Assembly (NCBI GenBank): GCA_017554145.1
Contig: JAFZIZ010000004.1
Coordinates: 62,001 to 126,000 of the forward strand
DNA from: Prevotella sp.
GTDB lineage: Bacteria; Bacteroidota; Bacteroidia; Bacteroidales; Bacteroidaceae
DNA length: 64,000 bases
Direction of reading: 5' to 3'
Shown here: positions 1-64,000 of the stretch, piece after piece
How positions within the stretch are numbered: the first letter of the stretch is position 1
Layout of the letters: each line of letters starts with the position of its first letter
Made by a program: the position numbers and the translations under genes
The notes under the pieces: generated by a model
The model's input: only the letters and a program-made list of their open reading frames with translations
The model's database searches: none
Told to the model about the DNA's origin: nothing

Positions 1-907
1 AATTGTCAACCTTCTCTGTCGTATTGAGTTTCTCAATGATAGCAAGCGCCTTCTCTTTGTTAATGACTTGTGGCGCTATAAACTTCTTATCCTGTTCATT
101 CTCTACATAGCCCAGCAGGAAGATGAAGTCTTTTGACTCACCAGGTTTCAGTTCTACTTCTATATAATGGGAAGCAATAGGACTCCAACCATGTGCGTGA
201 CTGTTACGGGGCTTACCTTCCATCACGGCATCAGGATTGGCAAACTCATTATATAGACCTACGAAGGTCTCACGGTCAGTGTCGTAGCCTTGTATTTCTG
301 TGTTCACATGATAGAAAGCGTAGTGGTTACGACGCTCGCGATACTCGGTCTTGTGGTAGATGGTGCTGCCTTCGATCTCCACCTCGCCAGTAGAGAAGTT
401 ACGCTGGAAATTCTCCATATCGGTAGCGGCATTCCAGAGGCACCACTCCTCGAACGAGAAGAGCTTGAGACTCTTAGTCTCGTTTGAATCGTTCTTAAGT
501 GTGAGTTTCTGTACCTCGGCCCACTTTTTGAGTGGTACAAAGAATAGCACTGAGGCCTCTACGCCATTTTTGCGACCTGTGATGCGGGTGTAGCTCATAC
601 CGTGGCGGCACTCGTAGAAGTCGAGTGGCGTCTTGCAGGGTTTCCATCCCGGATTCCATACGGTATCGCCATCCTTGATATAAAAGTATCGGCCACCGTT
701 ATCCATTGGTACATTATTGTAACGATAACGGGTAATACGGCGGAATTTTGCATCCTTGTAGAAGCTGTAGCCACCTGCGGTATTAGAGATGAGTGAGAAG
801 AAATCCTCATTGCCCAGATAGTTAATCCAAGGCCACGGTGTCTGCGGGTCTGTGATGACATACTCGCGATGCTGGTCGTCGAAATGACCGTAACGTTTAT
901 TGTCCAT
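1..907 (-). CDS. Cellobiose phosphorylase-like GH94 enzyme (N-terminal part, cut by window edge)
   Basis: I translated this from the minus strand; it has a start (ATG at 907) but runs off the left edge, so only about 302 residues are seen. It opens [20 protein letters not shown] and continues with [20 protein letters not shown], the N-terminal signature of GH94 phosphorylases, closest to cellobiose phosphorylase. Such enzymes cleave cellobiose with phosphate to glucose 1-phosphate and glucose in the cytoplasm, saving ATP. The catalytic Asp lies in the missing C-terminal half, so cellobiose specificity is inferred; chitobiose or cellodextrin phosphorylase are alternatives. It lies 35 nt downstream of the acyl-CoA synthetase on the same strand and may be cotranscribed with it. 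Confidence 0.85.
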
Positions 908-942
908 AGTAGTTCTGTTTTATGATTATTATTAATAATTGT

Positions 943-3027
943 TTATTTCTCAATAAGTATTCGGGCATCTACAGCTACCACATCTTGTTCGTCAGCCAAT
1001 AATGGGTTGATGTCCATTTCCTTGATTTCTGTAGCAAACCGGAGAAGGGTAGAGAGACGGACAATAATCTCGGCATACTTCTGTTCGTTGATGCCTTGTT
1101 GTCCGCGTGTACCTTTTAATATTTTGTAGCCACGCAGTGAGCGGATCATAGAGAAGGCTTCTGCATAGGAGAGTGGTGCCAGTCCAGACTGTACATCTTT
1201 TAATACTTCTACGAAGATACCACCAAGACCGCAAAGCACCACATGTCCGAAACGCTCCTCATATTTTGCGCCTATAAAGAGTTCTGTACCTTTCAACATT
1301 TTCTGAACCATCACCGCATTGGCATCTTCAATTTGCATCATACGATCAAACTCCAGTGCAAGATGTTCTGGGGTACGGATATTCAAGGTTACACCACCTA
1401 CATCACTCTTATGGACTGGTCCTACGACTTTTGCCACAACAGGATAGCCCACTTTCTGAGCAAAGGCGATGAGTGTATCTTTGTTTGCCGATACTAATTC
1501 GGGTACCATCGGTATGCCAGCACAAGATAGAATCTCATGAACGATATCAGGGGTAAGATAACCATTGGTGACGCCCTCAAACTTCAGTCGGTTGGTCTCT
1601 CGGTAGATGATATCTCTTATCTTCGGCACATCCACTCCAAAGAGTTCTATCTCAGGAGGTGCTGGCGGCGGTGTTTGCATAATCTGTGATAGTGCTGTGG
1701 CGAGTGTTACCTCATCGGAGAAGTTGACATGACCTTTGGCAAGAAACTCTGCAACCTCTGGACCTGCTGTATGGAGACTCGGAAGGATAGGGAAGATAGG
1801 TTTTTTGCAGGTGAGCATTTTCTGATGCAGCACCTCATACGCTTCATAGAGTGTTGTTAATCCTGGTGTTCCATAGATGACAGCGATGGCATCAATATTA
1901 TCGAAGCGGTTCTCACAATAGTCGATAGCAAGCCCTAATATCTCGGCTGTTCCTGTAGCAAGGATGTCAATAGGGTTAGCCACACTGGAGCCTGGTAACA
2001 ACTGCGCCTTCAGTTCGTCTGCAACCTCACCTTCGAGTTTGGGGACTTCCAATCCTCCTTTCGACAAGGCATCTGTTAGCATCACGCCAGGTCCACCAGC
2101 ATGAGTAACAATCGCAAAACGCTTACCCGTCAACGGAGGAAGAGTAAGGATACATCCCACCGTTGTCAGTTCCTCTCTGGAATGGCATCGTACAATACCA
2201 GCCTTACGGAACAAAGCTTCTACTGCCGAATCGCTGGAAGCAATGGCACCTGTATGACTTGATGCGGCACGACTGCCACTCTCACTGGAGCCTGCCTTGA
2301 TAGCGGCGATACGACACCCCTTACGGATAAGGGAACTCGCATGGAATAGCAATTTATCGGGATTGGAAATGTTTTCTATGTAGAGCAACTTCACATGAGA
2401 GTCTGTATCAGGGTTGAAGTGCTCATCCATATATTGCAGTGCATCCTCGATGCCTATTTGTTTTCCATTTCCTATCGACCATACGGAATTAAACTGCAAA
2501 CCTTTGATGACGGCACTCTCTAAAATAAAGACCGCCGTTGCCCCTGAGCCACTGACAAAATCCACTCCCTGTGGATGAAGTTTGGGGATGGGTTGCGTAA
2601 ATACACTATGATGTTGACGATTTAACAATCCAATGCAGTTAGGACCAATCAACGATGCTCCATATTTTTTACAAGTATCGAGAATGCGTTGTTCCATCTC
2701 TGCTCCTGCCTTTGTCTCTTCTCCGAAACCTGCGGAGATAATGATGAATGCCTTTGTTTGCTTTTCTTTCGCTAATAGTTCTACAGCGTCTGGACACAGC
2801 TTTGCGGGAATGACTAAGATGGCAAGTTCCGTTGGTGGTAACTCTTTTGCATCGTGGAATACCTTGATGCCTTGAACCTCGTCTTCCCTTGGGTTGACAA
2901 TACGTAATACACCCTTGTAACCTCCTTGCAGGATGTTACGTACGATAGCGCCACCAGGTTTGTGGATATTATTGGAGCCACCAATCACTGCAATGGACTT
3001 GGGGTCCAGTAGTTCTCGGTTAATCAT
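943..3027 (-). CDS. Acetate/acyl-CoA synthetase (ADP-forming), fused alpha and beta domains
   Basis: 694 residues with the usual order of fused NDP-forming acyl-CoA synthetases: CoA-binding Rossmann domain (about 10-130, IAVIGGSNN), succinyl-CoA-synthetase-like domains with GPNCIGLLN near 128-136 and the phosphorylated histidine in SSHTGA (His258), then a C-terminal ATP-grasp domain from about 480 (PVVAKVVGPVHKSDVGGV). It interconverts acyl-CoA, ADP and phosphate with free acid, CoA and ATP, conserving energy as ATP; acetyl-CoA is the likely but unproven substrate. The start ATG overlaps the stop of the upstream small gene by 4 nt (ATGA), implying translational coupling. The full length argues it is functional. 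Confidence 0.88.
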   Translation of the reverse strand: MINRELLDPKSIAVIGGSNNIHKPGGAIVRNILQGGYKGVLRIVNPREDEVQGIKVFHDAKELPPTELAILVIPAKLCPDAVELLAKEKQTKAFIIISAGFGEETKAGAEMEQRILDTCKKYGASLIGPNCIGLLNRQHHSVFTQPIPKLHPQGVDFVSGSGATAVFILESAVIKGLQFNSVWSIGNGKQIGIEDALQYMDEHFNPDTDSHVKLLYIENISNPDKLLFHASSLIRKGCRIAAIKAGSSESGSRAASSHTGAIASSDSAVEALFRKAGIVRCHSREELTTVGCILTLPPLTGKRFAIVTHAGGPGVMLTDALSKGGLEVPKLEGEVADELKAQLLPGSSVANPIDILATGTAEILGLAIDYCENRFDNIDAIAVIYGTPGLTTLYEAYEVLHQKMLTCKKPIFPILPSLHTAGPEVAEFLAKGHVNFSDEVTLATALSQIMQTPPPAPPEIELFGVDVPKIRDIIYRETNRLKFEGVTNGYLTPDIVHEILSCAGIPMVPELVSANKDTLIAFAQKVGYPVVAKVVGPVHKSDVGGVTLNIRTPEHLALEFDRMMQIEDANAVMVQKMLKGTELFIGAKYEERFGHVVLCGLGGIFVEVLKDVQSGLAPLSYAEAFSMIRSLRGYKILKGTRGQQGINEQKYAEIIVRLSTLLRFATEIKEMDINPLLADEQDVVAVDARILIEK

Positions 3028-3629
3028 ACGATAACGATGGATTTAACGGGATAAGGAGCAATAGTAGATTCTGGGAAATAAAATCCCAGTTTCAGAACGT
3101 GTTTGATAGGCATGCCGTCAGCAATGTCTTCCCCGCTTTCCTCTCGATCCAGATTCTTATTAAACTTTCCGTTAATGGGACCATGAACAAAACTCTCGTA
3201 TTCATCCCCCTCGCTGATGATGCCTATACAAGTATTGATGAATGGAAGTTGCTTAGTAACGAATTGGCGGATATCATGGCATAATAAGTCTACCTCATCG
3301 ACTCCTGTCACTGTATCCTCGTCAATGGGTTTTCCTGTTGCTAGCATCTTAATCAGTGGCTGCAACTCTTTCTGGTAGTGCCGCAGTTCATAGACACGAC
3401 TATTTAGAGTGATGAATTTTCTGACCGCTTCGTTATAGACCATCATCTGTTCAGGAGTGAGTTTAGTGCTCATGGTCTCTTTCTCCTTTTCCTTCTCTAT
3501 TTCGGATAGTCTTTTGCGTTCTTGCCTTTTCTGACGTATTTTCACGATGGCAGTAGCACCCGCCGCGATTGCCGTTACTCCCACGGTAGCAAGTGCTGCC
3601 CATGCTGATTTCTTGCTTTTGAGCTCCAT
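3024..3629 (-). CDS. Hypothetical protein with N-terminal membrane-like segment
   Basis: 201 residues from ATG 3629 (MELKSKKSAWAALATVG). The reading frame is open further upstream to 3812 but that would run into the divergent MATE gene and past the promoter at 3660-3667, so the shorter start is chosen. Residues about 9-30 are Ala/Gly/Val-rich and could be a membrane anchor; 33-52 are charged, Lys/Arg/Glu-rich and probably helical; the rest looks soluble and acidic. I do not recognise the family. It is coupled to the acyl-CoA synthetase by an ATGA overlap, which is the only functional hint. Confidence 0.7.
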   Translation of the reverse strand: MELKSKKSAWAALATVGVTAIAAGATAIVKIRQKRQERKRLSEIEKEKEKETMSTKLTPEQMMVYNEAVRKFITLNSRVYELRHYQKELQPLIKMLATGKPIDEDTVTGVDEVDLLCHDIRQFVTKQLPFINTCIGIISEGDEYESFVHGPINGKFNKNLDREESGEDIADGMPIKHVLKLGFYFPESTIAPYPVKSIVIV

Positions 3630-3659
3630 AGTTATCGGTTTTAATATATATTTGTGTTG

Positions 3660-3667
3660 CAAAGATA
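3660..3667 (-). promoter_or_regulatory. Bacteroidota -7 element for the 3024-3629 gene
   Basis: TATCTTTG on the minus strand, matching TAnnTTTG, about 30 nt before the ATG at 3629. It lies back-to-back with the plus-strand element of the MATE gene in a 76-bp divergent gap. Confidence 0.6.
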
Positions 3668-3689
3668 ATATATTTTCTTGAAAAAACAT

Positions 3690-3697
3690 TAACTTTG
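3690..3697 (+). promoter_or_regulatory. -7 element for the MATE gene, near-leaderless
   Basis: TAACTTTG ends 8 nt before the ATG at 3706. Since transcription in this phylum usually starts a few nt after the element, the mRNA should begin at or just before the start codon. No good -33 TTG is seen at the expected distance. Confidence 0.6.
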
Positions 3698-3705
3698 CAA
3701 GGAAA

Positions 3706-5010
3706 ATGAATAAATGTGATAGACAGATATTGAAGATTGCCTTGCCAGCCATCGTGACAAATATTACTGTTCCTCTGTTGGGATTGGTAGACACTGCCAT
3801 TGTGGGGCACATGGGTGATGCTGCTTATATAGGAGCTATTGCCGTAGGTTCTATGATTTTCAATTTGGTCTATTGGGTGTTCGCTTTCTTGCGAATGGGA
3901 ACCAGCGGGATGACGGCACAGGCTTGGGGAAGAAGAGATGTGAAGGAAGTCCTACGACTGTTGATGCGCTCCATGATGGTGTCATCTTCCATATCCCTGA
4001 TTCTTCTCATCCTGCAATATCCTCTAAGGGAATTGATACTCTGGTTTATTGGACCATCTGCTGACGTAAGGTTATTGGCTACTACCTATTATAATATAGT
4101 AATATGGGGAGCACCAGCCATGTTGGGACTTTATAGTATGAGTGGTTGGTTTATCGGAATGCAGAATACCCGTATTCCGATGTTCATCTCTATTATGCAG
4201 AATGTAGCGAATATCATGGTTTCACTCTGGTTGGTCTATGGTTTGGACATGAAAGTCGAGGGTGTAGCTTTAGGAACCGTTATTGCCCAATATGCTGGAC
4301 TATTTGTTGCTATTGGTATGTGGATGTGTTATTATCGCAGACTATTAAGACAAGATATTTCGTTCATGAAAGACAGCCTTGTCGATTGGCTTGCTTTCTT
4401 CCGTGTCAACCGTGATATATTCTTGCGTACTTTGTTTTTGGTCGCCGTCAATCTGTATTTCACCTCTGCAGGAGCCCGTCAGGGTGCCGTCATCCTTGCT
4501 GTCAACACCCTATTGATGCAATTATTCTTATTTTTCTCTTATTTCACAGATGGCTTTGCTTATGCGGGTGAGGCTCTTGGAGGAAAATACTGGGGTGCAC
4601 GAAACTGGTCTGCGTTTCGTGAGGTAGTGAATTGTTTGTTCGTATGGGGAGGCATCATGGTGCTTTTGTTCACAACGGTATATGTGATAGGCGGTATGCC
4701 TTTTTTGCGTTTATTGACGGATGAACCGCAAGTGGTAGAAGCCTCTCGTGATTATGTTTGGTGGGCATATCTGATACCCTTGGCTGGTGTCGTTGCTTTT
4801 GTCTGGGACGGAATCTTTATCGGTATCACAGCTACCCGTGGTATGTTGCTATCTTCCTGCATAGCAGCAGTAGTATTTTTCGTAGGATGTATATCGCTGA
4901 TAGGTGTGTTGGGAAACCATGGATTATGGCTTTCCATGATACTTTATCTCGCTGTTCGAGGCATTGTTCAGACCATTATTTATTCTCGAACTTATTCTAT
5001 GAAACCCTAA
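3706..5010 (+). CDS. MATE family efflux transporter (DinF-like)
   Basis: 434 residues, about 12 predicted hydrophobic segments. The N-terminus KIALPAIVTNITVPLLGLVD followed by TAIVGHMGDAAYIGAIAVG is the classic MATE entry helix and first loop. These inner-membrane antiporters expel cationic drugs or metabolites using Na+ or H+ gradients; substrate cannot be told from sequence. It is a stand-alone gene, divergent from the hypothetical at 3629, and followed by a separate promoter for the next operon. The start is supported by the family alignment, although the -7 element lies only 8 nt upstream, so the transcript is probably leaderless. Confidence 0.92.
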   Translation: MNKCDRQILKIALPAIVTNITVPLLGLVDTAIVGHMGDAAYIGAIAVGSMIFNLVYWVFAFLRMGTSGMTAQAWGRRDVKEVLRLLMRSMMVSSSISLILLILQYPLRELILWFIGPSADVRLLATTYYNIVIWGAPAMLGLYSMSGWFIGMQNTRIPMFISIMQNVANIMVSLWLVYGLDMKVEGVALGTVIAQYAGLFVAIGMWMCYYRRLLRQDISFMKDSLVDWLAFFRVNRDIFLRTLFLVAVNLYFTSAGARQGAVILAVNTLLMQLFLFFSYFTDGFAYAGEALGGKYWGARNWSAFREVVNCLFVWGGIMVLLFTTVYVIGGMPFLRLLTDEPQVVEASRDYVWWAYLIPLAGVVAFVWDGIFIGITATRGMLLSSCIAAVVFFVGCISLIGVLGNHGLWLSMILYLAVRGIVQTIIYSRTYSMKP

Positions 5011-5025
5011 ATCTCGTTAAAGGAC

Positions 5026-5056
5026 TTGGTCGTTCAATATATTTCTTCTATCTTTG
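5026..5056 (+). promoter_or_regulatory. Promoter of the alpha-2-macroglobulin/ispH operon
   Basis: TTG (5026-5028), 20 nt, then TATCTTTG (5049-5056); a full Bacteroidota-type -33/-7 pair. The leader to the ATG at 5083 is about 20 nt. Confidence 0.75.
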
Positions 5057-5082
5057 CATATTATAACTGAAACGCATGCGAT

Positions 5083-8000
5083 ATGAAAAAGAAGACTCTA
5101 ACCATTATTGCAGTAATGCTGTTTATACCTATGTGGATATTTGGACAAGATTATCGTGCACTGTGGAATAAGGTGAAAGATGCTGAGGAGAAAGATCTTC
5201 CCCAGACAGCCATCACTCATCTTACCTCTATTGAGGAGAAAGCACGGAAGGAAGGTGTTTATGGACAATTATTAAAAGCAACGTTATATCGTGCACAGAT
5301 GCAGGCAAACGTTGCTCCAGACTCCTTGCAGCCAGCTGTGGAGAGACTGGTCCAGTTGACTAAAAAGGAAAAAGATGTGGCGCTTCGTTCAGTCTATGCG
5401 ACAGTTCTTTATTCTATCTACAGGAATAATCGGTCTCTTTCTGACGACTGGGAGAAGATTTGTGAGGAGTATCGTGTGATTGCATTGTCATCTCCAGAGA
5501 CACTGGCAAAAGTGAAAAATGCCATATATGAACCTTTTGTGGAACATGAAAAAGACAGTTATATCTATGAGGATGACCTGCTTCATATTATTGGCATGGA
5601 GTTTGGTGCATGGCAGTGGATGCATGATTATTATGAAAAGGCAGGTAATCGTCGGGCAGCTTGCTTGACGGCTCTTGAATTATTGGAGGAGAAAAGAGGA
5701 GATGATATGGAGAAACTCCAAGAGAGTAGTTATATACGTCAGTTGGATTCCCTTATCAACAAGTATGGCGATTTAGACGAAGCTGGTGAGGTGGCTTTGG
5801 AGCGTTATGCATATATGAAAAATCATACGAATGCCACTCCCGCAGAAGAGATGGACTATCTCAACCAAGCGATAGAGAAGTGGAGCAATTGGAAAAGAAT
5901 CTCTCAGCTGAAGAATAACCGAAAGCAATTGGTAGCTTCTAAATTCACCGCAGATATTCCCTACCGCGTTCAAACGACGGGAAAGGAGCAGACGATAAAG
6001 TTGAGAAGCCTGCGCCATCTGTCTTCGCTCACGATGCGAGTCTATCGTACCAAACTTCAGGGCGACGATGATGTGAGCATCAATTATAAGAAAGACCTGG
6101 AAAAAGTTATGAAAGATGCCGTAGAGGTGAAAGAGGCTTTCCAAAAGCGTACCTTCTCACCCTATGAGGAATACAATGTGTTTGAAGACTCGATTCCTTT
6201 GATTGGTTTGCCTAATGGTGTCTATATGCTGGAATTCTCCACAGAACCGAATACAAGTGTTGATCGTGTCCTTTATTATGTCACCAATCTGCGGGTACTT
6301 GCCACAGGCAGACAGGAAGCAAACATGCGCTATGTGGTTGTCGATGCCATGACGGGTCAGCCTGTGAAAGGTGCTAAGGTTAAGATACAGGCTAACCGTT
6401 ATGACGACAAGGAAAACCGGAAGACTTTGACGACGAATGCCGCTGGTGAGACATTTTATACTTTCACCAAGGGAACATGGCATAGTATTTTTGTCTATAC
6501 AGATGATGACAAGGCTTGTCCTTCCATCAATTCTGGTGATAATTTCAGTTTCAACGATGACAATAGTAGAAGGGAATATACCCAGATATATACTGATCGT
6601 GCCATCTATCGTCCGGGACAGCAGGTACACATGGCTGCTATCATTTATGCGAGGGAGAACTATATTGAGCATTCTGTCGTTGCTGGCAAGGCTGTGACGG
6701 CGCAGTTGCGCGATGCCAATAGTAAACTGGTGGCAGAGCAAAAACTGACTACCGACGAGTTTGGAAATTGTTCTGCGACCTTCACATTGCCCACAGGACT
6801 TCGTAATGGTAATTTCAGTATCCGTTTGAATGGTGCGTCAGAGTCTTTCCGAGTAGAAGAATACAAGCGTCCGACATTCGAGCTGTCGTTCTCAGAGTAT
6901 AAGGAATCCTATCAGGCAGGAGATACTGTAACGGTTCAGGGCAAGGCGTTGAGTTATGCAGGTGTTCCTGTTCAGGATGCGAAGGTGAAGTATACTGTTC
7001 GTCGCCGTGTCGCCTATTGGTGGATGAGTTACTCTTGGTATTGGGGAGCTGGCTATTTCGGCAGAGGCAATCAGACAGAGGATATTTATGAAGGTGAGAC
7101 GACAACCAAGGATGATGGAACCTTCGATGTGAAGATGCCAATGATTCTGCCCGATGATGACAATAGGTCTCCGATGTTCTATAACTTCGTGGTGGAGGCG
7201 AATGTAACCGATCAGGCTGGTGAGACACATACAGGAACGAAGAGTTTGCCGTTGGGCACTCGTCCTACAGCACTTTCTTGCAGTCTGTCGCAGCGTATCC
7301 GTCGTGACCAGATACAGCCTGTTACTTTCTATCGTCGTAATTCGGCAGGTAGCGAAATTGAAGGAACCGTCCGCTATCGTCTTGACGAGGGTCAGTGGCA
7401 GACGGTTAAAGCGAATGCACCGATTGATGTCCTTTCCAGCAAGATTACCAGTGGTGAGCATCGTTTGGAGGCTGCCTGCGAGGGTGACTCTATTGATATG
7501 AAGTTTGTGATATTCAGTCTTGATGATAAGAAACCTGCTATCGAGACGAAAGACTGGTTCTATACGAGCGGTTCAAGATTCCAGAACGATGGTACACCAA
7601 TTACCATACAGGTTGGTTCTTCGGATCCTGATTTGTATATCGCATATGAGATTATTTCTGGTACGAAGGTGTTGGAGGAAGGCTTCATCCGTGAGAACCG
7701 TTCTCTGTGGAACAGGAAGTTCACCTATAAGGAAGAGTATGGCAACGGATTGCTGCTTACCTTCGCATGGGTAAAGAACGGTGTTGCCTATAAACATTCT
7801 ACGACTATCAGTCGTCCCGTTCCTGATAAACATCTGAAGTTGCAGTGGGAGACTTTCCGTGACCGTCTGAAACCAGGTCAGCAGGAGGAATGGAAACTGA
7901 GTATCAAGGATAAGGACGGAAAACCGGCTCCAGCTCAGTTGCTGGCAGTTCTCTATGACAAGAGTCTCGACCAGCTCGCCTCTCATTACTGGGGTCTCTA

Positions 8001-10617
8001 TCCCAGCATGTGGGTTCCATTGCCATCCGGTTCGTGGACCACAATGAGCTTTGGTGGTATGATTGCAAATGGTCAGCAGCATCCTTCTTTGTCGTCAGTT
8101 CCCGATTTGGAGTATAGCCATTTCGACCATAGTGTCTATCCTGCCCGTTATTATGCTTTTGGCAGGATGTCTATGCCAGGAAGAGCTCTGATGAAAGGTG
8201 CCGGAGTCGACGCGATGATCGTTGAGGAGGCGCCTGTGATGATGGCGGCGGCTCCTGGAGCTGTAGCAGAGGAGAATGCTGTTGCCCGACAAGTCGTCAC
8301 TGAAGAAACGGCCGCTGACAAGAAGAAGGATGAGCCAGAAGTAACGGAAGAGCCGAAAGAGGAGTCCGTACAGTTGCGCGAGAACATGAACGAGACCGCC
8401 TTCTTCTATCCTGTTTTGTTGGCAGACCAAGACGGAAACGTAACGTTGAAGTTTACCTTACCGGAGAGCCTGACCACTTGGAAGTTTATGAGTATTGCCC
8501 ATACCAAGAAAATGTTTACAGGTTCTTTGGGAGGTGAGACCGTTGCCCAGAAGGATGTGATGATACAGCCGAATATGCCACGCTTCATCCGTATGGGTGA
8601 CAAGGCACAGATTTCTGCCCGTATCTTTAATATTAGTGAACAGCCCCAGCAGGGAACGGCTTATGTGGAACTGCTCGACCCAGAGACGGAGAAGGTGGTT
8701 TATACCGACCAGAAGACCTTCACGGTTGAGGCTGGTAAGACAGGACATGTCACTTTCGACTATCAGCCTACCGATGAGTATTCCTTGCTGATTTGCAGAA
8801 TGACGGCCAAGGGTGCCGACTTCTCTGATGGAGAACAGCACTATTTGCCTATCCTGCCTGATAAGGAGCGCGTGACGAAGAGTGTTCCGTTTACCCAGCA
8901 TGAGCCGGGCGTGAAGACGATTGACCTTACGAAACTCTTCCCAGCAGGAATGGCACAGCAGAAACTGACCGTCGAATATACCAACAATCCTGCATGGTTG
9001 ATGGTACAGTCATTGGCTACTCTTGGACAGCCCTGCGAGACCAGTGCTATCGACCAAGCCGCTTCTTTCTATTCTAATCTGTTGGCAAAGACCATTCTCG
9101 GACAGACTCCGAATGCGAAGAATGTCTTCGAGCAGTGGAAGCGAGAGACTGGAAATGAGACTTCGTTGCAGAGTAATTTGGAGAAGAACCAGGAGCTGAA
9201 GGATATCATTCTCGCCGAGACACCTTGGGTGAATGATGCCGACCGTGAGGCAGAACAGAAACAGCGCCTTGCAGATTTCTTCGACGTGAACACCATCGAC
9301 AACCGTCTGTCTTCAGCTTTGGAGAAACTTGGTAAACTGCAACAGAGTGATGGAGGTTTCTCATGGTATCCTGGTATGCCGACGAGTCCGTATATCACTA
9401 TGAGTGTGGCAGAGATGCTGGCACGTCTGCATGTCATGTCAGGTACTTATGGTTCTGCGTCTTCCATCCAGACGAGAGCCATGAGATACATGGATAAAGA
9501 GATTGAAGATATGGTAGCGGAGATGAAGAAATGGGAGAAGAAGGGCGTCAAGCCGTCGTTCCCATCCTTCATGGCCCTTGAATGGCTCTATGTCAATGCC
9601 ATCGTCAAGCGTGATCTGGATCGCAAGGCAGCTGATGCGAAAGCTTATCTGATGCCGTTGCTGAAGAAGGATATTAAGAACCAGACTATCTATGAAAAGG
9701 CGATGACGACCATTATCCTCCAGCAGAATGGAGATACTCAGAAGGCAAAGGAATATGTACAGAGCCTGAAGGAATACACTGTCTTCACCGAGGAGATGGG
9801 ACGCTACTATGATACACCACGTGCAGGCTATTCGTGGTATAGTTATAAGATTCCGACTGAGGTAGCCGCCATTGAGGCTATCAAGTATGCGGCTCCAGAC
9901 GATACGCAGACTATTGATGAGATGCGCCGTTGGCTGTTACAGGAGAAAAAGACGCAGATGTGGGATACACCAATCAGCAGTGTGAATGCTATTTATGCCT
10001 TCCTCTTCGACCATGCCAATTTGCTGGCCAAGCAGGAGCCGACTATCCTTGCCATCGACCAGCAGCCTATCGAACTCTCGAAGGAGACTGCAGGTATCGG
10101 TTATGTGAAGACAGCCATCCAGCAGCCACAGGGCAAGGAGTTCACGGCCACGAAGACCTCCACTGGAACATCATGGGGTGCTCTTTATGCTCAGTTCATG
10201 CAGAAGACCTCCGAGGTAGAGAACTCGGAAAGTGGTATCACCGTGAAGCGTGAGATATTTGCGGCTAATGGTAAACCACTGACTGCTCCATTGAAGGTCG
10301 GTGACCGCATTAAGGTGCGCATCACGATTCAGTCTACCCGTGACCTCGACTTCGTACAGGTATTCGACCGTCGTGCCGCTTGTATGGAACCTGTTCGTCA
10401 ACTCTCTGGCTATAACAATGGTTCTTATTGTTCGCCTAAGGACTTCTCGACCAACTATTTCTATCATGGTATTGCCAAGGGTAAGCATGTGCTGGAGACT
10501 GATTACTATATCGACCGCGCCGGTACCTACGAGACTGGAACATGCACCGTGCAGTGTGCTTATTCTCCCGAGTATCGTGCTACTGCGAAGTCTGAGACAC
10601 TGATTGTGAACGAATGA
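5083..10617 (+). CDS. Giant alpha-2-macroglobulin family protein without thioester
   Basis: 1844 residues with a signal peptide (MKKKTLTIIAVMLFIPMWIFG then QDY). An all-helical N-terminal section (to about 330) is followed by MG/bait-region beta domains: YVVVDAMTGQPVKGAKVKIQ near 430, YTDRAIYRPGQQVHMAAIIY near 515. The C-terminal half has the conserved ATLGQP and GGFSWYPGM elements of the alpha-hexamer domain. Bacterial macroglobulins trap proteases in the periplasm, usually through a CxEQ thioester. Here the matching place reads PCETSAIDQA (about residue 1315), so the covalent trap is missing and the protein is YfaS-like in this sense. An aromatic-rich stretch (YWWMSYSWYWGAGYFG, about 644-659) is unusual. 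First gene of the operon with DUF1573, meaB and ispH. Confidence 0.88.
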   Translation: MKKKTLTIIAVMLFIPMWIFGQDYRALWNKVKDAEEKDLPQTAITHLTSIEEKARKEGVYGQLLKATLYRAQMQANVAPDSLQPAVERLVQLTKKEKDVALRSVYATVLYSIYRNNRSLSDDWEKICEEYRVIALSSPETLAKVKNAIYEPFVEHEKDSYIYEDDLLHIIGMEFGAWQWMHDYYEKAGNRRAACLTALELLEEKRGDDMEKLQESSYIRQLDSLINKYGDLDEAGEVALERYAYMKNHTNATPAEEMDYLNQAIEKWSNWKRISQLKNNRKQLVASKFTADIPYRVQTTGKEQTIKLRSLRHLSSLTMRVYRTKLQGDDDVSINYKKDLEKVMKDAVEVKEAFQKRTFSPYEEYNVFEDSIPLIGLPNGVYMLEFSTEPNTSVDRVLYYVTNLRVLATGRQEANMRYVVVDAMTGQPVKGAKVKIQANRYDDKENRKTLTTNAAGETFYTFTKGTWHSIFVYTDDDKACPSINSGDNFSFNDDNSRREYTQIYTDRAIYRPGQQVHMAAIIYARENYIEHSVVAGKAVTAQLRDANSKLVAEQKLTTDEFGNCSATFTLPTGLRNGNFSIRLNGASESFRVEEYKRPTFELSFSEYKESYQAGDTVTVQGKALSYAGVPVQDAKVKYTVRRRVAYWWMSYSWYWGAGYFGRGNQTEDIYEGETTTKDDGTFDVKMPMILPDDDNRSPMFYNFVVEANVTDQAGETHTGTKSLPLGTRPTALSCSLSQRIRRDQIQPVTFYRRNSAGSEIEGTVRYRLDEGQWQTVKANAPIDVLSSKITSGEHRLEAACEGDSIDMKFVIFSLDDKKPAIETKDWFYTSGSRFQNDGTPITIQVGSSDPDLYIAYEIISGTKVLEEGFIRENRSLWNRKFTYKEEYGNGLLLTFAWVKNGVAYKHSTTISRPVPDKHLKLQWETFRDRLKPGQQEEWKLSIKDKDGKPAPAQLLAVLYDKSLDQLASHYWGLYPSMWVPLPSGSWTTMSFGGMIANGQQHPSLSSVPDLEYSHFDHSVYPARYYAFGRMSMPGRALMKGAGVDAMIVEEAPVMMAAAPGAVAEENAVARQVVTEETAADKKKDEPEVTEEPKEESVQLRENMNETAFFYPVLLADQDGNVTLKFTLPESLTTWKFMSIAHTKKMFTGSLGGETVAQKDVMIQPNMPRFIRMGDKAQISARIFNISEQPQQGTAYVELLDPETEKVVYTDQKTFTVEAGKTGHVTFDYQPTDEYSLLICRMTAKGADFSDGEQHYLPILPDKERVTKSVPFTQHEPGVKTIDLTKLFPAGMAQQKLTVEYTNNPAWLMVQSLATLGQPCETSAIDQAASFYSNLLAKTILGQTPNAKNVFEQWKRETGNETSLQSNLEKNQELKDIILAETPWVNDADREAEQKQRLADFFDVNTIDNRLSSALEKLGKLQQSDGGFSWYPGMPTSPYITMSVAEMLARLHVMSGTYGSASSIQTRAMRYMDKEIEDMVAEMKKWEKKGVKPSFPSFMALEWLYVNAIVKRDLDRKAADAKAYLMPLLKKDIKNQTIYEKAMTTIILQQNGDTQKAKEYVQSLKEYTVFTEEMGRYYDTPRAGYSWYSYKIPTEVAAIEAIKYAAPDDTQTIDEMRRWLLQEKKTQMWDTPISSVNAIYAFLFDHANLLAKQEPTILAIDQQPIELSKETAGIGYVKTAIQQPQGKEFTATKTSTGTSWGALYAQFMQKTSEVENSESGITVKREIFAANGKPLTAPLKVGDRIKVRITIQSTRDLDFVQVFDRRAACMEPVRQLSGYNNGSYCSPKDFSTNYFYHGIAKGKHVLETDYYIDRAGTYETGTCTVQCAYSPEYRATAKSETLIVNE

Positions 10618-11681
10618 ATATGAATAAAAAAACTATAATAACCATGCTGCTGATGCTGGCCATACTGCCAGCATCAGCACAGAAATTGATTGCTGAGAAG
10701 ACTGTGATTGATGTGGGTAAGACTGGTTTCCAACAGCCTGTCACTGCCACTTTTGAGTTTCGTAACAAGAATGTCAAGCGCTTGCGGATTGAGGCGGTGA
10801 ATCCCGACTGCAACTGTACCGTAGTGGAATATCCGAAAGACGTGATTGGTACGGGAGAGACCTTCCAGATCAAGATGACCTACGACGCCCAGCGCTTAGG
10901 ACACTTTGACTATCAGGCAGCGGTGGTCTCCAATGCCACGAAGACGCCTGTCTATATCCGTATGAAAGGTGTCGTGCTGGCCGACTATCAGAATTTCTCC
11001 GGCGACTATCCGATAGAGATGGGGATGATGCGTATTGACAAGAACGAACTGGAGTTCGATAATGTCAATAAGGGCGAACGGCCGATGGAACAGATCCATG
11101 TATATAATAATGGTACGAGTGTGATGCGTCCGAACTTGATGCATCTTCCTTCATGGCTCTCGGCAACGACGGCTCCTGAGGAGATACGTCCCGGACGTAC
11201 CGCTACGATTACCGTGACGTTGAACTCTCAGAATGTCAGTGACTACGGACTGACGCAGTCGTCGATCTATCTCGCTGCCAATCCTGGCGACAAGGCAACG
11301 CAGGAGAATCTGATTGGTGTATCTACTGTATTGCTGCCAGCCTTCACGAAGATGACGGAGCAGCAGAAGCAGTATGCTCCTCGTCTGCAACTGTCGAAGG
11401 AGCAGGTGAGTGTTGTTTTCGACGGGAAGTCGAAGCGGAAAGATGAGATACTGATTACCAATACCGGGCGTTCGGCATTGTCCATCTCTTCCATGCAGAT
11501 GTTCACCGCAGGCTTGCAGGTCTCTCTCGGTAAGAGCTCGCTCCAACCCGGTGAATCAACGAAACTGAAGATTACGGTGCAGCGTGACGAGATTAAGAAG
11601 GCACGTACCCAGCCCCGTATCCTGATGATTACCAACGACCCCGACAAGTCGAAAGTGGTGATAACGATAAACGCAAAATAA
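10614..11681 (+). CDS. DUF1573 domain-containing secreted protein
   Basis: 355 residues, signal peptide MNMNKKTIITMLLMLAILPA then SAQK. Two immunoglobulin-like DUF1573 units are visible: one around VTATFEFRNKNVKRLRIEAV with the typical NPDCNCTVVEYP motif (about 63-74), and a second around residues 260-350 (DEILITNTGRSALSISSMQM). DUF1573 proteins are abundant in Bacteroidota and exported; their role is unknown. The start ATG overlaps the preceding stop by 4 nt; an in-frame ATG at 10620 is an alternative. Coupling to the macroglobulin suggests a shared envelope role, but this is inference. Confidence 0.85.
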   Translation: MNMNKKTIITMLLMLAILPASAQKLIAEKTVIDVGKTGFQQPVTATFEFRNKNVKRLRIEAVNPDCNCTVVEYPKDVIGTGETFQIKMTYDAQRLGHFDYQAAVVSNATKTPVYIRMKGVVLADYQNFSGDYPIEMGMMRIDKNELEFDNVNKGERPMEQIHVYNNGTSVMRPNLMHLPSWLSATTAPEEIRPGRTATITVTLNSQNVSDYGLTQSSIYLAANPGDKATQENLIGVSTVLLPAFTKMTEQQKQYAPRLQLSKEQVSVVFDGKSKRKDEILITNTGRSALSISSMQMFTAGLQVSLGKSSLQPGESTKLKITVQRDEIKKARTQPRILMITNDPDKSKVVITINAK

Positions 11682-12782
11682 ATGGAACATCCAGAGAATA
11701 GTGCGGAATATGTAGGCTTGCAGGTGAACAGTGGGGTAGAGCAGCCCGCTATCATCAATCCCTACCTGAGTCGCAACCGTTTCAAGCGGCGCGAGTTGTC
11801 TGCCGCAGAGATGGTGGAGGGCATCGTCAAGGGCGATGTCACCATCCTCTCGCAAGCTGTCACACTGGTGGAGAGTGTCAATCCCGACCATCAGGCAAAG
11901 GCGCAGGAGGTCATCAACAAGTGTCTGCCCTATAGCGGTAACTCGATTCGCGTGGGTATCAGTGGCGTGCCTGGTGCCGGTAAGTCGACTTCCATCGATG
12001 TCTTCGGCACACATGTACTGAAGGAGAAAGGCGGCAAACTCGCCGTTCTTGCCATCGACCCCAGTTCGGAGCGTTCGAAGGGTAGTATCCTGGGTGATAA
12101 GACACGCATGGAGAAGCTCAGCGTCCATCCCGACTCGTTTATCCGTCCCAGTCCGACGGCAGGCTCGTTGGGTGGTGTGGCCCGTAAGACGCGTGAGACG
12201 ATTATTCTCTGTGAGGCGGCCGGCTTCGATAAGATTTTCGTGGAGACTGTCGGCGTAGGACAGAGCGAGACGGCGTGCCATTCGATGGTAGATTTCTTCC
12301 TGCTCATCCAGTTGGCCGGCACGGGCGATGAGTTGCAGGGCATCAAGCGCGGCATCATGGAGATTTCCGACGGCATCGTCATCAACAAGTGCGACGGCGA
12401 GAATGTCGACAAGGCCCAGATGGCAGCCACGAACTTCCGCAACGCCCTCCATTTCTTTCCCATGCCCGAGAGCGGCTGGCTGCCGAAGGTGCTCTGTTAT
12501 AGCGGTTTCTATGGACTGGGCATCAAGGAGATATGGGACATGGTGTATGAGTATATCGACTTCGTGAAGGCGAACGGCTATTTCGACTATCGTCGCAACG
12601 AGCAGTCGAAATACTGGATGTATGAGAGCATCAACGAGCACCTGCGCCTGAACTTCTACAACAATCCGCTCATCCAACAACAGTTGAAGGAGGCGGAGCA
12701 GACCGTTCTGGCCGGACGGAAAACGTCGTTTACGGCAGCGCAGAACCTGTTGGATCTATATTTTGAGGAGTTGAAGAAATGA
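11682..12782 (+). CDS. meaB: Methylmalonyl-CoA mutase-associated GTPase MeaB
   Basis: 366 residues. Walker A GVPGAGKST (about 95-103), then LAIDPSSERSKGSILGDKTR, FVETVGVGQSE, and VINKCDGEN for guanine recognition: the G3E/MeaB (ArgK) pattern. MeaB guards adenosylcobalamin loading and protects methylmalonyl-CoA mutase, which serves the succinate-propionate route common in Prevotella and Bacteroides. The mutase itself is not in this window. It begins directly after the DUF1573 stop and overlaps ispH by 4 nt, so the operon is tightly packed although its products are functionally unrelated. Confidence 0.95.
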   Translation: MEHPENSAEYVGLQVNSGVEQPAIINPYLSRNRFKRRELSAAEMVEGIVKGDVTILSQAVTLVESVNPDHQAKAQEVINKCLPYSGNSIRVGISGVPGAGKSTSIDVFGTHVLKEKGGKLAVLAIDPSSERSKGSILGDKTRMEKLSVHPDSFIRPSPTAGSLGGVARKTRETIILCEAAGFDKIFVETVGVGQSETACHSMVDFFLLIQLAGTGDELQGIKRGIMEISDGIVINKCDGENVDKAQMAATNFRNALHFFPMPESGWLPKVLCYSGFYGLGIKEIWDMVYEYIDFVKANGYFDYRRNEQSKYWMYESINEHLRLNFYNNPLIQQQLKEAEQTVLAGRKTSFTAAQNLLDLYFEELKK

Positions 12783-13645
12783 CAGTTGAGATAGACAACG
12801 GCAGCGGCTTCTGCTTTGGAGTGACCACGGCGATTCAGAAAGCCGAGGAGGAACTGGCCAAGGGCAACGCGCTCTATTGTCTGGGTGATATCGTGCACAA
12901 TGGTATGGAGTGTGAGCGATTGCGCCAGATGGGACTCATTACGATTAATCACGACGAGATGCGCAATCTGCGCAATGTGAAGGTGCTGCTCCGTGCTCAT
13001 GGCGAGCCGCCTGAGACCTACGCCCTTGCCCGTCGTAACCATATCGAGATTATCGATGCCACCTGCCCCGTGGTGTTGCAGTTGCAGAAGCGCATCAAGA
13101 AACAACATATTGCCAATTGCGAAGAGCCAATAGCCAATAGCCAAGTGGTGATCTTCGGCAAGAACGGTCATGCCGAGGTGCTGGGGCTGGTCGGTCAGAC
13201 GGGTGGCAAGGCGATAGTCATCGAGCAGTTTGAGGACGTGAAGCAACTGGACTTTTCGCGTGACATCTATCTCTATTCGCAGACCACGAAGAGTCTCGAC
13301 GAGTTCCACCGCATCATTGAGTACATCCAGCAGCATATCTCGCCCGATGTCACGTTCAAGAGTTTCGATACCATCTGCCGACAGGTGGCCAACCGCATGC
13401 CGAACATCTCCAGTTTCGCCACCAAGCACGACCTGATACTCTTCGTCTGCGGACGGAAGAGCTCTAACGGCAAGGTGTTGTTCAACGAGTGCCTGCGTGT
13501 CAATCCCAACAGCCATCTGATAGAGGGTCCTGCCGAGATCGACCCCTCGTGGCTTGAAGGCATCGAGACCGTTGGCATCTGTGGGGCCACCAGCACGCCC
13601 AAGTGGCTGATGGAGCAATGCCGCGATGCGTTGCAAGGACAATAA
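12779..13645 (+). CDS. ispH: 4-hydroxy-3-methylbut-2-enyl diphosphate reductase (IspH)
   Basis: 288 residues; last step of the MEP isoprenoid pathway, a [4Fe-4S] enzyme. Cluster cysteines are visible as Cys12 (GFCFGV), Cys96 (DATCPVV) and Cys200 (DTICRQ); His40 (DIVHN), His74 (RAHGE) and His131 (GHAEVLG) match the active-site histidines. Compared with the E. coli numbering I know (C96, H124), the spacing C96-H131 is 7 residues longer, and the extra stretch (about 111-122, IANCEEPIANSQ) is encoded by a heptamer repeat tract. The start overlaps meaB by ATGA. A strong terminator follows at 13656. Confidence 0.96.
   Translation: MTVEIDNGSGFCFGVTTAIQKAEEELAKGNALYCLGDIVHNGMECERLRQMGLITINHDEMRNLRNVKVLLRAHGEPPETYALARRNHIEIIDATCPVVLQLQKRIKKQHIANCEEPIANSQVVIFGKNGHAEVLGLVGQTGGKAIVIEQFEDVKQLDFSRDIYLYSQTTKSLDEFHRIIEYIQQHISPDVTFKSFDTICRQVANRMPNISSFATKHDLILFVCGRKSSNGKVLFNECLRVNPNSHLIEGPAEIDPSWLEGIETVGICGATSTPKWLMEQCRDALQGQ
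13111..13147. repeat. Heptamer tract inside ispH
   Basis: Period-7 degenerate tandem repeat with units AGCCAAT, AGCCAAT, AGCCAAG preceded by weaker copies. It is in-frame and encodes IANCEEPIANSQ. Confidence 0.75.
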
Positions 13646-13655
13646 ACATTAAACG

Positions 13656-13679
13656 GGAGCCTTCGGGCTCCTTTTTTTT
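13656..13679 (+). terminator. Terminator after ispH
   Basis: Stem GGAGCC / GGCTCC with a TTCG tetraloop followed by a run of eight or more T. It closes the 5083-13645 operon. Confidence 0.9.
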
Positions 13680-13754
13680 GTCCCGTTTCCGCGCCTTTTC
13701 CTGGGCTTTAACATTTCTTACCGCTTTTTTCTTCAAGATTCCCACATTTCGCTG

Positions 13755-13762
13755 TATCTTTG
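13755..13762 (+). promoter_or_regulatory. -7 element of the LRR gene
   Basis: TATCTTTG, about 44 nt before the ATG at 13807; a clear -33 partner is not obvious. Confidence 0.6.
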
Positions 13763-13806
13763 TGACGATACTTATGACAGTTTACTAATTTTTAAATATT
13801 ACGACT

Positions 13807-14961
13807 ATGAAACAAAGAACTTTACTTCTAACTTTGGTTGCCCTGCTCGGCATCATGCAGGCGAGGGCTGACGTGACTATCAACGCGACAAACTTCCCGG
13901 ATGAGAATTTCCGTAACTGGCTGCTTGTGCAGGACTATGGCAGTGACGGTGTGATTACCGATGATGAGATTGCGGGGATTACAGAAATATATGTAATTAA
14001 TACAAGCATCGCAAGCCTCAAGGGTATAGAGTTCTTTACGGCGCTGACAGGGTTGTACTGCTTCAACAACCAGTTGACCTCGCTCGACGTGTCGAAGAGC
14101 ACGGCGCTGACAGAGTTGGCGTGCCACAACAACCAACTGACCTCTCTCGACGTGTCGAAGAACACGGCGCTGACAGTTTTGTCCTGCTTCGACAACCAAC
14201 TGACGTCTCTCGACGTGTCGAAGAACACGGCGCTGACAGAGTTGCACTGCAGCGACAACCAACTGACCTCTCTCGACATGTCGAAGAATACGGCGCTGAC
14301 AACGTTGCGCTGCTACACCAACCAGCTGACCTCGCTTGACGTATCGAAGAATACGGTGCTGACAGAGTTGTCCTGCGACAACAACCAGTTGACCTCTCTC
14401 GACGTGTCGAAGAGCACGGCGCTGAAATCGTTGTACTGCTACAACAACCAGTTGACCTCTCTCGACGTGTCGAAGAACACGGCGCTGAAAGCGTTGTACT
14501 GCCAAGACAACCAGTTGACCTCGCTCGATGTATCGAAGAACACGGCGCTGATATATCTGGCCTGCAGTGACAACCAACTGGCCTCGCTCGACGTGTCAAA
14601 GAATACGGCATTGTGGTATTTGTCGTTCGATCAGAACAAAATCAAAGGCAGCGGCATGGATGCACTCGTGGAGAGTCTGCCGAATGTAAGTGAAAGTAGT
14701 ATGTATGTCATTTACAACGAAAACGAGGGGAACGTGATGACTACTGTGCAGGTGGCTGCCGCGAAGGCGAAGGGCTGGACACCTTATTACTACGACGGAG
14801 AAGATTGGTTGGAATATGCCGGCAGCGATCCTTCGGGCATCGAAGAATTGAAGAATTCAAAAGTTGAAGGCCTGAAGTACTACGACCTGCAGGGTCGTCA
14901 CGTCGTGAATCCGACGAAGGGTGTGTATATCCTGAACGGCAAGAAAGTCGTGATTAAGTGA
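13807..14961 (+). CDS. Secreted leucine-rich repeat protein (internalin-like) with C-terminal sorting-like tail
   Basis: 384 residues. Signal peptide MKQRTLLLTLVALLGIMQAR then AD; a short module TINATNFPDENFRNWLL with an EF-hand-like DYGSDGVITDDEI; then about nine tandem 21-residue LRRs of the form LDVSKNTALxxLxCxxNQLTS (about 90-280). The tail YYDLQGRHVVNPTKGVYILN then GKKVVIK closely matches the end of the BspA-like protein at 53644-55437 and resembles short type A type IX sorting signals. Repeats are 63 bp and nearly identical in DNA, with changes concentrated in the codons flanking the Cys. Likely surface-exposed or secreted, ligand unknown. Own promoter and terminator. Confidence 0.9.
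   Translation: MKQRTLLLTLVALLGIMQARADVTINATNFPDENFRNWLLVQDYGSDGVITDDEIAGITEIYVINTSIASLKGIEFFTALTGLYCFNNQLTSLDVSKSTALTELACHNNQLTSLDVSKNTALTVLSCFDNQLTSLDVSKNTALTELHCSDNQLTSLDMSKNTALTTLRCYTNQLTSLDVSKNTVLTELSCDNNQLTSLDVSKSTALKSLYCYNNQLTSLDVSKNTALKALYCQDNQLTSLDVSKNTALIYLACSDNQLASLDVSKNTALWYLSFDQNKIKGSGMDALVESLPNVSESSMYVIYNENEGNVMTTVQVAAAKAKGWTPYYYDGEDWLEYAGSDPSGIEELKNSKVEGLKYYDLQGRHVVNPTKGVYILNGKKVVIK
14074..14640 (+). repeat. Nine tandem 63-bp LRR-coding repeats
   Basis: Each unit encodes a 21-residue LRR. The LDVSKNTAL and NQLTS portions are almost invariant at DNA level, while the codons on either side of the Cys differ between units. Confidence 0.85.
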
Positions 14962-14963
14962 GA

Positions 14964-15079
14964 ATAGAATCAAGCAAGCTTGAATTCTATCAAACGTGAA
15001 CGAGTTCGAGCAAAGCTCAAAGTCGTTAAGTAGTATAGACGAATTGAATCTACGGGGAGCCTTCGGGCTCCCATTTTTA
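14964..15079 (+). terminator. Three successive hairpins ending in a TTCG terminator
   Basis: After the LRR stop: a 12-bp stem with one bulge (14964-14990, loop AA), an 11-of-13-bp stem with loop AAA (14999-15026), then GGGAGCC-TTCG-GGCTCCC (15055-15072) followed by ATTTTTAT. The last one is a normal intrinsic terminator; the first two may be mRNA stabilisers or remnants of repeat hairpins. Confidence 0.7.
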
Positions 15080-15100
15080 TGATTGTTTTCAGGTAACAAA

Positions 15101-15256
15101 ATGCAAAAAGACAGGAGAAACTATGCTCGGATGATGGGACTGAAGCCGAGGCAGGTTTTAGACTTCGTTTACAGGAACAACTTTGAGGAATGTTTAGGCA
15201 AAGACGCAGCCGAAACGACCACTCATGTGGATGAGTACTCCTTCACTTTCTCATAA
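15101..15256 (+). CDS. Possible small protein, 51 residues
   Basis: An ATG-initiated frame begins [20 protein letters not shown] and ends EYSFTFS before TAA at 15254-15256. It has balanced codons and a plausible amphipathic composition, with AGGT 7-8 nt before the start. It lies after the LRR terminator and its last 34 nt overlap the end of cmk on the other strand. No promoter matching the consensus is obvious, and I recognise no family, so it may be a chance ORF. Confidence 0.35.
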
Positions 15257-15954
15257 AAGCGTTCGAGGAGCCATTGCTTCTGCTCGGGGATGGTCATGTG
15301 CGAGTTGTCGAGCTCGATGGCATCGTCGGCCTTGCGGAGAGGGGATACCTCGCGGTGGCTGTCGATATAGTCACGTTCCTGTACGTTCTTCAGGATGTCG
15401 TCGTAGTCGGCTTCCATGCCCTTGGCCTTCAACTCGTCGTAGCGGCGCTGGGCACGTACCTCGGCGGAGGCAGTGACGAAGACTTTCAGTTCGGCATCGG
15501 GGAAGACGGTGGTGCCAATATCACGACCATCCATGACAACACCCTTGTCCTTACCCATCTGTTGCTGTTGGGCCACCATCGCCTCACGGACAAAGCCAAG
15601 GGCGGCAATAGGGCTGACGCGGTTGCTGACCTCCATCGTGCGGATGTCCTTCTCGACGAGTTCGCCGTTCAGATAGGTGTCTGGGCGACCGGTCTCGGGG
15701 TTGAACTGGAAGGATATCTGTATCTCGGGCATGCGGCGGCGCAACTCCTCTTCGTTGATAATCACATCACTCACCTCTTGCTTCTCACCTCTCACCTCTT
15801 GGAACAACCCGTTGCGGAGGGCAAAGAGCGTAACACTGCGATACATGGCACCGGTATCGACATAGACATAGCCCACTTCACGGGCAAGGTCCTTGGCCAT
15901 CGTGCTTTTGCCGCACGAACTGTGGCCGTCAATGGCTATCGTAATCTTTTTCAT
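15223..15954 (-). CDS. cmk: (d)CMP kinase
   Basis: 243 residues from ATG 15954 ([20 protein letters not shown]); the frame is open upstream but the P-loop should lie near the N-terminus. P-loop GHSSCGKST (10-18), the [10 protein letters not shown] motif, and [20 protein letters not shown] all match cytidylate kinase, which phosphorylates CMP and dCMP. The segment [11 protein letters not shown] (about 51-61) is encoded by a heptamer repeat and makes the enzyme a little longer than the usual 220-230 residues. It follows porQ by 37 nt on the same strand, an arrangement I believe is common in Bacteroidota. Confidence 0.95.
15766..15803. repeat. Heptamer tract inside cmk
   Basis: Units CTCACCT, CTTGCTT, CTCACCT, CTCACCT in perfect period 7, read in-frame on the minus strand. 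Confidence 0.8.
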
Positions 15955-15991
15955 ATTCTTTTCCTTTTTATGACGTGATAACGTTGTTTCG

Positions 15992-16936
15992 TTATAACGA
16001 GTAGGTGGCATTAATCAGAAGTGACGAGGCGGACACGTGGTATTTGGCATACGCCACGCTGAGCTTGAAGCGCTGGAGCGTGAGACCGGCTCCGAGGGAG
16101 AGGCCGGCACCGTGACTGCCGCTGCCGTCGCCGTCGCTGATCTTCATCTCTTCGCTGCGGCGGAAGTTATATCCGGCTCCGATATAGACGCGCTCGCCGA
16201 TAAAGATATCGGCACCCAAGGCGAGGTGCTGGATGAAATCGGTGTCCCAGCGGTTGAGGCGCGAGAGGGTGGCGGAGAAGCGCAGGGGCGCGGCTGCCAG
16301 CTGTTTGGAGCAGCCCACCTGCAGGTCGAGGGGAATCTTCTCGTAGGTGTCCTGATAGGCCTTCACCTGTCCGCCAAGGTTCTTGGCAACGGCCGACAGC
16401 GACCAGCCGCGCTCCTCGTCGTAGTAGTTCAGACCGAGGTCGGAGGCGATGGCCATCGAGCTATAGCCGGCGATGGACGAGGAGATGACGCGCAGAGAGA
16501 TGCCGCCGCTCCAACGGTCGCCGAGCAGATAGGCAAAAGAGCCTGCGATGGCGATATCCTTGGCGGAGAAAGTGCCGAGCTCAATATTGTCGGCAGTCGT
16601 CTCCTTCATGCTTCCATAGTCCATATACTGGGCACTGACGCCCCAAGTGGCACGCTCGCCCCACGCCTTGATGAACGAGGCGGAAGCGGTCTTGGCCCCC
16701 TCCATGTAAGTCATGAAGTTGAGGTTGATGCTCTTGTCCGACACGTTGCTGATGAGGGCAGGATTATGGAATATCATAGAGGGGTCGTCGTCCCAGATGG
16801 TCACATTGTCACCACCTAATGCCGCTGCGTGGGCACTTACAGGCAAACGCAGAAAGCTATACACCTCCTGACTCTCCTGGGCGTTCACTCGGAGGGCGGA
16901 AAGGATGCAGATAAGGACAAAAACGACTTTTTTCAT
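15992..16936 (-). CDS. porQ: Type IX secretion system protein PorQ
   Basis: 314 residues with signal peptide ([20 protein letters not shown]). The N-terminal [20 protein letters not shown], then [20 protein letters not shown], and repeated beta strands to the final Tyr-Ser-Leu are typical of PorQ, an outer-membrane beta-barrel that in Porphyromonas tethers PorZ and so the attachment complex of type IX secretion. Its presence supports interpreting the shared C-terminal tails of the two LRR proteins as export signals. Own promoter (16959-16966), cmk downstream. Confidence 0.88.
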
Positions 16937-16958
16937 CTAATAAATCCTAAATTCGGCG

Positions 16959-16966
16959 CAAAGATA
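16959..16966 (-). promoter_or_regulatory. -7 element of porQ-cmk
   Basis: TATCTTTG on the minus strand, 22 nt before the porQ ATG. Confidence 0.6.
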
Positions 16967-17038
16967 CTGCTTTTTTCGTAACTTTGCGATGAAATCGCGA
17001 AGATACTGTATCTCGGCATAAAAAAGAAACAAATTCTT

Positions 17039-17068
17039 TTGTTCTGCTCTCGATTTTATGTAACTTTG
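17039..17068 (+). promoter_or_regulatory. Promoter of tonB
   Basis: TTG (17039-17041), 19 nt, TAACTTTG (17061-17068); leader about 36 nt. A second TAACTTTG lies at 16979-16986 and may be an extra upstream promoter. Confidence 0.7.
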
Positions 17069-17110
17069 CACAATTAATAACGGACAAATCCTGTATTTAT
17101 TGCCGACGGC

Positions 17111-17830
17111 ATGGAACAAAAGAAGTCACCACAGGCTGATTTGGAACAGCAGCGAACTACCGGATTCCTTCTGGGAGTGATACTGGTGTTGGCCCTGCTG
17201 TTTGTCGCACTGGAATGGAACGACATCCCTTCGTCGGACGATGACGCGACGCTCGATTTGGACGAGCTGGTGCGCGAGGACGAGATGATTCCCATGTCGA
17301 TAGAGGAGCAGCTCGCCAAGTTGGAGCCCGACAAGTCGGAACCTAAGGAGGCGGAGAAGCTGAATATCGTAGACGACAACGTGGAGATTCTGCCACAGGA
17401 CGAGCAGATAGCGGAAGACGAGAGCGAAGGTGAGGACGAGACGTTGCTGAAGGAGTTGCAGGAGGAGGAAGAACCCAAGGCTCTGGCACCGATGGGTATC
17501 AATCCAGAAGACAATCCCTTGCAGTTTCGACTCGTAGAAGACCTCCCTCAGTATCCTGGCGGTGCCACGGAGTTTATGAAGTGGCTCACCAAGAATCTGC
17601 AATATCCGAAGGTGGCACAGACGCGGAAGACGCAAGGCAAGGTCATCGCTCACTTCTATGTGGAGAAAGACGGAAGCATCACGGGACTGAAGATTGCTCA
17701 GTCGCTCTCCAAGGAGTGTGACCAAGAGGCACTGCGCGTGCTGCGAATGATGCCGAAGTGGCAACCGGGTGTGCAGAACGGCAAGCCCTGTCGCACCAAA
17801 GTAAGTATTCCTATCGTCTTTAAGTTATGA
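17111..17830 (+). CDS. Energy transducer TonB
   Basis: 239 residues: a cytoplasmic N-terminus, one transmembrane helix (GFLLGVILVLALLFVALEW, about 18-36), an acidic Glu/Asp-rich periplasmic linker (about 45-125) instead of the more common Pro-rich one, and a C-terminal TonB domain (about 145-239; LPQYPGGATEFMKWLTKNLQ, then GKVIAHFYVEKDGSITGLKI). It couples the proton-motive force, through ExbB/ExbD, to SusC-like outer-membrane transporters. ExbB/ExbD homologues occur 2 kb downstream in another operon. Followed by a heptamer tract and the prenyl synthase. Confidence 0.88.
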   Translation: MEQKKSPQADLEQQRTTGFLLGVILVLALLFVALEWNDIPSSDDDATLDLDELVREDEMIPMSIEEQLAKLEPDKSEPKEAEKLNIVDDNVEILPQDEQIAEDESEGEDETLLKELQEEEEPKALAPMGINPEDNPLQFRLVEDLPQYPGGATEFMKWLTKNLQYPKVAQTRKTQGKVIAHFYVEKDGSITGLKIAQSLSKECDQEALRVLRMMPKWQPGVQNGKPCRTKVSIPIVFKL

Positions 17831-17834
17831 TATA

Positions 17835-17870
17835 GAAGATTAAACATTAAAGATTAAACATTAAAAGATT
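17835..17870. repeat. Heptamer tract between tonB and the prenyl synthase
   Basis: Alternating AGATTAA and ACATTAA units, period 7, filling nearly the whole 40-nt gap. Confidence 0.8.
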
Positions 17871-18848
17871 ATGATACAGACATCCAATGAAATTCTGAAA
17901 TTGGTGAACGATTTCTTAGACCAGCTTCCTTACGAACGGAAGCCCCAGTCCCTATACGACCCTATCCGCTACGTGCTGTCTATCGGTGGCAAGCGCATTC
18001 GCCCCGTGCTGATGCTGATGGCGTATAACCTCTACAAGGACAATCCCGAAAGCATTCTGATGCCGGCGTGTGGACTGGAGACCTATCACAACTACACACT
18101 GTTGCACGACGACCTGATGGACAAGGCTGACCTTCGTCGCGGTCACGAGACGGTGCATAAGCGTTGGGGGGCCAATACCGCCATCCTCTCGGGCGACTCG
18201 ATGCTGGTGCTGGCCTATCAGCGTATTGCTCAGGTTCCGAAGGAGAAACTGGCGGGTGTGCTGGATTGCTTTACGGAGACGGCTCTGGAGATTGGTGAGG
18301 GACAGGAATACGACATGTCTTTCGAGACGCGCAGTGATGTCCGCGAGGAGGAGTATATCGAGATGATTCGTTTGAAGACTTCTGTTCTGTTGGCATGTGC
18401 CACGAAGATTGGTGCCATCCTTGCCGATGCTCCTGAGGAGGATGTGACAACCCTTTATAAATTCGGCGAACAGTTGGGACTCGCCTTCCAGTTGCAGGAC
18501 GACCTCCTCGATGTCTATGGAGATCCGAAAGTCTTCGGTAAGGCTGTCGGCGGAGATATCGCTTCGAACAAGAAAACCTATATGCTCATCAATGCTTACA
18601 ACCGGGCTAATGAGAAACAGCGTAAAGAACTGACCAAGTGGATAGAGGCGCCGACGTTCAATCGCGAAGTGAAGGTGGCTGCTGTCACTCGTCTCTACGA
18701 TGAGATTGGCATCCGTCAACTTTGTGAGGAGAAAATCAACTACTATTTCCAGCAGGCTGCCCAGTGTTTGGCAAAAGTCAACGTGCCTGAAGAGCGCAAG
18801 CAGGCCCTCCGCGAGTATATGGACGAACTGCTGCATCGAAATAAATAA
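17871..18848 (+). CDS. Trans-isoprenyl diphosphate synthase
   Basis: 325 residues. GGKRIRPVL (39-47), first Asp-rich motif LLHDDLMDKADLRRG (DDxxD at 80-84) and second motif QLQDDLLDVYGD (about 207-218) are all intact. The enzyme condenses IPP units onto allylic diphosphates; chain length cannot be fixed, but Tyr75 five residues before the first motif argues for short to medium products, while the overall length fits polyprenyl synthases for menaquinone tails. Overlaps the tatD start by 1 nt (TAATG). Confidence 0.93.
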   Translation: MIQTSNEILKLVNDFLDQLPYERKPQSLYDPIRYVLSIGGKRIRPVLMLMAYNLYKDNPESILMPACGLETYHNYTLLHDDLMDKADLRRGHETVHKRWGANTAILSGDSMLVLAYQRIAQVPKEKLAGVLDCFTETALEIGEGQEYDMSFETRSDVREEEYIEMIRLKTSVLLACATKIGAILADAPEEDVTTLYKFGEQLGLAFQLQDDLLDVYGDPKVFGKAVGGDIASNKKTYMLINAYNRANEKQRKELTKWIEAPTFNREVKVAAVTRLYDEIGIRQLCEEKINYYFQQAAQCLAKVNVPEERKQALREYMDELLHRNK

Positions 18849-19672
18849 TGCTAATGGCCAATAGCCAAATGCCAATAGCCAAATACATCGACACCCATTG
18901 CCATCTTGACGGCGAGGAATTCCGCGACGACCTTGATGCCGTTGTGCAGCGGGCCCGTGAGGCTGGCTGTACGAAAGTCTTTGTGCCGGCCATCGACCTC
19001 AAGTCGTGCCAGACGGTGATGGATGTCTGCCGCCGTTATCCCGACTTTGCTTATCCCATGCTCGGTCTTCATCCTGAAGAGGTCAAGGCTGATTGGCGCG
19101 AGCAACTTATGCAGATTAAATCTATCCTCCACTCACCTCTCACCCCTCACCCCTCACCCCTTGCCATCGGCGAAGTCGGTCTCGACTATTATTGGAGTCG
19201 TGAGTTTGAACAAGAGCAGTTGGAGGCTTTCGAGGAACAGGTACGCTGGTCGGTAGAGATGCGTCTGCCGTTGATGATACACTGCAGGAAGGCACAGAAC
19301 GAGATGGTGGCGATATTGAAGAAATATGCAAGCGAACAGTCTGGCGGTGTGTTCCATTGTTTTACAGGCAACGAAATCGAGGCACGCCAACTGTTGGAGT
19401 TCGATAACTTCGTATTGGGTATCGGGGGCGTATCGACCTTCAAGAAGAGTCATCTGCCGGAAGTGTTGCCAGCCTGTGTCCCGTTAGACCGTATCGTGTT
19501 GGAGACCGATGCCCCTTATATGGCTCCTGTCCCGATGAGAGGACAGCGCAACGAACCCGCCTTCATCCGCCATATCATCACCCGTCTCGCTGAGGCGTAT
19601 GGAGTCAGTGAAGAAGAGATATGCCGTCAAACGAATGAAAATGTGAAAAAAGTTTTCGGGATTCAGATTTAA
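18848..19672 (+). CDS. TatD family metal-dependent hydrolase
   Basis: 274 residues, TIM-barrel hydrolase. Metal ligands are seen in DTHCHLDG, GEVGLDYY, MIHCRKA, VFHCFTG and ETDAPYMAP. TatD proteins act as DNases or deoxyribonucleotide-processing hydrolases; the exact substrate is unclear. The first 12 residues (MLMANSQMPIAK) come from a heptamer repeat that overlaps the start, and a second tract encodes HSPLTPHPSPLA (about 96-107), just before the GEVGLD strand. The true start could be any of the Met at 18848, 18854 or 18869. Confidence 0.93.
   Translation: MLMANSQMPIAKYIDTHCHLDGEEFRDDLDAVVQRAREAGCTKVFVPAIDLKSCQTVMDVCRRYPDFAYPMLGLHPEEVKADWREQLMQIKSILHSPLTPHPSPLAIGEVGLDYYWSREFEQEQLEAFEEQVRWSVEMRLPLMIHCRKAQNEMVAILKKYASEQSGGVFHCFTGNEIEARQLLEFDNFVLGIGGVSTFKKSHLPEVLPACVPLDRIVLETDAPYMAPVPMRGQRNEPAFIRHIITRLAEAYGVSEEEICRQTNENVKKVFGIQI
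18850..18886. repeat. Heptamer tract at tatD start
   Basis: Units GCCAATA, GCCAAAT, GCCAATA, GCCAAAT; they form the tatD N-terminus immediately after the upstream stop. Confidence 0.85.
19131..19162. repeat. Heptamer tract inside tatD
   Basis: CTCACCT then three CTCACCC units, period 7, in-frame, encoding a Pro/His/Ser-rich insertion. Confidence 0.85.
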
Positions 19673-19676
19673 TTCG

Positions 19677-19684
19677 TATCTTTG
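19677..19684 (+). promoter_or_regulatory. -7 element of tRNA-Ser
   Basis: TATCTTTG immediately after the tatD stop, 17 nt before the mature 5' end of the tRNA. Confidence 0.65.
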
Positions 19685-19701
19685 CAGTCGGTTTTTGAGA
19701 A

Positions 19702-19789
19702 GGAGAGGTGCTCGAGTGGTTGAAGAGGCACGCCTGGAAAGCGTGTAACCGGCAAAACTGGTTCGCAGGTTCGAATCCTGTTCTCTCCG
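19702..19789 (+). tRNA. tRNA-Ser (anticodon GGA)
   Basis: Acceptor GGAGAGG pairs with TCTCTCC (one G-T), D arm around CTCGAGTGGTTGAAGAGG, anticodon stem-loop with GGA in CGCCTGGAAAGCG, a long variable arm (TAACCGGCAAAACTGGTT) typical of class II serine tRNA, and T arm CAGGTTCGAATCCTG. CCA is not fully encoded (GCAGG follows). The tRNA 3' end is duplicated just downstream. Confidence 0.95.
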
Positions 19790-19852
19790 CAGGATAAAGG
19801 ACAGGTTCAAAGCTCCGAGGCAGAATGCCGAGGTCATCCTGTTCTCTCCGCA
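19775..19852 (+). repeat. Direct repeat of the tRNA-Ser 3' end
   Basis: The 17-bp word from 19775 to 19791 recurs exactly at 19836-19852, 61 bp on. The 44 bp between include a T-arm-like CAGGTTCAAA and a small GGCA-GAA-TGCC hairpin. The copy is followed by a T-rich stretch. Confidence 0.85.
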
Positions 19853-19878
19853 ACTTTTTTCTTCTAAAGTATGTACGT

Positions 19879-20694
19879 ATGAAAAAACTAATTGCATTTC
19901 TGGCAATTATCGGCTTGTTTGCATGCGTGCAGCCGATGGTGGCACAGACAAAACAGCCAAAAGACTCAACGGAATTAGTGGGTAGTGATACGCTTGTGGC
20001 AGATTCTGCCATGGCATTGATTGATGCTGACCTGAGTGAGATGGATCCGAATGCCGAAGGCGGTCTGCATAAGATTCTCAAGTCGAAGTTCATTGAAGGC
20101 ACTGCCGGCTTCATGTCGCTGGTAGCCCTTGCATTGGTGATTGGTCTAGCCTTCTGTATTGAGCGTCTCATTTACCTGACGCTATCAGAGATTAACGCCA
20201 AGAAACTGATGGAGGACATTGATGGCAAGTTGGAACAAAACGATGTGGAGGGAGCGAAGGAACTCTGTCGGAATACTCGTGGTCCTGTGGCAAGTATCTG
20301 TTATCAGGGACTATTGCATATCAAAGAGCCTATAGAACAGATTGACCGCCAGTTGACAAACTACGGAACGGTACAGATTTCCAATATGGAGAAAGGCTGT
20401 TCGTGGATTCGTTTGTTCATTGCCGTTGCACCGTCGTTGGGATTCTTAGGAACGGTAATCGGTATGGTGATGGCTTTCGATCGTATCCAGACGGCAGGAG
20501 ATATCAGTCCTACGATTGTGGCTTCTGGTATGAAGGTGGCTTTGATTACGACCATCTTCGGTATTATTGTTGCGTTGATACTGCAACTCTTCTATAACTA
20601 TATTCTCTCTAAGATTGAGCACTTGACCTCCCAGATGGAAGAGAGTGCCATCACGCTGATTGACTCAGTTACAAAGTATAAGAATAGGAGTTAA
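19879..20694 (+). CDS. MotA/TolQ/ExbB proton channel protein
   Basis: 271 residues from ATG 19879 (MKKLIAFLAIIGLFACVQPM); a longer frame exists but starts within the tRNA tail. N-terminal signal-like helix, an extra-cytoplasmic stretch, then three membrane helices: GFMSLVALALVIGLAFCIERL and the pair around APSLGFLGTVIGMVMAF and VALITTIFGIIVALILQLF. The conserved GTVIGM is the ExbB/TolQ hallmark. With ExbD it forms the ion-powered motor energising TonB or gliding-type machinery. First of a four-gene cluster. Confidence 0.92.
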   Translation: MKKLIAFLAIIGLFACVQPMVAQTKQPKDSTELVGSDTLVADSAMALIDADLSEMDPNAEGGLHKILKSKFIEGTAGFMSLVALALVIGLAFCIERLIYLTLSEINAKKLMEDIDGKLEQNDVEGAKELCRNTRGPVASICYQGLLHIKEPIEQIDRQLTNYGTVQISNMEKGCSWIRLFIAVAPSLGFLGTVIGMVMAFDRIQTAGDISPTIVASGMKVALITTIFGIIVALILQLFYNYILSKIEHLTSQMEESAITLIDSVTKYKNRS

Positions 20695-20699
20695 GAAGT

Positions 20700-21077
20700 A
20701 TGGCAAATATCGGAGATTACTTATTGGCAGAGGTGATGTTGTGGCTGATGTATGCTGCTTTGTTGGCAGCCATTGTTGCTGCCATTGTATCTGCTGTCCG
20801 TTCTTTCCGTCAGCGCTCAGAGAGTATCGCCATGAGCAATAGGGTACCTCGCCAATGGATTGCATGGGGAATCGTGGGCTTCACCGTTCTTCTACTTGTC
20901 ATTACTTGTCTGTTGGGCTCTTCACAGCCTTTGATTATCAATGGTATCAGTTATACGGATCGTTTTTGGTTAAAGACCACTGACGGACTGATAGCCTCGT
21001 CGCTTATCCTTATTGTGATTGCCGCCTGCTTTGTAGTGTATGGTATCTCAGGGATGAATAGAAAGATAAAACGCTAA
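20700..21077 (+). CDS. Small membrane protein of the ExbB/ExbD operon
   Basis: 125 residues with three hydrophobic segments (about 7-30, 50-70, 92-115) and a basic C-terminus. I do not recognise a named family. It sits 5 nt after exbB and before two exbD genes, so an accessory role in the proton-channel complex is likely. Its stop codon is embedded in a heptamer repeat tract. Confidence 0.75.
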   Translation: MANIGDYLLAEVMLWLMYAALLAAIVAAIVSAVRSFRQRSESIAMSNRVPRQWIAWGIVGFTVLLLVITCLLGSSQPLIINGISYTDRFWLKTTDGLIASSLILIVIAACFVVYGISGMNRKIKR

Positions 21078-21104
21078 TAGCCAATCGCTAACTGCTAAAA
21101 GCAA
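21075..21104. repeat. Heptamer tract at the stop codon before exbD
   Basis: TAATAGC, CAATCGC, TAACTGC, TAAAAGC: period 7 with fixed AA and GC positions; the first three bases are the stop codon of the upstream gene. Confidence 0.75.
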
Positions 21105-21110
21105 TAATAT

Positions 21111-21638
21111 ATGTTCTTCCGTCGTAAACATCGGGACGTACCCGAACTCAACACCACTTCGACTGCCGACATCTCTTTTATGTTGTTGGTGTTCTTCTTG
21201 GTGACCTCGTCGATGGATACGGACAAAGGCTTGTCGAGACAATTACCACCCTTGGATGATGCGCCCCAGAAGGAGGTGGATATCAGTCGCGACAATGTGA
21301 TGCAGATACGATTGGACAGCAAGGATTCGTTGTGGGTAGATGACAAATCTGTTGCCTTTGAGACTTTACAGCAACAAGTAGAGTCGTTTGTGGCAAGCAG
21401 ACAAACGGAAAGATATGTGGTGGGCGTACAGACAGACCGTGCTACCAGTTATGAGGCTTATTTCGAGATGCAGAATACGATCGTTGCCGCTTTCCATGCT
21501 TTGCGTGAGAAGATGGCACGACAGCGTTATGGACATAGTTTTTCCCAGTGTACGGAAGAGGAACGTTTTGTGATTGTTCAACGATATCCCTTGCGAATCA
21601 GTGAGGCACAACCCACACAGGAAGGAGGTCGCCCATGA
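21111..21638 (+). CDS. Biopolymer transport protein ExbD (first copy)
   Basis: 175 residues: basic N-terminus (MFFRRKHRDVPELNTTST), one membrane helix with the essential Asp (ADISFMLLVFFLVTSSM) and a periplasmic domain. It is the partner of the ExbB-type protein upstream. The stop overlaps the next gene by ATGA. The C-terminus ends in a Gln/Glu/Gly-rich tail. Confidence 0.9.
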   Translation: MFFRRKHRDVPELNTTSTADISFMLLVFFLVTSSMDTDKGLSRQLPPLDDAPQKEVDISRDNVMQIRLDSKDSLWVDDKSVAFETLQQQVESFVASRQTERYVVGVQTDRATSYEAYFEMQNTIVAAFHALREKMARQRYGHSFSQCTEEERFVIVQRYPLRISEAQPTQEGGRP

Positions 21639-22117
21639 GTCGTTTCCGTCGTCGTAAACATGAGGTACCAGGATTGAATCTCGCTTCTATGCCAGACTTG
21701 ATCTTTACCGTTCTGTTCTTCTTTATGATAGTGACCCACATGCGTCAGACAGAAATGAAAGTGCGCTATGTGGTGCCGCAGGGAACAGAGTTGGAGAAGA
21801 CGGGACATAAAGGTAGTGTGGTTTACCTGTATATCGGTCATCCTGTGGATGAAGAAGGAAATGAAACAAGTGACGAGACTCGTATTCAGATTAACAACCG
21901 TTATGTGTCTGTTCATGAGATACCAGGTGCCATTGCCCAGGCACGCGAAGAGATGTCGAGTGAGGACAGGATGCGCATGACGGTGAGTATTCATGCCGAC
22001 CGTAATACCGATATGGGTGTGATTAATGACGTGAAACAGGCACTGCGACAGGCTGGAGCCCTGTATATCAATTACTCAGCAACCAACAAAGAGAAGGATA
22101 AAAATTCAAAACAATAA
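21635..22117 (+). CDS. Biopolymer transport protein ExbD (second copy)
   Basis: 160 residues: basic start MSRFRRRKHEVPGLNLASMP, single helix with Asp (DLIFTVLFFFMIVTHM) and a periplasmic ExbD domain ending in NEVK-like DVKQALRQAGALYINYSA. Two different ExbD copies after one ExbB is a layout I associate with Bacteroidota. Coupled to the first copy by a 4-nt overlap. Confidence 0.9.
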   Translation: MSRFRRRKHEVPGLNLASMPDLIFTVLFFFMIVTHMRQTEMKVRYVVPQGTELEKTGHKGSVVYLYIGHPVDEEGNETSDETRIQINNRYVSVHEIPGAIAQAREEMSSEDRMRMTVSIHADRNTDMGVINDVKQALRQAGALYINYSATNKEKDKNSKQ

Positions 22118-22121
22118 TATT

Positions 22122-22604
22122 ATGGCAATACCAAAACTAGATCGGTTAGACAAGCAAATTCTTCGCATGATAGCAGAAGATGCGCGTGTTCCATTCCTGG
22201 AAGTAGCCCGTGCCTGCAATGTCAGTGGAGCGGCTATCCATCAACGTATACAGAAACTGACAGCCCTTGGTGTATTGAAGGGTTCCCAGTTTGTGATTGA
22301 CCCAGAGAAGATTGGCTATGAGACTTGTGCGTATATCGGACTGAACCTGAAGAACCCTGAGGACTTCGACAAGGTACTGGAAGAGTTGAAGAAGATTCCA
22401 GAGGTGACAGAATGCCATTATACGACGGGTAACTTTGATATGTTCATCAAACTCTATGCCCAGAACAACCATCATCTGTTGACTATCATTCACGATAAAC
22501 TGCAACCGTTGGGATTGGCAAGCAGTCAGACGCTGATATCCTTCCACTCGGCTTTCAATCGTCAGTTGCCGATTGTGGATGCCCCAGTGTTGGAAGAAGA
22601 ATAG
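22122..22604 (+). CDS. Lrp/AsnC family transcriptional regulator
   Basis: 160 residues: N-terminal winged HTH (LDKQILRMIAEDARVPFLEV then ARACNVSGAAIHQRIQKL) and C-terminal RAM ligand-binding domain (about 70-145; TECHYTTGNFDMFIKLYA). Regulators of this type sense amino acids. It follows exbD by 4 nt and converges with folA (4-nt gap), so it is probably the last gene of the ExbB operon. Confidence 0.93.
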   Translation: MAIPKLDRLDKQILRMIAEDARVPFLEVARACNVSGAAIHQRIQKLTALGVLKGSQFVIDPEKIGYETCAYIGLNLKNPEDFDKVLEELKKIPEVTECHYTTGNFDMFIKLYAQNNHHLLTIIHDKLQPLGLASSQTLISFHSAFNRQLPIVDAPVLEEE

Positions 22605-22608
22605 TCGT

Positions 22609-23100
22609 TTAACGGATATAATCTACAAAGGCGTATTCGAAGGCATGTTTCTCATCCTTCGGATGCGCTTCTTTCGTTTCTATCTGCCAGTCGCTGTAGT
22701 CGGGGAAGAAAGCATCGGCTTCCTTGGGGGTATCGTCAATCTCCGTCAGACAGAGTCTATTGGCCAAGGCAATCGCCTGTTCATAGACACGTGCACCACC
22801 GATGATATATACCTGTTCGTCATCCTTGCAGCTCTTTAATGCTTTCTCTAAAGAAGGGAATACCTCACAGCCAGGGAAGTCTTTGGCAGTACGACTTAAT
22901 ACCACATTACGGCGATTGGGCAGTGCACCCTTCGGCAAACTCAGGTAGGTGTTACGTCCCATGATGATGGTATGTCCAGTGGTAAGTGCCTTGAAACGCT
23001 TCAAATCATTAGGCAACCAATACAGTAGTTTGTTCTTATATCCGATAGCACGGTTGTTGGCTACGGCGGCGATAATATTGATGATGGGCATAATGGGCAA
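22609..23100 (-). CDS. folA: Dihydrofolate reductase
   Basis: 163 residues. NIIAAVANNRAIGYKNKLLY, WLPNDLKRFKALTTGHTIIM, and GRNTYLSLP match DHFR, which regenerates tetrahydrofolate using NADPH. The first residues MPIMPIINII are encoded by a 9-bp repeat tract, so the shorter Met at position 4 could also be used. It lies 15 nt downstream of thyA, the usual functional pairing because ThyA produces dihydrofolate. Confidence 0.95.
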   Translation of the reverse strand: MPIMPIINIIAAVANNRAIGYKNKLLYWLPNDLKRFKALTTGHTIIMGRNTYLSLPKGALPNRRNVVLSRTAKDFPGCEVFPSLEKALKSCKDDEQVYIIGGARVYEQAIALANRLCLTEIDDTPKEADAFFPDYSDWQIETKEAHPKDEKHAFEYAFVDYIR

Positions 23101-23120
23101 GATGGGTTTAATGGGTTATA
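23084..23120. repeat. Nonamer tract between thyA and folA
   Basis: ATGGGCATA, ATGGGCAAG, ATGGGTTTA, ATGGGTTAT on the plus strand, period 9. On the minus strand it contains the thyA stop and the folA start. Confidence 0.8.
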
Positions 23121-23910
23121 CCGAGACTTCAGCCTTAATATGAGGATGAGGGTCATAACCTTCGAGTTCGAAGTCCTCATATTGGAAGTCGAAGATGCTC
23201 TTTACATCAGGATTGATCTTCATCGTAGGCAGTGGACGAGGCTCACGCGTGAGTTGTAACTTCGCCTGCTCGATATGATTCAGATAGAGGTGTGTATCAC
23301 CCGTAGTATGGATGAAGTCGCCAGCCTTATAGCCTGTTACCTGTGCCATCATCTGCAGAAGGAGGGCATACGAGGCGATATTGAACGGAACACCGAGGAA
23401 AGTGTCTGCACTGCGCTGATAGAGTTGGAGCGACAAGCGTCCGTCGGCGACATAGAACTGGAAGATCGTATGACAAGGGGGCAATGCCATCTTGTTGACC
23501 TCCGCCACATTCCATGCCGATACAATCATACGACGGGAGTCAGGATTGCTCTTCAACTGGTCGACCACATACTGAATCTGGTCGATAGTACCACCGTTAT
23601 AGTCAGGCCATGAGCGCCATTGGTGTCCATAGACGGGTCCTAAGTCACCGTTCTCATCTGCCCATTCGTCCCAGATACTCACCTTATGGTCCTTGAGATA
23701 CTGGATGTTCGTATCACCACGGAGGAACCAAAGCAGTTCGTAGATGATGGACTTCAAGTGTAGTTTCTTGGTGGTCAGCAAGGGGAAACCGTCATCAAGG
23801 TTATAACGGCTCTGTGTTCCGAAGATGCTGATAGTACCAGTTCCTGTGCGGTCGCCCTTTTGCGTACCTTCTGTCAGGATGCGATTAAGTATGTCTAAAT
23901 ATTGTTTCAT
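23116..23910 (-). CDS. thyA: Thymidylate synthase
   Basis: 264 residues, the classic ThyA length. Catalytic Cys in [32 protein letters not shown] before it, and the dUMP-binding [20 protein letters not shown] and HLYLNHIEQ motifs are intact. Converts dUMP to dTMP with methylene-tetrahydrofolate. Starts with a 4-nt overlap (ATGA) on rsmF and is followed by folA. Confidence 0.97.
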
Positions 23911-25130
23911 ATCTGTTTAAGTATAGGTTCGTATTCGTTGGGTAAATAAGTTGTTTTGATTCTCCAAGGTTTGGGGTAGAGGTTGTTGGCGCGATTGCCG
24001 ATATTCTTCACCTGTCCTAAGGGTATTCCCATAAAGGTTACCTCAATGATGCCGCAAGGGGTCTCATCGGATAATACGAGCGCTTCCCCCCGCAGATAGG
24101 CGATGGCTTGTTGATAGGATAGGGCTACAGAGAACTTTACTTCAGGTTTGTTATTTGTTCCCAATGTGGGAATGTTTTGTTCCCAACGTGGGAATATTTT
24201 GTTCCCAACGTGGGAATAATTGGCACTTTCTGTACTCTTTTTCCTTTTCTTCAATACACACATAAAGAGTCCTTCACCACGAGAAATGCCAGGAATGAAG
24301 CGGTAGACCGGTTCTGTGAATCCTTCGAGCAGGGAACCAGTAATATTCCACTCGGGTTTCGTCTCCACTTTTAGCACTTCCGCCTCATAGTTATCAAGCA
24401 TCCAACGGATGTTCTCTTCGTTCTCCTTTGTATTAAAGGTACACGTACTATATATAAAGAGACCACCCTCGTTGAGACATTCCCAAGCGTCGCTGACAAT
24501 CTCGCGTTGCAGTCGCCAGCACTTCTCGACATTCTGAGGACTCCATTCACGGATAGTTGCCTCGTCTTTGCGGAACATTCCCTCACCAGAACAAGGCACA
24601 TCGCAGAGGATGACGTCAAAGCGTAACTTTGACTTTCTGTAATCCTTGGGGTATTTATTTGTGACGGTACTGTTATCCCAGCCCCATTTCTGCATATTCT
24701 CCGACAGAATATTCGCCCTGTTGCGAATGGGTTCGTTGCTATAGAGCACGCAGTCTTCAGGTAAAGCCGAGCGGAGTAGAGTAGACTTTCCACCAGGAGC
24801 GGCACACATATCTAAAGTTAAGAGATGAGAGTTAATAGTTAAGAGTTGACGCAAGACTTCATCAAGGAACATCGAGGCGGCTTCTTGCACATAGTAGCAG
24901 CCGGCATGGAAGAGGGGATCCATCGTGAAGTTAGGACGCTTCTTCAGATAGTAGGCATGGCGGCACCAAGGCACTTGTTCACCGTCAATCGGTTCTCCTG
25001 CAGGCCTCTTCGGGTTGAGACGAATGCTCACAGGAGCCTCTTCCTCGAACGATTGCAAGTATCGTTTGAAGCGCTCTTCGCCCATCAGTTGGCGCGTATA
25101 TGAGATGAACTCAGCAGGTAATTCCGTCAT
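23907..25130 (-). CDS. RsmF/NOL1-NOP2-Sun type rRNA (cytosine-5) methyltransferase
   Basis: 407 residues. SAM motif [13 protein letters not shown], motif [22 protein letters not shown], and motif [18 protein letters not shown] (both catalytic Cys) are present, followed by a C-terminal RNA-binding region. It methylates cytosines in 16S rRNA; precise site unknown. Two repeat insertions are in-frame: a heptamer tract encoding [10 protein letters not shown] right before motif I (about 94-106), and a triple 22-bp palindromic array (about 303-325; [20 protein letters not shown]) between catalytic and C-terminal parts. The -7 element lies 7 nt from the ATG. Confidence 0.92.
24157..24222. repeat. Three 22-bp palindromic repeats inside rsmF
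   Basis: Cores TTCCCAATGTGGGAA, TTCCCAACGTGGGAA, TTCCCAACGTGGGAA begin exactly 22 bp apart (24158, 24180, 24202), each with 6-bp arms around a 3-nt centre. Total 66 bp, so the frame is kept; each copy is read in a different frame (SHVGN, FPRWE, PTLGT). Confidence 0.95.
24812..24849. repeat. Heptamer tract inside rsmF
   Basis: AGTTAAG, AGATGAG, AGTTAAT, AGTTAAG, AGTTGAC with period 7, in-frame on the minus strand. Confidence 0.85.
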
Positions 25131-25137
25131 TTGCTTG

Positions 25138-25145
25138 CAAAGTTA
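25138..25145 (-). promoter_or_regulatory. -7 element of rsmF-thyA-folA, near-leaderless
   Basis: TAACTTTG on the minus strand, ending 7 nt before the ATG at 25130. Confidence 0.6.
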
Positions 25146-25232
25146 AACAAAAACGAGTGAAATGCCAAATTTATTTAGGCATTTCCGAGTGCAGTTTAAG
25201 TTCGGCGAAGCCAAAGTTACAAAAAAAATTTG

Positions 25233-25240
25233 TACTTTTG
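25233..25240 (+). promoter_or_regulatory. -7 element of the DUF6249/sigma operon
   Basis: TACTTTTG (one extra T relative to frequent forms, still TAnnTTTG); leader about 55 nt. The ECF factor of the same operon may use a different promoter not recognised here. Confidence 0.5.
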
Positions 25241-25302
25241 CAACTAATTAGAAATATGTAACGTCTAACGAGTGAATAAAGAACAAAAAAACATATACGA
25301 AT

Positions 25303-25953
25303 ATGAAAAAAGTATTGATCGTTTTAACCCTGATGCTTACCCTCGGAATGGGAGCACAGGCCGCTGCTCAGAAGCACCGCCACACCCCACGTGGAACGGA
25401 ACTGGTGGATACTACAAAGCACAACAGTGCAGTTGATGCTTTCTCTGACACGACAGATACTGCTGGCGTGAACTATTTCAACGATGAAGATTTTGATGAG
25501 GATGAGCAAATAAAGAGAGGAATCTCAACGGTCTTCGACCATCTGGATAATGAAAATATGTGGGCGGCAGTAATAGTTCCCATCATTGCCATTATCGTTA
25601 TGTTCCTCTTGGCACCGCTACTGATTATCATTGCCGTCTTCTATTTCGTCAATAAGAATCGTAAGGATAAGATGAAACTGGCACAGATGGCAATGGAGAA
25701 AGGACAGCCGATACCAGATAAGTTCTTGAACGAACAGCCTACAGAAGTTGACGATGAGTATCAGAAAGGACTCCGCCAGTGCTTCGTAGGAATCGGACTG
25801 ATGATCTTCCTCTACGTTGTCGCAGGAACAATAGGATTCGGAATAGGTGCTCTCGTCTTCTGCATCGGACTGGGTAAAGTCATCGCTGCCAAGACCGCTG
25901 CCAAGAAGAATGAAAAGGACAAAGAGTTAAATAATGAAATTGACAACCTTTAA
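25303..25953 (+). CDS. DUF6249-like membrane protein
   Basis: 216 residues: signal peptide MKKVLIVLTLMLTLGMGAQA, an acidic segment (about 40-75), two membrane helices around WAAVIVPIIAIIVMFLLAPL and following, a linker, then two more (FVGIGLMIFLYVVAGTIGFG and following) and a Lys-rich end. The family is found next to PspC and ECF sigma genes in Bacteroidota; function unknown. First gene of a four-gene operon. Confidence 0.75.
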   Translation: MKKVLIVLTLMLTLGMGAQAAAQKHRHTPRGTELVDTTKHNSAVDAFSDTTDTAGVNYFNDEDFDEDEQIKRGISTVFDHLDNENMWAAVIVPIIAIIVMFLLAPLLIIIAVFYFVNKNRKDKMKLAQMAMEKGQPIPDKFLNEQPTEVDDEYQKGLRQCFVGIGLMIFLYVVAGTIGFGIGALVFCIGLGKVIAAKTAAKKNEKDKELNNEIDNL

Positions 25954-25966
25954 AAACGAATGCATT

Positions 25967-26161
25967 ATGACAAAGAGATTGTATCGCGCTGACGACCGTG
26001 TGATAGCCGGTGTCTGCTCAGGAATCGCAGAATATTTGGACTTCGACCCAGTAGCTGTTCGTTTGGCTTACACTTTCTTGACAATATGTACATGCTTCTC
26101 AGGAGTCATCTTCTATATAGTCGCGTGGATCATCATGCCGGAAAAGAATAAAATACTATAA
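25967..26161 (+). CDS. PspC domain protein
   Basis: 64 residues from ATG 25967 (MTKRLYRADDRVIAGVCSGI), with the PspC signature GVCSGIAEYLDFDPVAVRLA and one membrane helix (FLTICTCFSGVIFYIVAWII). The frame extends upstream into the previous gene but the family starts here. PspC proteins take part in membrane stress sensing. It is followed within 3 nt by the ECF sigma gene. Confidence 0.88.
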   Translation: MTKRLYRADDRVIAGVCSGIAEYLDFDPVAVRLAYTFLTICTCFSGVIFYIVAWIIMPEKNKIL

Positions 26162-26164
26162 TTG

Positions 26165-26695
26165 ATGGCATCGATCACTGACATCTCCCTTGTAGCACAG
26201 GTGGCTGTTCTCGGCAATCGCAAAGCTTTCGATGAGCTTGTACGCCGATACCAGTCGCCCGTGCGACGTTTCTTCCTGCATCAGACGTTGGGGGATGAGC
26301 AGTTGAGCGACGACCTTGCCCAAGATACGTTTATCAAGGCATACACGAATATCAGTAAGTTCAAGGGACTGGCTTCCTTCCAGACATGGCTGATGCGCAT
26401 CGCCTATAACGTGTTCTACGATTATACCAGGTCGAGAAAACAGACAGAGGATATCGACGTTGTACCTGATCGCTCCACATCGCAAGTGCAGCCTTCATTG
26501 AAGATGGACCTTTATCACGCCCTCGCCCTATTGAAACCTGACGAACGAACGTGTATCACGCTGCAACTCGTCGATGGCTACGACATATCGAAGATAGCAC
26601 AAATCACACAAATCAAGGAGGGAACGGTCAAATCGCATCTCTCCAGAGGAAAAGAAAAACTGGCAAACTATTTAAAACAAAACGGTTATGGATGA
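26165..26695 (+). CDS. RNA polymerase ECF sigma factor
   Basis: 176 residues from ATG 26165. Region 2 (RKAFDELVRRYQSPVRRFFL, LAQDTFIKAYTNISKF, FQTWLMRIAYNVFYDYTR) and region 4 (DERTCITLQLVDGYDISKIA then QITQIKEGTVKSHLSRGKEKL) are both clear. It should direct transcription of a stress regulon. The following gene overlaps by 8 nt and has one membrane helix pair, so it may act as an anti-sigma factor. Confidence 0.95.
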   Translation: MASITDISLVAQVAVLGNRKAFDELVRRYQSPVRRFFLHQTLGDEQLSDDLAQDTFIKAYTNISKFKGLASFQTWLMRIAYNVFYDYTRSRKQTEDIDVVPDRSTSQVQPSLKMDLYHALALLKPDERTCITLQLVDGYDISKIAQITQIKEGTVKSHLSRGKEKLANYLKQNGYG

Positions 26696-27026
26696 ACAAA
26701 ATGAGAAATTGCTTCGACAGTTCTTCAGCGAAGCAGCAGAACAGAAGATAGAAGACAACGGCTTCACGGAAAAGGTGATGGACCGTCTGCCTGTCAGAGT
26801 CAAGAGATACACGCGTATCTGGACGATATTCTGTGTGCTCTTTGCTGCTGCACTTTTCACAATATTCCACGGATGGGAACTGCTTTTGGTTCAGTTCGAG
26901 GTGTTCATACGTACCTCCATCGCAGAACCGCCCCATGTCAATCCGCTCATGGTGGTGTTCACATTGTTCTGTCTGATGATGATAGGCATCTACGAGCTGC
27001 TCAGTTATGAGCGGGTGATTCGATAA
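26688..27026 (+). CDS. DUF5056 membrane protein, candidate anti-sigma factor
   Basis: 112 residues: soluble N-terminus (MDEQNEKLLRQFFSEAAEQK, GFTEKVMDRLP), two membrane helices (about 46-65 and 82-100). The N-terminal pattern resembles DUF5056/anti-sigma anchors. The 8-nt overlap with the sigma gene implies coupled translation. Its end overlaps the convergent porE by 26 nt. The regulatory role is inference. Confidence 0.75.
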   Translation: MDEQNEKLLRQFFSEAAEQKIEDNGFTEKVMDRLPVRVKRYTRIWTIFCVLFAAALFTIFHGWELLLVQFEVFIRTSIAEPPHVNPLMVVFTLFCLMMIGIYELLSYERVIR

Positions 27027-29031
27027 GATTTCCCTGCTTATCGAACATGCCGTAGGTTGTGGTGGTCACCTTGAATTCCGTACGACGGTTGAGTTGGTTA
27101 CACTCTTCCTGCTGCTCTGGTGTGAACGTTCTGACATATTCCTCTGTCAGAACGTCATTTTCTTTCAGGTAAGGATATTTCTCCGTCAACTTCTTACGAA
27201 TCTTCTTAGGGCTGCCCTTGCCGTAACCCTTAGGAGTAAGGCGGTCTTTCTTGATGCCCTTACTGATGAGATAGTTCACTACCGATTCGGCACGACGCTG
27301 TGAAAGTCGGATATTATACTCCTCACTGCCTTTATAGTCGCAATGTGCTGCCAACTCAATGGCGGTATGCGGATTCTCATTCAGCAATACAACGAGTTTA
27401 TCGAGAGCTTCGGTAGATTCAGGTCTTAGGGTAGCACGGTCGAAATCATAGAAGATATTGTCTATCAAAACGGGTGCCGTAATACTTGCCAACGGGAATT
27501 GTAATACGTATTCCTCTGAGTCGGTGACAGGTTCTACGCGCAGTTCTTCCTTATGGTTAAGATAACCAGCACAAGTACCTAATAGTACATAATCGACATT
27601 CGGTTTGATTTGTTGGGTAAACGAGCCGTCGCCTTTTACACTCAGTCTCAGGTTGGTACCGTCGTTACCTACGAGGTAAACCACTGCCTGTGGCAATTCA
27701 TATCCCTCTTGTTCATATACCCAACCTTTGATTGTCTGGATGATTTCAGGATTCTCAAACGAATAGATATGGTCCCATCCGTGGGCATCGCCTCGATTAG
27801 AGGAGAAGAATCCCTGATTCTTCATGCCCTCGAAGGTCATACCAAAGTCATCACCTTGTGAGTTCAAAGGGAATCCTGGATGCTCAATCTTCCATCCGAA
27901 AGCATTGGGTGATGCGATAAAGATATCCAATCCACCCATCCCCTCATGTCCGTTACTGGAGAAATAGAGGTCGCCATTGGGACGGAACGTAGGAAACATC
28001 TCGTCACCAGGTGTATTGATAGGTGCTCCAAGATTCTCTACACCACCCATCGACGTGTCGGAGATACGTACGCGCCAGATATCCTTGCCACCCATTCCAC
28101 CAGGCATGTCACTGACGAAGTAGAGCCATTTGCCATCGGGACTGACGGCAGGATGGGCGTAGAGCGATAGTGTATCGCGGACGAGTTCCAAAACCTGTGG
28201 TTTGCTCCATGCGGCATCCGAGCGTCGCGACGTGGCAATCTGTGCATAGCGAGGGTAGTTGTTATCAGTCTTGCAGACGGTGAGATACATCGTATGTCCA
28301 TCAGGCGTGATACTACATGCACCTTCATCCTCTGCGGAGTTCAGTTCGGAGTCGATTACTTGTGGTCGTTGCCATTTACCTTTTTCGTCCTTTTGCGAAA
28401 CGAAGATATCGGCATTCTTCGTACCCGTGATACCGCTCAGTTCATCGCCTGCAGCCTCATTGCGGGTAGAGGTGAAGTAAAGACGATCGTTGGCATCTCC
28501 TCCGAAAACGGGCGAGTAGTCGGAACGTCGTGAATTGAAAGTATTCTCTCGCTTGACAGTATAGCGTGACCCCTCCTTCTTCCATTGTGGTGCTAGTTGT
28601 GCAGAGTGCAGTCCGCTCTTGACAAGTTGCAGCGTAGGAGCATCGTAGGAGAAGAGAGTATCGTGGAGCATATCTTCAAACACCTTGCCGGCTTCCTTAT
28701 AACTGCCTGCCTTCAGTAACTGTTGTCCCAGATAGAGATAAGTCATTGAGTCACGCTGTCCATAACGGATAGCATTGCGATAGGCGGCAATGGCTCGTTG
28801 GGTGTAGTTGATGCGACGGTAGCAGTCTGCCATCTTCAAGGCTCGCTGTCCTCTTGCAGCCTTCTCCTTGACAGGTGTTTGTGCATATGCCTTCTTATAT
28901 TGTGTCGCTGCGTCGAAATATTCGCCCAGTGCATAATACTTCTCTCCCTTCTTCAGGGCTTGGTCTGCTCCGCATCCTACAAGGAGTAGGGCACAGAGGT
29001 AGATGGATAATATATATAAGGTCTTGCGCAT
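27001..29031 (-). CDS. porE: PorE-like OmpA family lipoprotein (TPR, PD40 propeller, OmpA_C)
   Basis: 676 residues. Lipobox LLLVGCG (Cys20); TPR-like helices (about 28-150); PD40/WD propeller blades (YSPVFGGDANDRLYFTSTRN, ACSITPDGHTMYLTV, AVSPDGKWLYFVSDMPGG, FRPNGDLYFSSNGHEGMGG); a carboxypeptidase-regulatory-like beta domain (about 435-505); OmpA C-terminal peptidoglycan-binding domain (NIFYDFDRATLRPESTEALD, HCDYKGSEEYNIRLSQRRAE). This exact order is that of PorE of the type IX system, which links the machine to peptidoglycan. Paralogues with this architecture exist, so PorE is the best but not certain call. Confidence 0.72.
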   Translation of the reverse strand: MRKTLYILSIYLCALLLVGCGADQALKKGEKYYALGEYFDAATQYKKAYAQTPVKEKAARGQRALKMADCYRRINYTQRAIAAYRNAIRYGQRDSMTYLYLGQQLLKAGSYKEAGKVFEDMLHDTLFSYDAPTLQLVKSGLHSAQLAPQWKKEGSRYTVKRENTFNSRRSDYSPVFGGDANDRLYFTSTRNEAAGDELSGITGTKNADIFVSQKDEKGKWQRPQVIDSELNSAEDEGACSITPDGHTMYLTVCKTDNNYPRYAQIATSRRSDAAWSKPQVLELVRDTLSLYAHPAVSPDGKWLYFVSDMPGGMGGKDIWRVRISDTSMGGVENLGAPINTPGDEMFPTFRPNGDLYFSSNGHEGMGGLDIFIASPNAFGWKIEHPGFPLNSQGDDFGMTFEGMKNQGFFSSNRGDAHGWDHIYSFENPEIIQTIKGWVYEQEGYELPQAVVYLVGNDGTNLRLSVKGDGSFTQQIKPNVDYVLLGTCAGYLNHKEELRVEPVTDSEEYVLQFPLASITAPVLIDNIFYDFDRATLRPESTEALDKLVVLLNENPHTAIELAAHCDYKGSEEYNIRLSQRRAESVVNYLISKGIKKDRLTPKGYGKGSPKKIRKKLTEKYPYLKENDVLTEEYVRTFTPEQQEECNQLNRRTEFKVTTTTYGMFDKQGNLIESPAHN

Positions 29032-29049
29032 ACAATCATTAAAACGGAA

Positions 29050-29078
29050 AACTCTCGGATTTATTGCCTCCGAGAGTT
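29050..29078 (-). terminator. Terminator of the 29083-29709 gene
   Basis: Perfect 10-bp stem AACTCTCGGA / TCCGAGAGTT, followed on the minus strand by TTTTCCGTTTT; it lies just before porE, so porE must have its own start of transcription or depend on read-through. Confidence 0.75.
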
Positions 29079-29082
29079 ATTC

Positions 29083-29709
29083 CTACATATTGTATGCCTC
29101 TTTCTCAATGTCGATGAAAAGTTGTCTCATCTGTTTGGCAACACCCTTGTAGTTATCGTAGATCTTGGAATAAATAGGATTGACGGTCTTGGCGTTCCAC
29201 ACCTCTTTGAACTCCTGTTCATCATATTTCTTGCACTTGATAACCGCTTTCAACAACTTGCCTTTGTTGAAATAGAAACGGAACTCATATTGCTGGTCTT
29301 CTGCTTCATCCTCAAAACGTGTCATTGGATCGTAGGCATAGATAAACGCCACCTGTCCGTCTTCGTCATACAGATACTCTTCATAGAATTCACGGGCAGC
29401 GTAGTTGTATTTTTTTGTGACGAATTTCACGTAGTGCGGAGCATAGATGACATCATCGTCGCTCTCCACTTCATCATAATACAAGAAGGTGTCTTCGATA
29501 TGACCGCCTGTAGCTGGCAGCCACTGGCGACCATGCAGATGATAAAACAGACCGAAGTCGGCTCCGTCCCATTTGTTGACACCCTGATGAGTGGCAACAT
29601 ACTCCTTCATCGCCTGATAGCGCTCCCTGATGCTCTCTACGGTATTCTGTGCCATTACTGTCTGCCAACAGACAGCAAGGAGCAGAAATGCAAAAATACT
29701 CTTTTTCAT
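29083..29709 (-). CDS. Exported hypothetical protein
   Basis: 208 residues with signal peptide (MKKSIFAFLLLAVCWQTVMA then Q). The mature part is rich in aromatic and acidic residues (DTFLYYDEVESDDDVIYAPH, REFYEEYLYDEDGQVAFIYA), beta-sheet-like. I do not recognise the family. It has its own promoter (29730-29737) and terminator. Confidence 0.75.
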   Translation of the reverse strand: MKKSIFAFLLLAVCWQTVMAQNTVESIRERYQAMKEYVATHQGVNKWDGADFGLFYHLHGRQWLPATGGHIEDTFLYYDEVESDDDVIYAPHYVKFVTKKYNYAAREFYEEYLYDEDGQVAFIYAYDPMTRFEDEAEDQQYEFRFYFNKGKLLKAVIKCKKYDEQEFKEVWNAKTVNPIYSKIYDNYKGVAKQMRQLFIDIEKEAYNM

Positions 29710-29729
29710 ATTTTTAGTTTTTATCGTTG

Positions 29730-29737
29730 CAAATTTA
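29730..29737 (-). promoter_or_regulatory. -7 element of the 29083-29709 gene
   Basis: TAAATTTG on the minus strand, 20 nt before the ATG. Confidence 0.5.
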
Positions 29738-29788
29738 CAAATTATTCTCGTAATTTTAGAAATCTTGAATAAAAATACTTACCGTTTT

Positions 29789-31855
29789 TTATTCCTTAAA
29801 CGGAAGGCGCCAAGAGCAGTTGTGATAGTCAGAACAACCGTAGGCGGTCTTACCCTTGATGATATGTCCCTTGCCACAGAGAGGACAGGGTTTACCGATG
29901 ATGCTGTCGTCGGGTTTCAGGGCTTTGGACTTTCGTGAGGTCTTGGCTTTGGGAGCCTGTTCGGTCTTGGGTGCCTTGACTTTTTTGAGTTCTGCATCAG
30001 TAAGGACGGTGACACGGCGGTTGCTACTATCCTGCATCACCTCACGGACGATATCCGTTACCTGCTGTTTCAGCTCCTCGATAAACTGTTGGGCATCGTA
30101 TTGCTGGTGCTCGATGTCGCGGAGTTTCTTCTCCCAGATACCCGTTAGTTCACAACTCTTGAGCAGTTCCTCACGAATCAAGTCGATAAGCTCAATGCCT
30201 GTAGGGGTAGCAATGAGACGCTTGCGTTCGCGCTTGATATAATGCCGTTTGAAGAGAGTCTCGATGATACTCGCGCGACTTGAAGGACGTCCGATGCCGT
30301 TTTCCTTCATGGCAGCACGCAGCGTTTCATCCTCTACAAACTTACCCGCGGTCTCCATTGCACGAAGCAAAGAGGCTTCATTATAATAGGGTGGTGGCGT
30401 AGTCCATTTCTCTGTGAGAGTAGGCTGATGGTTGCCTGTCTCTCCCTTGACGAAGGTGGGTAGGGTGCGTTCTTCATCGTCCTGCTTCTTTTCATCGTCA
30501 TCGCCAGACGATTGGTGCTCACCATCGTCTTCCTTCTTATTTCTAACCTCTTCTCTCACGATTCTCCACCCAGGTTCAAGAATCTCCTTACCTGTCACTT
30601 TGAACTCTATCTCGTCGACTTCGCCCAGGACAGTGGTGGTGGAGAACTTACAATCGGGCAGAAAGACGCCGATGAAACGACGAGCCACGAGGTCGAAGAC
30701 GTTACGCTCGGCATCACTGATATTCTGAGGAACGACGCCCGTGGGGATGATGGCATGGTGGTCGGTCACCTTTGAGGTGTCGAAGACACGCTTTGTTTTC
30801 TTCAATGCCTTGCCGCCAATGGGTTTGATAAACTCGGCATAAGGAGCAACGCCACCGAACTTCGTCTGATAGAGACCGTTTAGTGTAGCAGGACATTTGG
30901 GATAGATATCATCGGAAAGATACTGTGTGTCAACACGGGGATAAGTGGTGAACTTCTTCTCATAGAGTGACTGGATGAGATTGAGTGTCATTTCGGCAGA
31001 ATAACCGAACTTACGGTTGCAATCTACTTGTAGAGAGGTAAGGTCGTAGAGTTGAGGGGGCTGTTCCTTGCCTTCTTTCTTCTCTACCTTCGTCACTGTG
31101 AAGGGTTTGCCCTCAATGGTAGCGAAAGCCTGTTCACCCTCTTCCTTCGAGGTGAACTTTCCTTTCGTAGCCGTAAATGTCGTATCGCGATAGACGGTGG
31201 CAAGCACCCAATAGGGCTCAGGCTTGAAATTCTCTATCTCTTTCTGACGATTGACAATCAGAGCGAGGGTAGGAGTCTGTACACGACCGATACTCAACAC
31301 CTGTCTGTTCTGACCGTATTTCAGTGTATAGAGACGCGTAGCGTTCATACCTAAAAGCCAGTCACCAATGGCACGACTGAGTCCAGCCATATACAACGGC
31401 TGATAGTCGGCTTGGTCTTTGAGTTGTGAGAACCCCTCACTAATTGCTTCATCGGTCATAGAGGAAATCCACAGACGACTGACAGGACATTTGGCTCCAG
31501 CCTTCTGCATCACCCAACGTTGGATGAGTTCACCCTCCTGTCCGGCATCACCGCAGTTCACAATGCGGTCAGCCTTTTGCATGAGGCTCTCGATGATGGC
31601 AAATTGTTTTTTGATACTTGGTTGGTCGATGAGTTTGATACCGAAACGCTCAGGAATCATGGGCAATGATGACAGACTCCACGCTTTCCACACTGGGGTA
31701 TAGTCGTGGGGCTCTTTCAACGTACAAAGATGTCCGAAGGTCCATGTCACCTGATAGCCGTTGCCTTCCATATAACCATCGTGGGCACTCGTTGCTCCGA
31801 TGATGCGGGCAATGTCTTTGGCAACACTGGGCTTTTCTGCAATACAGACTATCAT
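29789..31855 (-). CDS. topB: DNA topoisomerase III
   Basis: 688 residues. Toprim domain at the N-terminus (MIVCIAEKPSVAKDIARIIG), type IA core with GRVQTPTLALIV and catalytic Tyr in TTYPRVDTQYLS, GIGRPSSRASIIETLF, and a C-terminal zinc-ribbon CPLCGKGHIIKGKTAYGCSD. Relaxes and decatenates DNA. An acidic, low-complexity segment (KKEDDGEHQSSGDDDEKKQD) near 445-465 interrupts the core and is unusual. The LUD gene lies 2 nt upstream in the same operon. TopB copies in this phylum may be chromosomal or on integrative elements; nothing else here suggests an element. Confidence 0.95.
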   Translation of the reverse strand: MIVCIAEKPSVAKDIARIIGATSAHDGYMEGNGYQVTWTFGHLCTLKEPHDYTPVWKAWSLSSLPMIPERFGIKLIDQPSIKKQFAIIESLMQKADRIVNCGDAGQEGELIQRWVMQKAGAKCPVSRLWISSMTDEAISEGFSQLKDQADYQPLYMAGLSRAIGDWLLGMNATRLYTLKYGQNRQVLSIGRVQTPTLALIVNRQKEIENFKPEPYWVLATVYRDTTFTATKGKFTSKEEGEQAFATIEGKPFTVTKVEKKEGKEQPPQLYDLTSLQVDCNRKFGYSAEMTLNLIQSLYEKKFTTYPRVDTQYLSDDIYPKCPATLNGLYQTKFGGVAPYAEFIKPIGGKALKKTKRVFDTSKVTDHHAIIPTGVVPQNISDAERNVFDLVARRFIGVFLPDCKFSTTTVLGEVDEIEFKVTGKEILEPGWRIVREEVRNKKEDDGEHQSSGDDDEKKQDDEERTLPTFVKGETGNHQPTLTEKWTTPPPYYNEASLLRAMETAGKFVEDETLRAAMKENGIGRPSSRASIIETLFKRHYIKRERKRLIATPTGIELIDLIREELLKSCELTGIWEKKLRDIEHQQYDAQQFIEELKQQVTDIVREVMQDSSNRRVTVLTDAELKKVKAPKTEQAPKAKTSRKSKALKPDDSIIGKPCPLCGKGHIIKGKTAYGCSDYHNCSWRLPFKE

Positions 31856-31857
31856 CG

Positions 31858-32496
31858 TTAATATCCTAAATTATCACCGACAAGAATGACGATGATACGT
31901 CCTGGTTTGCTGCTGTTACGAAGGAAATGGACGTAGTTGCAGATGCTTTGGGGTGAATTGCAGTTATGGCACTGACCGTCTACTTGGCAGGGTGTCTTGA
32001 TGTCAAAACGGGAGGCATTGATGGGTGATGCCGTGCTCCTGGCTCTCTTCAATGCGGCCTCCACATCCTGTGCTACCTTGTTCATTCCCACCACGAAAAT
32101 GACGTGTTTGGGTCCCCACGTGATGGCTGCCACGCGATTGCCGTTGCCATCGATATTCACGATGACACCGTCTTCCGAAATGGCATTGGCAGATGACAGA
32201 TAGTAGTCGGCATGAAAGGCGCGGAAATACATCTCCTGCTTCTCCTCGGGTGTTTCTACGAGGTCACGGTCCCATACGTCAAGGGTGCCACGGTCTTTCA
32301 GTATCTGGGGAATATTCAGGTCGCGTACGGTCATTGTTCCTCCCCACGTTACACTACTCCCGTCAGGAATCAGTTCGTTGACTTTCTGGACAGCTTCTTT
32401 ACCCGTCTCACAATAATATGCTTCGAAGTGGCGACGCTGTAGATGTTGTATCATCTTTTCGCCTAAACGTTGGTTGCGTTGTTCTGTTGGTGTCAT
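31858..32496 (-). CDS. LUD domain (LutC/YkgG-like) protein
   Basis: 212 residues: SSVTWGGTMTVRDLNIPQIL and DYYLSSANAISEDGVIVNID, GNGNRVAAITWGPKHVIFVV mark the LUD (formerly DUF162) fold related to the lactate-utilisation LutC protein. A C-terminal Cys cluster (CQVDGQCHNCNSPQSIC) could bind a metal or Fe-S cluster. No LutA/LutB partners are present here, so a role in lactate oxidation is doubtful. Own promoter; topB follows. Confidence 0.85.
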   Translation of the reverse strand: MTPTEQRNQRLGEKMIQHLQRRHFEAYYCETGKEAVQKVNELIPDGSSVTWGGTMTVRDLNIPQILKDRGTLDVWDRDLVETPEEKQEMYFRAFHADYYLSSANAISEDGVIVNIDGNGNRVAAITWGPKHVIFVVGMNKVAQDVEAALKRARSTASPINASRFDIKTPCQVDGQCHNCNSPQSICNYVHFLRNSSKPGRIIVILVGDNLGY

Positions 32497-32520
32497 GTTC
32501 AGTTTGTTTTATTTCGAATG

Positions 32521-32528
32521 CAAAGGTA
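32521..32528 (-). promoter_or_regulatory. -7 element of the LUD-topB operon
   Basis: TACCTTTG on the minus strand, 24 nt before the ATG at 32496. Confidence 0.6.
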
Positions 32529-32568
32529 CAAAATTAAGCGAATATGATGAACGGCAATCGTACTTTTT

Positions 32569-33984
32569 TTACTTTTTTGCAAGAGATGTCAGCCACATTC
32601 CCACGAAGGTGAGCAGTCCGTTGAGCATCAGCAACTCATAGCCGAAATGATAGCCTGTGGTATTGCTGACAACCCACTCGAGTGCATAGCAAAGTAGAGG
32701 TGAGGCGATGGCGACATAAGGTATGCAGCGGTCGTTGACGGGGCGATGAGTGAGCAGACCGTAAGCGAACATACCCAACAGAGGACCATAAGTATAGGAG
32801 GCGATGATATAGATGGCATCGATGAGACTGGTGGAGTTGACGGCACGGAACAACAAAATGATCAGTACGAAGACCATGCAAATCATCAGATGAGTACGAC
32901 GTCGTAACGGTTCATCATCAGTTCGTTCACAGATATCAACGCAATAGATGGTGGTGAGTGATGTCAGTGCAGAGTCGGCACTGGAGAATGCAGCTGCCAC
33001 AATACCCAGCACGAATACAAGAGACAGGAAGGACGAAGAGTGTTCCACGTACTGAGGCAATATATCATCACTCATAGCAGGAAGGGCGATGCCTTGTTGT
33101 TGATACCACAGAACCAACAACACTCCTAATGAGAGGAATAGCAGATTTGCGGGCAGGAATGCCACACCATAACTGCACATGTCTTTTTGAGCGCCACGCA
33201 GGGTTTTGCATGTCAGGTTCTTTTGCATCATATCTTGGTCGATTCCAGTCATCACGATGACGATGAATATACCGCTGAAGAATTGTTTCCAGAACAATTG
33301 CGTCGATTCCCAGTCGTCCCATACGAAGACGCGTGAGAGTTCATGATGATGAATTGTTTTGATAGCATCGCTGAACGACAGATGAAGGTCGCCAGCCACT
33401 TGACAGAGGATAAGAACCAATGACGTAAAGAGAAATACCGTCTGCAGGGAGTCTGTCCATACCAATGTCTTGATACCGCCTTGACGGGTATAGAGCCATA
33501 TGAGGAATACCAATAGCAGGGCTGTTACAATAAAAGGAAAACCTAATGGTTGGAAGACAAAATGCTCTAAGATGATGCATACCACATAGAATCTGACTGC
33601 TGCCCCCGTCATCTTAGACAATAGGAAAAACCATGATCCCGTCTTGTATGAACGGTAACCCAATCGTTTGTGAAGATAAGTGTAGATAGAGGTAAGGTTC
33701 AGTCGATAGAAGAGAGGTAGCAATACAAAGGCTACGAGAACGTAACCAAAGATGAAACCCATGCAAGTCTGAAGGTAGGTCATCTGGGAATGAACCACCA
33801 TACCGGGCACCGACACGAAGGTGATGCCCGATATGGATGCGCCTACCATGCCGAAAGCGACCATATACCATGGTGAGCGTCGGTCTGCGCGATAGAATGT
33901 CTCATTAGTAGCCTTCCGACCTGTGGTGCGACTGACTAAAAATAGCAGTCCGAAATAGGCCAAGATGGCAATCAGTATTATCAT
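32569..33984 (-). CDS. Sodium:solute symporter family protein
   Basis: 471 residues, about 13 hydrophobic helices. FGMVGASISGITFVSVPGMV near 50-70 and the GIDQDMMQKNLTCKTLRGAQ loop are SSS-family marks. It imports a small solute with Na+; substrate is not apparent. It begins 3 nt after cydB, so it is cotranscribed with the bd oxidase, a position with no obvious functional logic. Confidence 0.9.
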   Translation of the reverse strand: MIILIAILAYFGLLFLVSRTTGRKATNETFYRADRRSPWYMVAFGMVGASISGITFVSVPGMVVHSQMTYLQTCMGFIFGYVLVAFVLLPLFYRLNLTSIYTYLHKRLGYRSYKTGSWFFLLSKMTGAAVRFYVVCIILEHFVFQPLGFPFIVTALLLVFLIWLYTRQGGIKTLVWTDSLQTVFLFTSLVLILCQVAGDLHLSFSDAIKTIHHHELSRVFVWDDWESTQLFWKQFFSGIFIVIVMTGIDQDMMQKNLTCKTLRGAQKDMCSYGVAFLPANLLFLSLGVLLVLWYQQQGIALPAMSDDILPQYVEHSSSFLSLVFVLGIVAAAFSSADSALTSLTTIYCVDICERTDDEPLRRRTHLMICMVFVLIILLFRAVNSTSLIDAIYIIASYTYGPLLGMFAYGLLTHRPVNDRCIPYVAIASPLLCYALEWVVSNTTGYHFGYELLMLNGLLTFVGMWLTSLAKK

Positions 33985-33987
33985 ACC

Positions 33988-35133
33988 TTAATAGGCGTGT
34001 TCGTCAGTAATCTCCTGTTTGTCGAGTTTCTTTTTGTCAATCGACCACCATGCGTAGACGATATAGGCAAGGACGAAGGGTACTAGGAAACTGACATAGA
34101 ACATCGTTTTCAGTGTGAACTCGCTGCTGCAGGAATTGGCGATGGTCAGCGACGACTGTAAGTCGGCCGTTGATGGATAGTAGGCCGTTCCATTCCATCC
34201 AGCACAGAGCAGCAGGGCGAGGACAACGAGGACAGTGCCGATGCCAGCAGGCCAGATACCACCATTATAGTTTTTAGAGAAGATGGTCTTGCCAATACCG
34301 AAGAGCACCAGTACTACACCTATCAGTAACAGGATGAGTAGGTACCACATCGACAGGAAGTTCGTGAGATACTTATAAGGCTCTATGATGATGGTTCCTT
34401 CTGCCGTGTAGGCATAGCCGTCTTTCACCAGCAGATGGATGAGGTAGGCAACGAAGAGAATCAAGAACGGGATGGCAGCACCTATTAGTCGTACACTGCC
34501 ACGCGAGCGGATGTCCTCATCATCGACATTGTTCATCACATAGAGAATACCTAAGGTACGAGCCAAGAAGACGACTGCCAGTCCGAGAATCAGTACCCAG
34601 GGGTTAAGCAGGGCATCCAATCCATGGGAAGCATTAGCCCAACGACTGATGATCGGTGTGAAAGAACCTGCGTCAATCATATTGTCTTTGGCGATGAGGA
34701 AGTTTGAACCCTCAAAGAAGGTGGCCACTGCACCGCCTAAAAGCAACGGACCTATAATACCATTGAGAATCAGGAACCATTGGAAGGTCTTAGGCCCTAG
34801 GAAATTGCCAAGTTTGTTTTGGAACTCATAGCTGACAGCCTGTAAGACAAAGGTAAACAGGATAATCATCCACAACCAATAGGCTCCTCCGAAACTGGTA
34901 CTATAGAAAAGTGGGAACGAGGCAAAGAACGCTCCACCAAACGTCACGAGGGTGGTGAAGGTGAACTCCCATTTCCGTCCTGTGGAATTGATAACAAGTC
35001 GTTTGCCTTCAGGTGTATATCCTAAAGAACCTATCAAGGAATTGGCTCCTTGTACGAACATCAGGAAAACGAGGATGGCACCCAATAGTGATACGATGAA
35101 CCACCAATATTGCTGTAAGAATTCGTATGTCAT
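33988..35133 (-). CDS. cydB: Cytochrome bd oxidase subunit II
   Basis: 381 residues with 8-9 membrane helices; N-terminus QYWWFIVSLLGAILVFLMFV QG-type, and GRKWEFTFTTLVTFGGAFFA fit CydB. With CydA it forms the quinol oxidase that consumes traces of oxygen in anaerobes. It follows cydA across a heptamer-tract gap of 33 nt. Confidence 0.92.
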   Translation of the reverse strand: MTYEFLQQYWWFIVSLLGAILVFLMFVQGANSLIGSLGYTPEGKRLVINSTGRKWEFTFTTLVTFGGAFFASFPLFYSTSFGGAYWLWMIILFTFVLQAVSYEFQNKLGNFLGPKTFQWFLILNGIIGPLLLGGAVATFFEGSNFLIAKDNMIDAGSFTPIISRWANASHGLDALLNPWVLILGLAVVFLARTLGILYVMNNVDDEDIRSRGSVRLIGAAIPFLILFVAYLIHLLVKDGYAYTAEGTIIIEPYKYLTNFLSMWYLLILLLIGVVLVLFGIGKTIFSKNYNGGIWPAGIGTVLVVLALLLCAGWNGTAYYPSTADLQSSLTIANSCSSEFTLKTMFYVSFLVPFVLAYIVYAWWSIDKKKLDKQEITDEHAY

Positions 35134-35142
35134 ATCCTTATA

Positions 35143-35177
35143 TCTTTAAACTTTAACCTTTAAACTCTAAACTTTAT
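35143..35177. repeat. Heptamer tract across the cydA stop
   Basis: TTTAAAC, TTTAACC, TTTAAAC, TCTAAAC, period 7; the cydA stop codon (35167-35169) is one of its units and the rest fills the gap to cydB. Confidence 0.85.
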
Positions 35178-36813
35178 CCGAATACTCTGGTCCTTTTTTG
35201 ATTTGTTTCAGCAGGATACTGATCTCTACGGCAAGCATCAGCGTGAAGAGGAACAGGAAGATAAAGAAGGTGAGGGCAACAGCACTGCTGTTGATATCAC
35301 TCACAGCCACCCATGTTGGCAGCATGTCCTGAATGGTCCAGGGTTGACGACCGAATTCTGCAACGAGCCAACCGCTTTCTGAAGCGATATAGGCAAGGGG
35401 AACGAGCGCGATGGCTGCGATATAATGCCATTTGGGAAGTCCTGCAATATCGTTCGAGTCGGCTTCCGTCTCAGGTATCACTCCTATGGTAGCGAGCAGT
35501 CTCCGTGTCACAATGGAGAAGAACGGGATCTTGAAGACCATCAGTAGGATGACACTGAAGAACAGGATGAAGATACAACCCAGTCCCACCATGATACGGA
35601 ATGCCCAGAAATTGACGGGGATATAGGGTACGATATCGTTTTTGTCCTTCACGTAGCCATAGCCGAAATACTTCATATTAGCGGTGAGTAGTGAGAGGTG
35701 AGCGGAGAGTTCTGCTTCGCTGGCATCTTCTTTCTTTGCCTTGCGATAGGCTGCAAGGGCTGTAATGGCTTTCTTGCCTCGCTCTATCTTCTCGTCCACA
35801 GAAGGCTCTTTGGTACCGTCGGGTTTAGTATAACCGTTCAGGATGTCGTTGATGCCAGGCACGTAACCATGAATATCGTTCGTTGCCATAAACGAGAGTG
35901 CATAGGGCATTTCCAGTTTCAGTGGAGCCGACTCTTCGTTGGCATAGTCTGGTTGTGCTATAGGGTTCACCCACGCGATGGCAGTCAGTCCTTGGTCGGT
36001 ACCACCGTTATAGAGAGCTTCCATAGCCGCCAGTTTCATCGGTTGTACCTCACCAACGCTTTGGGCCGACTTATGTCCTGTGCATGCAGCACCTACAGAG
36101 GCTATCAGTCCCACGATAGCACCAATCTTGATACTCTCCTTGGCGAGTTCTATGTCCCGTTTTTTCATGAGGTACCAACAGGAAACAGCCACGACGAAGA
36201 TAGCACCGATGATCCATGCGGAGATAACGGTGTGACAGAACTTGTCGATAGCAAAGGGAGAAAGGGCTACATCTAAGAACGACACCATCTCATTGCGCAT
36301 CGTTTCAGGATTGAATTCACAGCCTACTGGATACTGCATCCAAGCATTGGCCACCAAAATCCACCAGGCAGAGATGGTGGCTCCTAAACCTGTCAGCCAA
36401 GTAGAAGCCAAATGGAACCCTTTGGAAACTTTGTTCCATCCGAAGAACATCACAGCGACGAAGGTAGATTCCATAAAGAAGGCGACAATACCCTCTACGG
36501 CAAGTGGTGCTCCGAAGATATCCCCCACAAACCATGAGTAGTTCGACCAGTTGGTACCAAACTCAAACTCGAGGATGATACCAGTGGCAACACCCATCGC
36601 GAAATTGACACCGAAGAGTTTCTGCCAGAACTTTGCCGTGTCTTTCCAGAAAGGCTTTTTAGTACGATAGTAGCAAGTCTCTGCGATGCCCATGATAACT
36701 GCCAGTCCCAATGTCAGCGGGACAAACAGCCAGTGATAGATGGCTGTCAGTGCAAACTGTGCTCTCGCCCAGTTGATGGAGCCGGCATCGATGCTCAATA
36801 GAAAGTCATTCAT
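35167..36813 (-). CDS. cydA: Cytochrome bd oxidase subunit I
   Basis: 548 residues. N-terminal ARAQFALTAIYHWLFVPLTL with the haem-ligand His, the GRQPW motif (EFGRQPWTIQDMLPTW) and several helices identify CydA. A large periplasmic Q-loop region (about 255-400) carries an insertion ELSAHLSLLTA (about 368-378) encoded by a heptamer tract. It oxidises menaquinol and reduces O2. Preceded by DUF4492 (16 nt). Confidence 0.96.
   Translation of the reverse strand: MNDFLLSIDAGSINWARAQFALTAIYHWLFVPLTLGLAVIMGIAETCYYRTKKPFWKDTAKFWQKLFGVNFAMGVATGIILEFEFGTNWSNYSWFVGDIFGAPLAVEGIVAFFMESTFVAVMFFGWNKVSKGFHLASTWLTGLGATISAWWILVANAWMQYPVGCEFNPETMRNEMVSFLDVALSPFAIDKFCHTVISAWIIGAIFVVAVSCWYLMKKRDIELAKESIKIGAIVGLIASVGAACTGHKSAQSVGEVQPMKLAAMEALYNGGTDQGLTAIAWVNPIAQPDYANEESAPLKLEMPYALSFMATNDIHGYVPGINDILNGYTKPDGTKEPSVDEKIERGKKAITALAAYRKAKKEDASEAELSAHLSLLTANMKYFGYGYVKDKNDIVPYIPVNFWAFRIMVGLGCIFILFFSVILLMVFKIPFFSIVTRRLLATIGVIPETEADSNDIAGLPKWHYIAAIALVPLAYIASESGWLVAEFGRQPWTIQDMLPTWVAVSDINSSAVALTFFIFLFLFTLMLAVEISILLKQIKKGPEYSDKV
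35682..35711. repeat. Heptamer tract inside cydA
   Basis: GGTGAGT, AGTGAGA, GGTGAGC, GGAGAGT: period 7, in-frame on the minus strand, in the Q-loop region. Confidence 0.8.
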
Positions 36814-36829
36814 ATTCGTATGATTTAAG

Positions 36830-37054
36830 TTAGTGATTAGCCCGTTCTATCATCTCTGTTGCCACATAGTCAGGTTCTTCGCCCTCGTTGGTGTGGCTTT
36901 TGAGAAAATCAGGAAAGAAAAATAGTTTTAGAATCACAAAGATAATAAACAACTTGATGAGGATGATAGCCCACAAGGTACGCCCTATCCGCATATTGCG
37001 GAAACCATCATAATAGAGGTGAAAGACCTTATACCAGAAGCCTTGTTTCTTCAT
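36830..37054 (-). CDS. DUF4492 small membrane protein of the cyd operon
   Basis: 74 residues: basic amphipathic start (MKKQGFWYKVFHLYYDGFRN), one membrane helix (LWAIILIKLFIIFVILKLFF) and an acidic tail. DUF4492 proteins precede cydAB in many Bacteroidota and may serve as a small accessory subunit, similar in position though not sequence to CydX. SD-like GAGGA lies 7 nt before the ATG. Confidence 0.9.
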   Translation of the reverse strand: MKKQGFWYKVFHLYYDGFRNMRIGRTLWAIILIKLFIIFVILKLFFFPDFLKSHTNEGEEPDYVATEMIERANH

Positions 37055-37085
37055 AAGTTGTCCTCTTTTTTCGTTAATATTGATG

Positions 37086-37093
37086 CAAATATA
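37086..37093 (-). promoter_or_regulatory. -7 element of the DUF4492-cydAB operon
   Basis: TATATTTG on the minus strand, leader about 30 nt. Confidence 0.55.
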
Positions 37094-37123
37094 GTAAATA
37101 AATTCAAAACTGCCAATTTTTCT

Positions 37124-37154
37124 TTGTAGATTTATGGAAAAAATTCTACCTTTG
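37124..37154 (+). promoter_or_regulatory. Promoter of the export operon
   Basis: TTG (37124-37126), 20 nt, TACCTTTG (37147-37154); leader about 40 nt to ATG 37202. Confidence 0.75.
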
Positions 37155-37201
37155 CACCGTTTTAATAAATAAAGGACGAGATACTGTATAGTATTTATTA
37201 T

Positions 37202-38107
37202 ATGGATAAGAAGATTATAATCATCCTTAGTGTTGTGATTGCTCTATTGATTGCAGGAGTGGCCTATCTCGCCTATAACCTGAACCAGCAGACACAAGCT
37301 AATAAGGATATGGAACAGTTGGCTGTACTGGACAAACAGGAGATGGAAAATGAATACCAGCAGTTTGCCGACCAGTATAGTGAGATGAAGACCCGCATCA
37401 ATAATGACTCTATTATCGCTCAGTTGACTCGTGAACAGGAGCGCACACAGCAGTTGTTAGAGGAGTTGAAGAACACGAAGGCTACCAATGCGGCAGAAAT
37501 CACTCGTTTAAAGAAGGAACTGGCTACCGTTCGTGCCGTGTTACGCAGTTATGTGTTGGAGATTGATTCTTTGAATCGTTTGAATCTGGCATTGCAGAAT
37601 GAAAACGACAGAGTGCGTAGCGAGTTGGAAGAGAGTAATCAGCAGAATCAGGCGTTGACCTCTGATAATGCGACACTTTCTGAGAAGGTGGCTATTGCCG
37701 CTCAATTGAATGCTGTGAATATCGATATCATGATGATTTACAAGGCCGCCCTTTCATCTAAGACAAAAGAGCGTGTGAAGCATCCTCATAAGATTGGCGG
37801 TTCTACCAACGAGATGAAGGTACGCTTTGTCCTCTCTCGTAATGTGACGGCATCCAATGGTATGCGTACAGTGTATGTCAGGATTCTCACCCCTACGGGT
37901 AATGTCTTGAATGCCGCAGGTCAGTGTCCTTTTGAGGATAAGGAAGTCGACTTTACGGTGAAGAAAACGATAGAGTACACGGGCGAGGAAATGCCGATGG
38001 AGTTATATGTTTCTAAGAAAGATACACTGATACCGGGAACCTATAGAGTCCAAGTGATTGTCGATGGACATGAGATAGGCACCCGTTCTATAGAACTTGA
38101 AAAATAG
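37202..38107 (+). CDS. Membrane-anchored coiled-coil protein
   Basis: 301 residues: one N-terminal membrane helix (KKIIIILSVVIALLIAGVAY), a long heptad-patterned coiled coil (about 30-180; QEMENEYQQFADQYSEMKTR, EITRLKKELATVRAVLR), then a beta-rich C-terminal domain (about 195-301). No named family recognised. The 3-nt distance to tolC shows it leads the export operon. It could be a periplasmic spacer or assembly factor; inference only. Confidence 0.8.
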   Translation: MDKKIIIILSVVIALLIAGVAYLAYNLNQQTQANKDMEQLAVLDKQEMENEYQQFADQYSEMKTRINNDSIIAQLTREQERTQQLLEELKNTKATNAAEITRLKKELATVRAVLRSYVLEIDSLNRLNLALQNENDRVRSELEESNQQNQALTSDNATLSEKVAIAAQLNAVNIDIMMIYKAALSSKTKERVKHPHKIGGSTNEMKVRFVLSRNVTASNGMRTVYVRILTPTGNVLNAAGQCPFEDKEVDFTVKKTIEYTGEEMPMELYVSKKDTLIPGTYRVQVIVDGHEIGTRSIELEK

Positions 38108-38110
38108 CCC

Positions 38111-39610
38111 ATGAATAAGAAATTAGTTATTTTCCTGTTGACATGTGTGACGCTACCTGTTGGGGCGCAACAGTTATTGACGCTGGACAGTTGTCGGGCA
38201 ATGGCTTTGCGTAACAACAAGCAGTTGAGCATTTCACGCGTCCAACAGGACGTGGCAGTTAATCTGCGCAAGTCGGCACGTACTAAATACCTGCCGCATG
38301 TGAGTGCTGTTGGCGGCTATATGTGGACCAGCAAGGAAATCTCACTGCTCAATGACGAGCAGAAAGAGAAACTTTCAAACATGGGAAGTTCGCTGGCTAC
38401 AGGTATAGAAGGAAAGGTGGGACAGTTAATGTCACAGGTACCGTCTGCTGTCTGGGATATGTTAGGCGCGATGGGTATTACCCAAGAGAGTATTGCAGCC
38501 AACGTGGCTCATCTCTCTAATGCGATTGCTACCCCTCTGAATGGATTCGGTCAGGGCGTTGTCGATGCGTTTCGTTCCGATACGCGTAATATGTTTACCG
38601 GTGCCATCGTAGTGACTCAACCCGTCTTTATGGGTGGTAGTATTATTGCTTTGAACAAGATGGCTGATATCAAGGAGGAACTGGCATGCAACAGTATGGA
38701 GGCAAAGCGTCAGGCTACCTTGTATGAGATAGACCAAGCCTATTGGCAGGTGGTTTCCCTGAAACATAAACAGAAACTGGCAGAGAGTTACCTTGAATTA
38801 ATCAAGAAACTGGATGGTGATGTCCAGAAAATGATAGAAGAGGGTGTCGCTACCCGTTCTGAAGGTCTGAGCGTCAGCGTAAAGGTGAATGAGGCAGAGA
38901 TGACGTTGGCAAAGGTAAACGACGGTCTTTCGCTTTCGAAGATGTATCTGGCTCAGATATGTGGACTTCCGATGAACGAGACTATCATACTTGCCGATGA
39001 GGATACGGAGAATCTCGCTACGGTGGAACTGACACCACAGTTGAATGTGGAATCTGCTGTAAGTAATCGTCCCGAACTGAAGATGCTGCAGAATGCAGTG
39101 GATCTGAGTAAGCAGACGACGAATCTATTGAAGGCTGGTAATCTCCCTCAGGTATCCTTGATTGGTGGCTATGCTGTCAGCAATCCTAATCTGTATAATG
39201 GCTTCCAGAAAAAGTTCACTGGTGTATGGAATGTCGGTGTGATGGTTACCATTCCTGTATGGAACTGGGGCGATGTGACCTATAAGGTACGTGCTTCGAA
39301 GGGAGCCACGACGATTGCCAACCTCGAACTTGATGAGGCTCGTGAGAAGATAGAACTGCAAGTCAATCAAAGCACGTTCCGTGTGAACGAGGCCAATAAG
39401 AACCTGCAACTGGCAATGGCAAGTACCAAGAGTGCTGAAGAAAACCTTCGTACGGCTAATCTCGGATTCCGGGAGGGTGTCATCTCGCCTACTACCGTGA
39501 TGGAGGCACAGACGGCTTGGCTAAAAGCTCAGTCGCAGAAGATTGATGCGGAAATAGACGTGAAACTCAGTCAGGTGAACTTGCAGAAAGCTTTGGGAAC
39601 ATTAGAATAA
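38111..39610 (+). CDS. TolC family outer membrane efflux protein
   Basis: 499 residues, signal peptide MNKKLVIFLLTCVTLPVGAQ. Two OEP repeats are visible (LTLDSCRAMALRNNKQLSIS; YLELIKKLDGDVQKMIEEGV ATRSEGLSV; and a second half AVSNRPELKMLQNAVDLSK, GFREGVISPTTVMEAQTAWL). An insertion of about 80 residues (about 75-155) lies between the first helices, longer than usual. It forms the outer-membrane channel for the HlyD/ABC-2 exporter that follows. Confidence 0.93.
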   Translation: MNKKLVIFLLTCVTLPVGAQQLLTLDSCRAMALRNNKQLSISRVQQDVAVNLRKSARTKYLPHVSAVGGYMWTSKEISLLNDEQKEKLSNMGSSLATGIEGKVGQLMSQVPSAVWDMLGAMGITQESIAANVAHLSNAIATPLNGFGQGVVDAFRSDTRNMFTGAIVVTQPVFMGGSIIALNKMADIKEELACNSMEAKRQATLYEIDQAYWQVVSLKHKQKLAESYLELIKKLDGDVQKMIEEGVATRSEGLSVSVKVNEAEMTLAKVNDGLSLSKMYLAQICGLPMNETIILADEDTENLATVELTPQLNVESAVSNRPELKMLQNAVDLSKQTTNLLKAGNLPQVSLIGGYAVSNPNLYNGFQKKFTGVWNVGVMVTIPVWNWGDVTYKVRASKGATTIANLELDEAREKIELQVNQSTFRVNEANKNLQLAMASTKSAEENLRTANLGFREGVISPTTVMEAQTAWLKAQSQKIDAEIDVKLSQVNLQKALGTLE

Positions 39611-39643
39611 TTAATCGTTATACCGTAATTACGTAATAAGAAT

Positions 39644-40627
39644 ATGAGTGCAAAAAGTCAACATAACAACATCCTGCTCGCCATCTTAGGTTTTGTGGCA
39701 GTAGTAGCCTTGGTGGCTGTAATAGGTTTCTTTGCCTTCGGACGTGATCCTGAGTTGATTCAGGGTCAGGTGGAAGTCAGTGAGTATCGTGTATCAAGTA
39801 AAGTACCTGGACGTATTCTGGAACTCCGTGTGAAGGAAGGCGACTTCGTGAAGGTAGGTGATACCCTCGCTATTCTCGATGCCCCAGAAGTTCGTGCGAA
39901 GATGGAACAGGCACAGAGTGCAGAGAATGCCGCTGCCGCTCAGGAAGAGATGGCTCGCAATGGTGCCCGTCAGGAACAGATACAGGGTGCCTATCAGTTG
40001 ATGATGCAGGCAAAGGCTGGTTTGGAGATTGCTGAGAAGTCATACCATCGTGTACAGCGTCTGTATGACGAAGGTGTGATGAGTGCCCAGAAGCGTGATG
40101 AGGCTTATGCCAACTACAAGGCGATGGAGGCACAGGCAAAGGCTGCCGAGAGTCAGTATCAGATGGCTCGCAATGGTGCTCGTCGTGAAGAGAAGATGGC
40201 TGCTGCTGCGATGGTAGGTCGTGCCCGTGGTGCCGTTCAGGAAGTAAACTCCTATATCAACGAGACGGTACAGATTGCCCAGATGGAGGGTGAGGTCAGT
40301 GATGTCTATCCGAAGGTAGGTGAGTTGGTTGGCACTGGTTCTCCGATTATGAATATTTCTGTCATGAAGGATATGTGGGGCACGTTCAATGTCCGTGAGG
40401 ACCAACTCAACGGATTGGCCGTCGGTAAGACGTTTGAGGCTTTTGTTCCTGCTTTCAACAAGACCATCCAGATGAAGGTCTATTATATGAAGGACCAGGG
40501 CTCGTATGCTGTCTGGAAAGCCACGAAGGCGAACGGTCAGTATGACCTGAAGACGTTCGAGGTGAAAGCCCGTCCTGTAGAGAAACTGGAAGGCTTACGT
40601 CCTGGAATGTCGCTGGTGATTAAATAG
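39644..40627 (+). CDS. HlyD family periplasmic adaptor
   Basis: 327 residues: single N-terminal membrane helix (ILLAILGFVAVVALVAVIGF), biotinyl-lipoyl half (VSSKVPGRILELRVKEGDFV KVGD), Ala/Gln/Glu-rich hairpin (about 80-190), second half (AQMEGEVSDVYPKVGELVGT GSPI) and a membrane-proximal domain. This is the YhiI/EmrA-like adaptor of tripartite exporters. Lies between tolC and the permeases. Confidence 0.93.
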   Translation: MSAKSQHNNILLAILGFVAVVALVAVIGFFAFGRDPELIQGQVEVSEYRVSSKVPGRILELRVKEGDFVKVGDTLAILDAPEVRAKMEQAQSAENAAAAQEEMARNGARQEQIQGAYQLMMQAKAGLEIAEKSYHRVQRLYDEGVMSAQKRDEAYANYKAMEAQAKAAESQYQMARNGARREEKMAAAAMVGRARGAVQEVNSYINETVQIAQMEGEVSDVYPKVGELVGTGSPIMNISVMKDMWGTFNVREDQLNGLAVGKTFEAFVPAFNKTIQMKVYYMKDQGSYAVWKATKANGQYDLKTFEVKARPVEKLEGLRPGMSLVIK

Positions 40628-40662
40628 TTTACAGTTGACTGTTTAAAGTTTGAAGTTGAAGG
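40625..40662. repeat. Heptamer tract holding an adaptor stop and a permease start
   Basis: Begins with the HlyD TAG stop and runs AGTTGAC, TGTTTAA, AGTTTGA, AGTTGAA in period 7 into the TTG start of the next gene. Confidence 0.75.
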
Positions 40663-41825
40663 CGATAAGGCAAATATATGAGATTGCTTTGCGCGAATGT
40701 GACATCATTCGCCATAACCCCATGTACCTTTTCTGCATGGTGATCTTCCCCCTTGCCGTGATGTTCTTCTTCACGTCAATGATGGGCTCTGGACAACCAA
40801 CAGAATTGCCGATAGGTATCGTCGACCTTGACAATACCTCTACTTCCAGACGAATTGTCCGTAATCTGGATGCGTTTCAGACGAGTCATGTCGTGGCACG
40901 CTATCCGTCAGTTAACGAGGCGCGTTCGGCCATCCAGCAGAATCAGATCTATGCGTTCCTGTATATCCCCAAAGGAACCACCGATGATCTTTTGTCCAGT
41001 CGACAGCCGAAGATTTCCTTCTACTATTCGATGACCTCTGTGCTGAGCGGTTCACTGCTCTATCGCGACCTGAAGACTATCTCGATGTTAGGGTCTGCCT
41101 CTGTAGGACAGGCAACGATGCGTGCAAAGGGCTTTACCGACCAGCAGATACGTTCCTTCCTACAGCCTATTGCTGTGAACTTACATCAGATCAACAACCC
41201 TGCCACCGACTATAATGTCTATCTCTCTACGATGATGGTACCCGGTGTGATGATGTTGTTCATTTTCCTGATTACTGCTTATGCTATCGGTACGGAGTTG
41301 AAGTTCAATCGTTCGAAGGAGTGGCTTTCCCTTGCTGACAACCGCATTAGTGTCGCACTCATAGGAAAGTTCTTGCCTCATACCTTGATATACCTGATCA
41401 TGACATTGGGTTATGCGTATTATGTCTATGGCATTTTGGGATTCCCCCATCCGGGAGGTGTAACGAAAATCGTGTTGCTGGCGTTTATGCAGGTGTTCTC
41501 GTCCATGGGCTTTGGCATCTTCGCTTTCGGTCTGATGCCTTCCCTACGCATGTCGATGAGTATCTGTTCCCTCTGGGCGGTGTTGAGTTTCTCCATGGTA
41601 GGCTCTGCCTTCCCCGTGATGGGTATGGATGCACCCTTGCAGTCTTTGTCGTGGCTGTTCCCACTGCGCCATTACTATATGATTTATCAGATATGTGTGT
41701 TTAACGGTAATCCGTTGCTGGATGCCTGGTTCCATTTTGCGGCATTGGCAGGCTTTGCCCTGTTGCCCATCATGGTGGTCAGGAAGATTCGCAATGCGAT
41801 GCTGACTTATGTATATATTCCGTAA
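40650..41825 (+). CDS. ABC-2 type permease (first of pair)
   Basis: 391 residues from TTG 40650; no ATG occurs before residue 25, and the family pattern (IYEIALRECDIIRHNPMYLF) needs the earlier start. Layout: N-terminal helix (LFCMVIFPLAVMFFFTSMM), a large periplasmic domain with the IGIVDLDNTSTSRRIVRNL motif, then five to six helices (about 190-385). Such YhhJ-type half-transporters usually need an ATP-binding partner, which is absent in this operon. Confidence 0.9.
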   Translation: MKLKAIRQIYEIALRECDIIRHNPMYLFCMVIFPLAVMFFFTSMMGSGQPTELPIGIVDLDNTSTSRRIVRNLDAFQTSHVVARYPSVNEARSAIQQNQIYAFLYIPKGTTDDLLSSRQPKISFYYSMTSVLSGSLLYRDLKTISMLGSASVGQATMRAKGFTDQQIRSFLQPIAVNLHQINNPATDYNVYLSTMMVPGVMMLFIFLITAYAIGTELKFNRSKEWLSLADNRISVALIGKFLPHTLIYLIMTLGYAYYVYGILGFPHPGGVTKIVLLAFMQVFSSMGFGIFAFGLMPSLRMSMSICSLWAVLSFSMVGSAFPVMGMDAPLQSLSWLFPLRHYYMIYQICVFNGNPLLDAWFHFAALAGFALLPIMVVRKIRNAMLTYVYIP

Positions 41826-41828
41826 AAG

Positions 41829-43100
41829 ATGAAGAAAGACGGACTGTTACAGACGATAATCGAGGGCATCTACGATGCTTGCTACATCTGGAGAGAAGAG
41901 ATGCGCCAGACCATCAAGGACGAGGGCGTGCTCATCTTCTTTATCTTGGTGCCGCTGGTCTATCCGTTGCTTTATTCGTGGATATACAATAATGAGGTCA
42001 TCCATGAGGTGCCCGTTGTCGTTGTTGACGACAGCCATACTGCCATGAGTCGTCAACTGATACAGAAATGCGATGCCGCCCCTGACGTGAAGATTGCCTA
42101 TTATGCCTCCGATATGGACGAGGCAAAGATGCTGATTAGTCGTCAGGTGGTGAAGGCCATCTATTATATCCCTTCTGATTTCCAGACGAGACTGAACCGT
42201 ATGGAGCAGACGGTGATGAGTGTCTATTGCGACATGAGTCTAATGCTGACCTATAAGGCAGCGTATATGGCGGCAGTGGCAGCTACGCAGGAGATGAATA
42301 GTGAGATACAGGTGAAACTCTCTGGTCATTATACGCAACGGGAGGAACAGATACAGACGCGTCCGCTGGACTATGACGCTCAACCCATCTTCAATCCCGC
42401 TGGAGGCTATGGCTCCTTTGTCCTTCCTGCAGTATTAGTACTTATCCTGCAACAGACGTTGGTATTGGGTATCGGTCTGTCGGCAGGTACCTCACGAGAG
42501 TCCAACCGCTATCAGGACTTAGTACCTATTCAAAAGCACTATCATGGCACGTTCCGTATCGTACTCGGTAAGTCGATGTGCTATTTCATGATCTATGCCG
42601 TGATGGCAGCCTATCTGACGGTAGTCGTACCCCGCCTGTTCCATTTCCCATGCCTCGCCCACTGGCAGGATTTATTGGCATTGATGTTCCCTTACCTGTT
42701 GGCATGTATCTTCTTCGGTATCACCGTATCCTGTCTAATACGCTATCGTGAGAATGTGATGCTGCTGGTAGTCTTCGTGTCCCTGCCGTTGCTCTTCATG
42801 ACGGGTGTGTCATGGCCGCAGTCGAATATCCCAGGCTTTTGGCAGGGAGTGTCGTGGCTCTTCCCTTCCACCTTCGGCGTTCGTGGCTATGTACGTTTGA
42901 ACTCCATGGGAGCCACGTTGAGTGATATCATGCTCGAATACCGCATATTGTGGATACAGGCATTTGTTTATTTCGTCATCGCCTTCCTGGTCTATCGTTA
43001 TCAGATTGCTCAGGCACGCTTGCATGCCTTGGAGCGTTTGGAGTTCCTGAAACATAAGAAGGCTTCGAAGATGGCGGAAGTGGCAGAAGATAAAGGTTAA
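41829..43100 (+). CDS. ABC-2 type permease (second of pair)
   Basis: 423 residues, same topology as its neighbour: helix FFILVLVPLVYPLLYSWIYN-like after a cytoplasmic start, periplasmic domain starting EVPVVVVDDSHTAMSRQLIQ, and a cluster of helices (about 195-400) with a conserved LFMTGVSWPQSNIPGFWQGV. It starts 3 nt after the first permease, so the two probably form a heterodimer. Its stop codon lies inside a heptamer tract. Confidence 0.9.
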   Translation: MKKDGLLQTIIEGIYDACYIWREEMRQTIKDEGVLIFFILVPLVYPLLYSWIYNNEVIHEVPVVVVDDSHTAMSRQLIQKCDAAPDVKIAYYASDMDEAKMLISRQVVKAIYYIPSDFQTRLNRMEQTVMSVYCDMSLMLTYKAAYMAAVAATQEMNSEIQVKLSGHYTQREEQIQTRPLDYDAQPIFNPAGGYGSFVLPAVLVLILQQTLVLGIGLSAGTSRESNRYQDLVPIQKHYHGTFRIVLGKSMCYFMIYAVMAAYLTVVVPRLFHFPCLAHWQDLLALMFPYLLACIFFGITVSCLIRYRENVMLLVVFVSLPLLFMTGVSWPQSNIPGFWQGVSWLFPSTFGVRGYVRLNSMGATLSDIMLEYRILWIQAFVYFVIAFLVYRYQIAQARLHALERLEFLKHKKASKMAEVAEDKG

Positions 43101-43119
43101 AGTTTAAAGGTTAAAGAAG
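43091..43119. repeat. Heptamer tract at the second permease stop
   Basis: AGGTTAA, AGTTTAA, AGGTTAA, AGAAG; the first unit carries the stop codon. Confidence 0.85.
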
Positions 43120-43136
43120 AAAATAATATATTGAAA

Positions 43137-43532
43137 ATGAAAAAGATTATTTTTAGTTTAACAATGTGTATGGCACTGGTCGTACTGTTGATAAGTGCCA
43201 AGAAAGATGATGGTGTCATCACCAAGGAAAATGGTATGTATGTGGTGAATACCTCCACGCTTGCTGCTGATGTGGATGGCTATATCGGAGCCACTCCCCT
43301 GAAGATTTATATCAGGAACAATAAGATTGAGAAGATTGAGGCCCTTCCCAACAAGGAGACGCCTAAATACTTCGCCAAAATCAAGAAACAGTTACTCGAC
43401 AAGTGGAATGGTAAGACCGTCAAGGAAGCACTGAAGGCACAAGTAGATGGTGTTACGGGTGCTACTCTCTCTTCCGATGCTGTCAAGGAGAATATCAAGC
43501 GCGGCTTGGAGTATTATCAGAAGCATAAGTAA
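43137..43532 (+). CDS. Exported FMN-binding domain protein
   Basis: 131 residues from ATG 43137 (MKKIIFSLTMCMALVVLLIS signal or anchor). The mature part is a single FMN_bind domain ending with DGVTGATLSS, the flavinylation motif in which the Thr receives FMN from ApbE. It resembles the RnfG/NqrC FMN domain and small extracytosolic electron carriers. No ApbE is visible in the window. It ends the export operon and is followed by a strong hairpin. Confidence 0.88.
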   Translation: MKKIIFSLTMCMALVVLLISAKKDDGVITKENGMYVVNTSTLAADVDGYIGATPLKIYIRNNKIEKIEALPNKETPKYFAKIKKQLLDKWNGKTVKEALKAQVDGVTGATLSSDAVKENIKRGLEYYQKHK

Positions 43533-43545
43533 GGTACTTATAATA

Positions 43546-43577
43546 ACGAATCGGGAGCCATTTGGCTCCCGATTCGT
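43546..43577. terminator. Bidirectional terminator between FMN-bind gene and preA
   Basis: Perfect 14-bp inverted repeat (ACGAATCGGGAGCC / GGCTCCCGATTCGT) with a 4-nt ATTT loop in a 78-bp convergent gap. Flanking T-runs are short. Confidence 0.75.
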
Positions 43578-43610
43578 TAGAAATGTCAACTACCCCCAAT
43601 CATCATTTTT

Positions 43611-45089
43611 TTATTTCTTATGAATACGCTTCGTTACGCCGATGGCGCCTGACGGGCAGACGAGGCGGCAGAGGTGACAACCGACACACTTGGTACCTAC
43701 AATACGGGGTTGACGCGTCTCATGGTCGAAAACAATCGCTTGATGTCCACCATCGTTACATGATACCTCACAACGTCCACAACCGATACACAGTTCTTTG
43801 TCTATCTTTGGATAGATAATGGTGTCACGATCCAGATGGTCGGGTTTCATAAACGACGGCAACTGCTCACCTACCAACTCCTGCAGGTGAGTGATGTTGC
43901 GTTTGGCCATATAACGCTGGAGTCCAAGTGTGAGGTCGTCGATGATGCGATAGCCGTACTGCATCACGGCGGTACATACCTGTACGTTACTACAACCTAA
44001 CTGAATGAACTCCAATGCATCGCGCCACGTCTCGATACCTCCTATACCACTCAATTGAAAGTTTAGAGTGGAGAGTTTAGAATTTAGAGTTTGCATTTGG
44101 GCGAGTTCCAGGATGTGACGCAAGGCAATAGGGCGGACGGCACGGCCAGAGTAGCCGGAAATGGTACGCTGTCCTGACACCTCCGAGTCGAAGGTCATCG
44201 TCACACTCTTGATGGTGTTGATGGCCGAGATGGCGTCGGCACCGGCCTCTACGCAGGCAGCGGCAGGTTCCGTGATATGCGTGATGTTAGGCGTCATCTT
44301 AGGAATGACGGGAATTTTTACGCTCTGCTTCACACAGGCCGTATAGGTTTTTACTAATTCAGGACTCTGACCGACATCGCTGCCCATGCCCTCGTGCTTC
44401 ATCTGCGGGCACGAGAAGTTCAGCTCTACAGCGTCGCAGCCTGCCTTCTCGGCCATCTTCGCCAGACGGATCCACTCTTCCTCGGTCTGTCCCATGATGG
44501 AGGCGATGACCACCTTCGTGGGATAGTCCTGCTTCAGACGGTGCAGGATGTCGAAGTCCATCTCTATAGGATTCTCGCTCAACTGTTCCATGTTACGGAA
44601 ACCGTAGAAGTCACCGTGCGTGGCATTGTTATGCATGGCATCGAAGCGAGGCGAAACCTCACGTATCTCCTGCATGCAGATGGTCTTGTAAAACACTCCT
44701 GCCCAGCCGGCATCAAAGGCACGTGCCACCATCTCGTAGTTGGTACATACCGCCGAAGAGGCGAGGAAAAACGGGTTCTCACACTTGATGCCGCAGAACG
44801 TGATATCGAGTGTAGGATAATGGCTATCGTCCACATCATCCTTACTGATGCTACGCAGTATCTCCTTGATACGAATAGGCCAGTTGTAGTGGATGCAGGC
44901 CTGTTCTGCCCGCTCTAAATCAGCATCGCTACAGTCCTTCACCCAACGCAGGGCGGGTTTATGGTTGTCAAAACGGATGGCACGAATAGCCCGTGCAGGG
45001 TCGCCCGTTTTGCAGGCTTTGGTACATGGAGCATCCTGGCACAGCAAACAACGGCTGGCTTCCTCATAGATATTTATTCGCCTATTCAT
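43611..45089 (-). CDS. PreA-like dihydropyrimidine dehydrogenase/Fe-S oxidoreductase
   Basis: 492 residues: N-terminal Cys-rich segment (ASRCLLCQDAPCTKACKTGD), a DHOD-type FMN barrel (about 100-395; LDITFCGIKCENPFFLASSA, ELNFSCPQMKHEGMGSDVGQ, SGIGGIETWRDALEFI) and two C-terminal 4Fe-4S clusters (CIGCGRCEVSC, CVGCHLCRLVCPSG). It probably reduces pyrimidines or a related substrate. An insertion QTLNSKLSTLNFQLS (about 332-346) encoded by a heptamer tract lies between a barrel helix and the following strand. Convergent with the FMN-binding gene. Confidence 0.88.
   Translation of the reverse strand: MNRRINIYEEASRCLLCQDAPCTKACKTGDPARAIRAIRFDNHKPALRWVKDCSDADLERAEQACIHYNWPIRIKEILRSISKDDVDDSHYPTLDITFCGIKCENPFFLASSAVCTNYEMVARAFDAGWAGVFYKTICMQEIREVSPRFDAMHNNATHGDFYGFRNMEQLSENPIEMDFDILHRLKQDYPTKVVIASIMGQTEEEWIRLAKMAEKAGCDAVELNFSCPQMKHEGMGSDVGQSPELVKTYTACVKQSVKIPVIPKMTPNITHITEPAAACVEAGADAISAINTIKSVTMTFDSEVSGQRTISGYSGRAVRPIALRHILELAQMQTLNSKLSTLNFQLSGIGGIETWRDALEFIQLGCSNVQVCTAVMQYGYRIIDDLTLGLQRYMAKRNITHLQELVGEQLPSFMKPDHLDRDTIIYPKIDKELCIGCGRCEVSCNDGGHQAIVFDHETRQPRIVGTKCVGCHLCRLVCPSGAIGVTKRIHKK
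44053..44098. repeat. Heptamer tract inside preA
   Basis: GTTTAGA-type units (TTTAGAG, TGGAGAG, TTTAGAA, TTTAGAG), period 7, in-frame on the minus strand. Confidence 0.85.
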
Positions 45090-45131
45090 AGTTTTATTTT
45101 TAGTTTATTATTACAATTCTATCTGGTGGGA

Positions 45132-46121
45132 CTACAGTCTGAAACCGAAATAGAGGCGGGAAAGCCATTTCGAATTACGGACGTTCAGGCTCTCCTTGTC
45201 GCCAATTCTACAGTAGTTGTAGACGAAGGAAAAACCGGCAAACTTGTTTTTTCCTATTTGCTTGACTACGGCACTACGGGCAGTGATAATCACCTCAGGG
45301 AAGCGATAGCGCAAGGGGATATTATTGTCGCCCGTCGTAAGCGATGTATTACTATAGACAATGAAGGTAGGCAACGCCGAGATATGGATCAACCAACCCT
45401 TGCCTGGCACGTAATTATAGCCATAGCCGGCACCAATGCCGATATTGGTCATCTTGAAGTCCATCGGCTGACTGCCTTTCTCGTTCACCTTGCCATGTTG
45501 TCCCTGTCCCGAGACGGCAAGCATGAAACTGCCTACAGAGCGACGCTGGATATAACTGTGAGCAAAGGCAGCAGGATAAGAGAAGCGGCGGTGGTTGAAC
45601 ACATAGTAAGCATTGACGTTCAGTGTCCGTAACTTGAACATATCTTCCGACGTGGTGATGTCCCGTCGTACGCCTTCTACCTCGTGCCATCCCTTGAAGT
45701 TACTGGCATCCTGATAGGTGACGTCGAAGCCAAAACGTTTGCCATACGAACGGAAGCCTAACTCATAGTCGTGATATTTACCCAGCATCTTGCCTGGGTT
45801 GAGCGACAGGTTGAGGGATATTCCCAGATAACTTACACCCACACTGACCGTCGATTTATAGTCTGCCTGGAGTTTTGTCTCGAAATGCTGTCCGGTGTCT
45901 GTTCCCATCGACCTGATTCGTGCTCCCGATACATTGAAGCGTCCTACCAGTGTCCATTTCGTCTGTGGACGAGTGATGTAATTTGTGTCGATATTGGCAC
46001 GCCAGTATCTCACCGTCAGTACGCTGTCCACGAAACGGTTGAGCTTATAGACCTTCTGGGCAGAGACTTGCAGCGTCCCTGTCAACAGCATGACAACTAA
46101 TATGAAAGAACGGATTTTCAT
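45132..46121 (-). CDS. DUF4421 outer membrane protein
   Basis: 329 residues from ATG 46121 (MKIRSFILVVMLLTGTLQVS then AQ). An upstream Met at 46130 is possible, but the 4-nt ATGA overlap with DUF3943 supports this start. Beta-strand-rich with alternating aromatics and a terminal aromatic (YFGFRL), like outer-membrane barrels; the family is DUF4421. Function unknown. Coupled to the DUF3943 gene. Confidence 0.82.
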   Translation of the reverse strand: MKIRSFILVVMLLTGTLQVSAQKVYKLNRFVDSVLTVRYWRANIDTNYITRPQTKWTLVGRFNVSGARIRSMGTDTGQHFETKLQADYKSTVSVGVSYLGISLNLSLNPGKMLGKYHDYELGFRSYGKRFGFDVTYQDASNFKGWHEVEGVRRDITTSEDMFKLRTLNVNAYYVFNHRRFSYPAAFAHSYIQRRSVGSFMLAVSGQGQHGKVNEKGSQPMDFKMTNIGIGAGYGYNYVPGKGWLIHISALPTFIVYSNTSLTTGDNNIPLRYRFPEVIITARSAVVKQIGKNKFAGFSFVYNYCRIGDKESLNVRNSKWLSRLYFGFRL

Positions 46122-48484
46122 AGACGACATGTCAATCCTATCTTGGTTTCAAAGGTGTTGGCGCGCACCGTACTGTTCTCACGCAAGATCTGGTCTTGGT
46201 CATAGTAATAGTTGTAGTGCGTACGACGTGAGTAGTAGGCTAGCGAGAAGTTGAGGGACCATTGCTTGGCAAGGTGCACCTCCATGATGGGATTGACAAC
46301 CAACAGGGCTGCATTGCTATGATCGCCTTGCACGTTCAGATAGTGTAAGTCGCCAGTGCCGTCGATATAGGGTTGCAGATCGATGTCTTCGTACCCCTTC
46401 CACGTATAGAGACGGAAGTACTTGGCATTGAGGATGAAGCGCCCGAAACGTCCGAAGTCAAGTTGCGTCTTCGACTTAAGGCTGAAACCGCTACCCATAT
46501 TATAGTCGCGCTCAATGACGTTAAAGTAGTCACTTTTGGTACCACCCAGCAGGATACCGCTGAGGAATACACGCTGTTCCAGTCTTGACAGCGCGCCCAT
46601 CTGAGGCAGGGATATGATGAAACCAGGACCAAAGCCGGCAGCCTCACTGATGCGGTAAGGTGTCAGTTCTGAACCGTCCTCGATAGGTTTGGCATCATAG
46701 TAGTTGAAATGCTGGTAGATACCAAACTCACCCGCCATGTCCTTCTTGTCGAGAATAGGCGTACTCCACAGGCGTCCTACAATCTGGAGCGAGTTCACCA
46801 GCGGCTGTCCGCCACCCATACCGATGGTTCCATCCACATCGAAAAAGTCGTAAGGTGTAGTATGACGCTCACCATCTACCGACGTACCATACGTCAGCGT
46901 CATGTTGAGATAGGGAGCATGGATTCCACGGAACAAGGCTCCATCGTCAGCAAGATAACGCCAACCGAGGGAGAAGGATATGTCGATGGGTATCTCTTGG
47001 AAGTTATGATAGCGATAATGATCGTGACGTATGCGCCAGGCATCACCACTGAAGATACGGTGCAAGCCCTGAATGGGGTTGGCGATGGCAGCGGCAGCCT
47101 CACGCAGGAAGCGACGGAAACCTCGTTCACGATCGTCGAGTATGGTACGGCTCAGTCGATGTGCCATCTCACCAATAGCCATACCTCCACAACTGGTTGC
47201 TATGACGTCATTGATGGCTGGCGGCTCCGTCTCACCTAAGAACTCCCACATGAGCGAACCGCCTAGGGCATAGAGTCCTGATTCCCAGAATGACAGCCCG
47301 TTGGTACGTGCAGCATTGAAGTAGAGGTTGCCGTGATAGGGGTGGGCAAACAAATTGGTAATGAAGAAGTCGTTGTCCCACACGAAACCTGTTTCAAAAT
47401 TATGGCGGATGCTGCGTAGCGTCGTCTGTGCAAAGTCAGACTTAAGCACCCAGCGGTCGAACAATTGCACACCCACATTGATGCCCGTCACTTCGGCAGC
47501 GGCCTGCCAGTAGCGCTTCTTCACAGGCAATGCCATCGTGGAGTCACCATAAACGATGGACGCTCTCTTCTCTTCCCATGCCGGTCTCCATGTGTCGCGC
47601 TGATCACGGGGCTGGTGGAGCGTCATACCCATTTCGAACAACGGACGGTTGCGGTAGGTCTCGTTGCGGTCATAATAGCGTGTAATGCCCCAGCCCACAG
47701 AGGCAAAGGCACCGATTCTCCTGCTAATTTGGTAATCGACGTTGAAGCGAGCCTGCAAGGAATATAGACGTTCAGGCTTATCGTCGCTGTTCTTCTCGAA
47801 GGTCTCCACATGGTAGTAGCCGAGATCAGCGCTCAGGCTCCATTTCGGCGACAGTTGTATGTACTGTCCAAGGCGATAGAACAAGGCTCCTGAGAATTTC
47901 GAGTCGAGACCCATGAAGTGCGTTCCTATACCGAAAATATTATATGTGCTGTTGTTGCGGTAGCGCATAGCAATGTTCGTCTTGCTCGATGTTCCGCCAT
48001 AGACCATGAGGTCGATATTGGTCAACGGATTGATATTGATGAAACCGATCTTATGTCCGATGGTGTCGTACGACACATTCACCAGTCCTATCTGCCAACC
48101 CTTGGGGCGCTTGCGGGCGATATTGAATGCACCAATTTGTGCACCGTTGAGCGAGTCGGCATAGTTAATACCACCCATCTGCCAACCGCGCATCATGGAC
48201 GAGGATACATTCAAGATACCCGACAACTGCAAGCCACGGTTCATACCATTCGTGATATTACTGATACCACTGAACTGCAGACCGTTAAATGTGTGTGCCG
48301 ACATACCTGAGATGCCGGAGAACTGTACACCATGACCACCGTCTGCTGCCACTGACGAGATGATACCCAACTGCACACTCTTTACTGAGTCCTGCACGCT
48401 GACGATGCCTACAGGAAACTTCTGAGCGTGTACGCCTATGACAGCCGTTATAGTGACTACGGCTAATAACAGCTTCTTATTCAT
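46118..48484 (-). CDS. DUF3943 outer membrane protein with N-terminal surface repeats
   Basis: 788 residues from ATG 48484 (MNKKLLLAVVTITAVIGVHA signal); the frame extends upstream into apbC but without a signal peptide. Residues about 25-160 form imperfect 20-22-residue repeats (GVQFSGISGMS, GLQFSGISNIT, GLQLSGILNVS, GWQMGGINYAD, GAQIGAFNIAR). Later, LMWEFLGETEPPAINDVIAT begins the DUF3943 region, and the C-terminus is a barrel. The repeat type is known from surface proteins of other phyla (LA_2272-like). Function unknown. Confidence 0.82.
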   Translation of the reverse strand: MNKKLLLAVVTITAVIGVHAQKFPVGIVSVQDSVKSVQLGIISSVAADGGHGVQFSGISGMSAHTFNGLQFSGISNITNGMNRGLQLSGILNVSSSMMRGWQMGGINYADSLNGAQIGAFNIARKRPKGWQIGLVNVSYDTIGHKIGFININPLTNIDLMVYGGTSSKTNIAMRYRNNSTYNIFGIGTHFMGLDSKFSGALFYRLGQYIQLSPKWSLSADLGYYHVETFEKNSDDKPERLYSLQARFNVDYQISRRIGAFASVGWGITRYYDRNETYRNRPLFEMGMTLHQPRDQRDTWRPAWEEKRASIVYGDSTMALPVKKRYWQAAAEVTGINVGVQLFDRWVLKSDFAQTTLRSIRHNFETGFVWDNDFFITNLFAHPYHGNLYFNAARTNGLSFWESGLYALGGSLMWEFLGETEPPAINDVIATSCGGMAIGEMAHRLSRTILDDRERGFRRFLREAAAAIANPIQGLHRIFSGDAWRIRHDHYRYHNFQEIPIDISFSLGWRYLADDGALFRGIHAPYLNMTLTYGTSVDGERHTTPYDFFDVDGTIGMGGGQPLVNSLQIVGRLWSTPILDKKDMAGEFGIYQHFNYYDAKPIEDGSELTPYRISEAAGFGPGFIISLPQMGALSRLEQRVFLSGILLGGTKSDYFNVIERDYNMGSGFSLKSKTQLDFGRFGRFILNAKYFRLYTWKGYEDIDLQPYIDGTGDLHYLNVQGDHSNAALLVVNPIMEVHLAKQWSLNFSLAYYSRRTHYNYYYDQDQILRENSTVRANTFETKIGLTCRL

Positions 48485-48497
48485 CGATCTCTCGTAT

Positions 48498-49616
48498 TTA
48501 TTTCGTTCCCACAATCTGGGTTTTGGGTAGTTCCCGATTACGTTTGTTGACCACCGTGACGACGGATTGGGCGAGATTGATGAAGGCGAGACCTGTAGCC
48601 GTATCACTATTGAGGGCAGCAGGTGTACCTTGGTCGCCACTGTCGCAGATGCCCTGTACCAGAGGTATCTGGGCGAGTAGAGGGACGTTCATCTCCTCAG
48701 CGAGTTGCTTACAACCTTCCTTGCCGAAGATATAATAACGGTTCTCGGGGAGTTCGGCAGGTGTAAACCATGCCATATTCTCCACGAGTCCGAGGATGGG
48801 GACGTTCACCTTCTCATTGCGATACATATCGATACCTTTACGGGCATCGGCAAGGGCTACTTGCTGGGGCGTAGAGACGATGATAGCACCCGTGATGGCA
48901 AGGGTCTGAAGGAGTGTCAGGTGGATATCGGAAGTGCCGGGAGGCGTGTCGAGAATGAGATAGTCGAGTTCGCCCCAGTTGGCATCGGCGATGAGTTGTT
49001 TGAGGGCATTCGATGCCATACCGCCACGCCAGAGCGTTGCCGTCTCAGGACTGACAAAGAAACCGATGCTGAGCAGTTTCACACCATAGACCTCAATAGG
49101 TTCTATCAGGTCACGTCCATCAACATTGACAGCGTAGGGACGTGCATCCTCTGCCTTGAACATCTTAGGCATCGAGGGACCGAAGATATCCGTGTCGAGC
49201 AGTCCTACCTTGTAGCCCAAGCGTGCGAGGGCGATGGCTAGATTGGCTGAGACGGTGCTCTTGCCAACACCTCCTTTTCCACTGCTGACAGCCACGATAT
49301 TCTTTACCTGTGGCAGCATTTTACCTACCTCTGGGCGGGGCTTTGATTTAAACTCGGTTTGGATATTTACTTCAACATCTTTGCCACAATGGTATTTGAT
49401 GGCAGCCTCGGCAGCCTTGACAGTAGATTTCAGAAAAGGGTCGGTGTCGCGAGGAAACTCCAGTACGACACTGACGCACCATGGGTCGCCCTCGTTCTGT
49501 GGAGCAGCAACGGCAGGCTGGTCGGCGAGCATACCACTCTCAATAATATTCTTCTTAGTGCCTGCATACGTCACCGTCTGCAAGGCATCGATAATCATCT
49601 GGGGATAGAGCGTCAT
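48498..49616 (-). CDS. apbC: Mrp/ApbC family Fe-S cluster carrier ATPase
   Basis: 372 residues: N-terminal DUF59/MIP18 domain (about 1-85), deviant Walker A SSGKGGVGKSTVSANLA (about 108-124), DTDIFGPSMPKMF, and DYLILDTPPGTSDIHLTLLQ. These proteins carry and transfer Fe-S clusters. The CxxC that bridges clusters in many family members is not found at the usual place, which reads VENMAWFTPAELPENRYYIF instead. A heptamer tract lies just upstream. Confidence 0.92.
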   Translation of the reverse strand: MTLYPQMIIDALQTVTYAGTKKNIIESGMLADQPAVAAPQNEGDPWCVSVVLEFPRDTDPFLKSTVKAAEAAIKYHCGKDVEVNIQTEFKSKPRPEVGKMLPQVKNIVAVSSGKGGVGKSTVSANLAIALARLGYKVGLLDTDIFGPSMPKMFKAEDARPYAVNVDGRDLIEPIEVYGVKLLSIGFFVSPETATLWRGGMASNALKQLIADANWGELDYLILDTPPGTSDIHLTLLQTLAITGAIIVSTPQQVALADARKGIDMYRNEKVNVPILGLVENMAWFTPAELPENRYYIFGKEGCKQLAEEMNVPLLAQIPLVQGICDSGDQGTPAALNSDTATGLAFINLAQSVVTVVNKRNRELPKTQIVGTK

Positions 49617-49620
49617 CTTC

Positions 49621-49668
49621 TTAGTTATGAGTTAAGAGATAATAGATAACAGTTTAGAGTTAAAAATT
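49621..49668. repeat. Heptamer tract before apbC, over the upstream stop
   Basis: AGTTATG, AGTTAAG, AGATAAT, AGATAAC, AGTTTAG, AGTTAAA: six near-perfect period-7 units. The TAA stop of the beta-barrel gene (49660-49662) is inside. Confidence 0.85.
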
Positions 49669-50289
49669 GACTCCGACATTGAAGAAGAAGCTACGGGTAC
49701 GGGTGGAATTGAAATCGTTGTCCGCAATATTGGCAAGACCGAGGTCATAACCCAGTTCGGCATACATCATCTTATATTCCACACCACAACCCAAACGGAG
49801 ACCGCCGTCGAAGCGGTTCATGTCGTCAAAGGTCCCATAGGATTTCATCTCCTTATAATCCTTGGTCTTACCACCCAGTCCGAGGGCAAGATAACCTCCG
49901 AAGAAAGGCTGCACGAAGAAGTCGTCGTCAACGTCGAAATTGTATTTCACAACGATAGGCAGTTGCAAGTAACACATACGGTAGGTAATCTTGTCATCAT
50001 TGATATATACCTTACCTCCCTTCTCTGAATACATCAGTCCTGCCTCTAACCAGAGTGGGGCACTCTTAGAAAGTTGTAGTCCGTAGACACCACCTATGGC
50101 AAATCCGGAACGGGAATCCGTGTCGTGTGCAGGGGTATCACTACTCATCGTGGCGACATTCAACCCCAAACGCAGACCTAAATAGTATTGCGTATCCTGA
50201 TGGTTAAAACGGCTTCTGGGTTTCTCAAACTGTGCAAAAGCAGGAATGGTCAAGATAGTTACTAAAACAAATGTGATAATTCTTTTCAT
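49660..50289 (-). CDS. PorT-family outer membrane beta-barrel protein
   Basis: 209 residues, signal peptide MKRIITFVLVTILTIPAFAQ. Strand pattern YYLGLRLGLNVATMSS, GLQLSKSAPLWLEAGLMYSE KGG, and terminal FFFNVGVNF with a last Phe indicate an eight-stranded barrel of the outer-membrane beta-barrel/PorT superfamily. I would not call it PorT itself. Lies 12 nt after dsbD. Confidence 0.82.
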   Translation of the reverse strand: MKRIITFVLVTILTIPAFAQFEKPRSRFNHQDTQYYLGLRLGLNVATMSSDTPAHDTDSRSGFAIGGVYGLQLSKSAPLWLEAGLMYSEKGGKVYINDDKITYRMCYLQLPIVVKYNFDVDDDFFVQPFFGGYLALGLGGKTKDYKEMKSYGTFDDMNRFDGGLRLGCGVEYKMMYAELGYDLGLANIADNDFNSTRTRSFFFNVGVNF

Positions 50290-50301
50290 TGTATTTCTGT
50301 T

Positions 50302-52305
50302 TTATTGTTGATACTTTGTTAGACCGGCATCGAGCCAGTGGATATATTCCTGAATGTCCTCGTCGTAGGAACGGGAGGGACCGAGGGGCTGTCCGTCGTT
50401 GTTAAGCAGGACGTAGAACGGCTGGGTGTTGGCTCCGAACTTGGTGGCTTGCAGATAGCTCCACTTGTCGCCAACGGTATGGAGTGTGCGCTTCTGTCCG
50501 TTGATTTCCACCTCAATGGGCTCTTGTAGAGGTGTCTTGTCATCTACATAGAGGGAGATGAGCACGTAGTCATCCGTCAGTCGACGGGCTACCTCCGCAT
50601 CCGTCCAGACGGCGGCTTCCATCTTACGACAGTTGACACAGCCGAAGCCTGTGAAGTCAATCATGACGGGCTTGTGCTGTTCTTGTGCAAACGCCATTCC
50701 CTGTTCGTAGTCCCTGAAGGGTGCTTCCACCACAGTGGTTTGTACAATCTTGTAGTCTTGTGTGTACATCGGTGGTGTAAAGGCACTGATGGCTTTCAGC
50801 GGTGCTCCCCATAGTCCTGGTATCATATAGATAGTGAAGGTGAAGGAGATGAGTCCAAGGAAGAAACGGGGCACGTTGATGCGATGTTCTGGCTCGTCGT
50901 GTTGAAATTTAATCCACCCCATCAGGTAGGCACCCAAGAGTCCGAAGAGGGCTATCCAGATGGCGAGGAACACCTCTCTGTCAAGCAGTCGCCAACCATA
51001 GGCAAGGTCGGCCACACTCAAGAATTTCAGGGCAAAGGCGAGTTCGATGAATCCCAATACCACCTTAATTGTATTCATCCATCCGCCTGACTTCGGTACC
51101 GACTTCAATAGGGAGGGGAAGAGGGCGAAGAATGCAAACGGAATGGCGAGTCCGATGGCGAAGCCCAACATACCGAGTGTAGGTCCGAGGATGTTACCTT
51201 GTGTGGATACTGCTACCAACAGGAAACCGATGATAGGTCCCGTGCAGGAGAAGGATACTAGTGCAAGGGTGAATGCCATCAGGAAGATTGAGAGGTGAGA
51301 GGTGAGAGGTGAGTGGTGAGTGGTTTTCTCTAAACTATCTACTTTCTGGTCTATCTTGTTCGACCATGAGGAAGGTAACGTCAGTTCGAAGGCTCCAAGG
51401 AAGGAGGCAGCGAAGACTATGAGCAACAGGGCGAAGAAGATATTAAACCAGGCGTTGGTACTCATCGCATTGAGGGCGTTGGCACCAAACAGTGCTGTCA
51501 CCAAGAGTCCCAGTGCCACATAGATTACGATGATGCTCAGTCCGTAGGTGAATGCCTCACGGATAGCCTTCGAGCGTTCTTTGTTGCGTTTGAGAAAGAA
51601 CGATACCGTCATCGGGATGATAGGCCATACACAGGGTGTGAGTAAGGCAAGGAATCCTCCCAATAGTCCTGCTAAGAAGATATACCATAAAGAATGATCG
51701 GCAGAGGGCGTGTCGTCCATTGCCTGTAACTCTTTTGTGACGGGGTGCCAGAGATTCTCTGAGTGGTGAGTGGTGAGAGGTGAGTGGTGAGTGGTGTCTG
51801 TGGACAGACTGTCTGTCAGCTCCTCGGAACTCCCCCTCTCTTTGGAGGGGGTAGGGGGGAGGGTCCCACTCTTTTTAAATGCTATCTCGGAGGGTGGCAT
51901 ACACATCTCGTCGTTGCAGGCACCATACTCCAGATAGCAGTCGATGGTGTATTGGGGTTTGGTGAATTTCACCTTCTGTACGAAGGTGGCAGCATGTTCG
52001 AAGTAGCGCACCTCCATGTCGAAGAGTTTGTCAAATTTCTTCTGCTCGTTGCCACGAGCTCTTAGCTTGCCTACTTTCTCCACACCCTCCATCTTCACAA
52101 CGCTGAAGGTAGCCGTGATGGGTCCTCCCGTCAGGTCGGTGGAATAAACACGCCATCCTTGGTCAATCTTCGCCGTGAAGATAATCTCTGCCTCGTCGTT
52201 ACCGAGTTCTTTTAATTGCGTTGTGAAGTGTACAGGGTCAGCCATCTGCGCACTCGCTGAGCACACAAACAGTAACAGATATAATATGATATGTATCTTT
52301 CTCAC
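50302..52305 (-). CDS. dsbD: Thiol:disulfide interchange protein DsbD
   Basis: 667 residues from GTG 52305, which overlaps the upstream TGA as GTGA; the translated start VRKIHIILYLLLFVCSASAQ is a good signal peptide. Order: N-terminal DsbD-alpha domain with Cys pair (YGACNDEMCMPPSE), a low-complexity linker (about 145-185), eight helices with redox Cys (LTPCVWPIIPMTVSFF and FSCTGPIIG), and C-terminal thioredoxin domain GFGCVNCRKMEAAVW. It carries electrons to the periplasm. Two heptamer tracts and one palindromic repeat are embedded in linkers. Confidence 0.94.
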   Translation of the reverse strand: MRKIHIILYLLLFVCSASAQMADPVHFTTQLKELGNDEAEIIFTAKIDQGWRVYSTDLTGGPITATFSVVKMEGVEKVGKLRARGNEQKKFDKLFDMEVRYFEHAATFVQKVKFTKPQYTIDCYLEYGACNDEMCMPPSEIAFKKSGTLPPTPSKERGSSEELTDSLSTDTTHHSPLTTHHSENLWHPVTKELQAMDDTPSADHSLWYIFLAGLLGGFLALLTPCVWPIIPMTVSFFLKRNKERSKAIREAFTYGLSIIVIYVALGLLVTALFGANALNAMSTNAWFNIFFALLLIVFAASFLGAFELTLPSSWSNKIDQKVDSLEKTTHHSPLTSHLSIFLMAFTLALVSFSCTGPIIGFLLVAVSTQGNILGPTLGMLGFAIGLAIPFAFFALFPSLLKSVPKSGGWMNTIKVVLGFIELAFALKFLSVADLAYGWRLLDREVFLAIWIALFGLLGAYLMGWIKFQHDEPEHRINVPRFFLGLISFTFTIYMIPGLWGAPLKAISAFTPPMYTQDYKIVQTTVVEAPFRDYEQGMAFAQEQHKPVMIDFTGFGCVNCRKMEAAVWTDAEVARRLTDDYVLISLYVDDKTPLQEPIEVEINGQKRTLHTVGDKWSYLQATKFGANTQPFYVLLNNDGQPLGPSRSYDEDIQEYIHWLDAGLTKYQQ
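51289..51325. repeat. Heptamer tract inside dsbD (first)
   Basis: GAGAGGT three times and GAGTGGT twice, period 7, in-frame; encodes THHSPLTSHLS between two membrane helices. Confidence 0.9.
51761..51797. repeat. Heptamer tract inside dsbD (second)
   Basis: GAGTGGT, GAGTGGT, GAGAGGT, GAGTGGT, GAGTGGT, period 7; encodes THHSPLTTHHS in the linker before the first membrane helix. Confidence 0.9.
51829..51863. repeat. C/G-rich palindromic repeat in the dsbD linker
   Basis: CCCCCTC-TCTTTG-GAGGGGG (7-bp stem, 51832-51851) followed by a G-rich stretch; in-frame, encoding LPPTPSKERG. I associate similar peptide insertions with dispersed repeats in this phylum. Confidence 0.75.
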
Positions 52306-52628
52306 GCTTCTTTTACTTCTTTGGCAGGTACCTTTTCTTTGAACATCCGTTGGATACCTTTCTCGTAGGCATGGAGGGCTTCCATTCCTTTGTGTGTAAT
52401 ACAACAGACGGTACGAGAGAATTTGCCTACTCCTGATTTTGTTACTTCCAAATAGCCAGCCTCCTGTAGCGTCTTGATCTGCACACTCATGTTACCTCTT
52501 GTGGAATCTGTAATCTTACAGAGGTACACGAAGTCAGCACTTTCCAGACTGTCGAGTGCCACCATGATTTTCAATCGCAGTTCGCTATGAAGCAGTGGAT
52601 TGATAACAGGAAACTTAAATTCGCTCAT
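52302..52628 (-). CDS. Winged-helix transcriptional regulator
   Basis: 108 residues: INPLLHSELRLKIMVALDSL, then a winged-helix (CKITDSTRGNMSVQIKTLQE AGYLEVTKSG) as in MarR/ArsR-like small regulators of the HTH_34 kind. It probably regulates the neighbouring membrane gene and/or dsbD, to which it is coupled by GTGA overlap. Confidence 0.85.
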   Translation of the reverse strand: MSEFKFPVINPLLHSELRLKIMVALDSLESADFVYLCKITDSTRGNMSVQIKTLQEAGYLEVTKSGVGKFSRTVCCITHKGMEALHAYEKGIQRMFKEKVPAKEVKEA

Positions 52629-52638
52629 ATCTTATTAT

Positions 52639-53229
52639 TTAACTCCTTAACTTCTTCACATATTGTTTGAACAGATGCCCTGGAATGATGAGGGTGATCA
52701 TCGTGACAAAGGCTATCATCAGCAACTGCCAATACCATACGTCTCCTTGGAAGAAGAGACAGGTAAACGACAGGGCGGTGCCGATAAGACCACATACCGT
52801 CTTTGGACGAAAACGCAGGATAAGGCCTGTCATGAAACAACCTATGCTGATGAGTAGTCCCTGAAACATGCAATAGAGCATTTCAAAGACTCCAGCAAAG
52901 CCCATTGTCGCCCCTCCGATACAACTGACGAAGCCCACGAATATCCACATCTTCAGAATGACGTTCGCTTCGAGGGTACGCTGGTGCGTGCGCTCATAGT
53001 CCTTGTTCAGGAAGTAGATCATCAGGGGAGCACCTACCAAAGGGATACCCATCCAGATCCATTCGCACCAGTTCTCGTTCCACAACATCAGTGCAGCAAA
53101 CTCCACGAGCAAGAAGAAAGCAGTAGGATAACCCCAAGCCAGAAAAAGATTCTCGCCCGTTGGTTCTTTACTGCTTATAACCTCACCCCTTATCCGAGTG
53201 ATTAGGTCTAATTCTTCGTTCGTCGTCAT
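52639..53229 (-). CDS. Membrane protein with six or so helices, regulator-linked
   Basis: 196 residues from ATG 53229 (MTTNEELDLITRIRGEVISS). A cytoplasmic N-terminus is followed by helices AWGYPTAFFLLVEFAALMLW, WIWMGIPLVGAPLMIYFL, and four more to LIIPGHLFKQYVKKL. No family I can name with certainty. It precedes the winged-helix gene by 10 nt, a pairing common in Bacteroidota. The -7 element lies 9 nt upstream of the ATG. Confidence 0.78.
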   Translation of the reverse strand: MTTNEELDLITRIRGEVISSKEPTGENLFLAWGYPTAFFLLVEFAALMLWNENWCEWIWMGIPLVGAPLMIYFLNKDYERTHQRTLEANVILKMWIFVGFVSCIGGATMGFAGVFEMLYCMFQGLLISIGCFMTGLILRFRPKTVCGLIGTALSFTCLFFQGDVWYWQLLMIAFVTMITLIIPGHLFKQYVKKLRS

Positions 53230-53238
53230 CTCAACTTG

Positions 53239-53246
53239 CAAAGGTA
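53239..53246 (-). promoter_or_regulatory. -7 element of the 53229-52302 genes, near-leaderless
   Basis: TACCTTTG on the minus strand, ending 9 nt before the ATG at 53229. Confidence 0.6.
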
Positions 53247-53303
53247 CAATTAAGTGAGCGAAAATGCAAATATATTTGCATTTTTCTCTACAGAAACCGC
53301 ATT

Positions 53304-53372
53304 AGTCCGTCACGACGGACTGCAAGTTCGTTAGGGACGGACTGAGAGTTTGAACACGACGGACTGAATGCG
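53304..53372. repeat. Intergenic array of three 22-bp repeats
   Basis: GACGGACTG begins at 53314, 53336 and 53358, exactly 22 bp apart. The first copy is part of a perfect 8-bp inverted repeat (AGTCCGTC-AC-GACGGACT). Spacers share AGTTyG. It lies in the 266-bp gap between the small peptide gene and the membrane protein. Confidence 0.9.
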
Positions 53373-53426
53373 AGCCTTTTATGTAGTGGAAGGTGAATAA
53401 GAGATGAATGATTAAATCTTGTTTTC

Positions 53427-53462
53427 CAAATAAAAGAGCCCTGCAGAATTCCGCAGAGCTCT
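53427..53462 (-). terminator. Terminator of the BspA-like/small peptide operon
   Basis: AGAGC-C-CTGC stem pairing with GCAG-A-GCTCT around AGAATTCC, followed on the minus strand by TTTTATTT. Confidence 0.75.
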
Positions 53463-53495
53463 ATTAACTTGTTTATATTTGCACGTCTTTGTGTA

Positions 53496-53627
53496 TTAGA
53501 TAATCAGAGTTGGGTCAACGATTTCTTCTTCATCCTGCAAACTCTCATTAATACTACCTGCCAGCAAAGGTAATCTCTCGTCCAGTTCTACGATGTCTGT
53601 CTCTGGAATGATATATCTCTTCTTCAT
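53496..53627 (-). CDS. Small peptide (43 residues) downstream of BspA-like protein
   Basis: I found this on the minus strand: it begins MKKRYIIPETDIVELDERLP, continues LLAGSINES and ends in an acidic segment with IVDPTLII. An exact AGGAGG lies 7 nt before the ATG, unusual for a phylum where strong SD sequences are rare. It follows the LRR gene by 16 nt and precedes a terminator, so it is the second gene of a two-gene operon. I recall many short ORFs of the form MKKxYxxPxxxVxxL in Prevotella, unassigned in function. Not a signal peptide. Confidence 0.8.
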   Translation of the reverse strand: MKKRYIIPETDIVELDERLPLLAGSINESLQDEEEIVDPTLII

Positions 53628-53643
53628 AATGGTTCCTCCTTAT

Positions 53644-55437
53644 CTATTTAATGATGACCTTTTTACCGTTCATGATATACAGACCCTTCTTTGGATAGAG
53701 TACGCGGCGACCGCTGAGGTCATAGTAAACATTACTGTCTTTACCTATCTTCATGTTCTTAATCGCTGTAGTATTGTCATCAGGATCAATACCGTAGAAG
53801 TTACTACCAGCAGATTTTTCTATCTTCAGATATGCCTTTCCTGCAGGAATTGTCGTTCCATTACCAACTTTATAGAATCCAAGACCAGCTCCGGCATTTG
53901 CAAGGGCATAATAGTTGTAATTCTCAAAGTCGCCCTTGTCATCTTCACTGCCTAATAATTCGTTTGCCCCATATTCGCCATCGCTATCATCAGTAGTTAT
54001 ATTCAAAACAGGAATGCCTGTTGATCTGATGATGACCGCACTTCCTGCTGGAATAATACCGTCAGGAATCATTCCCATATATACTTTATCATCATCTACC
54101 CAAGCAATCCATACTGACGTATTTTCATCTTCTACTTTGTAATTATTATCCTCATCATAGAAGGTTGCCCAATGCTCATCGCCGACGGTTGTGTTTGGCA
54201 TCTGAATCAGATCTGCATAGGTACTCCAGCCTGCAGCATCCTTGTAGTCGCCTATTTTTGTAATAGGTACGCAAATGGCAGTGAGGGTTTCAATGTTTTT
54301 TCGAACAGGATTATCAGGATCTGTATAATCATTCTCATAGAAAACATAGTCTTCGTTGCCAGGAGCTCCATCACCAAGTGTAGGTGGATCTGCTGCATTA
54401 CACGTTATTGTTTCCAATCCATTACATTCACCAAAAGCATCCGTGCTTATAGAATTTAATGTACTTGGGAGTGAAACGGAGGTAATTCCAACTTCCATGT
54501 AGAAAGCACCTCCAGGAATCTCTGTGATACCTTCACCGATTACTACGCGTTTAATACCGCAAGGATAGCCATTGAAATTATTCGGGTTAAAACTACCAAC
54601 GGCACCACCCATAGTGCCATCCCAGCCACTATAATCTTCAATTGCTCCAGTTCCTGAGATAGTTAATGTCCGTGTCACCATCTCGTATGACCATGTAGCA
54701 TCTGTTCCACAGTCGCCTGCAGGACTCTGAATATTATCTCCAAAGATGCTCCAATTTTCATCATCTTTATAGGCTTGAACTTTTGCCGATGGTACATATA
54801 TGGCTGTTATGCCACTAACATCATCGCCAAATGCGTCATTTCCAAGAGTTGGAGGTGTAGAAGCGTAACAACCGATGGAAGTTAATGCACCATATGCAAA
54901 AGCTGCTTCTCCAATTTCGGTAACAGTGCTCGGAATACTTATCGATTCAAATGTGCTCATGATGAATGCATATGCACCTATTGTCTCCAGTCCTTCAGGA
55001 AGACAAATATTCCAAATTGCTGTTTCTCCCATAGCACTGTTGCCAATAGACTTCAATGTACTGGGTAGTGAGACTGACATTAAGTTCTCTTGCATATGAA
55101 AAGCGTAAGCGGGGATGTTGGTAATACCTTCGCCAACGATTAACGTTTGAATACCCGTCCACGTTTCTTCACTTTTGGGATTGAACGTTGCTGCAGGACC
55201 GTCTTGATCGTTCCAAGGGTATGCTCCTGGACTTGAACCAAAGGTTTTAATGGCTCCTGTACCTGTGAGCGTAAGCGTACTCGTTTCTGTATCATATGAC
55301 CATGTGACAGCAGAAGTGGGCTCATCACCTTCACTATCTCCACAATTGCCATTGTAAACTGTGGCATTCACACTCAAGCACACCAATGCAAAGAGGGATG
55401 TGCATAGAAATTTAAGTAGTTTTTTCTTCATAGACAT
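53644..55437 (-). CDS. BspA-like leucine-rich repeat surface protein
   Basis: 597 residues from ATG 55437 (MSMKKKLLKFLCTSLFALVC signal); the frame is open to 55566 but the promoter lies between. Two cassettes, each with an N-terminal GTWSYD/ATWSYE beta segment and LRR_5-type units (IQTLIVGEGITNIPAYAFHM, LPSTLKSIGNSAMGET, IPSTVTEIGEAAFAYGA; and again KRVVIGEGITEIPGGAFYM), then a beta region and a tail YYDLSGRRVLYPKKGLYIMN then GKKVIIK. BspA-type proteins mediate adhesion. The tail is shared with the LRR protein at 13807. Confidence 0.9.
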   Translation of the reverse strand: MSMKKKLLKFLCTSLFALVCLSVNATVYNGNCGDSEGDEPTSAVTWSYDTETSTLTLTGTGAIKTFGSSPGAYPWNDQDGPAATFNPKSEETWTGIQTLIVGEGITNIPAYAFHMQENLMSVSLPSTLKSIGNSAMGETAIWNICLPEGLETIGAYAFIMSTFESISIPSTVTEIGEAAFAYGALTSIGCYASTPPTLGNDAFGDDVSGITAIYVPSAKVQAYKDDENWSIFGDNIQSPAGDCGTDATWSYEMVTRTLTISGTGAIEDYSGWDGTMGGAVGSFNPNNFNGYPCGIKRVVIGEGITEIPGGAFYMEVGITSVSLPSTLNSISTDAFGECNGLETITCNAADPPTLGDGAPGNEDYVFYENDYTDPDNPVRKNIETLTAICVPITKIGDYKDAAGWSTYADLIQMPNTTVGDEHWATFYDEDNNYKVEDENTSVWIAWVDDDKVYMGMIPDGIIPAGSAVIIRSTGIPVLNITTDDSDGEYGANELLGSEDDKGDFENYNYYALANAGAGLGFYKVGNGTTIPAGKAYLKIEKSAGSNFYGIDPDDNTTAIKNMKIGKDSNVYYDLSGRRVLYPKKGLYIMNGKKVIIK

Positions 55438-55487
55438 AATTATTGGTGTTGTTAGTAATAATAGTTTGTTTTTTAAACTTTTCTCCC

Positions 55488-55495
55488 CAAAGATA
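55488..55495 (-). promoter_or_regulatory. -7 element of the BspA-like operon
   Basis: TATCTTTG on the minus strand, about 50 nt before the ATG; this rules out the upstream start at 55566. Confidence 0.6.
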
Positions 55496-55590
55496 ATGTT
55501 TATTTTGCAAACATGGGTAAATATCTTTGCACATTTAAGATAAATTAAATAATGTTGAATAGACACTTATCCCTTTATCTTTACACAAGG

Positions 55591-55625
55591 AAAGAGCCAG
55601 TTCGCAAGAAACGAACTGGCTCTTT
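55591..55625. terminator. Terminator of the lipoprotein gene
   Basis: Long perfect stem AAGAGCCAGTTCG / CGAACTGGCTCTT with a 7-nt loop, between the end of the 55662 gene and the BspA-like promoter. Confidence 0.85.
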
Positions 55626-55661
55626 TATTCAGTAAATTTGAACTAACTAATAATTATCAAT

Positions 55662-56240
55662 TTACAGTCCAAGTCCTTTTTTGGCAGCGTCGGCAGCACC
55701 GTCGATGGCCTCGTTAGCCTTCTCCTTGGCAGCGTCCTTTGCACCCTGTGCGGCATCCTCAACAGCACCCTTGGCAGCGTCTACCTGATCGGTAACAGCG
55801 TCAACGGCAGCGTCCTTAGCACCCTCAGCAGCATCGCCAACCTGCTCCAGCAGACCATTGACAACAGCAGCGGGCTCAACGTCTGTGATAGCTGCAACAG
55901 CAGTTGCAACGGCAGCATTGTCACCAGCGAAAGCCTTAATCTTGTCAGCATTCTCTTTCAAGAAGCCCTGAACTTTAGCAACATACTCCTTTGCAGTCTC
56001 AGGATTAGCCTTGATCAACTCGGCAATCTTCTCCTTTACAGTAGCAAGAACTTCCTGCAACTTGCTGGCATCTTTAGCCTCAATCTGTTCTGTGAGGGCA
56101 GCGATAGTAGCATTAGCCTCTTCGTCTACATTGATGACAACCTCAGTGCTGTCAGTAGCCTCGCCCTGCTGGGTCTTGTTGTTACATGATGTGAAACCGA
56201 TGGCAGCTACAGCCATCACTGCTAAAAGAATCTTTTTCAT
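55662..56240 (-). CDS. Alanine-rich lipoprotein with amphipathic helical repeats
   Basis: 192 residues: lipoprotein signal MKKILLAVMAVAAIGFTSC (Cys19). The mature part is almost all helix, with Ala/Glu/Asp/Lys repeats towards the end (GAKDAAVDAVTDQVDAAKGA, VEDAAQGAKDAAKEKANEA) that resemble 11-residue LEA/apolipoprotein repeats. It is likely anchored to a membrane facing the periplasm or surface. Function unknown; a stress or membrane-binding role is only a guess. Confidence 0.82.
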   Translation of the reverse strand: MKKILLAVMAVAAIGFTSCNNKTQQGEATDSTEVVINVDEEANATIAALTEQIEAKDASKLQEVLATVKEKIAELIKANPETAKEYVAKVQGFLKENADKIKAFAGDNAAVATAVAAITDVEPAAVVNGLLEQVGDAAEGAKDAAVDAVTDQVDAAKGAVEDAAQGAKDAAKEKANEAIDGAADAAKKGLGL

Positions 56241-56288
56241 AACTTTCTCTTTTTAGTAAAACATGTTTAGTGGTTTGAAAACCGTTGG

Positions 56289-56296
56289 CAAAAATA
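56289..56296 (-). promoter_or_regulatory. Possible -7 element of the lipoprotein gene
   Basis: TATTTTTG on the minus strand, about 48 nt before the ATG; weaker match. Confidence 0.4.
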
Positions 56297-56345
56297 CGCC
56301 TTTTTTGATTACGTTATATCAAACGTCTTATTCTTTTTACTTTTT

Positions 56346-57098
56346 TTAATCTTTCAATGTAAGTTCCACAGGGCAATGGTCGCTGCCAAAGATCTCCGTA
56401 TGTATCTTCGCATCGGCTATCTGTGGAAGCAGACGCTCGGAGGTGACGAAGTAATCGATACGCCATCCTGCATTCTTCTGACGTGCCTGAAAGCGATACG
56501 ACCACCATGAGTAGGTCACCTGTTCAGGATAGAGTGTGCGGAAGGTATCAATAAAGCCACAGGCGAGCAAGTCGCTGAACTTCTCGCGCTCCTCGTCTGT
56601 AAAGCCAGCATTCATGCGGTTGGTCTTGGGGTTCTTCAGGTCAATCTCTTCGTGGGCAACGTTTAAGTCACCACAAAGGATGATGGGTTTCTGTTGGTCA
56701 AGACGTTTCAGATAGGCACGGAAAGCATCTTCCCACGACATACGGTATTCCAGTCGTTTCAGTCCGTCTTGTGAGTTGGGCGTATAACAGGTGATGAGAT
56801 AGAAGTCGGGCATCTCCAGTGTGATGACACGTCCTTCGTGGTCGTGCAAGTCAATGCCGATACCATATTCTACAGACAGGGGTTTATACTTGGTGAAGAT
56901 GGCAGTACCCGAATAGCCTTTTTTGTCGGCATAGTTCCAATAGGAGTCGTAGCCTTCAAACTGCAAGTCGAGTTGTCCAGCCTGCATCTTCGTCTCCTGT
57001 AGGCAGAAGAAGTCAGCATCCAATTCTCTGAAGATGTCACTGAAGCCCTTGCCCTCGCAAGCCCTCAGTCCGTTAACGTTCCAACTGATGAATTTCAT
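56346..57098 (-). CDS. xth: Exodeoxyribonuclease III
   Basis: 250 residues. [67 protein letters not shown] and [11 protein letters not shown] give the full set of AP-endonuclease/exonuclease III catalytic residues (Asn, Glu, Asp-x-Asn, Asp-His). Repairs abasic sites. Last gene of the YARHG-M15-xth group (27 nt after M15). Confidence 0.96.
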
Positions 57099-57125
57099 AC
57101 TTATATATATTATAAAGGTATAGTC

Positions 57126-57908
57126 TTACGGATTGGCAGCAAGTATCTCTGGACGGAACTCAAAGTGCATCGTGTCGTAGTGATACCAGCGACCACCCCA
57201 GATAAAGCCGTGCTTTTCAAAGATCAGTACCAGTTCCTTGGGAATATGGTTGGCATAGGTGATACGCTCCGTCTCTCCCTTACCAGGATTCTTCCACAGC
57301 CAGTAGTCGCTCTTTGCCACAGCGATGTCGATAGTCATACCATAGGAGTGGGCACTCAGGCGGTTGGCACCTCTGACCTTACGCCAATAGAACGAGCCCG
57401 ATGACTTGAGATAGGAACGTAGTTCCGGGTGCTTCTCCAGTTCTTTGGCTACAGCGCGAAGACTGTCGGCTGCTCCGTTGACAGTGGTGAACAACACCTT
57501 GCCACCAAACCAAGGTACACTGATGAGGTTTTTCCTCACCTGTGCTTCCGAAGCACCATACATCTTTTTGAACAGTTGTTCACAACGGCTTCGCCCTGCG
57601 TCCTGCAGATACTCTGGCGTCCACGAACGCCTGTCGTATTTGAAGGCAAACATGTCTTCTGGATCTCCGTTGTCCAGCTTCTCTGTAAAGGACTTTTCTT
57701 TTCCGTCATCATATAACATCTTCGTGCCGTCGGCCATCAGCAGATAACCGTTCTCATAGCCTTTGACAAAGTTGGGATAGACCTTCTTCAGTATCTGTGC
57801 ACCTCTGGGAATACTTTGTTGTGCAGATGCGGGAATCGATGTGCAAAATACGACAATTACACTGACGAATGCCGTCAGTGCAATTGTCATCTTCTGTGAT
57901 TTCTTCAT
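57126..57908 (-). CDS. M15 family metallopeptidase (peptidoglycan endo/carboxypeptidase-like)
   Basis: 260 residues with a signal peptide (MKKSQKMTIALTAFVSVIVV to SASA). Zinc ligands are seen in NRLSAHSYGMTIDIAV (His..Asp) and YHYDTMHFEFRPEIL (His). M15 enzymes cut D-Ala-containing peptide bonds in cell wall. It overlaps the preceding YARHG gene by 1 nt (TAATG). Confidence 0.88.
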   Translation of the reverse strand: MKKSQKMTIALTAFVSVIVVFCTSIPASAQQSIPRGAQILKKVYPNFVKGYENGYLLMADGTKMLYDDGKEKSFTEKLDNGDPEDMFAFKYDRRSWTPEYLQDAGRSRCEQLFKKMYGASEAQVRKNLISVPWFGGKVLFTTVNGAADSLRAVAKELEKHPELRSYLKSSGSFYWRKVRGANRLSAHSYGMTIDIAVAKSDYWLWKNPGKGETERITYANHIPKELVLIFEKHGFIWGGRWYHYDTMHFEFRPEILAANP

Positions 57909-58339
57909 TATAAGAGGAATTCTTTTTCGTATTTCAACAGAAAGGCGATATTCGCATTCTCATATTTATTAAACTCTTTGGCAGGAATCTCCTCACGCGT
58001 TCCGTGATACCAACTCTGCTGATTGAAATACTCACGCAGGGCAGCGTCCTTGAAGATACGTCCATGACGAGCATAGATAGAGTTTTTCAATACACGAATC
58101 TGCCCACTGTCGTAATCCTTGATATCATCATAGCTGATGTAACGGGTAGAGAGATAGTCAAACTCTGTGCCCCAAACCACGTTGGGATTCCTTTTCTTAA
58201 TTTTCACCGTTTTAGTGGTTTTCGTACGAGGGATGGAAGGAATGTCTTGTGCGTTGGCTTCCAATACAGGAGCCATCAGGAAAGCGGCTGTTAGACAGAT
58301 GACAGCCATCATCTTCTTTGAGGTCAGTTTCATAATCAT
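57908..58339 (-). CDS. YARHG domain protein
   Basis: 143 residues with a signal peptide (MKLTSKKMMAVICLTAAFLM to NA). The eponymous motif appears as SIYARHGRIFKDAALREYFN. YARHG is an extracellular domain linked to cell-wall enzymes; here the neighbour is an M15 peptidase, in agreement. ATG at 58339 or 58333 are both possible. Confidence 0.88.
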   Translation of the reverse strand: MIMKLTSKKMMAVICLTAAFLMAPVLEANAQDIPSIPRTKTTKTVKIKKRNPNVVWGTEFDYLSTRYISYDDIKDYDSGQIRVLKNSIYARHGRIFKDAALREYFNQQSWYHGTREEIPAKEFNKYENANIAFLLKYEKEFLL

Positions 58340-58388
58340 TTGTTTTTAGTCGATTGAAAATTAATGTAGATAATTTATCATTTCGTGA

Positions 58389-58396
58389 CAAAGGTA
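58389..58396 (-). promoter_or_regulatory. -7 element of the YARHG-M15-xth operon
   Basis: TACCTTTG on the minus strand, about 49 nt before the ATG. Confidence 0.6.
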
Positions 58397-58455
58397 CAAA
58401 ATATTTTTCAATAACAACTTTTCTGAGAAGAAAAATGATGAGAGAGATAAAAAAA

Positions 58456-58492
58456 ACAGCGGACTTCCCATCAAGAGAAATCCACCGTTGTT
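58456..58492 (-). terminator. Probable terminator after ribH
   Basis: Imperfect stem ACAACGGTGGATTTC against GAAGTCCGCTGT, followed on the minus strand by a run of T. Confidence 0.55.
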
Positions 58493-58523
58493 TTTGTATT
58501 CTGCGTTATTAGTGAATAATCCT

Positions 58524-58994
58524 TTAGAATTTCGCCATCTTGATAGCGACAACCGCACATTCATCACCCTTATTGCCCAGTCGACCACCAGCACGGTCCT
58601 TTGCTTGTTGTAAGTCGTTGGTGGTCAGCAGACCATAGATAACGGGAATGTTGTTGGTAGCATTGAGACGAGTGATACCTTGTGTGACACCCTGACAGAT
58701 ATAGTCGAAATGGGGCGTCTCTCCACGAATGACACAACCCAAAATAATCACAGCGTCATAGCCGTCGTTAAGTGTCATCTGGCGTGCTCCATAAATCAGT
58801 TCGAAAGAACCAGGGACAGTCTTCACATGGATATTCTCAGGTAGTGCACCGTGTTTCTCCAATGTGCTGACACAGCCGTCTAACAATGCTCCAGTAATCT
58901 CAGGATTCCATTCTGCTACCACAATGCCGAAAATCATATTCGAGGCATCGGGTACTTTCTCAACGTTGTATTCTGAGAGGTTCTTTGTCGCCAT
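58524..58994 (-). CDS. ribH: 6,7-dimethyl-8-ribityllumazine synthase
   Basis: 156 residues. [55 protein letters not shown] and [20 protein letters not shown] are lumazine synthase motifs. Penultimate step of riboflavin synthesis, forming icosahedral or pentameric assemblies. It overlaps the upstream TPR gene by 1 nt. Confidence 0.97.
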
Positions 58995-59650
58995 TATTTT
59001 GCAGATGCGCGTTCAATATACTCGTCGATGGTCTGATACTGCATAGACTGGTAGTACTTCTCTTTGACTTCCTGATACAGTTTCAGAGCCTCGTCTTTCT
59101 TACCCTGGCTCTCAAGAATCTCACCAGCCTGAATGAGGAAGGTGGGAGAGAGGGAGTTGTTATCAGCCATCTTAGCAGCATTCTTCAGATGATCAACAGC
59201 CTTGTCGAGTTGGTTCAGATTAGCATAGGCGTTGCCTAAGGCACCTTCTGCAGCAGGTGAAATCATAGCATCACCCTTGCTACTGAAACTCTCCAAAGCA
59301 TTGACAGCCTCCTGCCACTTGCCGAGGTTTGCCTGACAGAGACCAATATAGAGCTGAGCGAGGTTACCTGCATCGGTAGAACCATACTCGTTGGCTACCT
59401 TCTGGAAACCAACAAGTGCCTTGTCGTACTGCTCCTGATTGAAGAGCTCCTGACTCTTGGCGAGTTCTGTACTTGCCTCATTTGCACGAGGAACGAAATA
59501 GTAGTTGTGAAGGAGAATAGCGCCTACAACAACGATAATCACTGCTGCAACGCCGATGATGATGGCCTTCTTATACTTCTCGAAGAAGGCTTCTGTCTTA
59601 CTGACCTGCTCCTGAATCTCAGAAGCGGCTTTTGGGTTTTTGTTTGCCAT
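58994..59650 (-). CDS. Membrane-anchored TPR protein (YfgM-like)
   Basis: 218 residues: basic/cytoplasmic start ([20 protein letters not shown]), one membrane helix ([20 protein letters not shown]), then TPR-type helices to the end ([60 protein letters not shown]). Related to the YfgM/TPR_21 family linked to protein export quality control. Upstream gene of ribH. Confidence 0.87.
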
Positions 59651-59690
59651 TATTTTAGTTATTTTTTATTGTTCGTACACAAATCGGGTG

Positions 59691-59698
59691 CAAAGGTA
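59691..59698 (-). promoter_or_regulatory. -7 element of the TPR-ribH operon
   Basis: TACCTTTG on the minus strand; leader about 35 nt. Confidence 0.6.
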
Positions 59699-59706
59699 GT
59701 AATTTT

Positions 59707-59727
59707 AATTGATAATTGATAATTCTT
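59707..59727. repeat. Heptamer tract between the TPR gene and recF
   Basis: AATTGAT, AATTGAT, AATTCTT, period 7; a related CAATTGATAATT recurs at about 59769. Confidence 0.6.
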
Positions 59728-59780
59728 TGACTTAAAAAGTGCAAAGCGTTTAAAAAAAACGATTAGACAATTGATAATTT

Positions 59781-59810
59781 TTTGTTTTTAATGATTTTTT
59801 CGTACCTTTG
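59781..59810 (+). promoter_or_regulatory. Promoter of recF, near-leaderless
   Basis: TTTG (59781-59784), 18 nt, TACCTTTG (59803-59810), which ends 7 nt before the ATG at 59818. Confidence 0.65.
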
Positions 59811-59817
59811 CGGGCAG

Positions 59818-60927
59818 ATGATACTCGAAAGGCTTTCCATACTCAACTATAAGAACATTCGTGAGGCGACACTGGATTTGTCGCCGAAGATGAATTGTTT
59901 TATCGGCCATAATGGGGTGGGTAAGACGAATATATTGGATGCCGTCTATTATCTCTCATTCTGTCGTTCTGCCTCTAATCCTATTGATTCACAGGTGATT
60001 CGTCATGATGAACCGTTCTGCTTGATAGAAGGTGAATATTCTGATCACTCAGAGTCCTCTGAGTTTATCTCCTGTGGTATCAAACGGGGAGTGAAGAAGC
60101 ACTTTAAACGGAATAAGAAAGAATACAAACGACTTTCCGAACATATCGGACTGATTCCCTTGGTGGTTGTTTCTCCCTCTGATACTTTCCTGATTGAAGG
60201 TGGTAGTGAGGAACGCCGCAGACTGATGGATATGGTCATCTCGCAGTATGACCATTCCTATATTGATGCGCTAGCCCGCTATAATAATGCCCACCAACAA
60301 CGTAACACCTTGTTGAAGCAGGAAGACCCGGCACCTGATCCGATGTTGTTGCAGATATGGGAAGAGCAGATGGCGGAGTCGGGCGAAGAGATCTATCGTA
60401 AGCGTGATGCGTTTGTGCAGGAACTTGTGCCTGTATTCCAACAATATCATGACCAGATATCCATGGGACGCGAGACAGTAGGACTCCATTATGTCTCTCA
60501 TTGTCAACGGGGTCCGTTACTGGATGTCATCCAACGTGACCGTGCGAAAGACTTGGCGGTAGGCTTTTCCTTGCATGGTATTCATCGGGATGATCTGGAG
60601 TTTACCATTGACGGTCATCTGATGAAAAGGGAGGGTTCACAGGGACAGAACAAGACATTTGTCATTGCTTTGAAACTCGCGCAGTTTGACTTCCTGAAAC
60701 GTACGGCATCGAAGACGACTCCATTGTTGCTGTTGGATGATATCTTCGATAAACTGGATGCGGAAAGGGTAGAGCAGATTGTACGACTGGTGTCTGGCGA
60801 GGCTTTCGGACAGATATTCATTACGGACACGAATCGTGACCATCTGGATCAGATACTCCAGAACAGTGCTCTCGACTATAAGATATTCTATGTAGATAAC
60901 GGAGAAATCACAGAAAAGGATGTTTAA
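59818..60927 (+). CDS. recF: DNA replication and repair protein RecF
   Basis: 369 residues from ATG 59818 (MILERLSILNYKNIREATLD); the frame extends upstream but that overlaps the promoter. Walker A GHNGVGKTNILDA, signature-type motif EGSQGQNKTFVIALKLAQ (about 263-280), and Walker B TPLLLLDDIFDKLD. RecF loads RecA at gaps. It overlaps the DUF721 gene by 8 nt, the standard Bacteroidota pairing. Confidence 0.96.
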   Translation: MILERLSILNYKNIREATLDLSPKMNCFIGHNGVGKTNILDAVYYLSFCRSASNPIDSQVIRHDEPFCLIEGEYSDHSESSEFISCGIKRGVKKHFKRNKKEYKRLSEHIGLIPLVVVSPSDTFLIEGGSEERRRLMDMVISQYDHSYIDALARYNNAHQQRNTLLKQEDPAPDPMLLQIWEEQMAESGEEIYRKRDAFVQELVPVFQQYHDQISMGRETVGLHYVSHCQRGPLLDVIQRDRAKDLAVGFSLHGIHRDDLEFTIDGHLMKREGSQGQNKTFVIALKLAQFDFLKRTASKTTPLLLLDDIFDKLDAERVEQIVRLVSGEAFGQIFITDTNRDHLDQILQNSALDYKIFYVDNGEITEKDV

Positions 60928-61210
60928 GCGGAAAATAGAATCACTTAAAGACGTCTTGCTGCGTAACCTGCGTGAGCAAGGACTGGAAACCCCGTTGAAC
61001 CAGAAACGGCTTGTAGAGGCGTGGCCGAGAGTGGCAGGTCCAGTGATTACCCGTTATACGCTGAATACCTATATCTACAACCAGACGCTGTTTGTCCGTT
61101 TGTCGAATCCTGCCTTGCGCTCTGATCTCTCTATGATGCGACAGGAATTGGTCAATAAACTGAATGCGGAAGTGGGCGAACAGGTGATTACGGATATCCG
61201 CTTTAACTGA
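60920..61210 (+). CDS. DUF721 (DciA-like) protein
   Basis: 96 residues: LRNLREQGLETPLNQKRLVE AWPRVAG and LFVRLSNPALRSDLSMMRQE L match DUF721, related to the helicase loader DciA of other phyla. Lies after recF with an overlap; converges with fau by an 8-nt overlap. DciA function here is inference. Confidence 0.88.
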   Translation: MFKRKIESLKDVLLRNLREQGLETPLNQKRLVEAWPRVAGPVITRYTLNTYIYNQTLFVRLSNPALRSDLSMMRQELVNKLNAEVGEQVITDIRFN

Positions 61211-61727
61211 TTACTTCATTCATTAAGATATCGTTATCGTCTGTCGGCACGAGGTCGAGCAGACGGGATGGATAGCAGATACCTATCTTATAGGCATGGG
61301 GTATCTTCGTCAGGAAACGGTCGTAATAGCCTTTACCTCTTCCTAAACGATGCCCTTGGATATCGAAAGCCATACCAGGAACAACAGCCACCTCAATCGT
61401 TTCGTAGTCAGTAAACCTCTCGCCTGTAGGTTCCAGAATACCGAAAGCACCTGTTTGCAGATCGTTTGTACCTGTATATCTCCGTAGTTCCATTTCTGTA
61501 TCGCTGGTGACGCGAGGTAACAGTACGGTCTTACCTTCGGCTACGAGTTCGTCCAGTAGTGTCTGTGTGGACACTTCATCAGGTAGGGCACTATACAATA
61601 AAAGGAAATGGGCTTGTTGGAAATGCGGATTCTCTTTTAACCTGCTGATAACAGTAGATGCCTCGGCAGCAGAATGTTGTTGTTTCCGTTGCCGAAGCAT
61701 CCGTCTGAGTTCTTTCTTTGTGGTCAT
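61203..61727 (-). CDS. 5-formyltetrahydrofolate cyclo-ligase
   Basis: 174 residues from ATG 61727 (MTTKKELRRMLRQRKQQHSA), chosen because it gives an ATGA overlap with the S41 protease. LPRVTSDTEMELRRYTG, PGMAFDIQGHRLGRGKGYYD RFL are family motifs. Converts 5-formyl-THF to methenyl-THF, salvaging folate. Confidence 0.93.
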   Translation of the reverse strand: MTTKKELRRMLRQRKQQHSAAEASTVISRLKENPHFQQAHFLLLYSALPDEVSTQTLLDELVAEGKTVLLPRVTSDTEMELRRYTGTNDLQTGAFGILEPTGERFTDYETIEVAVVPGMAFDIQGHRLGRGKGYYDRFLTKIPHAYKIGICYPSRLLDLVPTDDNDILMNEVIS

Positions 61728-63439
61728 GAGAGACAAGCCCTATAGGTGGCTTTTGTATGTGGACCGTAATAGTCGAAACCATTCAGTCTTGCCGCCTTCT
61801 TGTATTCTTGCTTCGGCTGTGGTGCCTGTGGGAAAGCCTGCTTGTTATGGAAGAGTTTGATGGTTTCCTTGATAGCAGGATCGTCTGCATTCAGGTATTC
61901 CAACCAAGCCTGCTCACTCATCATGTTATAGATGATACGGCTATTGATATAGCGTTCCAACAGTTTATGCGACCGTTGTATCATGAGGTTACGACGTTTC
62001 AGTCCATTTTTCTCTGCATAGGTGGCAAATTTCTCAACGGTGTTCTGCTTGAGTAGATATTTCTCCAACTCCTTCACCGTCTTGAACTCGTTGAGTTTCT
62101 GACGATTCTCGTCTGTATAGTCGAAGGCAAACTGCAGAATCAGTCCACTCATTGAAGCCTGCTTATAGTAGGAAGTGACATCCGTCGTGTCCTCGGCAAC
62201 AAAGATATCAGGGGTGATACCACCACCGCCGAATACCTCACGTCCGATACGTGTCTTATAGGCAGGACCTGTATGCTTGATACTGTCTTGTGAGAAGAAC
62301 TCTCCATGCTGGTAACGTGTCAGCAGGTCTTCCTCGTAGTCCTTGTTATCGCCAGAGACGTAGGGCTTCTGGATGCAACGGCCAGAGGGAGAGTAATAAC
62401 GGGCAATGGTCAGACGGATCATCGAACCGTCGTTGAAAGCCATCGGCTTCTGTACGAGTCCCTTACCAAAGGAACGGCGTCCGATAATCGTACCACGGTC
62501 ATTATCTTGGATAGCACCTGCCAGAATCTCACTCGCTGAGGCTGAGCCTTCATCAATGAGTACGACCAGAGGTATCTGTTGATACGAGCCACGACCGTCA
62601 CTGCGATATTCCTGTCTCGACGACTTACGTCCCTCCGTATAGACGATGAGGTTACCTTTCGACAGGAACTCATTGGCAATCTGTACGGCAGACTCCAGAT
62701 ATCCGCCTGTATTTCCTCTCAGGTCGATGGTCAGGTTCTCGAATCCCTGTTGCGAAAGTTTAGCCAGTGCGATAAGCAATTCTGGGTAAGTATTCTCTCC
62801 GAAGTTCTTGATACGGATATATCCAGTCTTATCGTCAAGCATATAAGTGGCTGTCACACTCTTTGTGGGGATATCACCACGCGTCACGATAATCTCACGA
62901 ATCTTCTTCTCGCCATATCGCAGGATACCGAGTTTCACCTTCGTATCCTTCGGACCCTTCAGACGATGCATCGCCTCCTCATTCGTTAGCGTCTTACCAG
63001 TGAAGGGCTTGTCGTCTACTTTCACAATCTTATCACCAGCGATGACACCAGCCCTTTCTGCAGGACCATTACCGATGACCTGCTGCACGTGCAGGGTATC
63101 TTGGCGGATTGTGAACTCAATACCGACACCAGAGAACGAACCTTTCAGGTCGTCGTTGGCTATCTGCATGTCCTTGGCAGCGATATAGACGGAGTGGGGG
63201 TCGAGTTCTGCCAATATCTGCGGCATCGCTTTCTCCACGAGGTCGTTCACATTCACCGTGTCCACATACTGGTCGTCAATCAGTCGCAACAGGTTGTTCA
63301 GCTTATTGCTGCTGGAATTGATGATGCTCAGTCGGTTGCCAGAGAAGTGGTTGGCATAGAAGGTGCCAATCAGGATTCCCACAATCACGCTGATAGCCAT
63401 CAGCAGGGGCATGAAGCGGTTGGTCTTTTTCTCGTTCAT
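61724..63439 (-). CDS. S41 C-terminal processing peptidase (CtpA-like)
   Basis: 571 residues: N-terminal membrane anchor (LLMAISVIVGILIGTFYANH), PDZ domain (about 95-175; GIEFTIRQDTLHVQQVIGNG, ERAGVIAGDKIVKVDD), and S41 catalytic core with DLRGNTGGYLESAVQIANEF, catalytic Ser in DEGSASASEILAGAIQDN and Lys in RRSFGKGLVQKP. A C-terminal extension of about 170 residues follows, as in other Bacteroidota tail-specific proteases. It trims proteins in the periplasm. In a chain of ATGA overlaps with the dCMP deaminase and fau. Confidence 0.93.
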   Translation of the reverse strand: MNEKKTNRFMPLLMAISVIVGILIGTFYANHFSGNRLSIINSSSNKLNNLLRLIDDQYVDTVNVNDLVEKAMPQILAELDPHSVYIAAKDMQIANDDLKGSFSGVGIEFTIRQDTLHVQQVIGNGPAERAGVIAGDKIVKVDDKPFTGKTLTNEEAMHRLKGPKDTKVKLGILRYGEKKIREIIVTRGDIPTKSVTATYMLDDKTGYIRIKNFGENTYPELLIALAKLSQQGFENLTIDLRGNTGGYLESAVQIANEFLSKGNLIVYTEGRKSSRQEYRSDGRGSYQQIPLVVLIDEGSASASEILAGAIQDNDRGTIIGRRSFGKGLVQKPMAFNDGSMIRLTIARYYSPSGRCIQKPYVSGDNKDYEEDLLTRYQHGEFFSQDSIKHTGPAYKTRIGREVFGGGGITPDIFVAEDTTDVTSYYKQASMSGLILQFAFDYTDENRQKLNEFKTVKELEKYLLKQNTVEKFATYAEKNGLKRRNLMIQRSHKLLERYINSRIIYNMMSEQAWLEYLNADDPAIKETIKLFHNKQAFPQAPQPKQEYKKAARLNGFDYYGPHTKATYRACLS

Positions 63440-63870
63440 TCTTCGTCAGGATTTATGTAGATAGTTTCAATACCGGCACGTTTCAGTAGGTCGATACCGT
63501 CCGTCAGACGATATTGTTCTCCATAGACGACCCGTTTGAAGCCTGCCTGGATAATCAGTTTGGCACACTCAATACAAGGTGATGCCGTGATATAGATTGT
63601 AGCGCCGTCACTGTTGTTGTTCGAACGGGCGAGTTTGGTGATGGCATTTGCCTCAGCATGCAGCACATAAGGTTTCGTTACGTTGTTCTCATCCTCGCAG
63701 ATATTCTCGAAACCACTGGGTGTGCCGTTATAGCCGTCACTGATAATCATGCCGTCTTTTACTACCAGTGCACCCACCTTTCGGCGCTGGCAGTAACTGT
63801 TCTCTGCCCAAATACGGGCCATGCGCAGATAGCGCAGGTCAAGATTTCTTTGTTTCTCTTTTGATACCAT
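63436..63870 (-). CDS. dCMP/cytidine deaminase family protein
   Basis: 144 residues: zinc sites HAEANAITKLA and ASPCIECAKLIIQAGFKRVV are those of deoxycytidylate deaminase. The pair with dUTP-producing pathways would feed thyA. The ATG at 63870 lies inside the 3' end of the upstream M3 peptidase gene (32-nt overlap), and the stop overlaps S41 by 4 nt. Confidence 0.92.
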   Translation of the reverse strand: MVSKEKQRNLDLRYLRMARIWAENSYCQRRKVGALVVKDGMIISDGYNGTPSGFENICEDENNVTKPYVLHAEANAITKLARSNNNSDGATIYITASPCIECAKLIIQAGFKRVVYGEQYRLTDGIDLLKRAGIETIYINPDEE

Positions 63871-64000
63871 TTCGCTTTAATAATGCGTCTATTGTTGGTT
63901 CTCCGCCACGGAAGCGCTTGTAAAGCGTCATCGGATGCTCCGTTCCGCCTCGCGAGAGGATATTGTCTCTAAAACTCTGTGCCGTCTTCTGGTTGAAGAT
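63839..64000 (-). CDS. M3 family peptidyl-dipeptidase (Dcp-like), C-terminal end
   Basis: Only the last 53 residues are in the window, cut at the right edge. The text TAQSFRDNILSRGGTEHPMT then LYKRFRGGEPTIDALLKRNG is the C-terminal signature of Dcp-type M3 zinc dipeptidases, ending KRETKKS. It runs 32 nt into the dCMP deaminase start. Confidence 0.85.
   Translation of the reverse strand: MFNQKTAQSFRDNILSRGGTEHPMTLYKRFRGGEPTIDALLKRNGIKRETKKS

Follow-up and report, generated by a model that had tools for sequence, protein, structure and literature searches.

The gene for the 16S rRNA methyltransferase RsmF in a Prevotella genome contains, in frame, three short palindromes repeated in tandem every 22 bp. 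The locus raises the question of whether this array belongs to the protein, which it would extend by a peptide, or to the DNA, as one copy of an element found at other sites, and of what could have kept its sequence and its spacing.

The array in rsmF and its relatives in the same genome

The window, the whole 64-kb stretch of DNA that was analysed, contains three copies of the core at up to two mismatches, all of them in the rsmF array (Table 1), a number reached in 0 of 100 shuffles. The units are spaced by exactly 22 and 22 bp. In the protein, Pfam places the domains RsmF_N at residues 4–84, RsmB-F at 97–293 and PUA at 342–391; by arithmetic from the coordinates, the array codes for residues ~304–326, the linker between RsmB-F and PUA. 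A preliminary description had reported three palindromic 22-bp repeats, one with a C-to-T change, in frame in an inter-domain linker of an rRNA methyltransferase and read as three different peptides (SHVGN, FPRWE and PTLGT). The repeats are indeed found at 24154–24219, the Pfam matches and coordinates confirm the linker, and the peptides are as given there.

Table 1. Position of the array, its units and its spacers in the window, with the host gene
Feature	Position	Strand	Remarks
Three-unit array, 22-bp period	24154..24219		TRF 24154-24218, 3.0 copies, score 116
Unit 1, palindrome TTCCCA-ATG-TGGGAA	24158..24172		Core TTCCCAATGTGGGAA, with one C-to-T
Unit 2, palindrome TTCCCA-ACG-TGGGAA	24180..24194		Core TTCCCAACGTGGGAA
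Unit 3, palindrome TTCCCA-ACG-TGGGAA	24202..24216		Core TTCCCAACGTGGGAA
Spacer TGTTTTG	24173..24179		Class YRWWWYR
Spacer TATTTTG	24195..24201		Class YRWWWYR
Host ORF, 16S rRNA methyltransferase RsmF	23907..25130	-	407 aa

The array is missing from most of the 30 orthologous rsmF loci, own gene included: an intact triplet is present in the own gene and in one other locus (L172), and a decayed one in a third (L165). Across these loci the peptide shows no conservation, and its being a protein domain is rejected. The same linker carries other arms in other species, a GTCCGA triplet in L166 and a GAACCC-like triplet in L168. The window also holds tandem repeats of other kinds. Nine arrays of 7-bp units start at 13112, 17839, 19132, 24816, 35144, 43091, 44060, 51289 and 51760, one of them (24816–24847) inside the same rsmF gene, and 7 is the commonest tandem period in the genus loci scanned (178 arrays). 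At 14038–14609, a 63-bp repeat in about nine copies has a consensus that, read directly, resembles a leucine-rich repeat (TALTELSCYNNQLTSLDVSKN).

Whether the core was absent elsewhere in the genome, a point raised with the preliminary description, is answered by the draft assembly (2.8 Mb in 38 contigs, 83.5% complete, 5.1% contamination): 23 exact units form eight arrays, seven triplets and one doublet, all at 22 bp and none solitary. Allowing one mismatch gave 27 matches per strand, versus 13 for a reversed-pattern control, and none of the four one-mismatch sites lies 22 bp from an array. One triplet, with unlike centres, is on contig C35 (L015, C35:3200-7200), where 4,001 bp are 100% identical to a locus (L113) of the metagenome bin RGIG7649, so that the contig may be a contaminant in one or other bin. 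The doublet (C18:154245-154281; L013 3046-3082) lies in a methyltransferase-like gene, and the ORFs before and after it are in frame 2 and then frame 1, a change expected if one 22-bp unit is missing; the orthologue of this gene in L162, with a THUMP-like domain, has three in-frame units. The doublet may be a repeat collapse in the draft assembly, and its place across a frame break makes an effect of copy number visible. A second-type triplet, CGGACT-NNN-AGTCCG, was seen on the same contig near 207400 (L280, ~7400-7470), also with period 22 and with its third unit partly mutated.

Distribution, placement and unit number

The rsmF array belongs to a family dispersed in the genus and is more than a one-gene insertion. 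Arrays are carried by 66 of 398 genomes of the genus, own included, a carrier being any genome with a two-unit match at no more than two mismatches, and the control gave 0; the highest count is that of genome G179 (41 forward and 26 reverse matches). Presence is patchy between related species. Across the order, the three-unit pattern matched the own genome and 0 of 343 others, the 344 genomes comprising 339 from other families, three from other genera of the family, the own and one more of the genus. A scan of named genomes returned at least 117 array stretches; among the matches listed (80), all are labelled Prevotella, Prevotellaceae, Xylanibacter or Bacteroidaceae, and many come from ruminants. 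Named strains among the carriers that are not labelled as bins include Xylanibacter ruminicola Ga6B6 and D31d, Prevotella ruminicola KHT3 and Prevotella sp. ne3005. Viral contigs, which the search covered, are rejected as the main reservoir, with two matches that have array flanks in common. No published description of the repeat came up in searches of the open-access literature. The initial interpretation as palindromic, in-frame 22-bp repeats of a linker stands for this copy, but it has to be widened to a family dispersed through the genus and to several arm families with the same 22-bp spacing.

After deduplication, 151 places contain three units in 110 cases, four in 26, five in four, six in one, two in four and a single unit in six, the low numbers being under-counted because most places were found by two- or three-unit patterns. 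Placement was judged by a simple ORF test, with no gene finder, in which an array runs through a gene if the ORF extends for at least 60 codons on both sides. By this measure the 146 arrays of at least two units, the window's own left out, divide into 27 through an ORF, 103 intergenic or other, three near an ORF end, one apparently frameshifted and 12 too close to a sequence end; of the 130 arrays in the first two groups, 103 are intergenic and 27 run through genes. With the same kind of simple ORF calls, the median distance to a facing gene end is 81 bp from 3′ ends (n=89) versus 230 bp from 5′ ends (n=75).

It had been proposed that arrays have three copies because only three keep the reading frame, which would make copy numbers in genes multiples of three. 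Three units are found in 24 of 27 arrays in genes, as predicted, but also in 76 of 103 intergenic ones (Fisher p 0.13); because three is the mode between genes too, the frame does not explain the number, and the proposal was not borne out. Two of the three four-unit arrays in genes (L029, L031) carry a further unit at 21 bp. Arrays can be tolerated within genes, since 3 × 22 = 66 and most frames read through: on average 4.57 of the six frames are stop-free in intergenic triplets (n=76) and 4.46 in those within genes (n=24), versus 2.53 in 59-mers taken 200 bp away. The in-gene arrays checked against Pfam occupy linkers, in RsmF, in a CobB-like protein (between CbiA and GATase_3) and in a THUMP-like protein before PG_1098. 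Three units is the most frequent number but not a fixed one. When G179 was sampled with single exact units, the places listed included 18 arrays, which have one, two, three, four and five units in 3, 3, 8, 1 and 3 cases; none of the 18 meets the 60-codon test, L322 having 54 and 90 codons.

Conserved arms, variable centres and the 22-bp period

Species with flanks 68–98% identical have arrays at corresponding positions, which permits a direct comparison of their parts. In five independent orthologous pairs of equal unit number, with flanks 93–98% identical, arms differ at 0/204 positions, centres at 10/51 and spacers at 7/84. Centres outpace the flanks; spacers do so weakly, at 7/84 versus ~2–7% for the flanks. 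This count was used instead of a wider set of eight close pairs (arms 2/336, centres 23/84, spacers 25/140), in which L103/L096 is poorly anchored and three of the pairs draw on only three loci. At 80–90% flank identity, 17 pairs that are not independent of each other give 2/624, 90/156 and 97/245, respectively. Spacers follow the pattern YRWWWYR, with ends T..G in 114 and C..A in 109 of 323, and the commonest centre triplet is ACG or its complement. Centres of one genome resemble each other more closely than those of different genomes do (0.30 versus 0.20, 0/1000 permutations; 58 arrays, with 19 genome labels assigned from listed names), a likeness inflated because the own arrays L009 and L012 have partly shared flanks.

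Arm conservation is inflated in part by ascertainment, since exact or near-exact arms served to find most of the loci. Two less biased samples agree with it. In G179, 50 of 52 units in the 18 arrays are exact, though extension permitted four mismatches. The second sample is an acyltransferase whose 30 orthologues were chosen by N-terminal protein only; one is cut by a contig end, which leaves 29 readable. Its array sits in the loop after ‘GILxAR’. Seven of the 29 have TTCCCA-type arrays, and five of these are intact with all units exact, in the own gene and in four other species that are 72–82% identical in protein; the remaining two are an array with mutated arms and one interrupted by another hairpin insert. 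At the same codon, 22-bp triplets with other arms are found in four further species, GTTTCC in L221, CGGACT-like in L211 and L212 and CGCACT-like in L213, and 18 of the 29 were judged array-free by eye. Arrays may be polyphyletic on the acyltransferase tree, which recombination of gene halves may confuse. In the loop of L208, two TTCCCA units are followed by a ~60-bp hairpin element, and the frame is open. The preservation of a single arm sequence while it is read in three different frames places the constraint on the DNA and makes selection on the peptide unlikely: arms stay fixed while the intervening bases turn over, even in coding genes.

The period extends beyond this arm sequence. An any-sequence scan for palindromic triplets covered 2.58 Mb of partly redundant, array-rich sequence, with N excluded, exact TTCCCA set aside and a mirror control. 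Period 22 gave 11 matches (control 0), or eight distinct arrays, as L166/L251 and L249/L221 are each one array counted twice and L209 is a mutated TTCCCA array. Period 21 gave eight (control 5), 18 two (control 1) and 28 one (control 2), with 0 at 19, 20 and 23–27; the mirror control alone had nine matches at 16 and eight at 24. The reading of some arm families as 6-3-6 or 6-5-6 depends on register. Other palindromic arrays were noted in passing: CTTATT/AATAAG palindromes with period 21 within ~150 bp of a TTCCCA array (L051, L062, L064, L079, L100, L108, L127 and L146); a 22-bp array GCACAACAG/CTGTTGTGC with one paired change in G045 (L360 13182-13243); and a 22-bp GTTTCCC/GGGAAAC array in G457, of another genus of the family (L330 2163-2248).

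Among intergenic tandem repeats of any sequence with periods of 16–28, 22 is again favoured, with 33 summed over eight genomes; the other sums are 11 at 21, 10 at 16, seven at 18, four at 23, three at 20 and one each at 19 and 24, and shorter periods such as 7 and 9 are still commoner than 22. These stretches were mostly not array-selected, the window, L249, L251 and L261 being so. Each of seven genomes of the family has 2–7 such 22-bp repeats, and G399, of another family, has 0. Because many of them are non-palindromic, the 22-bp period may come from a duplication process.

Candidate explanations

Phased protein binding and a short mobile repeat, the two guesses in the preliminary description, emerged as the leading explanations, the first favoured tentatively and the second held unlikely. 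The favoured reading, short of an even chance, is that the arrays are dispersed, helically phased three-site arrays for a putative sequence-specific dimeric DNA-binding protein, with the rsmF copy a tolerated passenger, 66 bp long and in frame in a variable linker. Each 15–17-bp palindrome would probably be bound by one dimer; with a DNA helix of ~10.5 bp per turn, three dimers would lie about two turns apart and on nearly one face of the DNA. The fit is in the fixed half-sites, the freer centres and the two-turn spacing common to unrelated arms, all as expected of dimers side by side. Like operator arrays, the loci combine conserved palindromic half-sites with helical phasing. The lambdoid OR and OL operators likewise have three ~17-bp palindromes about two turns apart; they stand beside one regulator gene, whereas here many sites are dispersed, with no such placement. 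Binding might help to organise the nucleoid, or regulate locally close to the 3′ ends of genes. Several observations speak against this reading: the unit number is not fixed (one to five in G179), 22-bp tandem repeats of mostly non-palindromic sequence are common between genes, spacers change little faster than flanks, the mirror control of the triplet scan has matches of its own at 16 and 24, and the patchiness between related species also fits a mobile repeat. If arms do mark a binding site, the array may point to a novel DNA-recognition system in rumen bacteria, and it gives a concrete bait for finding it. An extension, rather unlikely, would make the triplets of Prevotella and near relatives genome-specific, each species having arms of its own and a putative protein to read them; whole triplets at fixed sites, even in genes, would have switched arms while site and phase were kept.

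The mobile alternative posits a non-autonomous palindromic repeat of REP or MITE type, which an enzyme acting in trans would spread and which would land for the most part downstream of genes, at times within linkers that tolerate it. It accounts for the dispersal and patchiness, for the mostly intergenic placement near gene 3′ ends with some arrays inside genes, and for larger repeated flanks in G179, where four arrays (L313, L316, L323 and L324, with 2, 1, 5 and 3 units) have flank stretches ~82–89% identical and other tandem repeats beside them. REP/RAYT elements are short palindromes present many times per genome, usually downstream of genes but in some cases within ORFs (PMC3733652, PMC3116915, PMC8266576). 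REP-type repeats are palindromes of 20–40 bp in many dispersed copies, and the arrays match this with a 15–17-bp core in a 22-bp unit; they differ in forming direct arrays at a fixed 22 bp, in lacking a GTAG/CGTC-like tag in the flank profile (284 flanks), and in having no Y1 link in the sample. Y1 (RAYT/IS200) genes are present in 12 of 20 carriers versus 14 of 20 array-free genomes, and eight of the 20 carriers, G179, G094 and G162 among them, lack any Y1 (PF01797) gene; Y1-matching proteins of ~260–300 aa looked commoner among carriers. TTCCCA units and palindromic triplets at 21 or 22 bp were both absent from 14 regions around Y1-matching genes, 13 from carriers and one from an array-free genome. 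With neither a carrier association nor an array by these genes, a Y1/RAYT transposase is rejected as the current driver.

The flanks also weigh against mobility. Beyond ~5 AT-rich bases (A/G at -1, T at -2, A/T from -3 to -5) and weak GC at -11/-12 and -18/-19, the 284 flanks have no common ends, and left and right flanks do not covary over 142 arrays. Terminal inverted repeats of the MITE type are not shared by the arrays, though some in G179 do share longer flanks. Neither a clean empty site nor a target duplication turned up, the array-free orthologues differing around the site. Because spacers differ between copies, most arrays are not recent copies of one another.

The nearest known kinds are REP/RAYT, BrickBuilt and the Rickettsia palindromic elements. 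The last are ~100–150 bp long, larger than the 66 bp of three palindromes with identical arms seen here. They resemble the rsmF array in being palindromic repeats in frame within protein genes, as mentioned in PMC3733652. BrickBuilt of Porphyromonas gingivalis is a 23-nt tandem repeat in 19 dispersed elements with strain-variable unit number and predicted stem-loops; its leader and tail have terminal inverted repeats, its units number up to 22.8, and it is described as found between genes only, and 41-, 23- and 22-nt tandem repeats are mentioned for strain W83 (PMC4596501). It shares with the arrays a Bacteroidales host, a tandem unit of about two helical turns, dispersal and variable unit number; the arrays differ by a period of 22, palindromic units, usually three, and occurrence in genes as well. 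They have no shared ends overall, although G179 has larger repeated flanks.

A minisatellite, in which 22-bp units are gained and lost by slippage at hairpins and arms are matched by template switching with no function involved, is improbable, more so than a mobile repeat. Unit numbers do differ between close orthologues (4 versus 3, 6 versus 4 and 3 versus 4) and among the G179 copies with partly shared flanks, the centre orientation tends to be common to the units of an array (the same in 193 unit pairs, different in 42), and many unrelated 22-bp tandem repeats lie in intergenic DNA. Against it stand the persistence of three as the mode, the clustering of palindromic triplets with different sequences at 22 bp, and the arms themselves: inside a genome, no joint drift of arms into a different matched sequence was seen, although the centres and spacers that go with those arms do vary.

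Least probable is an RNA element near the ends of transcripts, in the form of tandem hairpins or a single long hairpin. In the window array the plus strand does fold well (-38 kcal/mol, z -6.4 versus shuffles), giving a single long stem interrupted by 3x3 internal loops; folding of the coding-sense strand is weaker (-23.6, z -3.3, still better than shuffles), and YR spacer ends would extend stems. A strand-specific function is rejected: next to tandem genes the arrays favour neither orientation (16 versus 16 by spacer, 18 versus 15 by centre), and 119 triplets show no pairing covariation across the hairpin, with Watson–Crick pairing depleted at loop positions. The better-folding T..G spacer strand is antisense in 18 of 20 in-gene arrays with a call, a bias that stop-codon avoidance may also explain, and an Rfam family is rejected, with no match in 23950-24450.

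A separate observation concerns genes near the arrays. Genes with a BT4734-like N-terminal or DUF6078 domain, absent from comparison sequence of six genomes (1.55 Mb, for the most part from other species), are present in 10 of 117 array loci (L058, L059, L062, L064, L065, L084, L090, L095, L115 and L116), at 17–1716 bp from the array.
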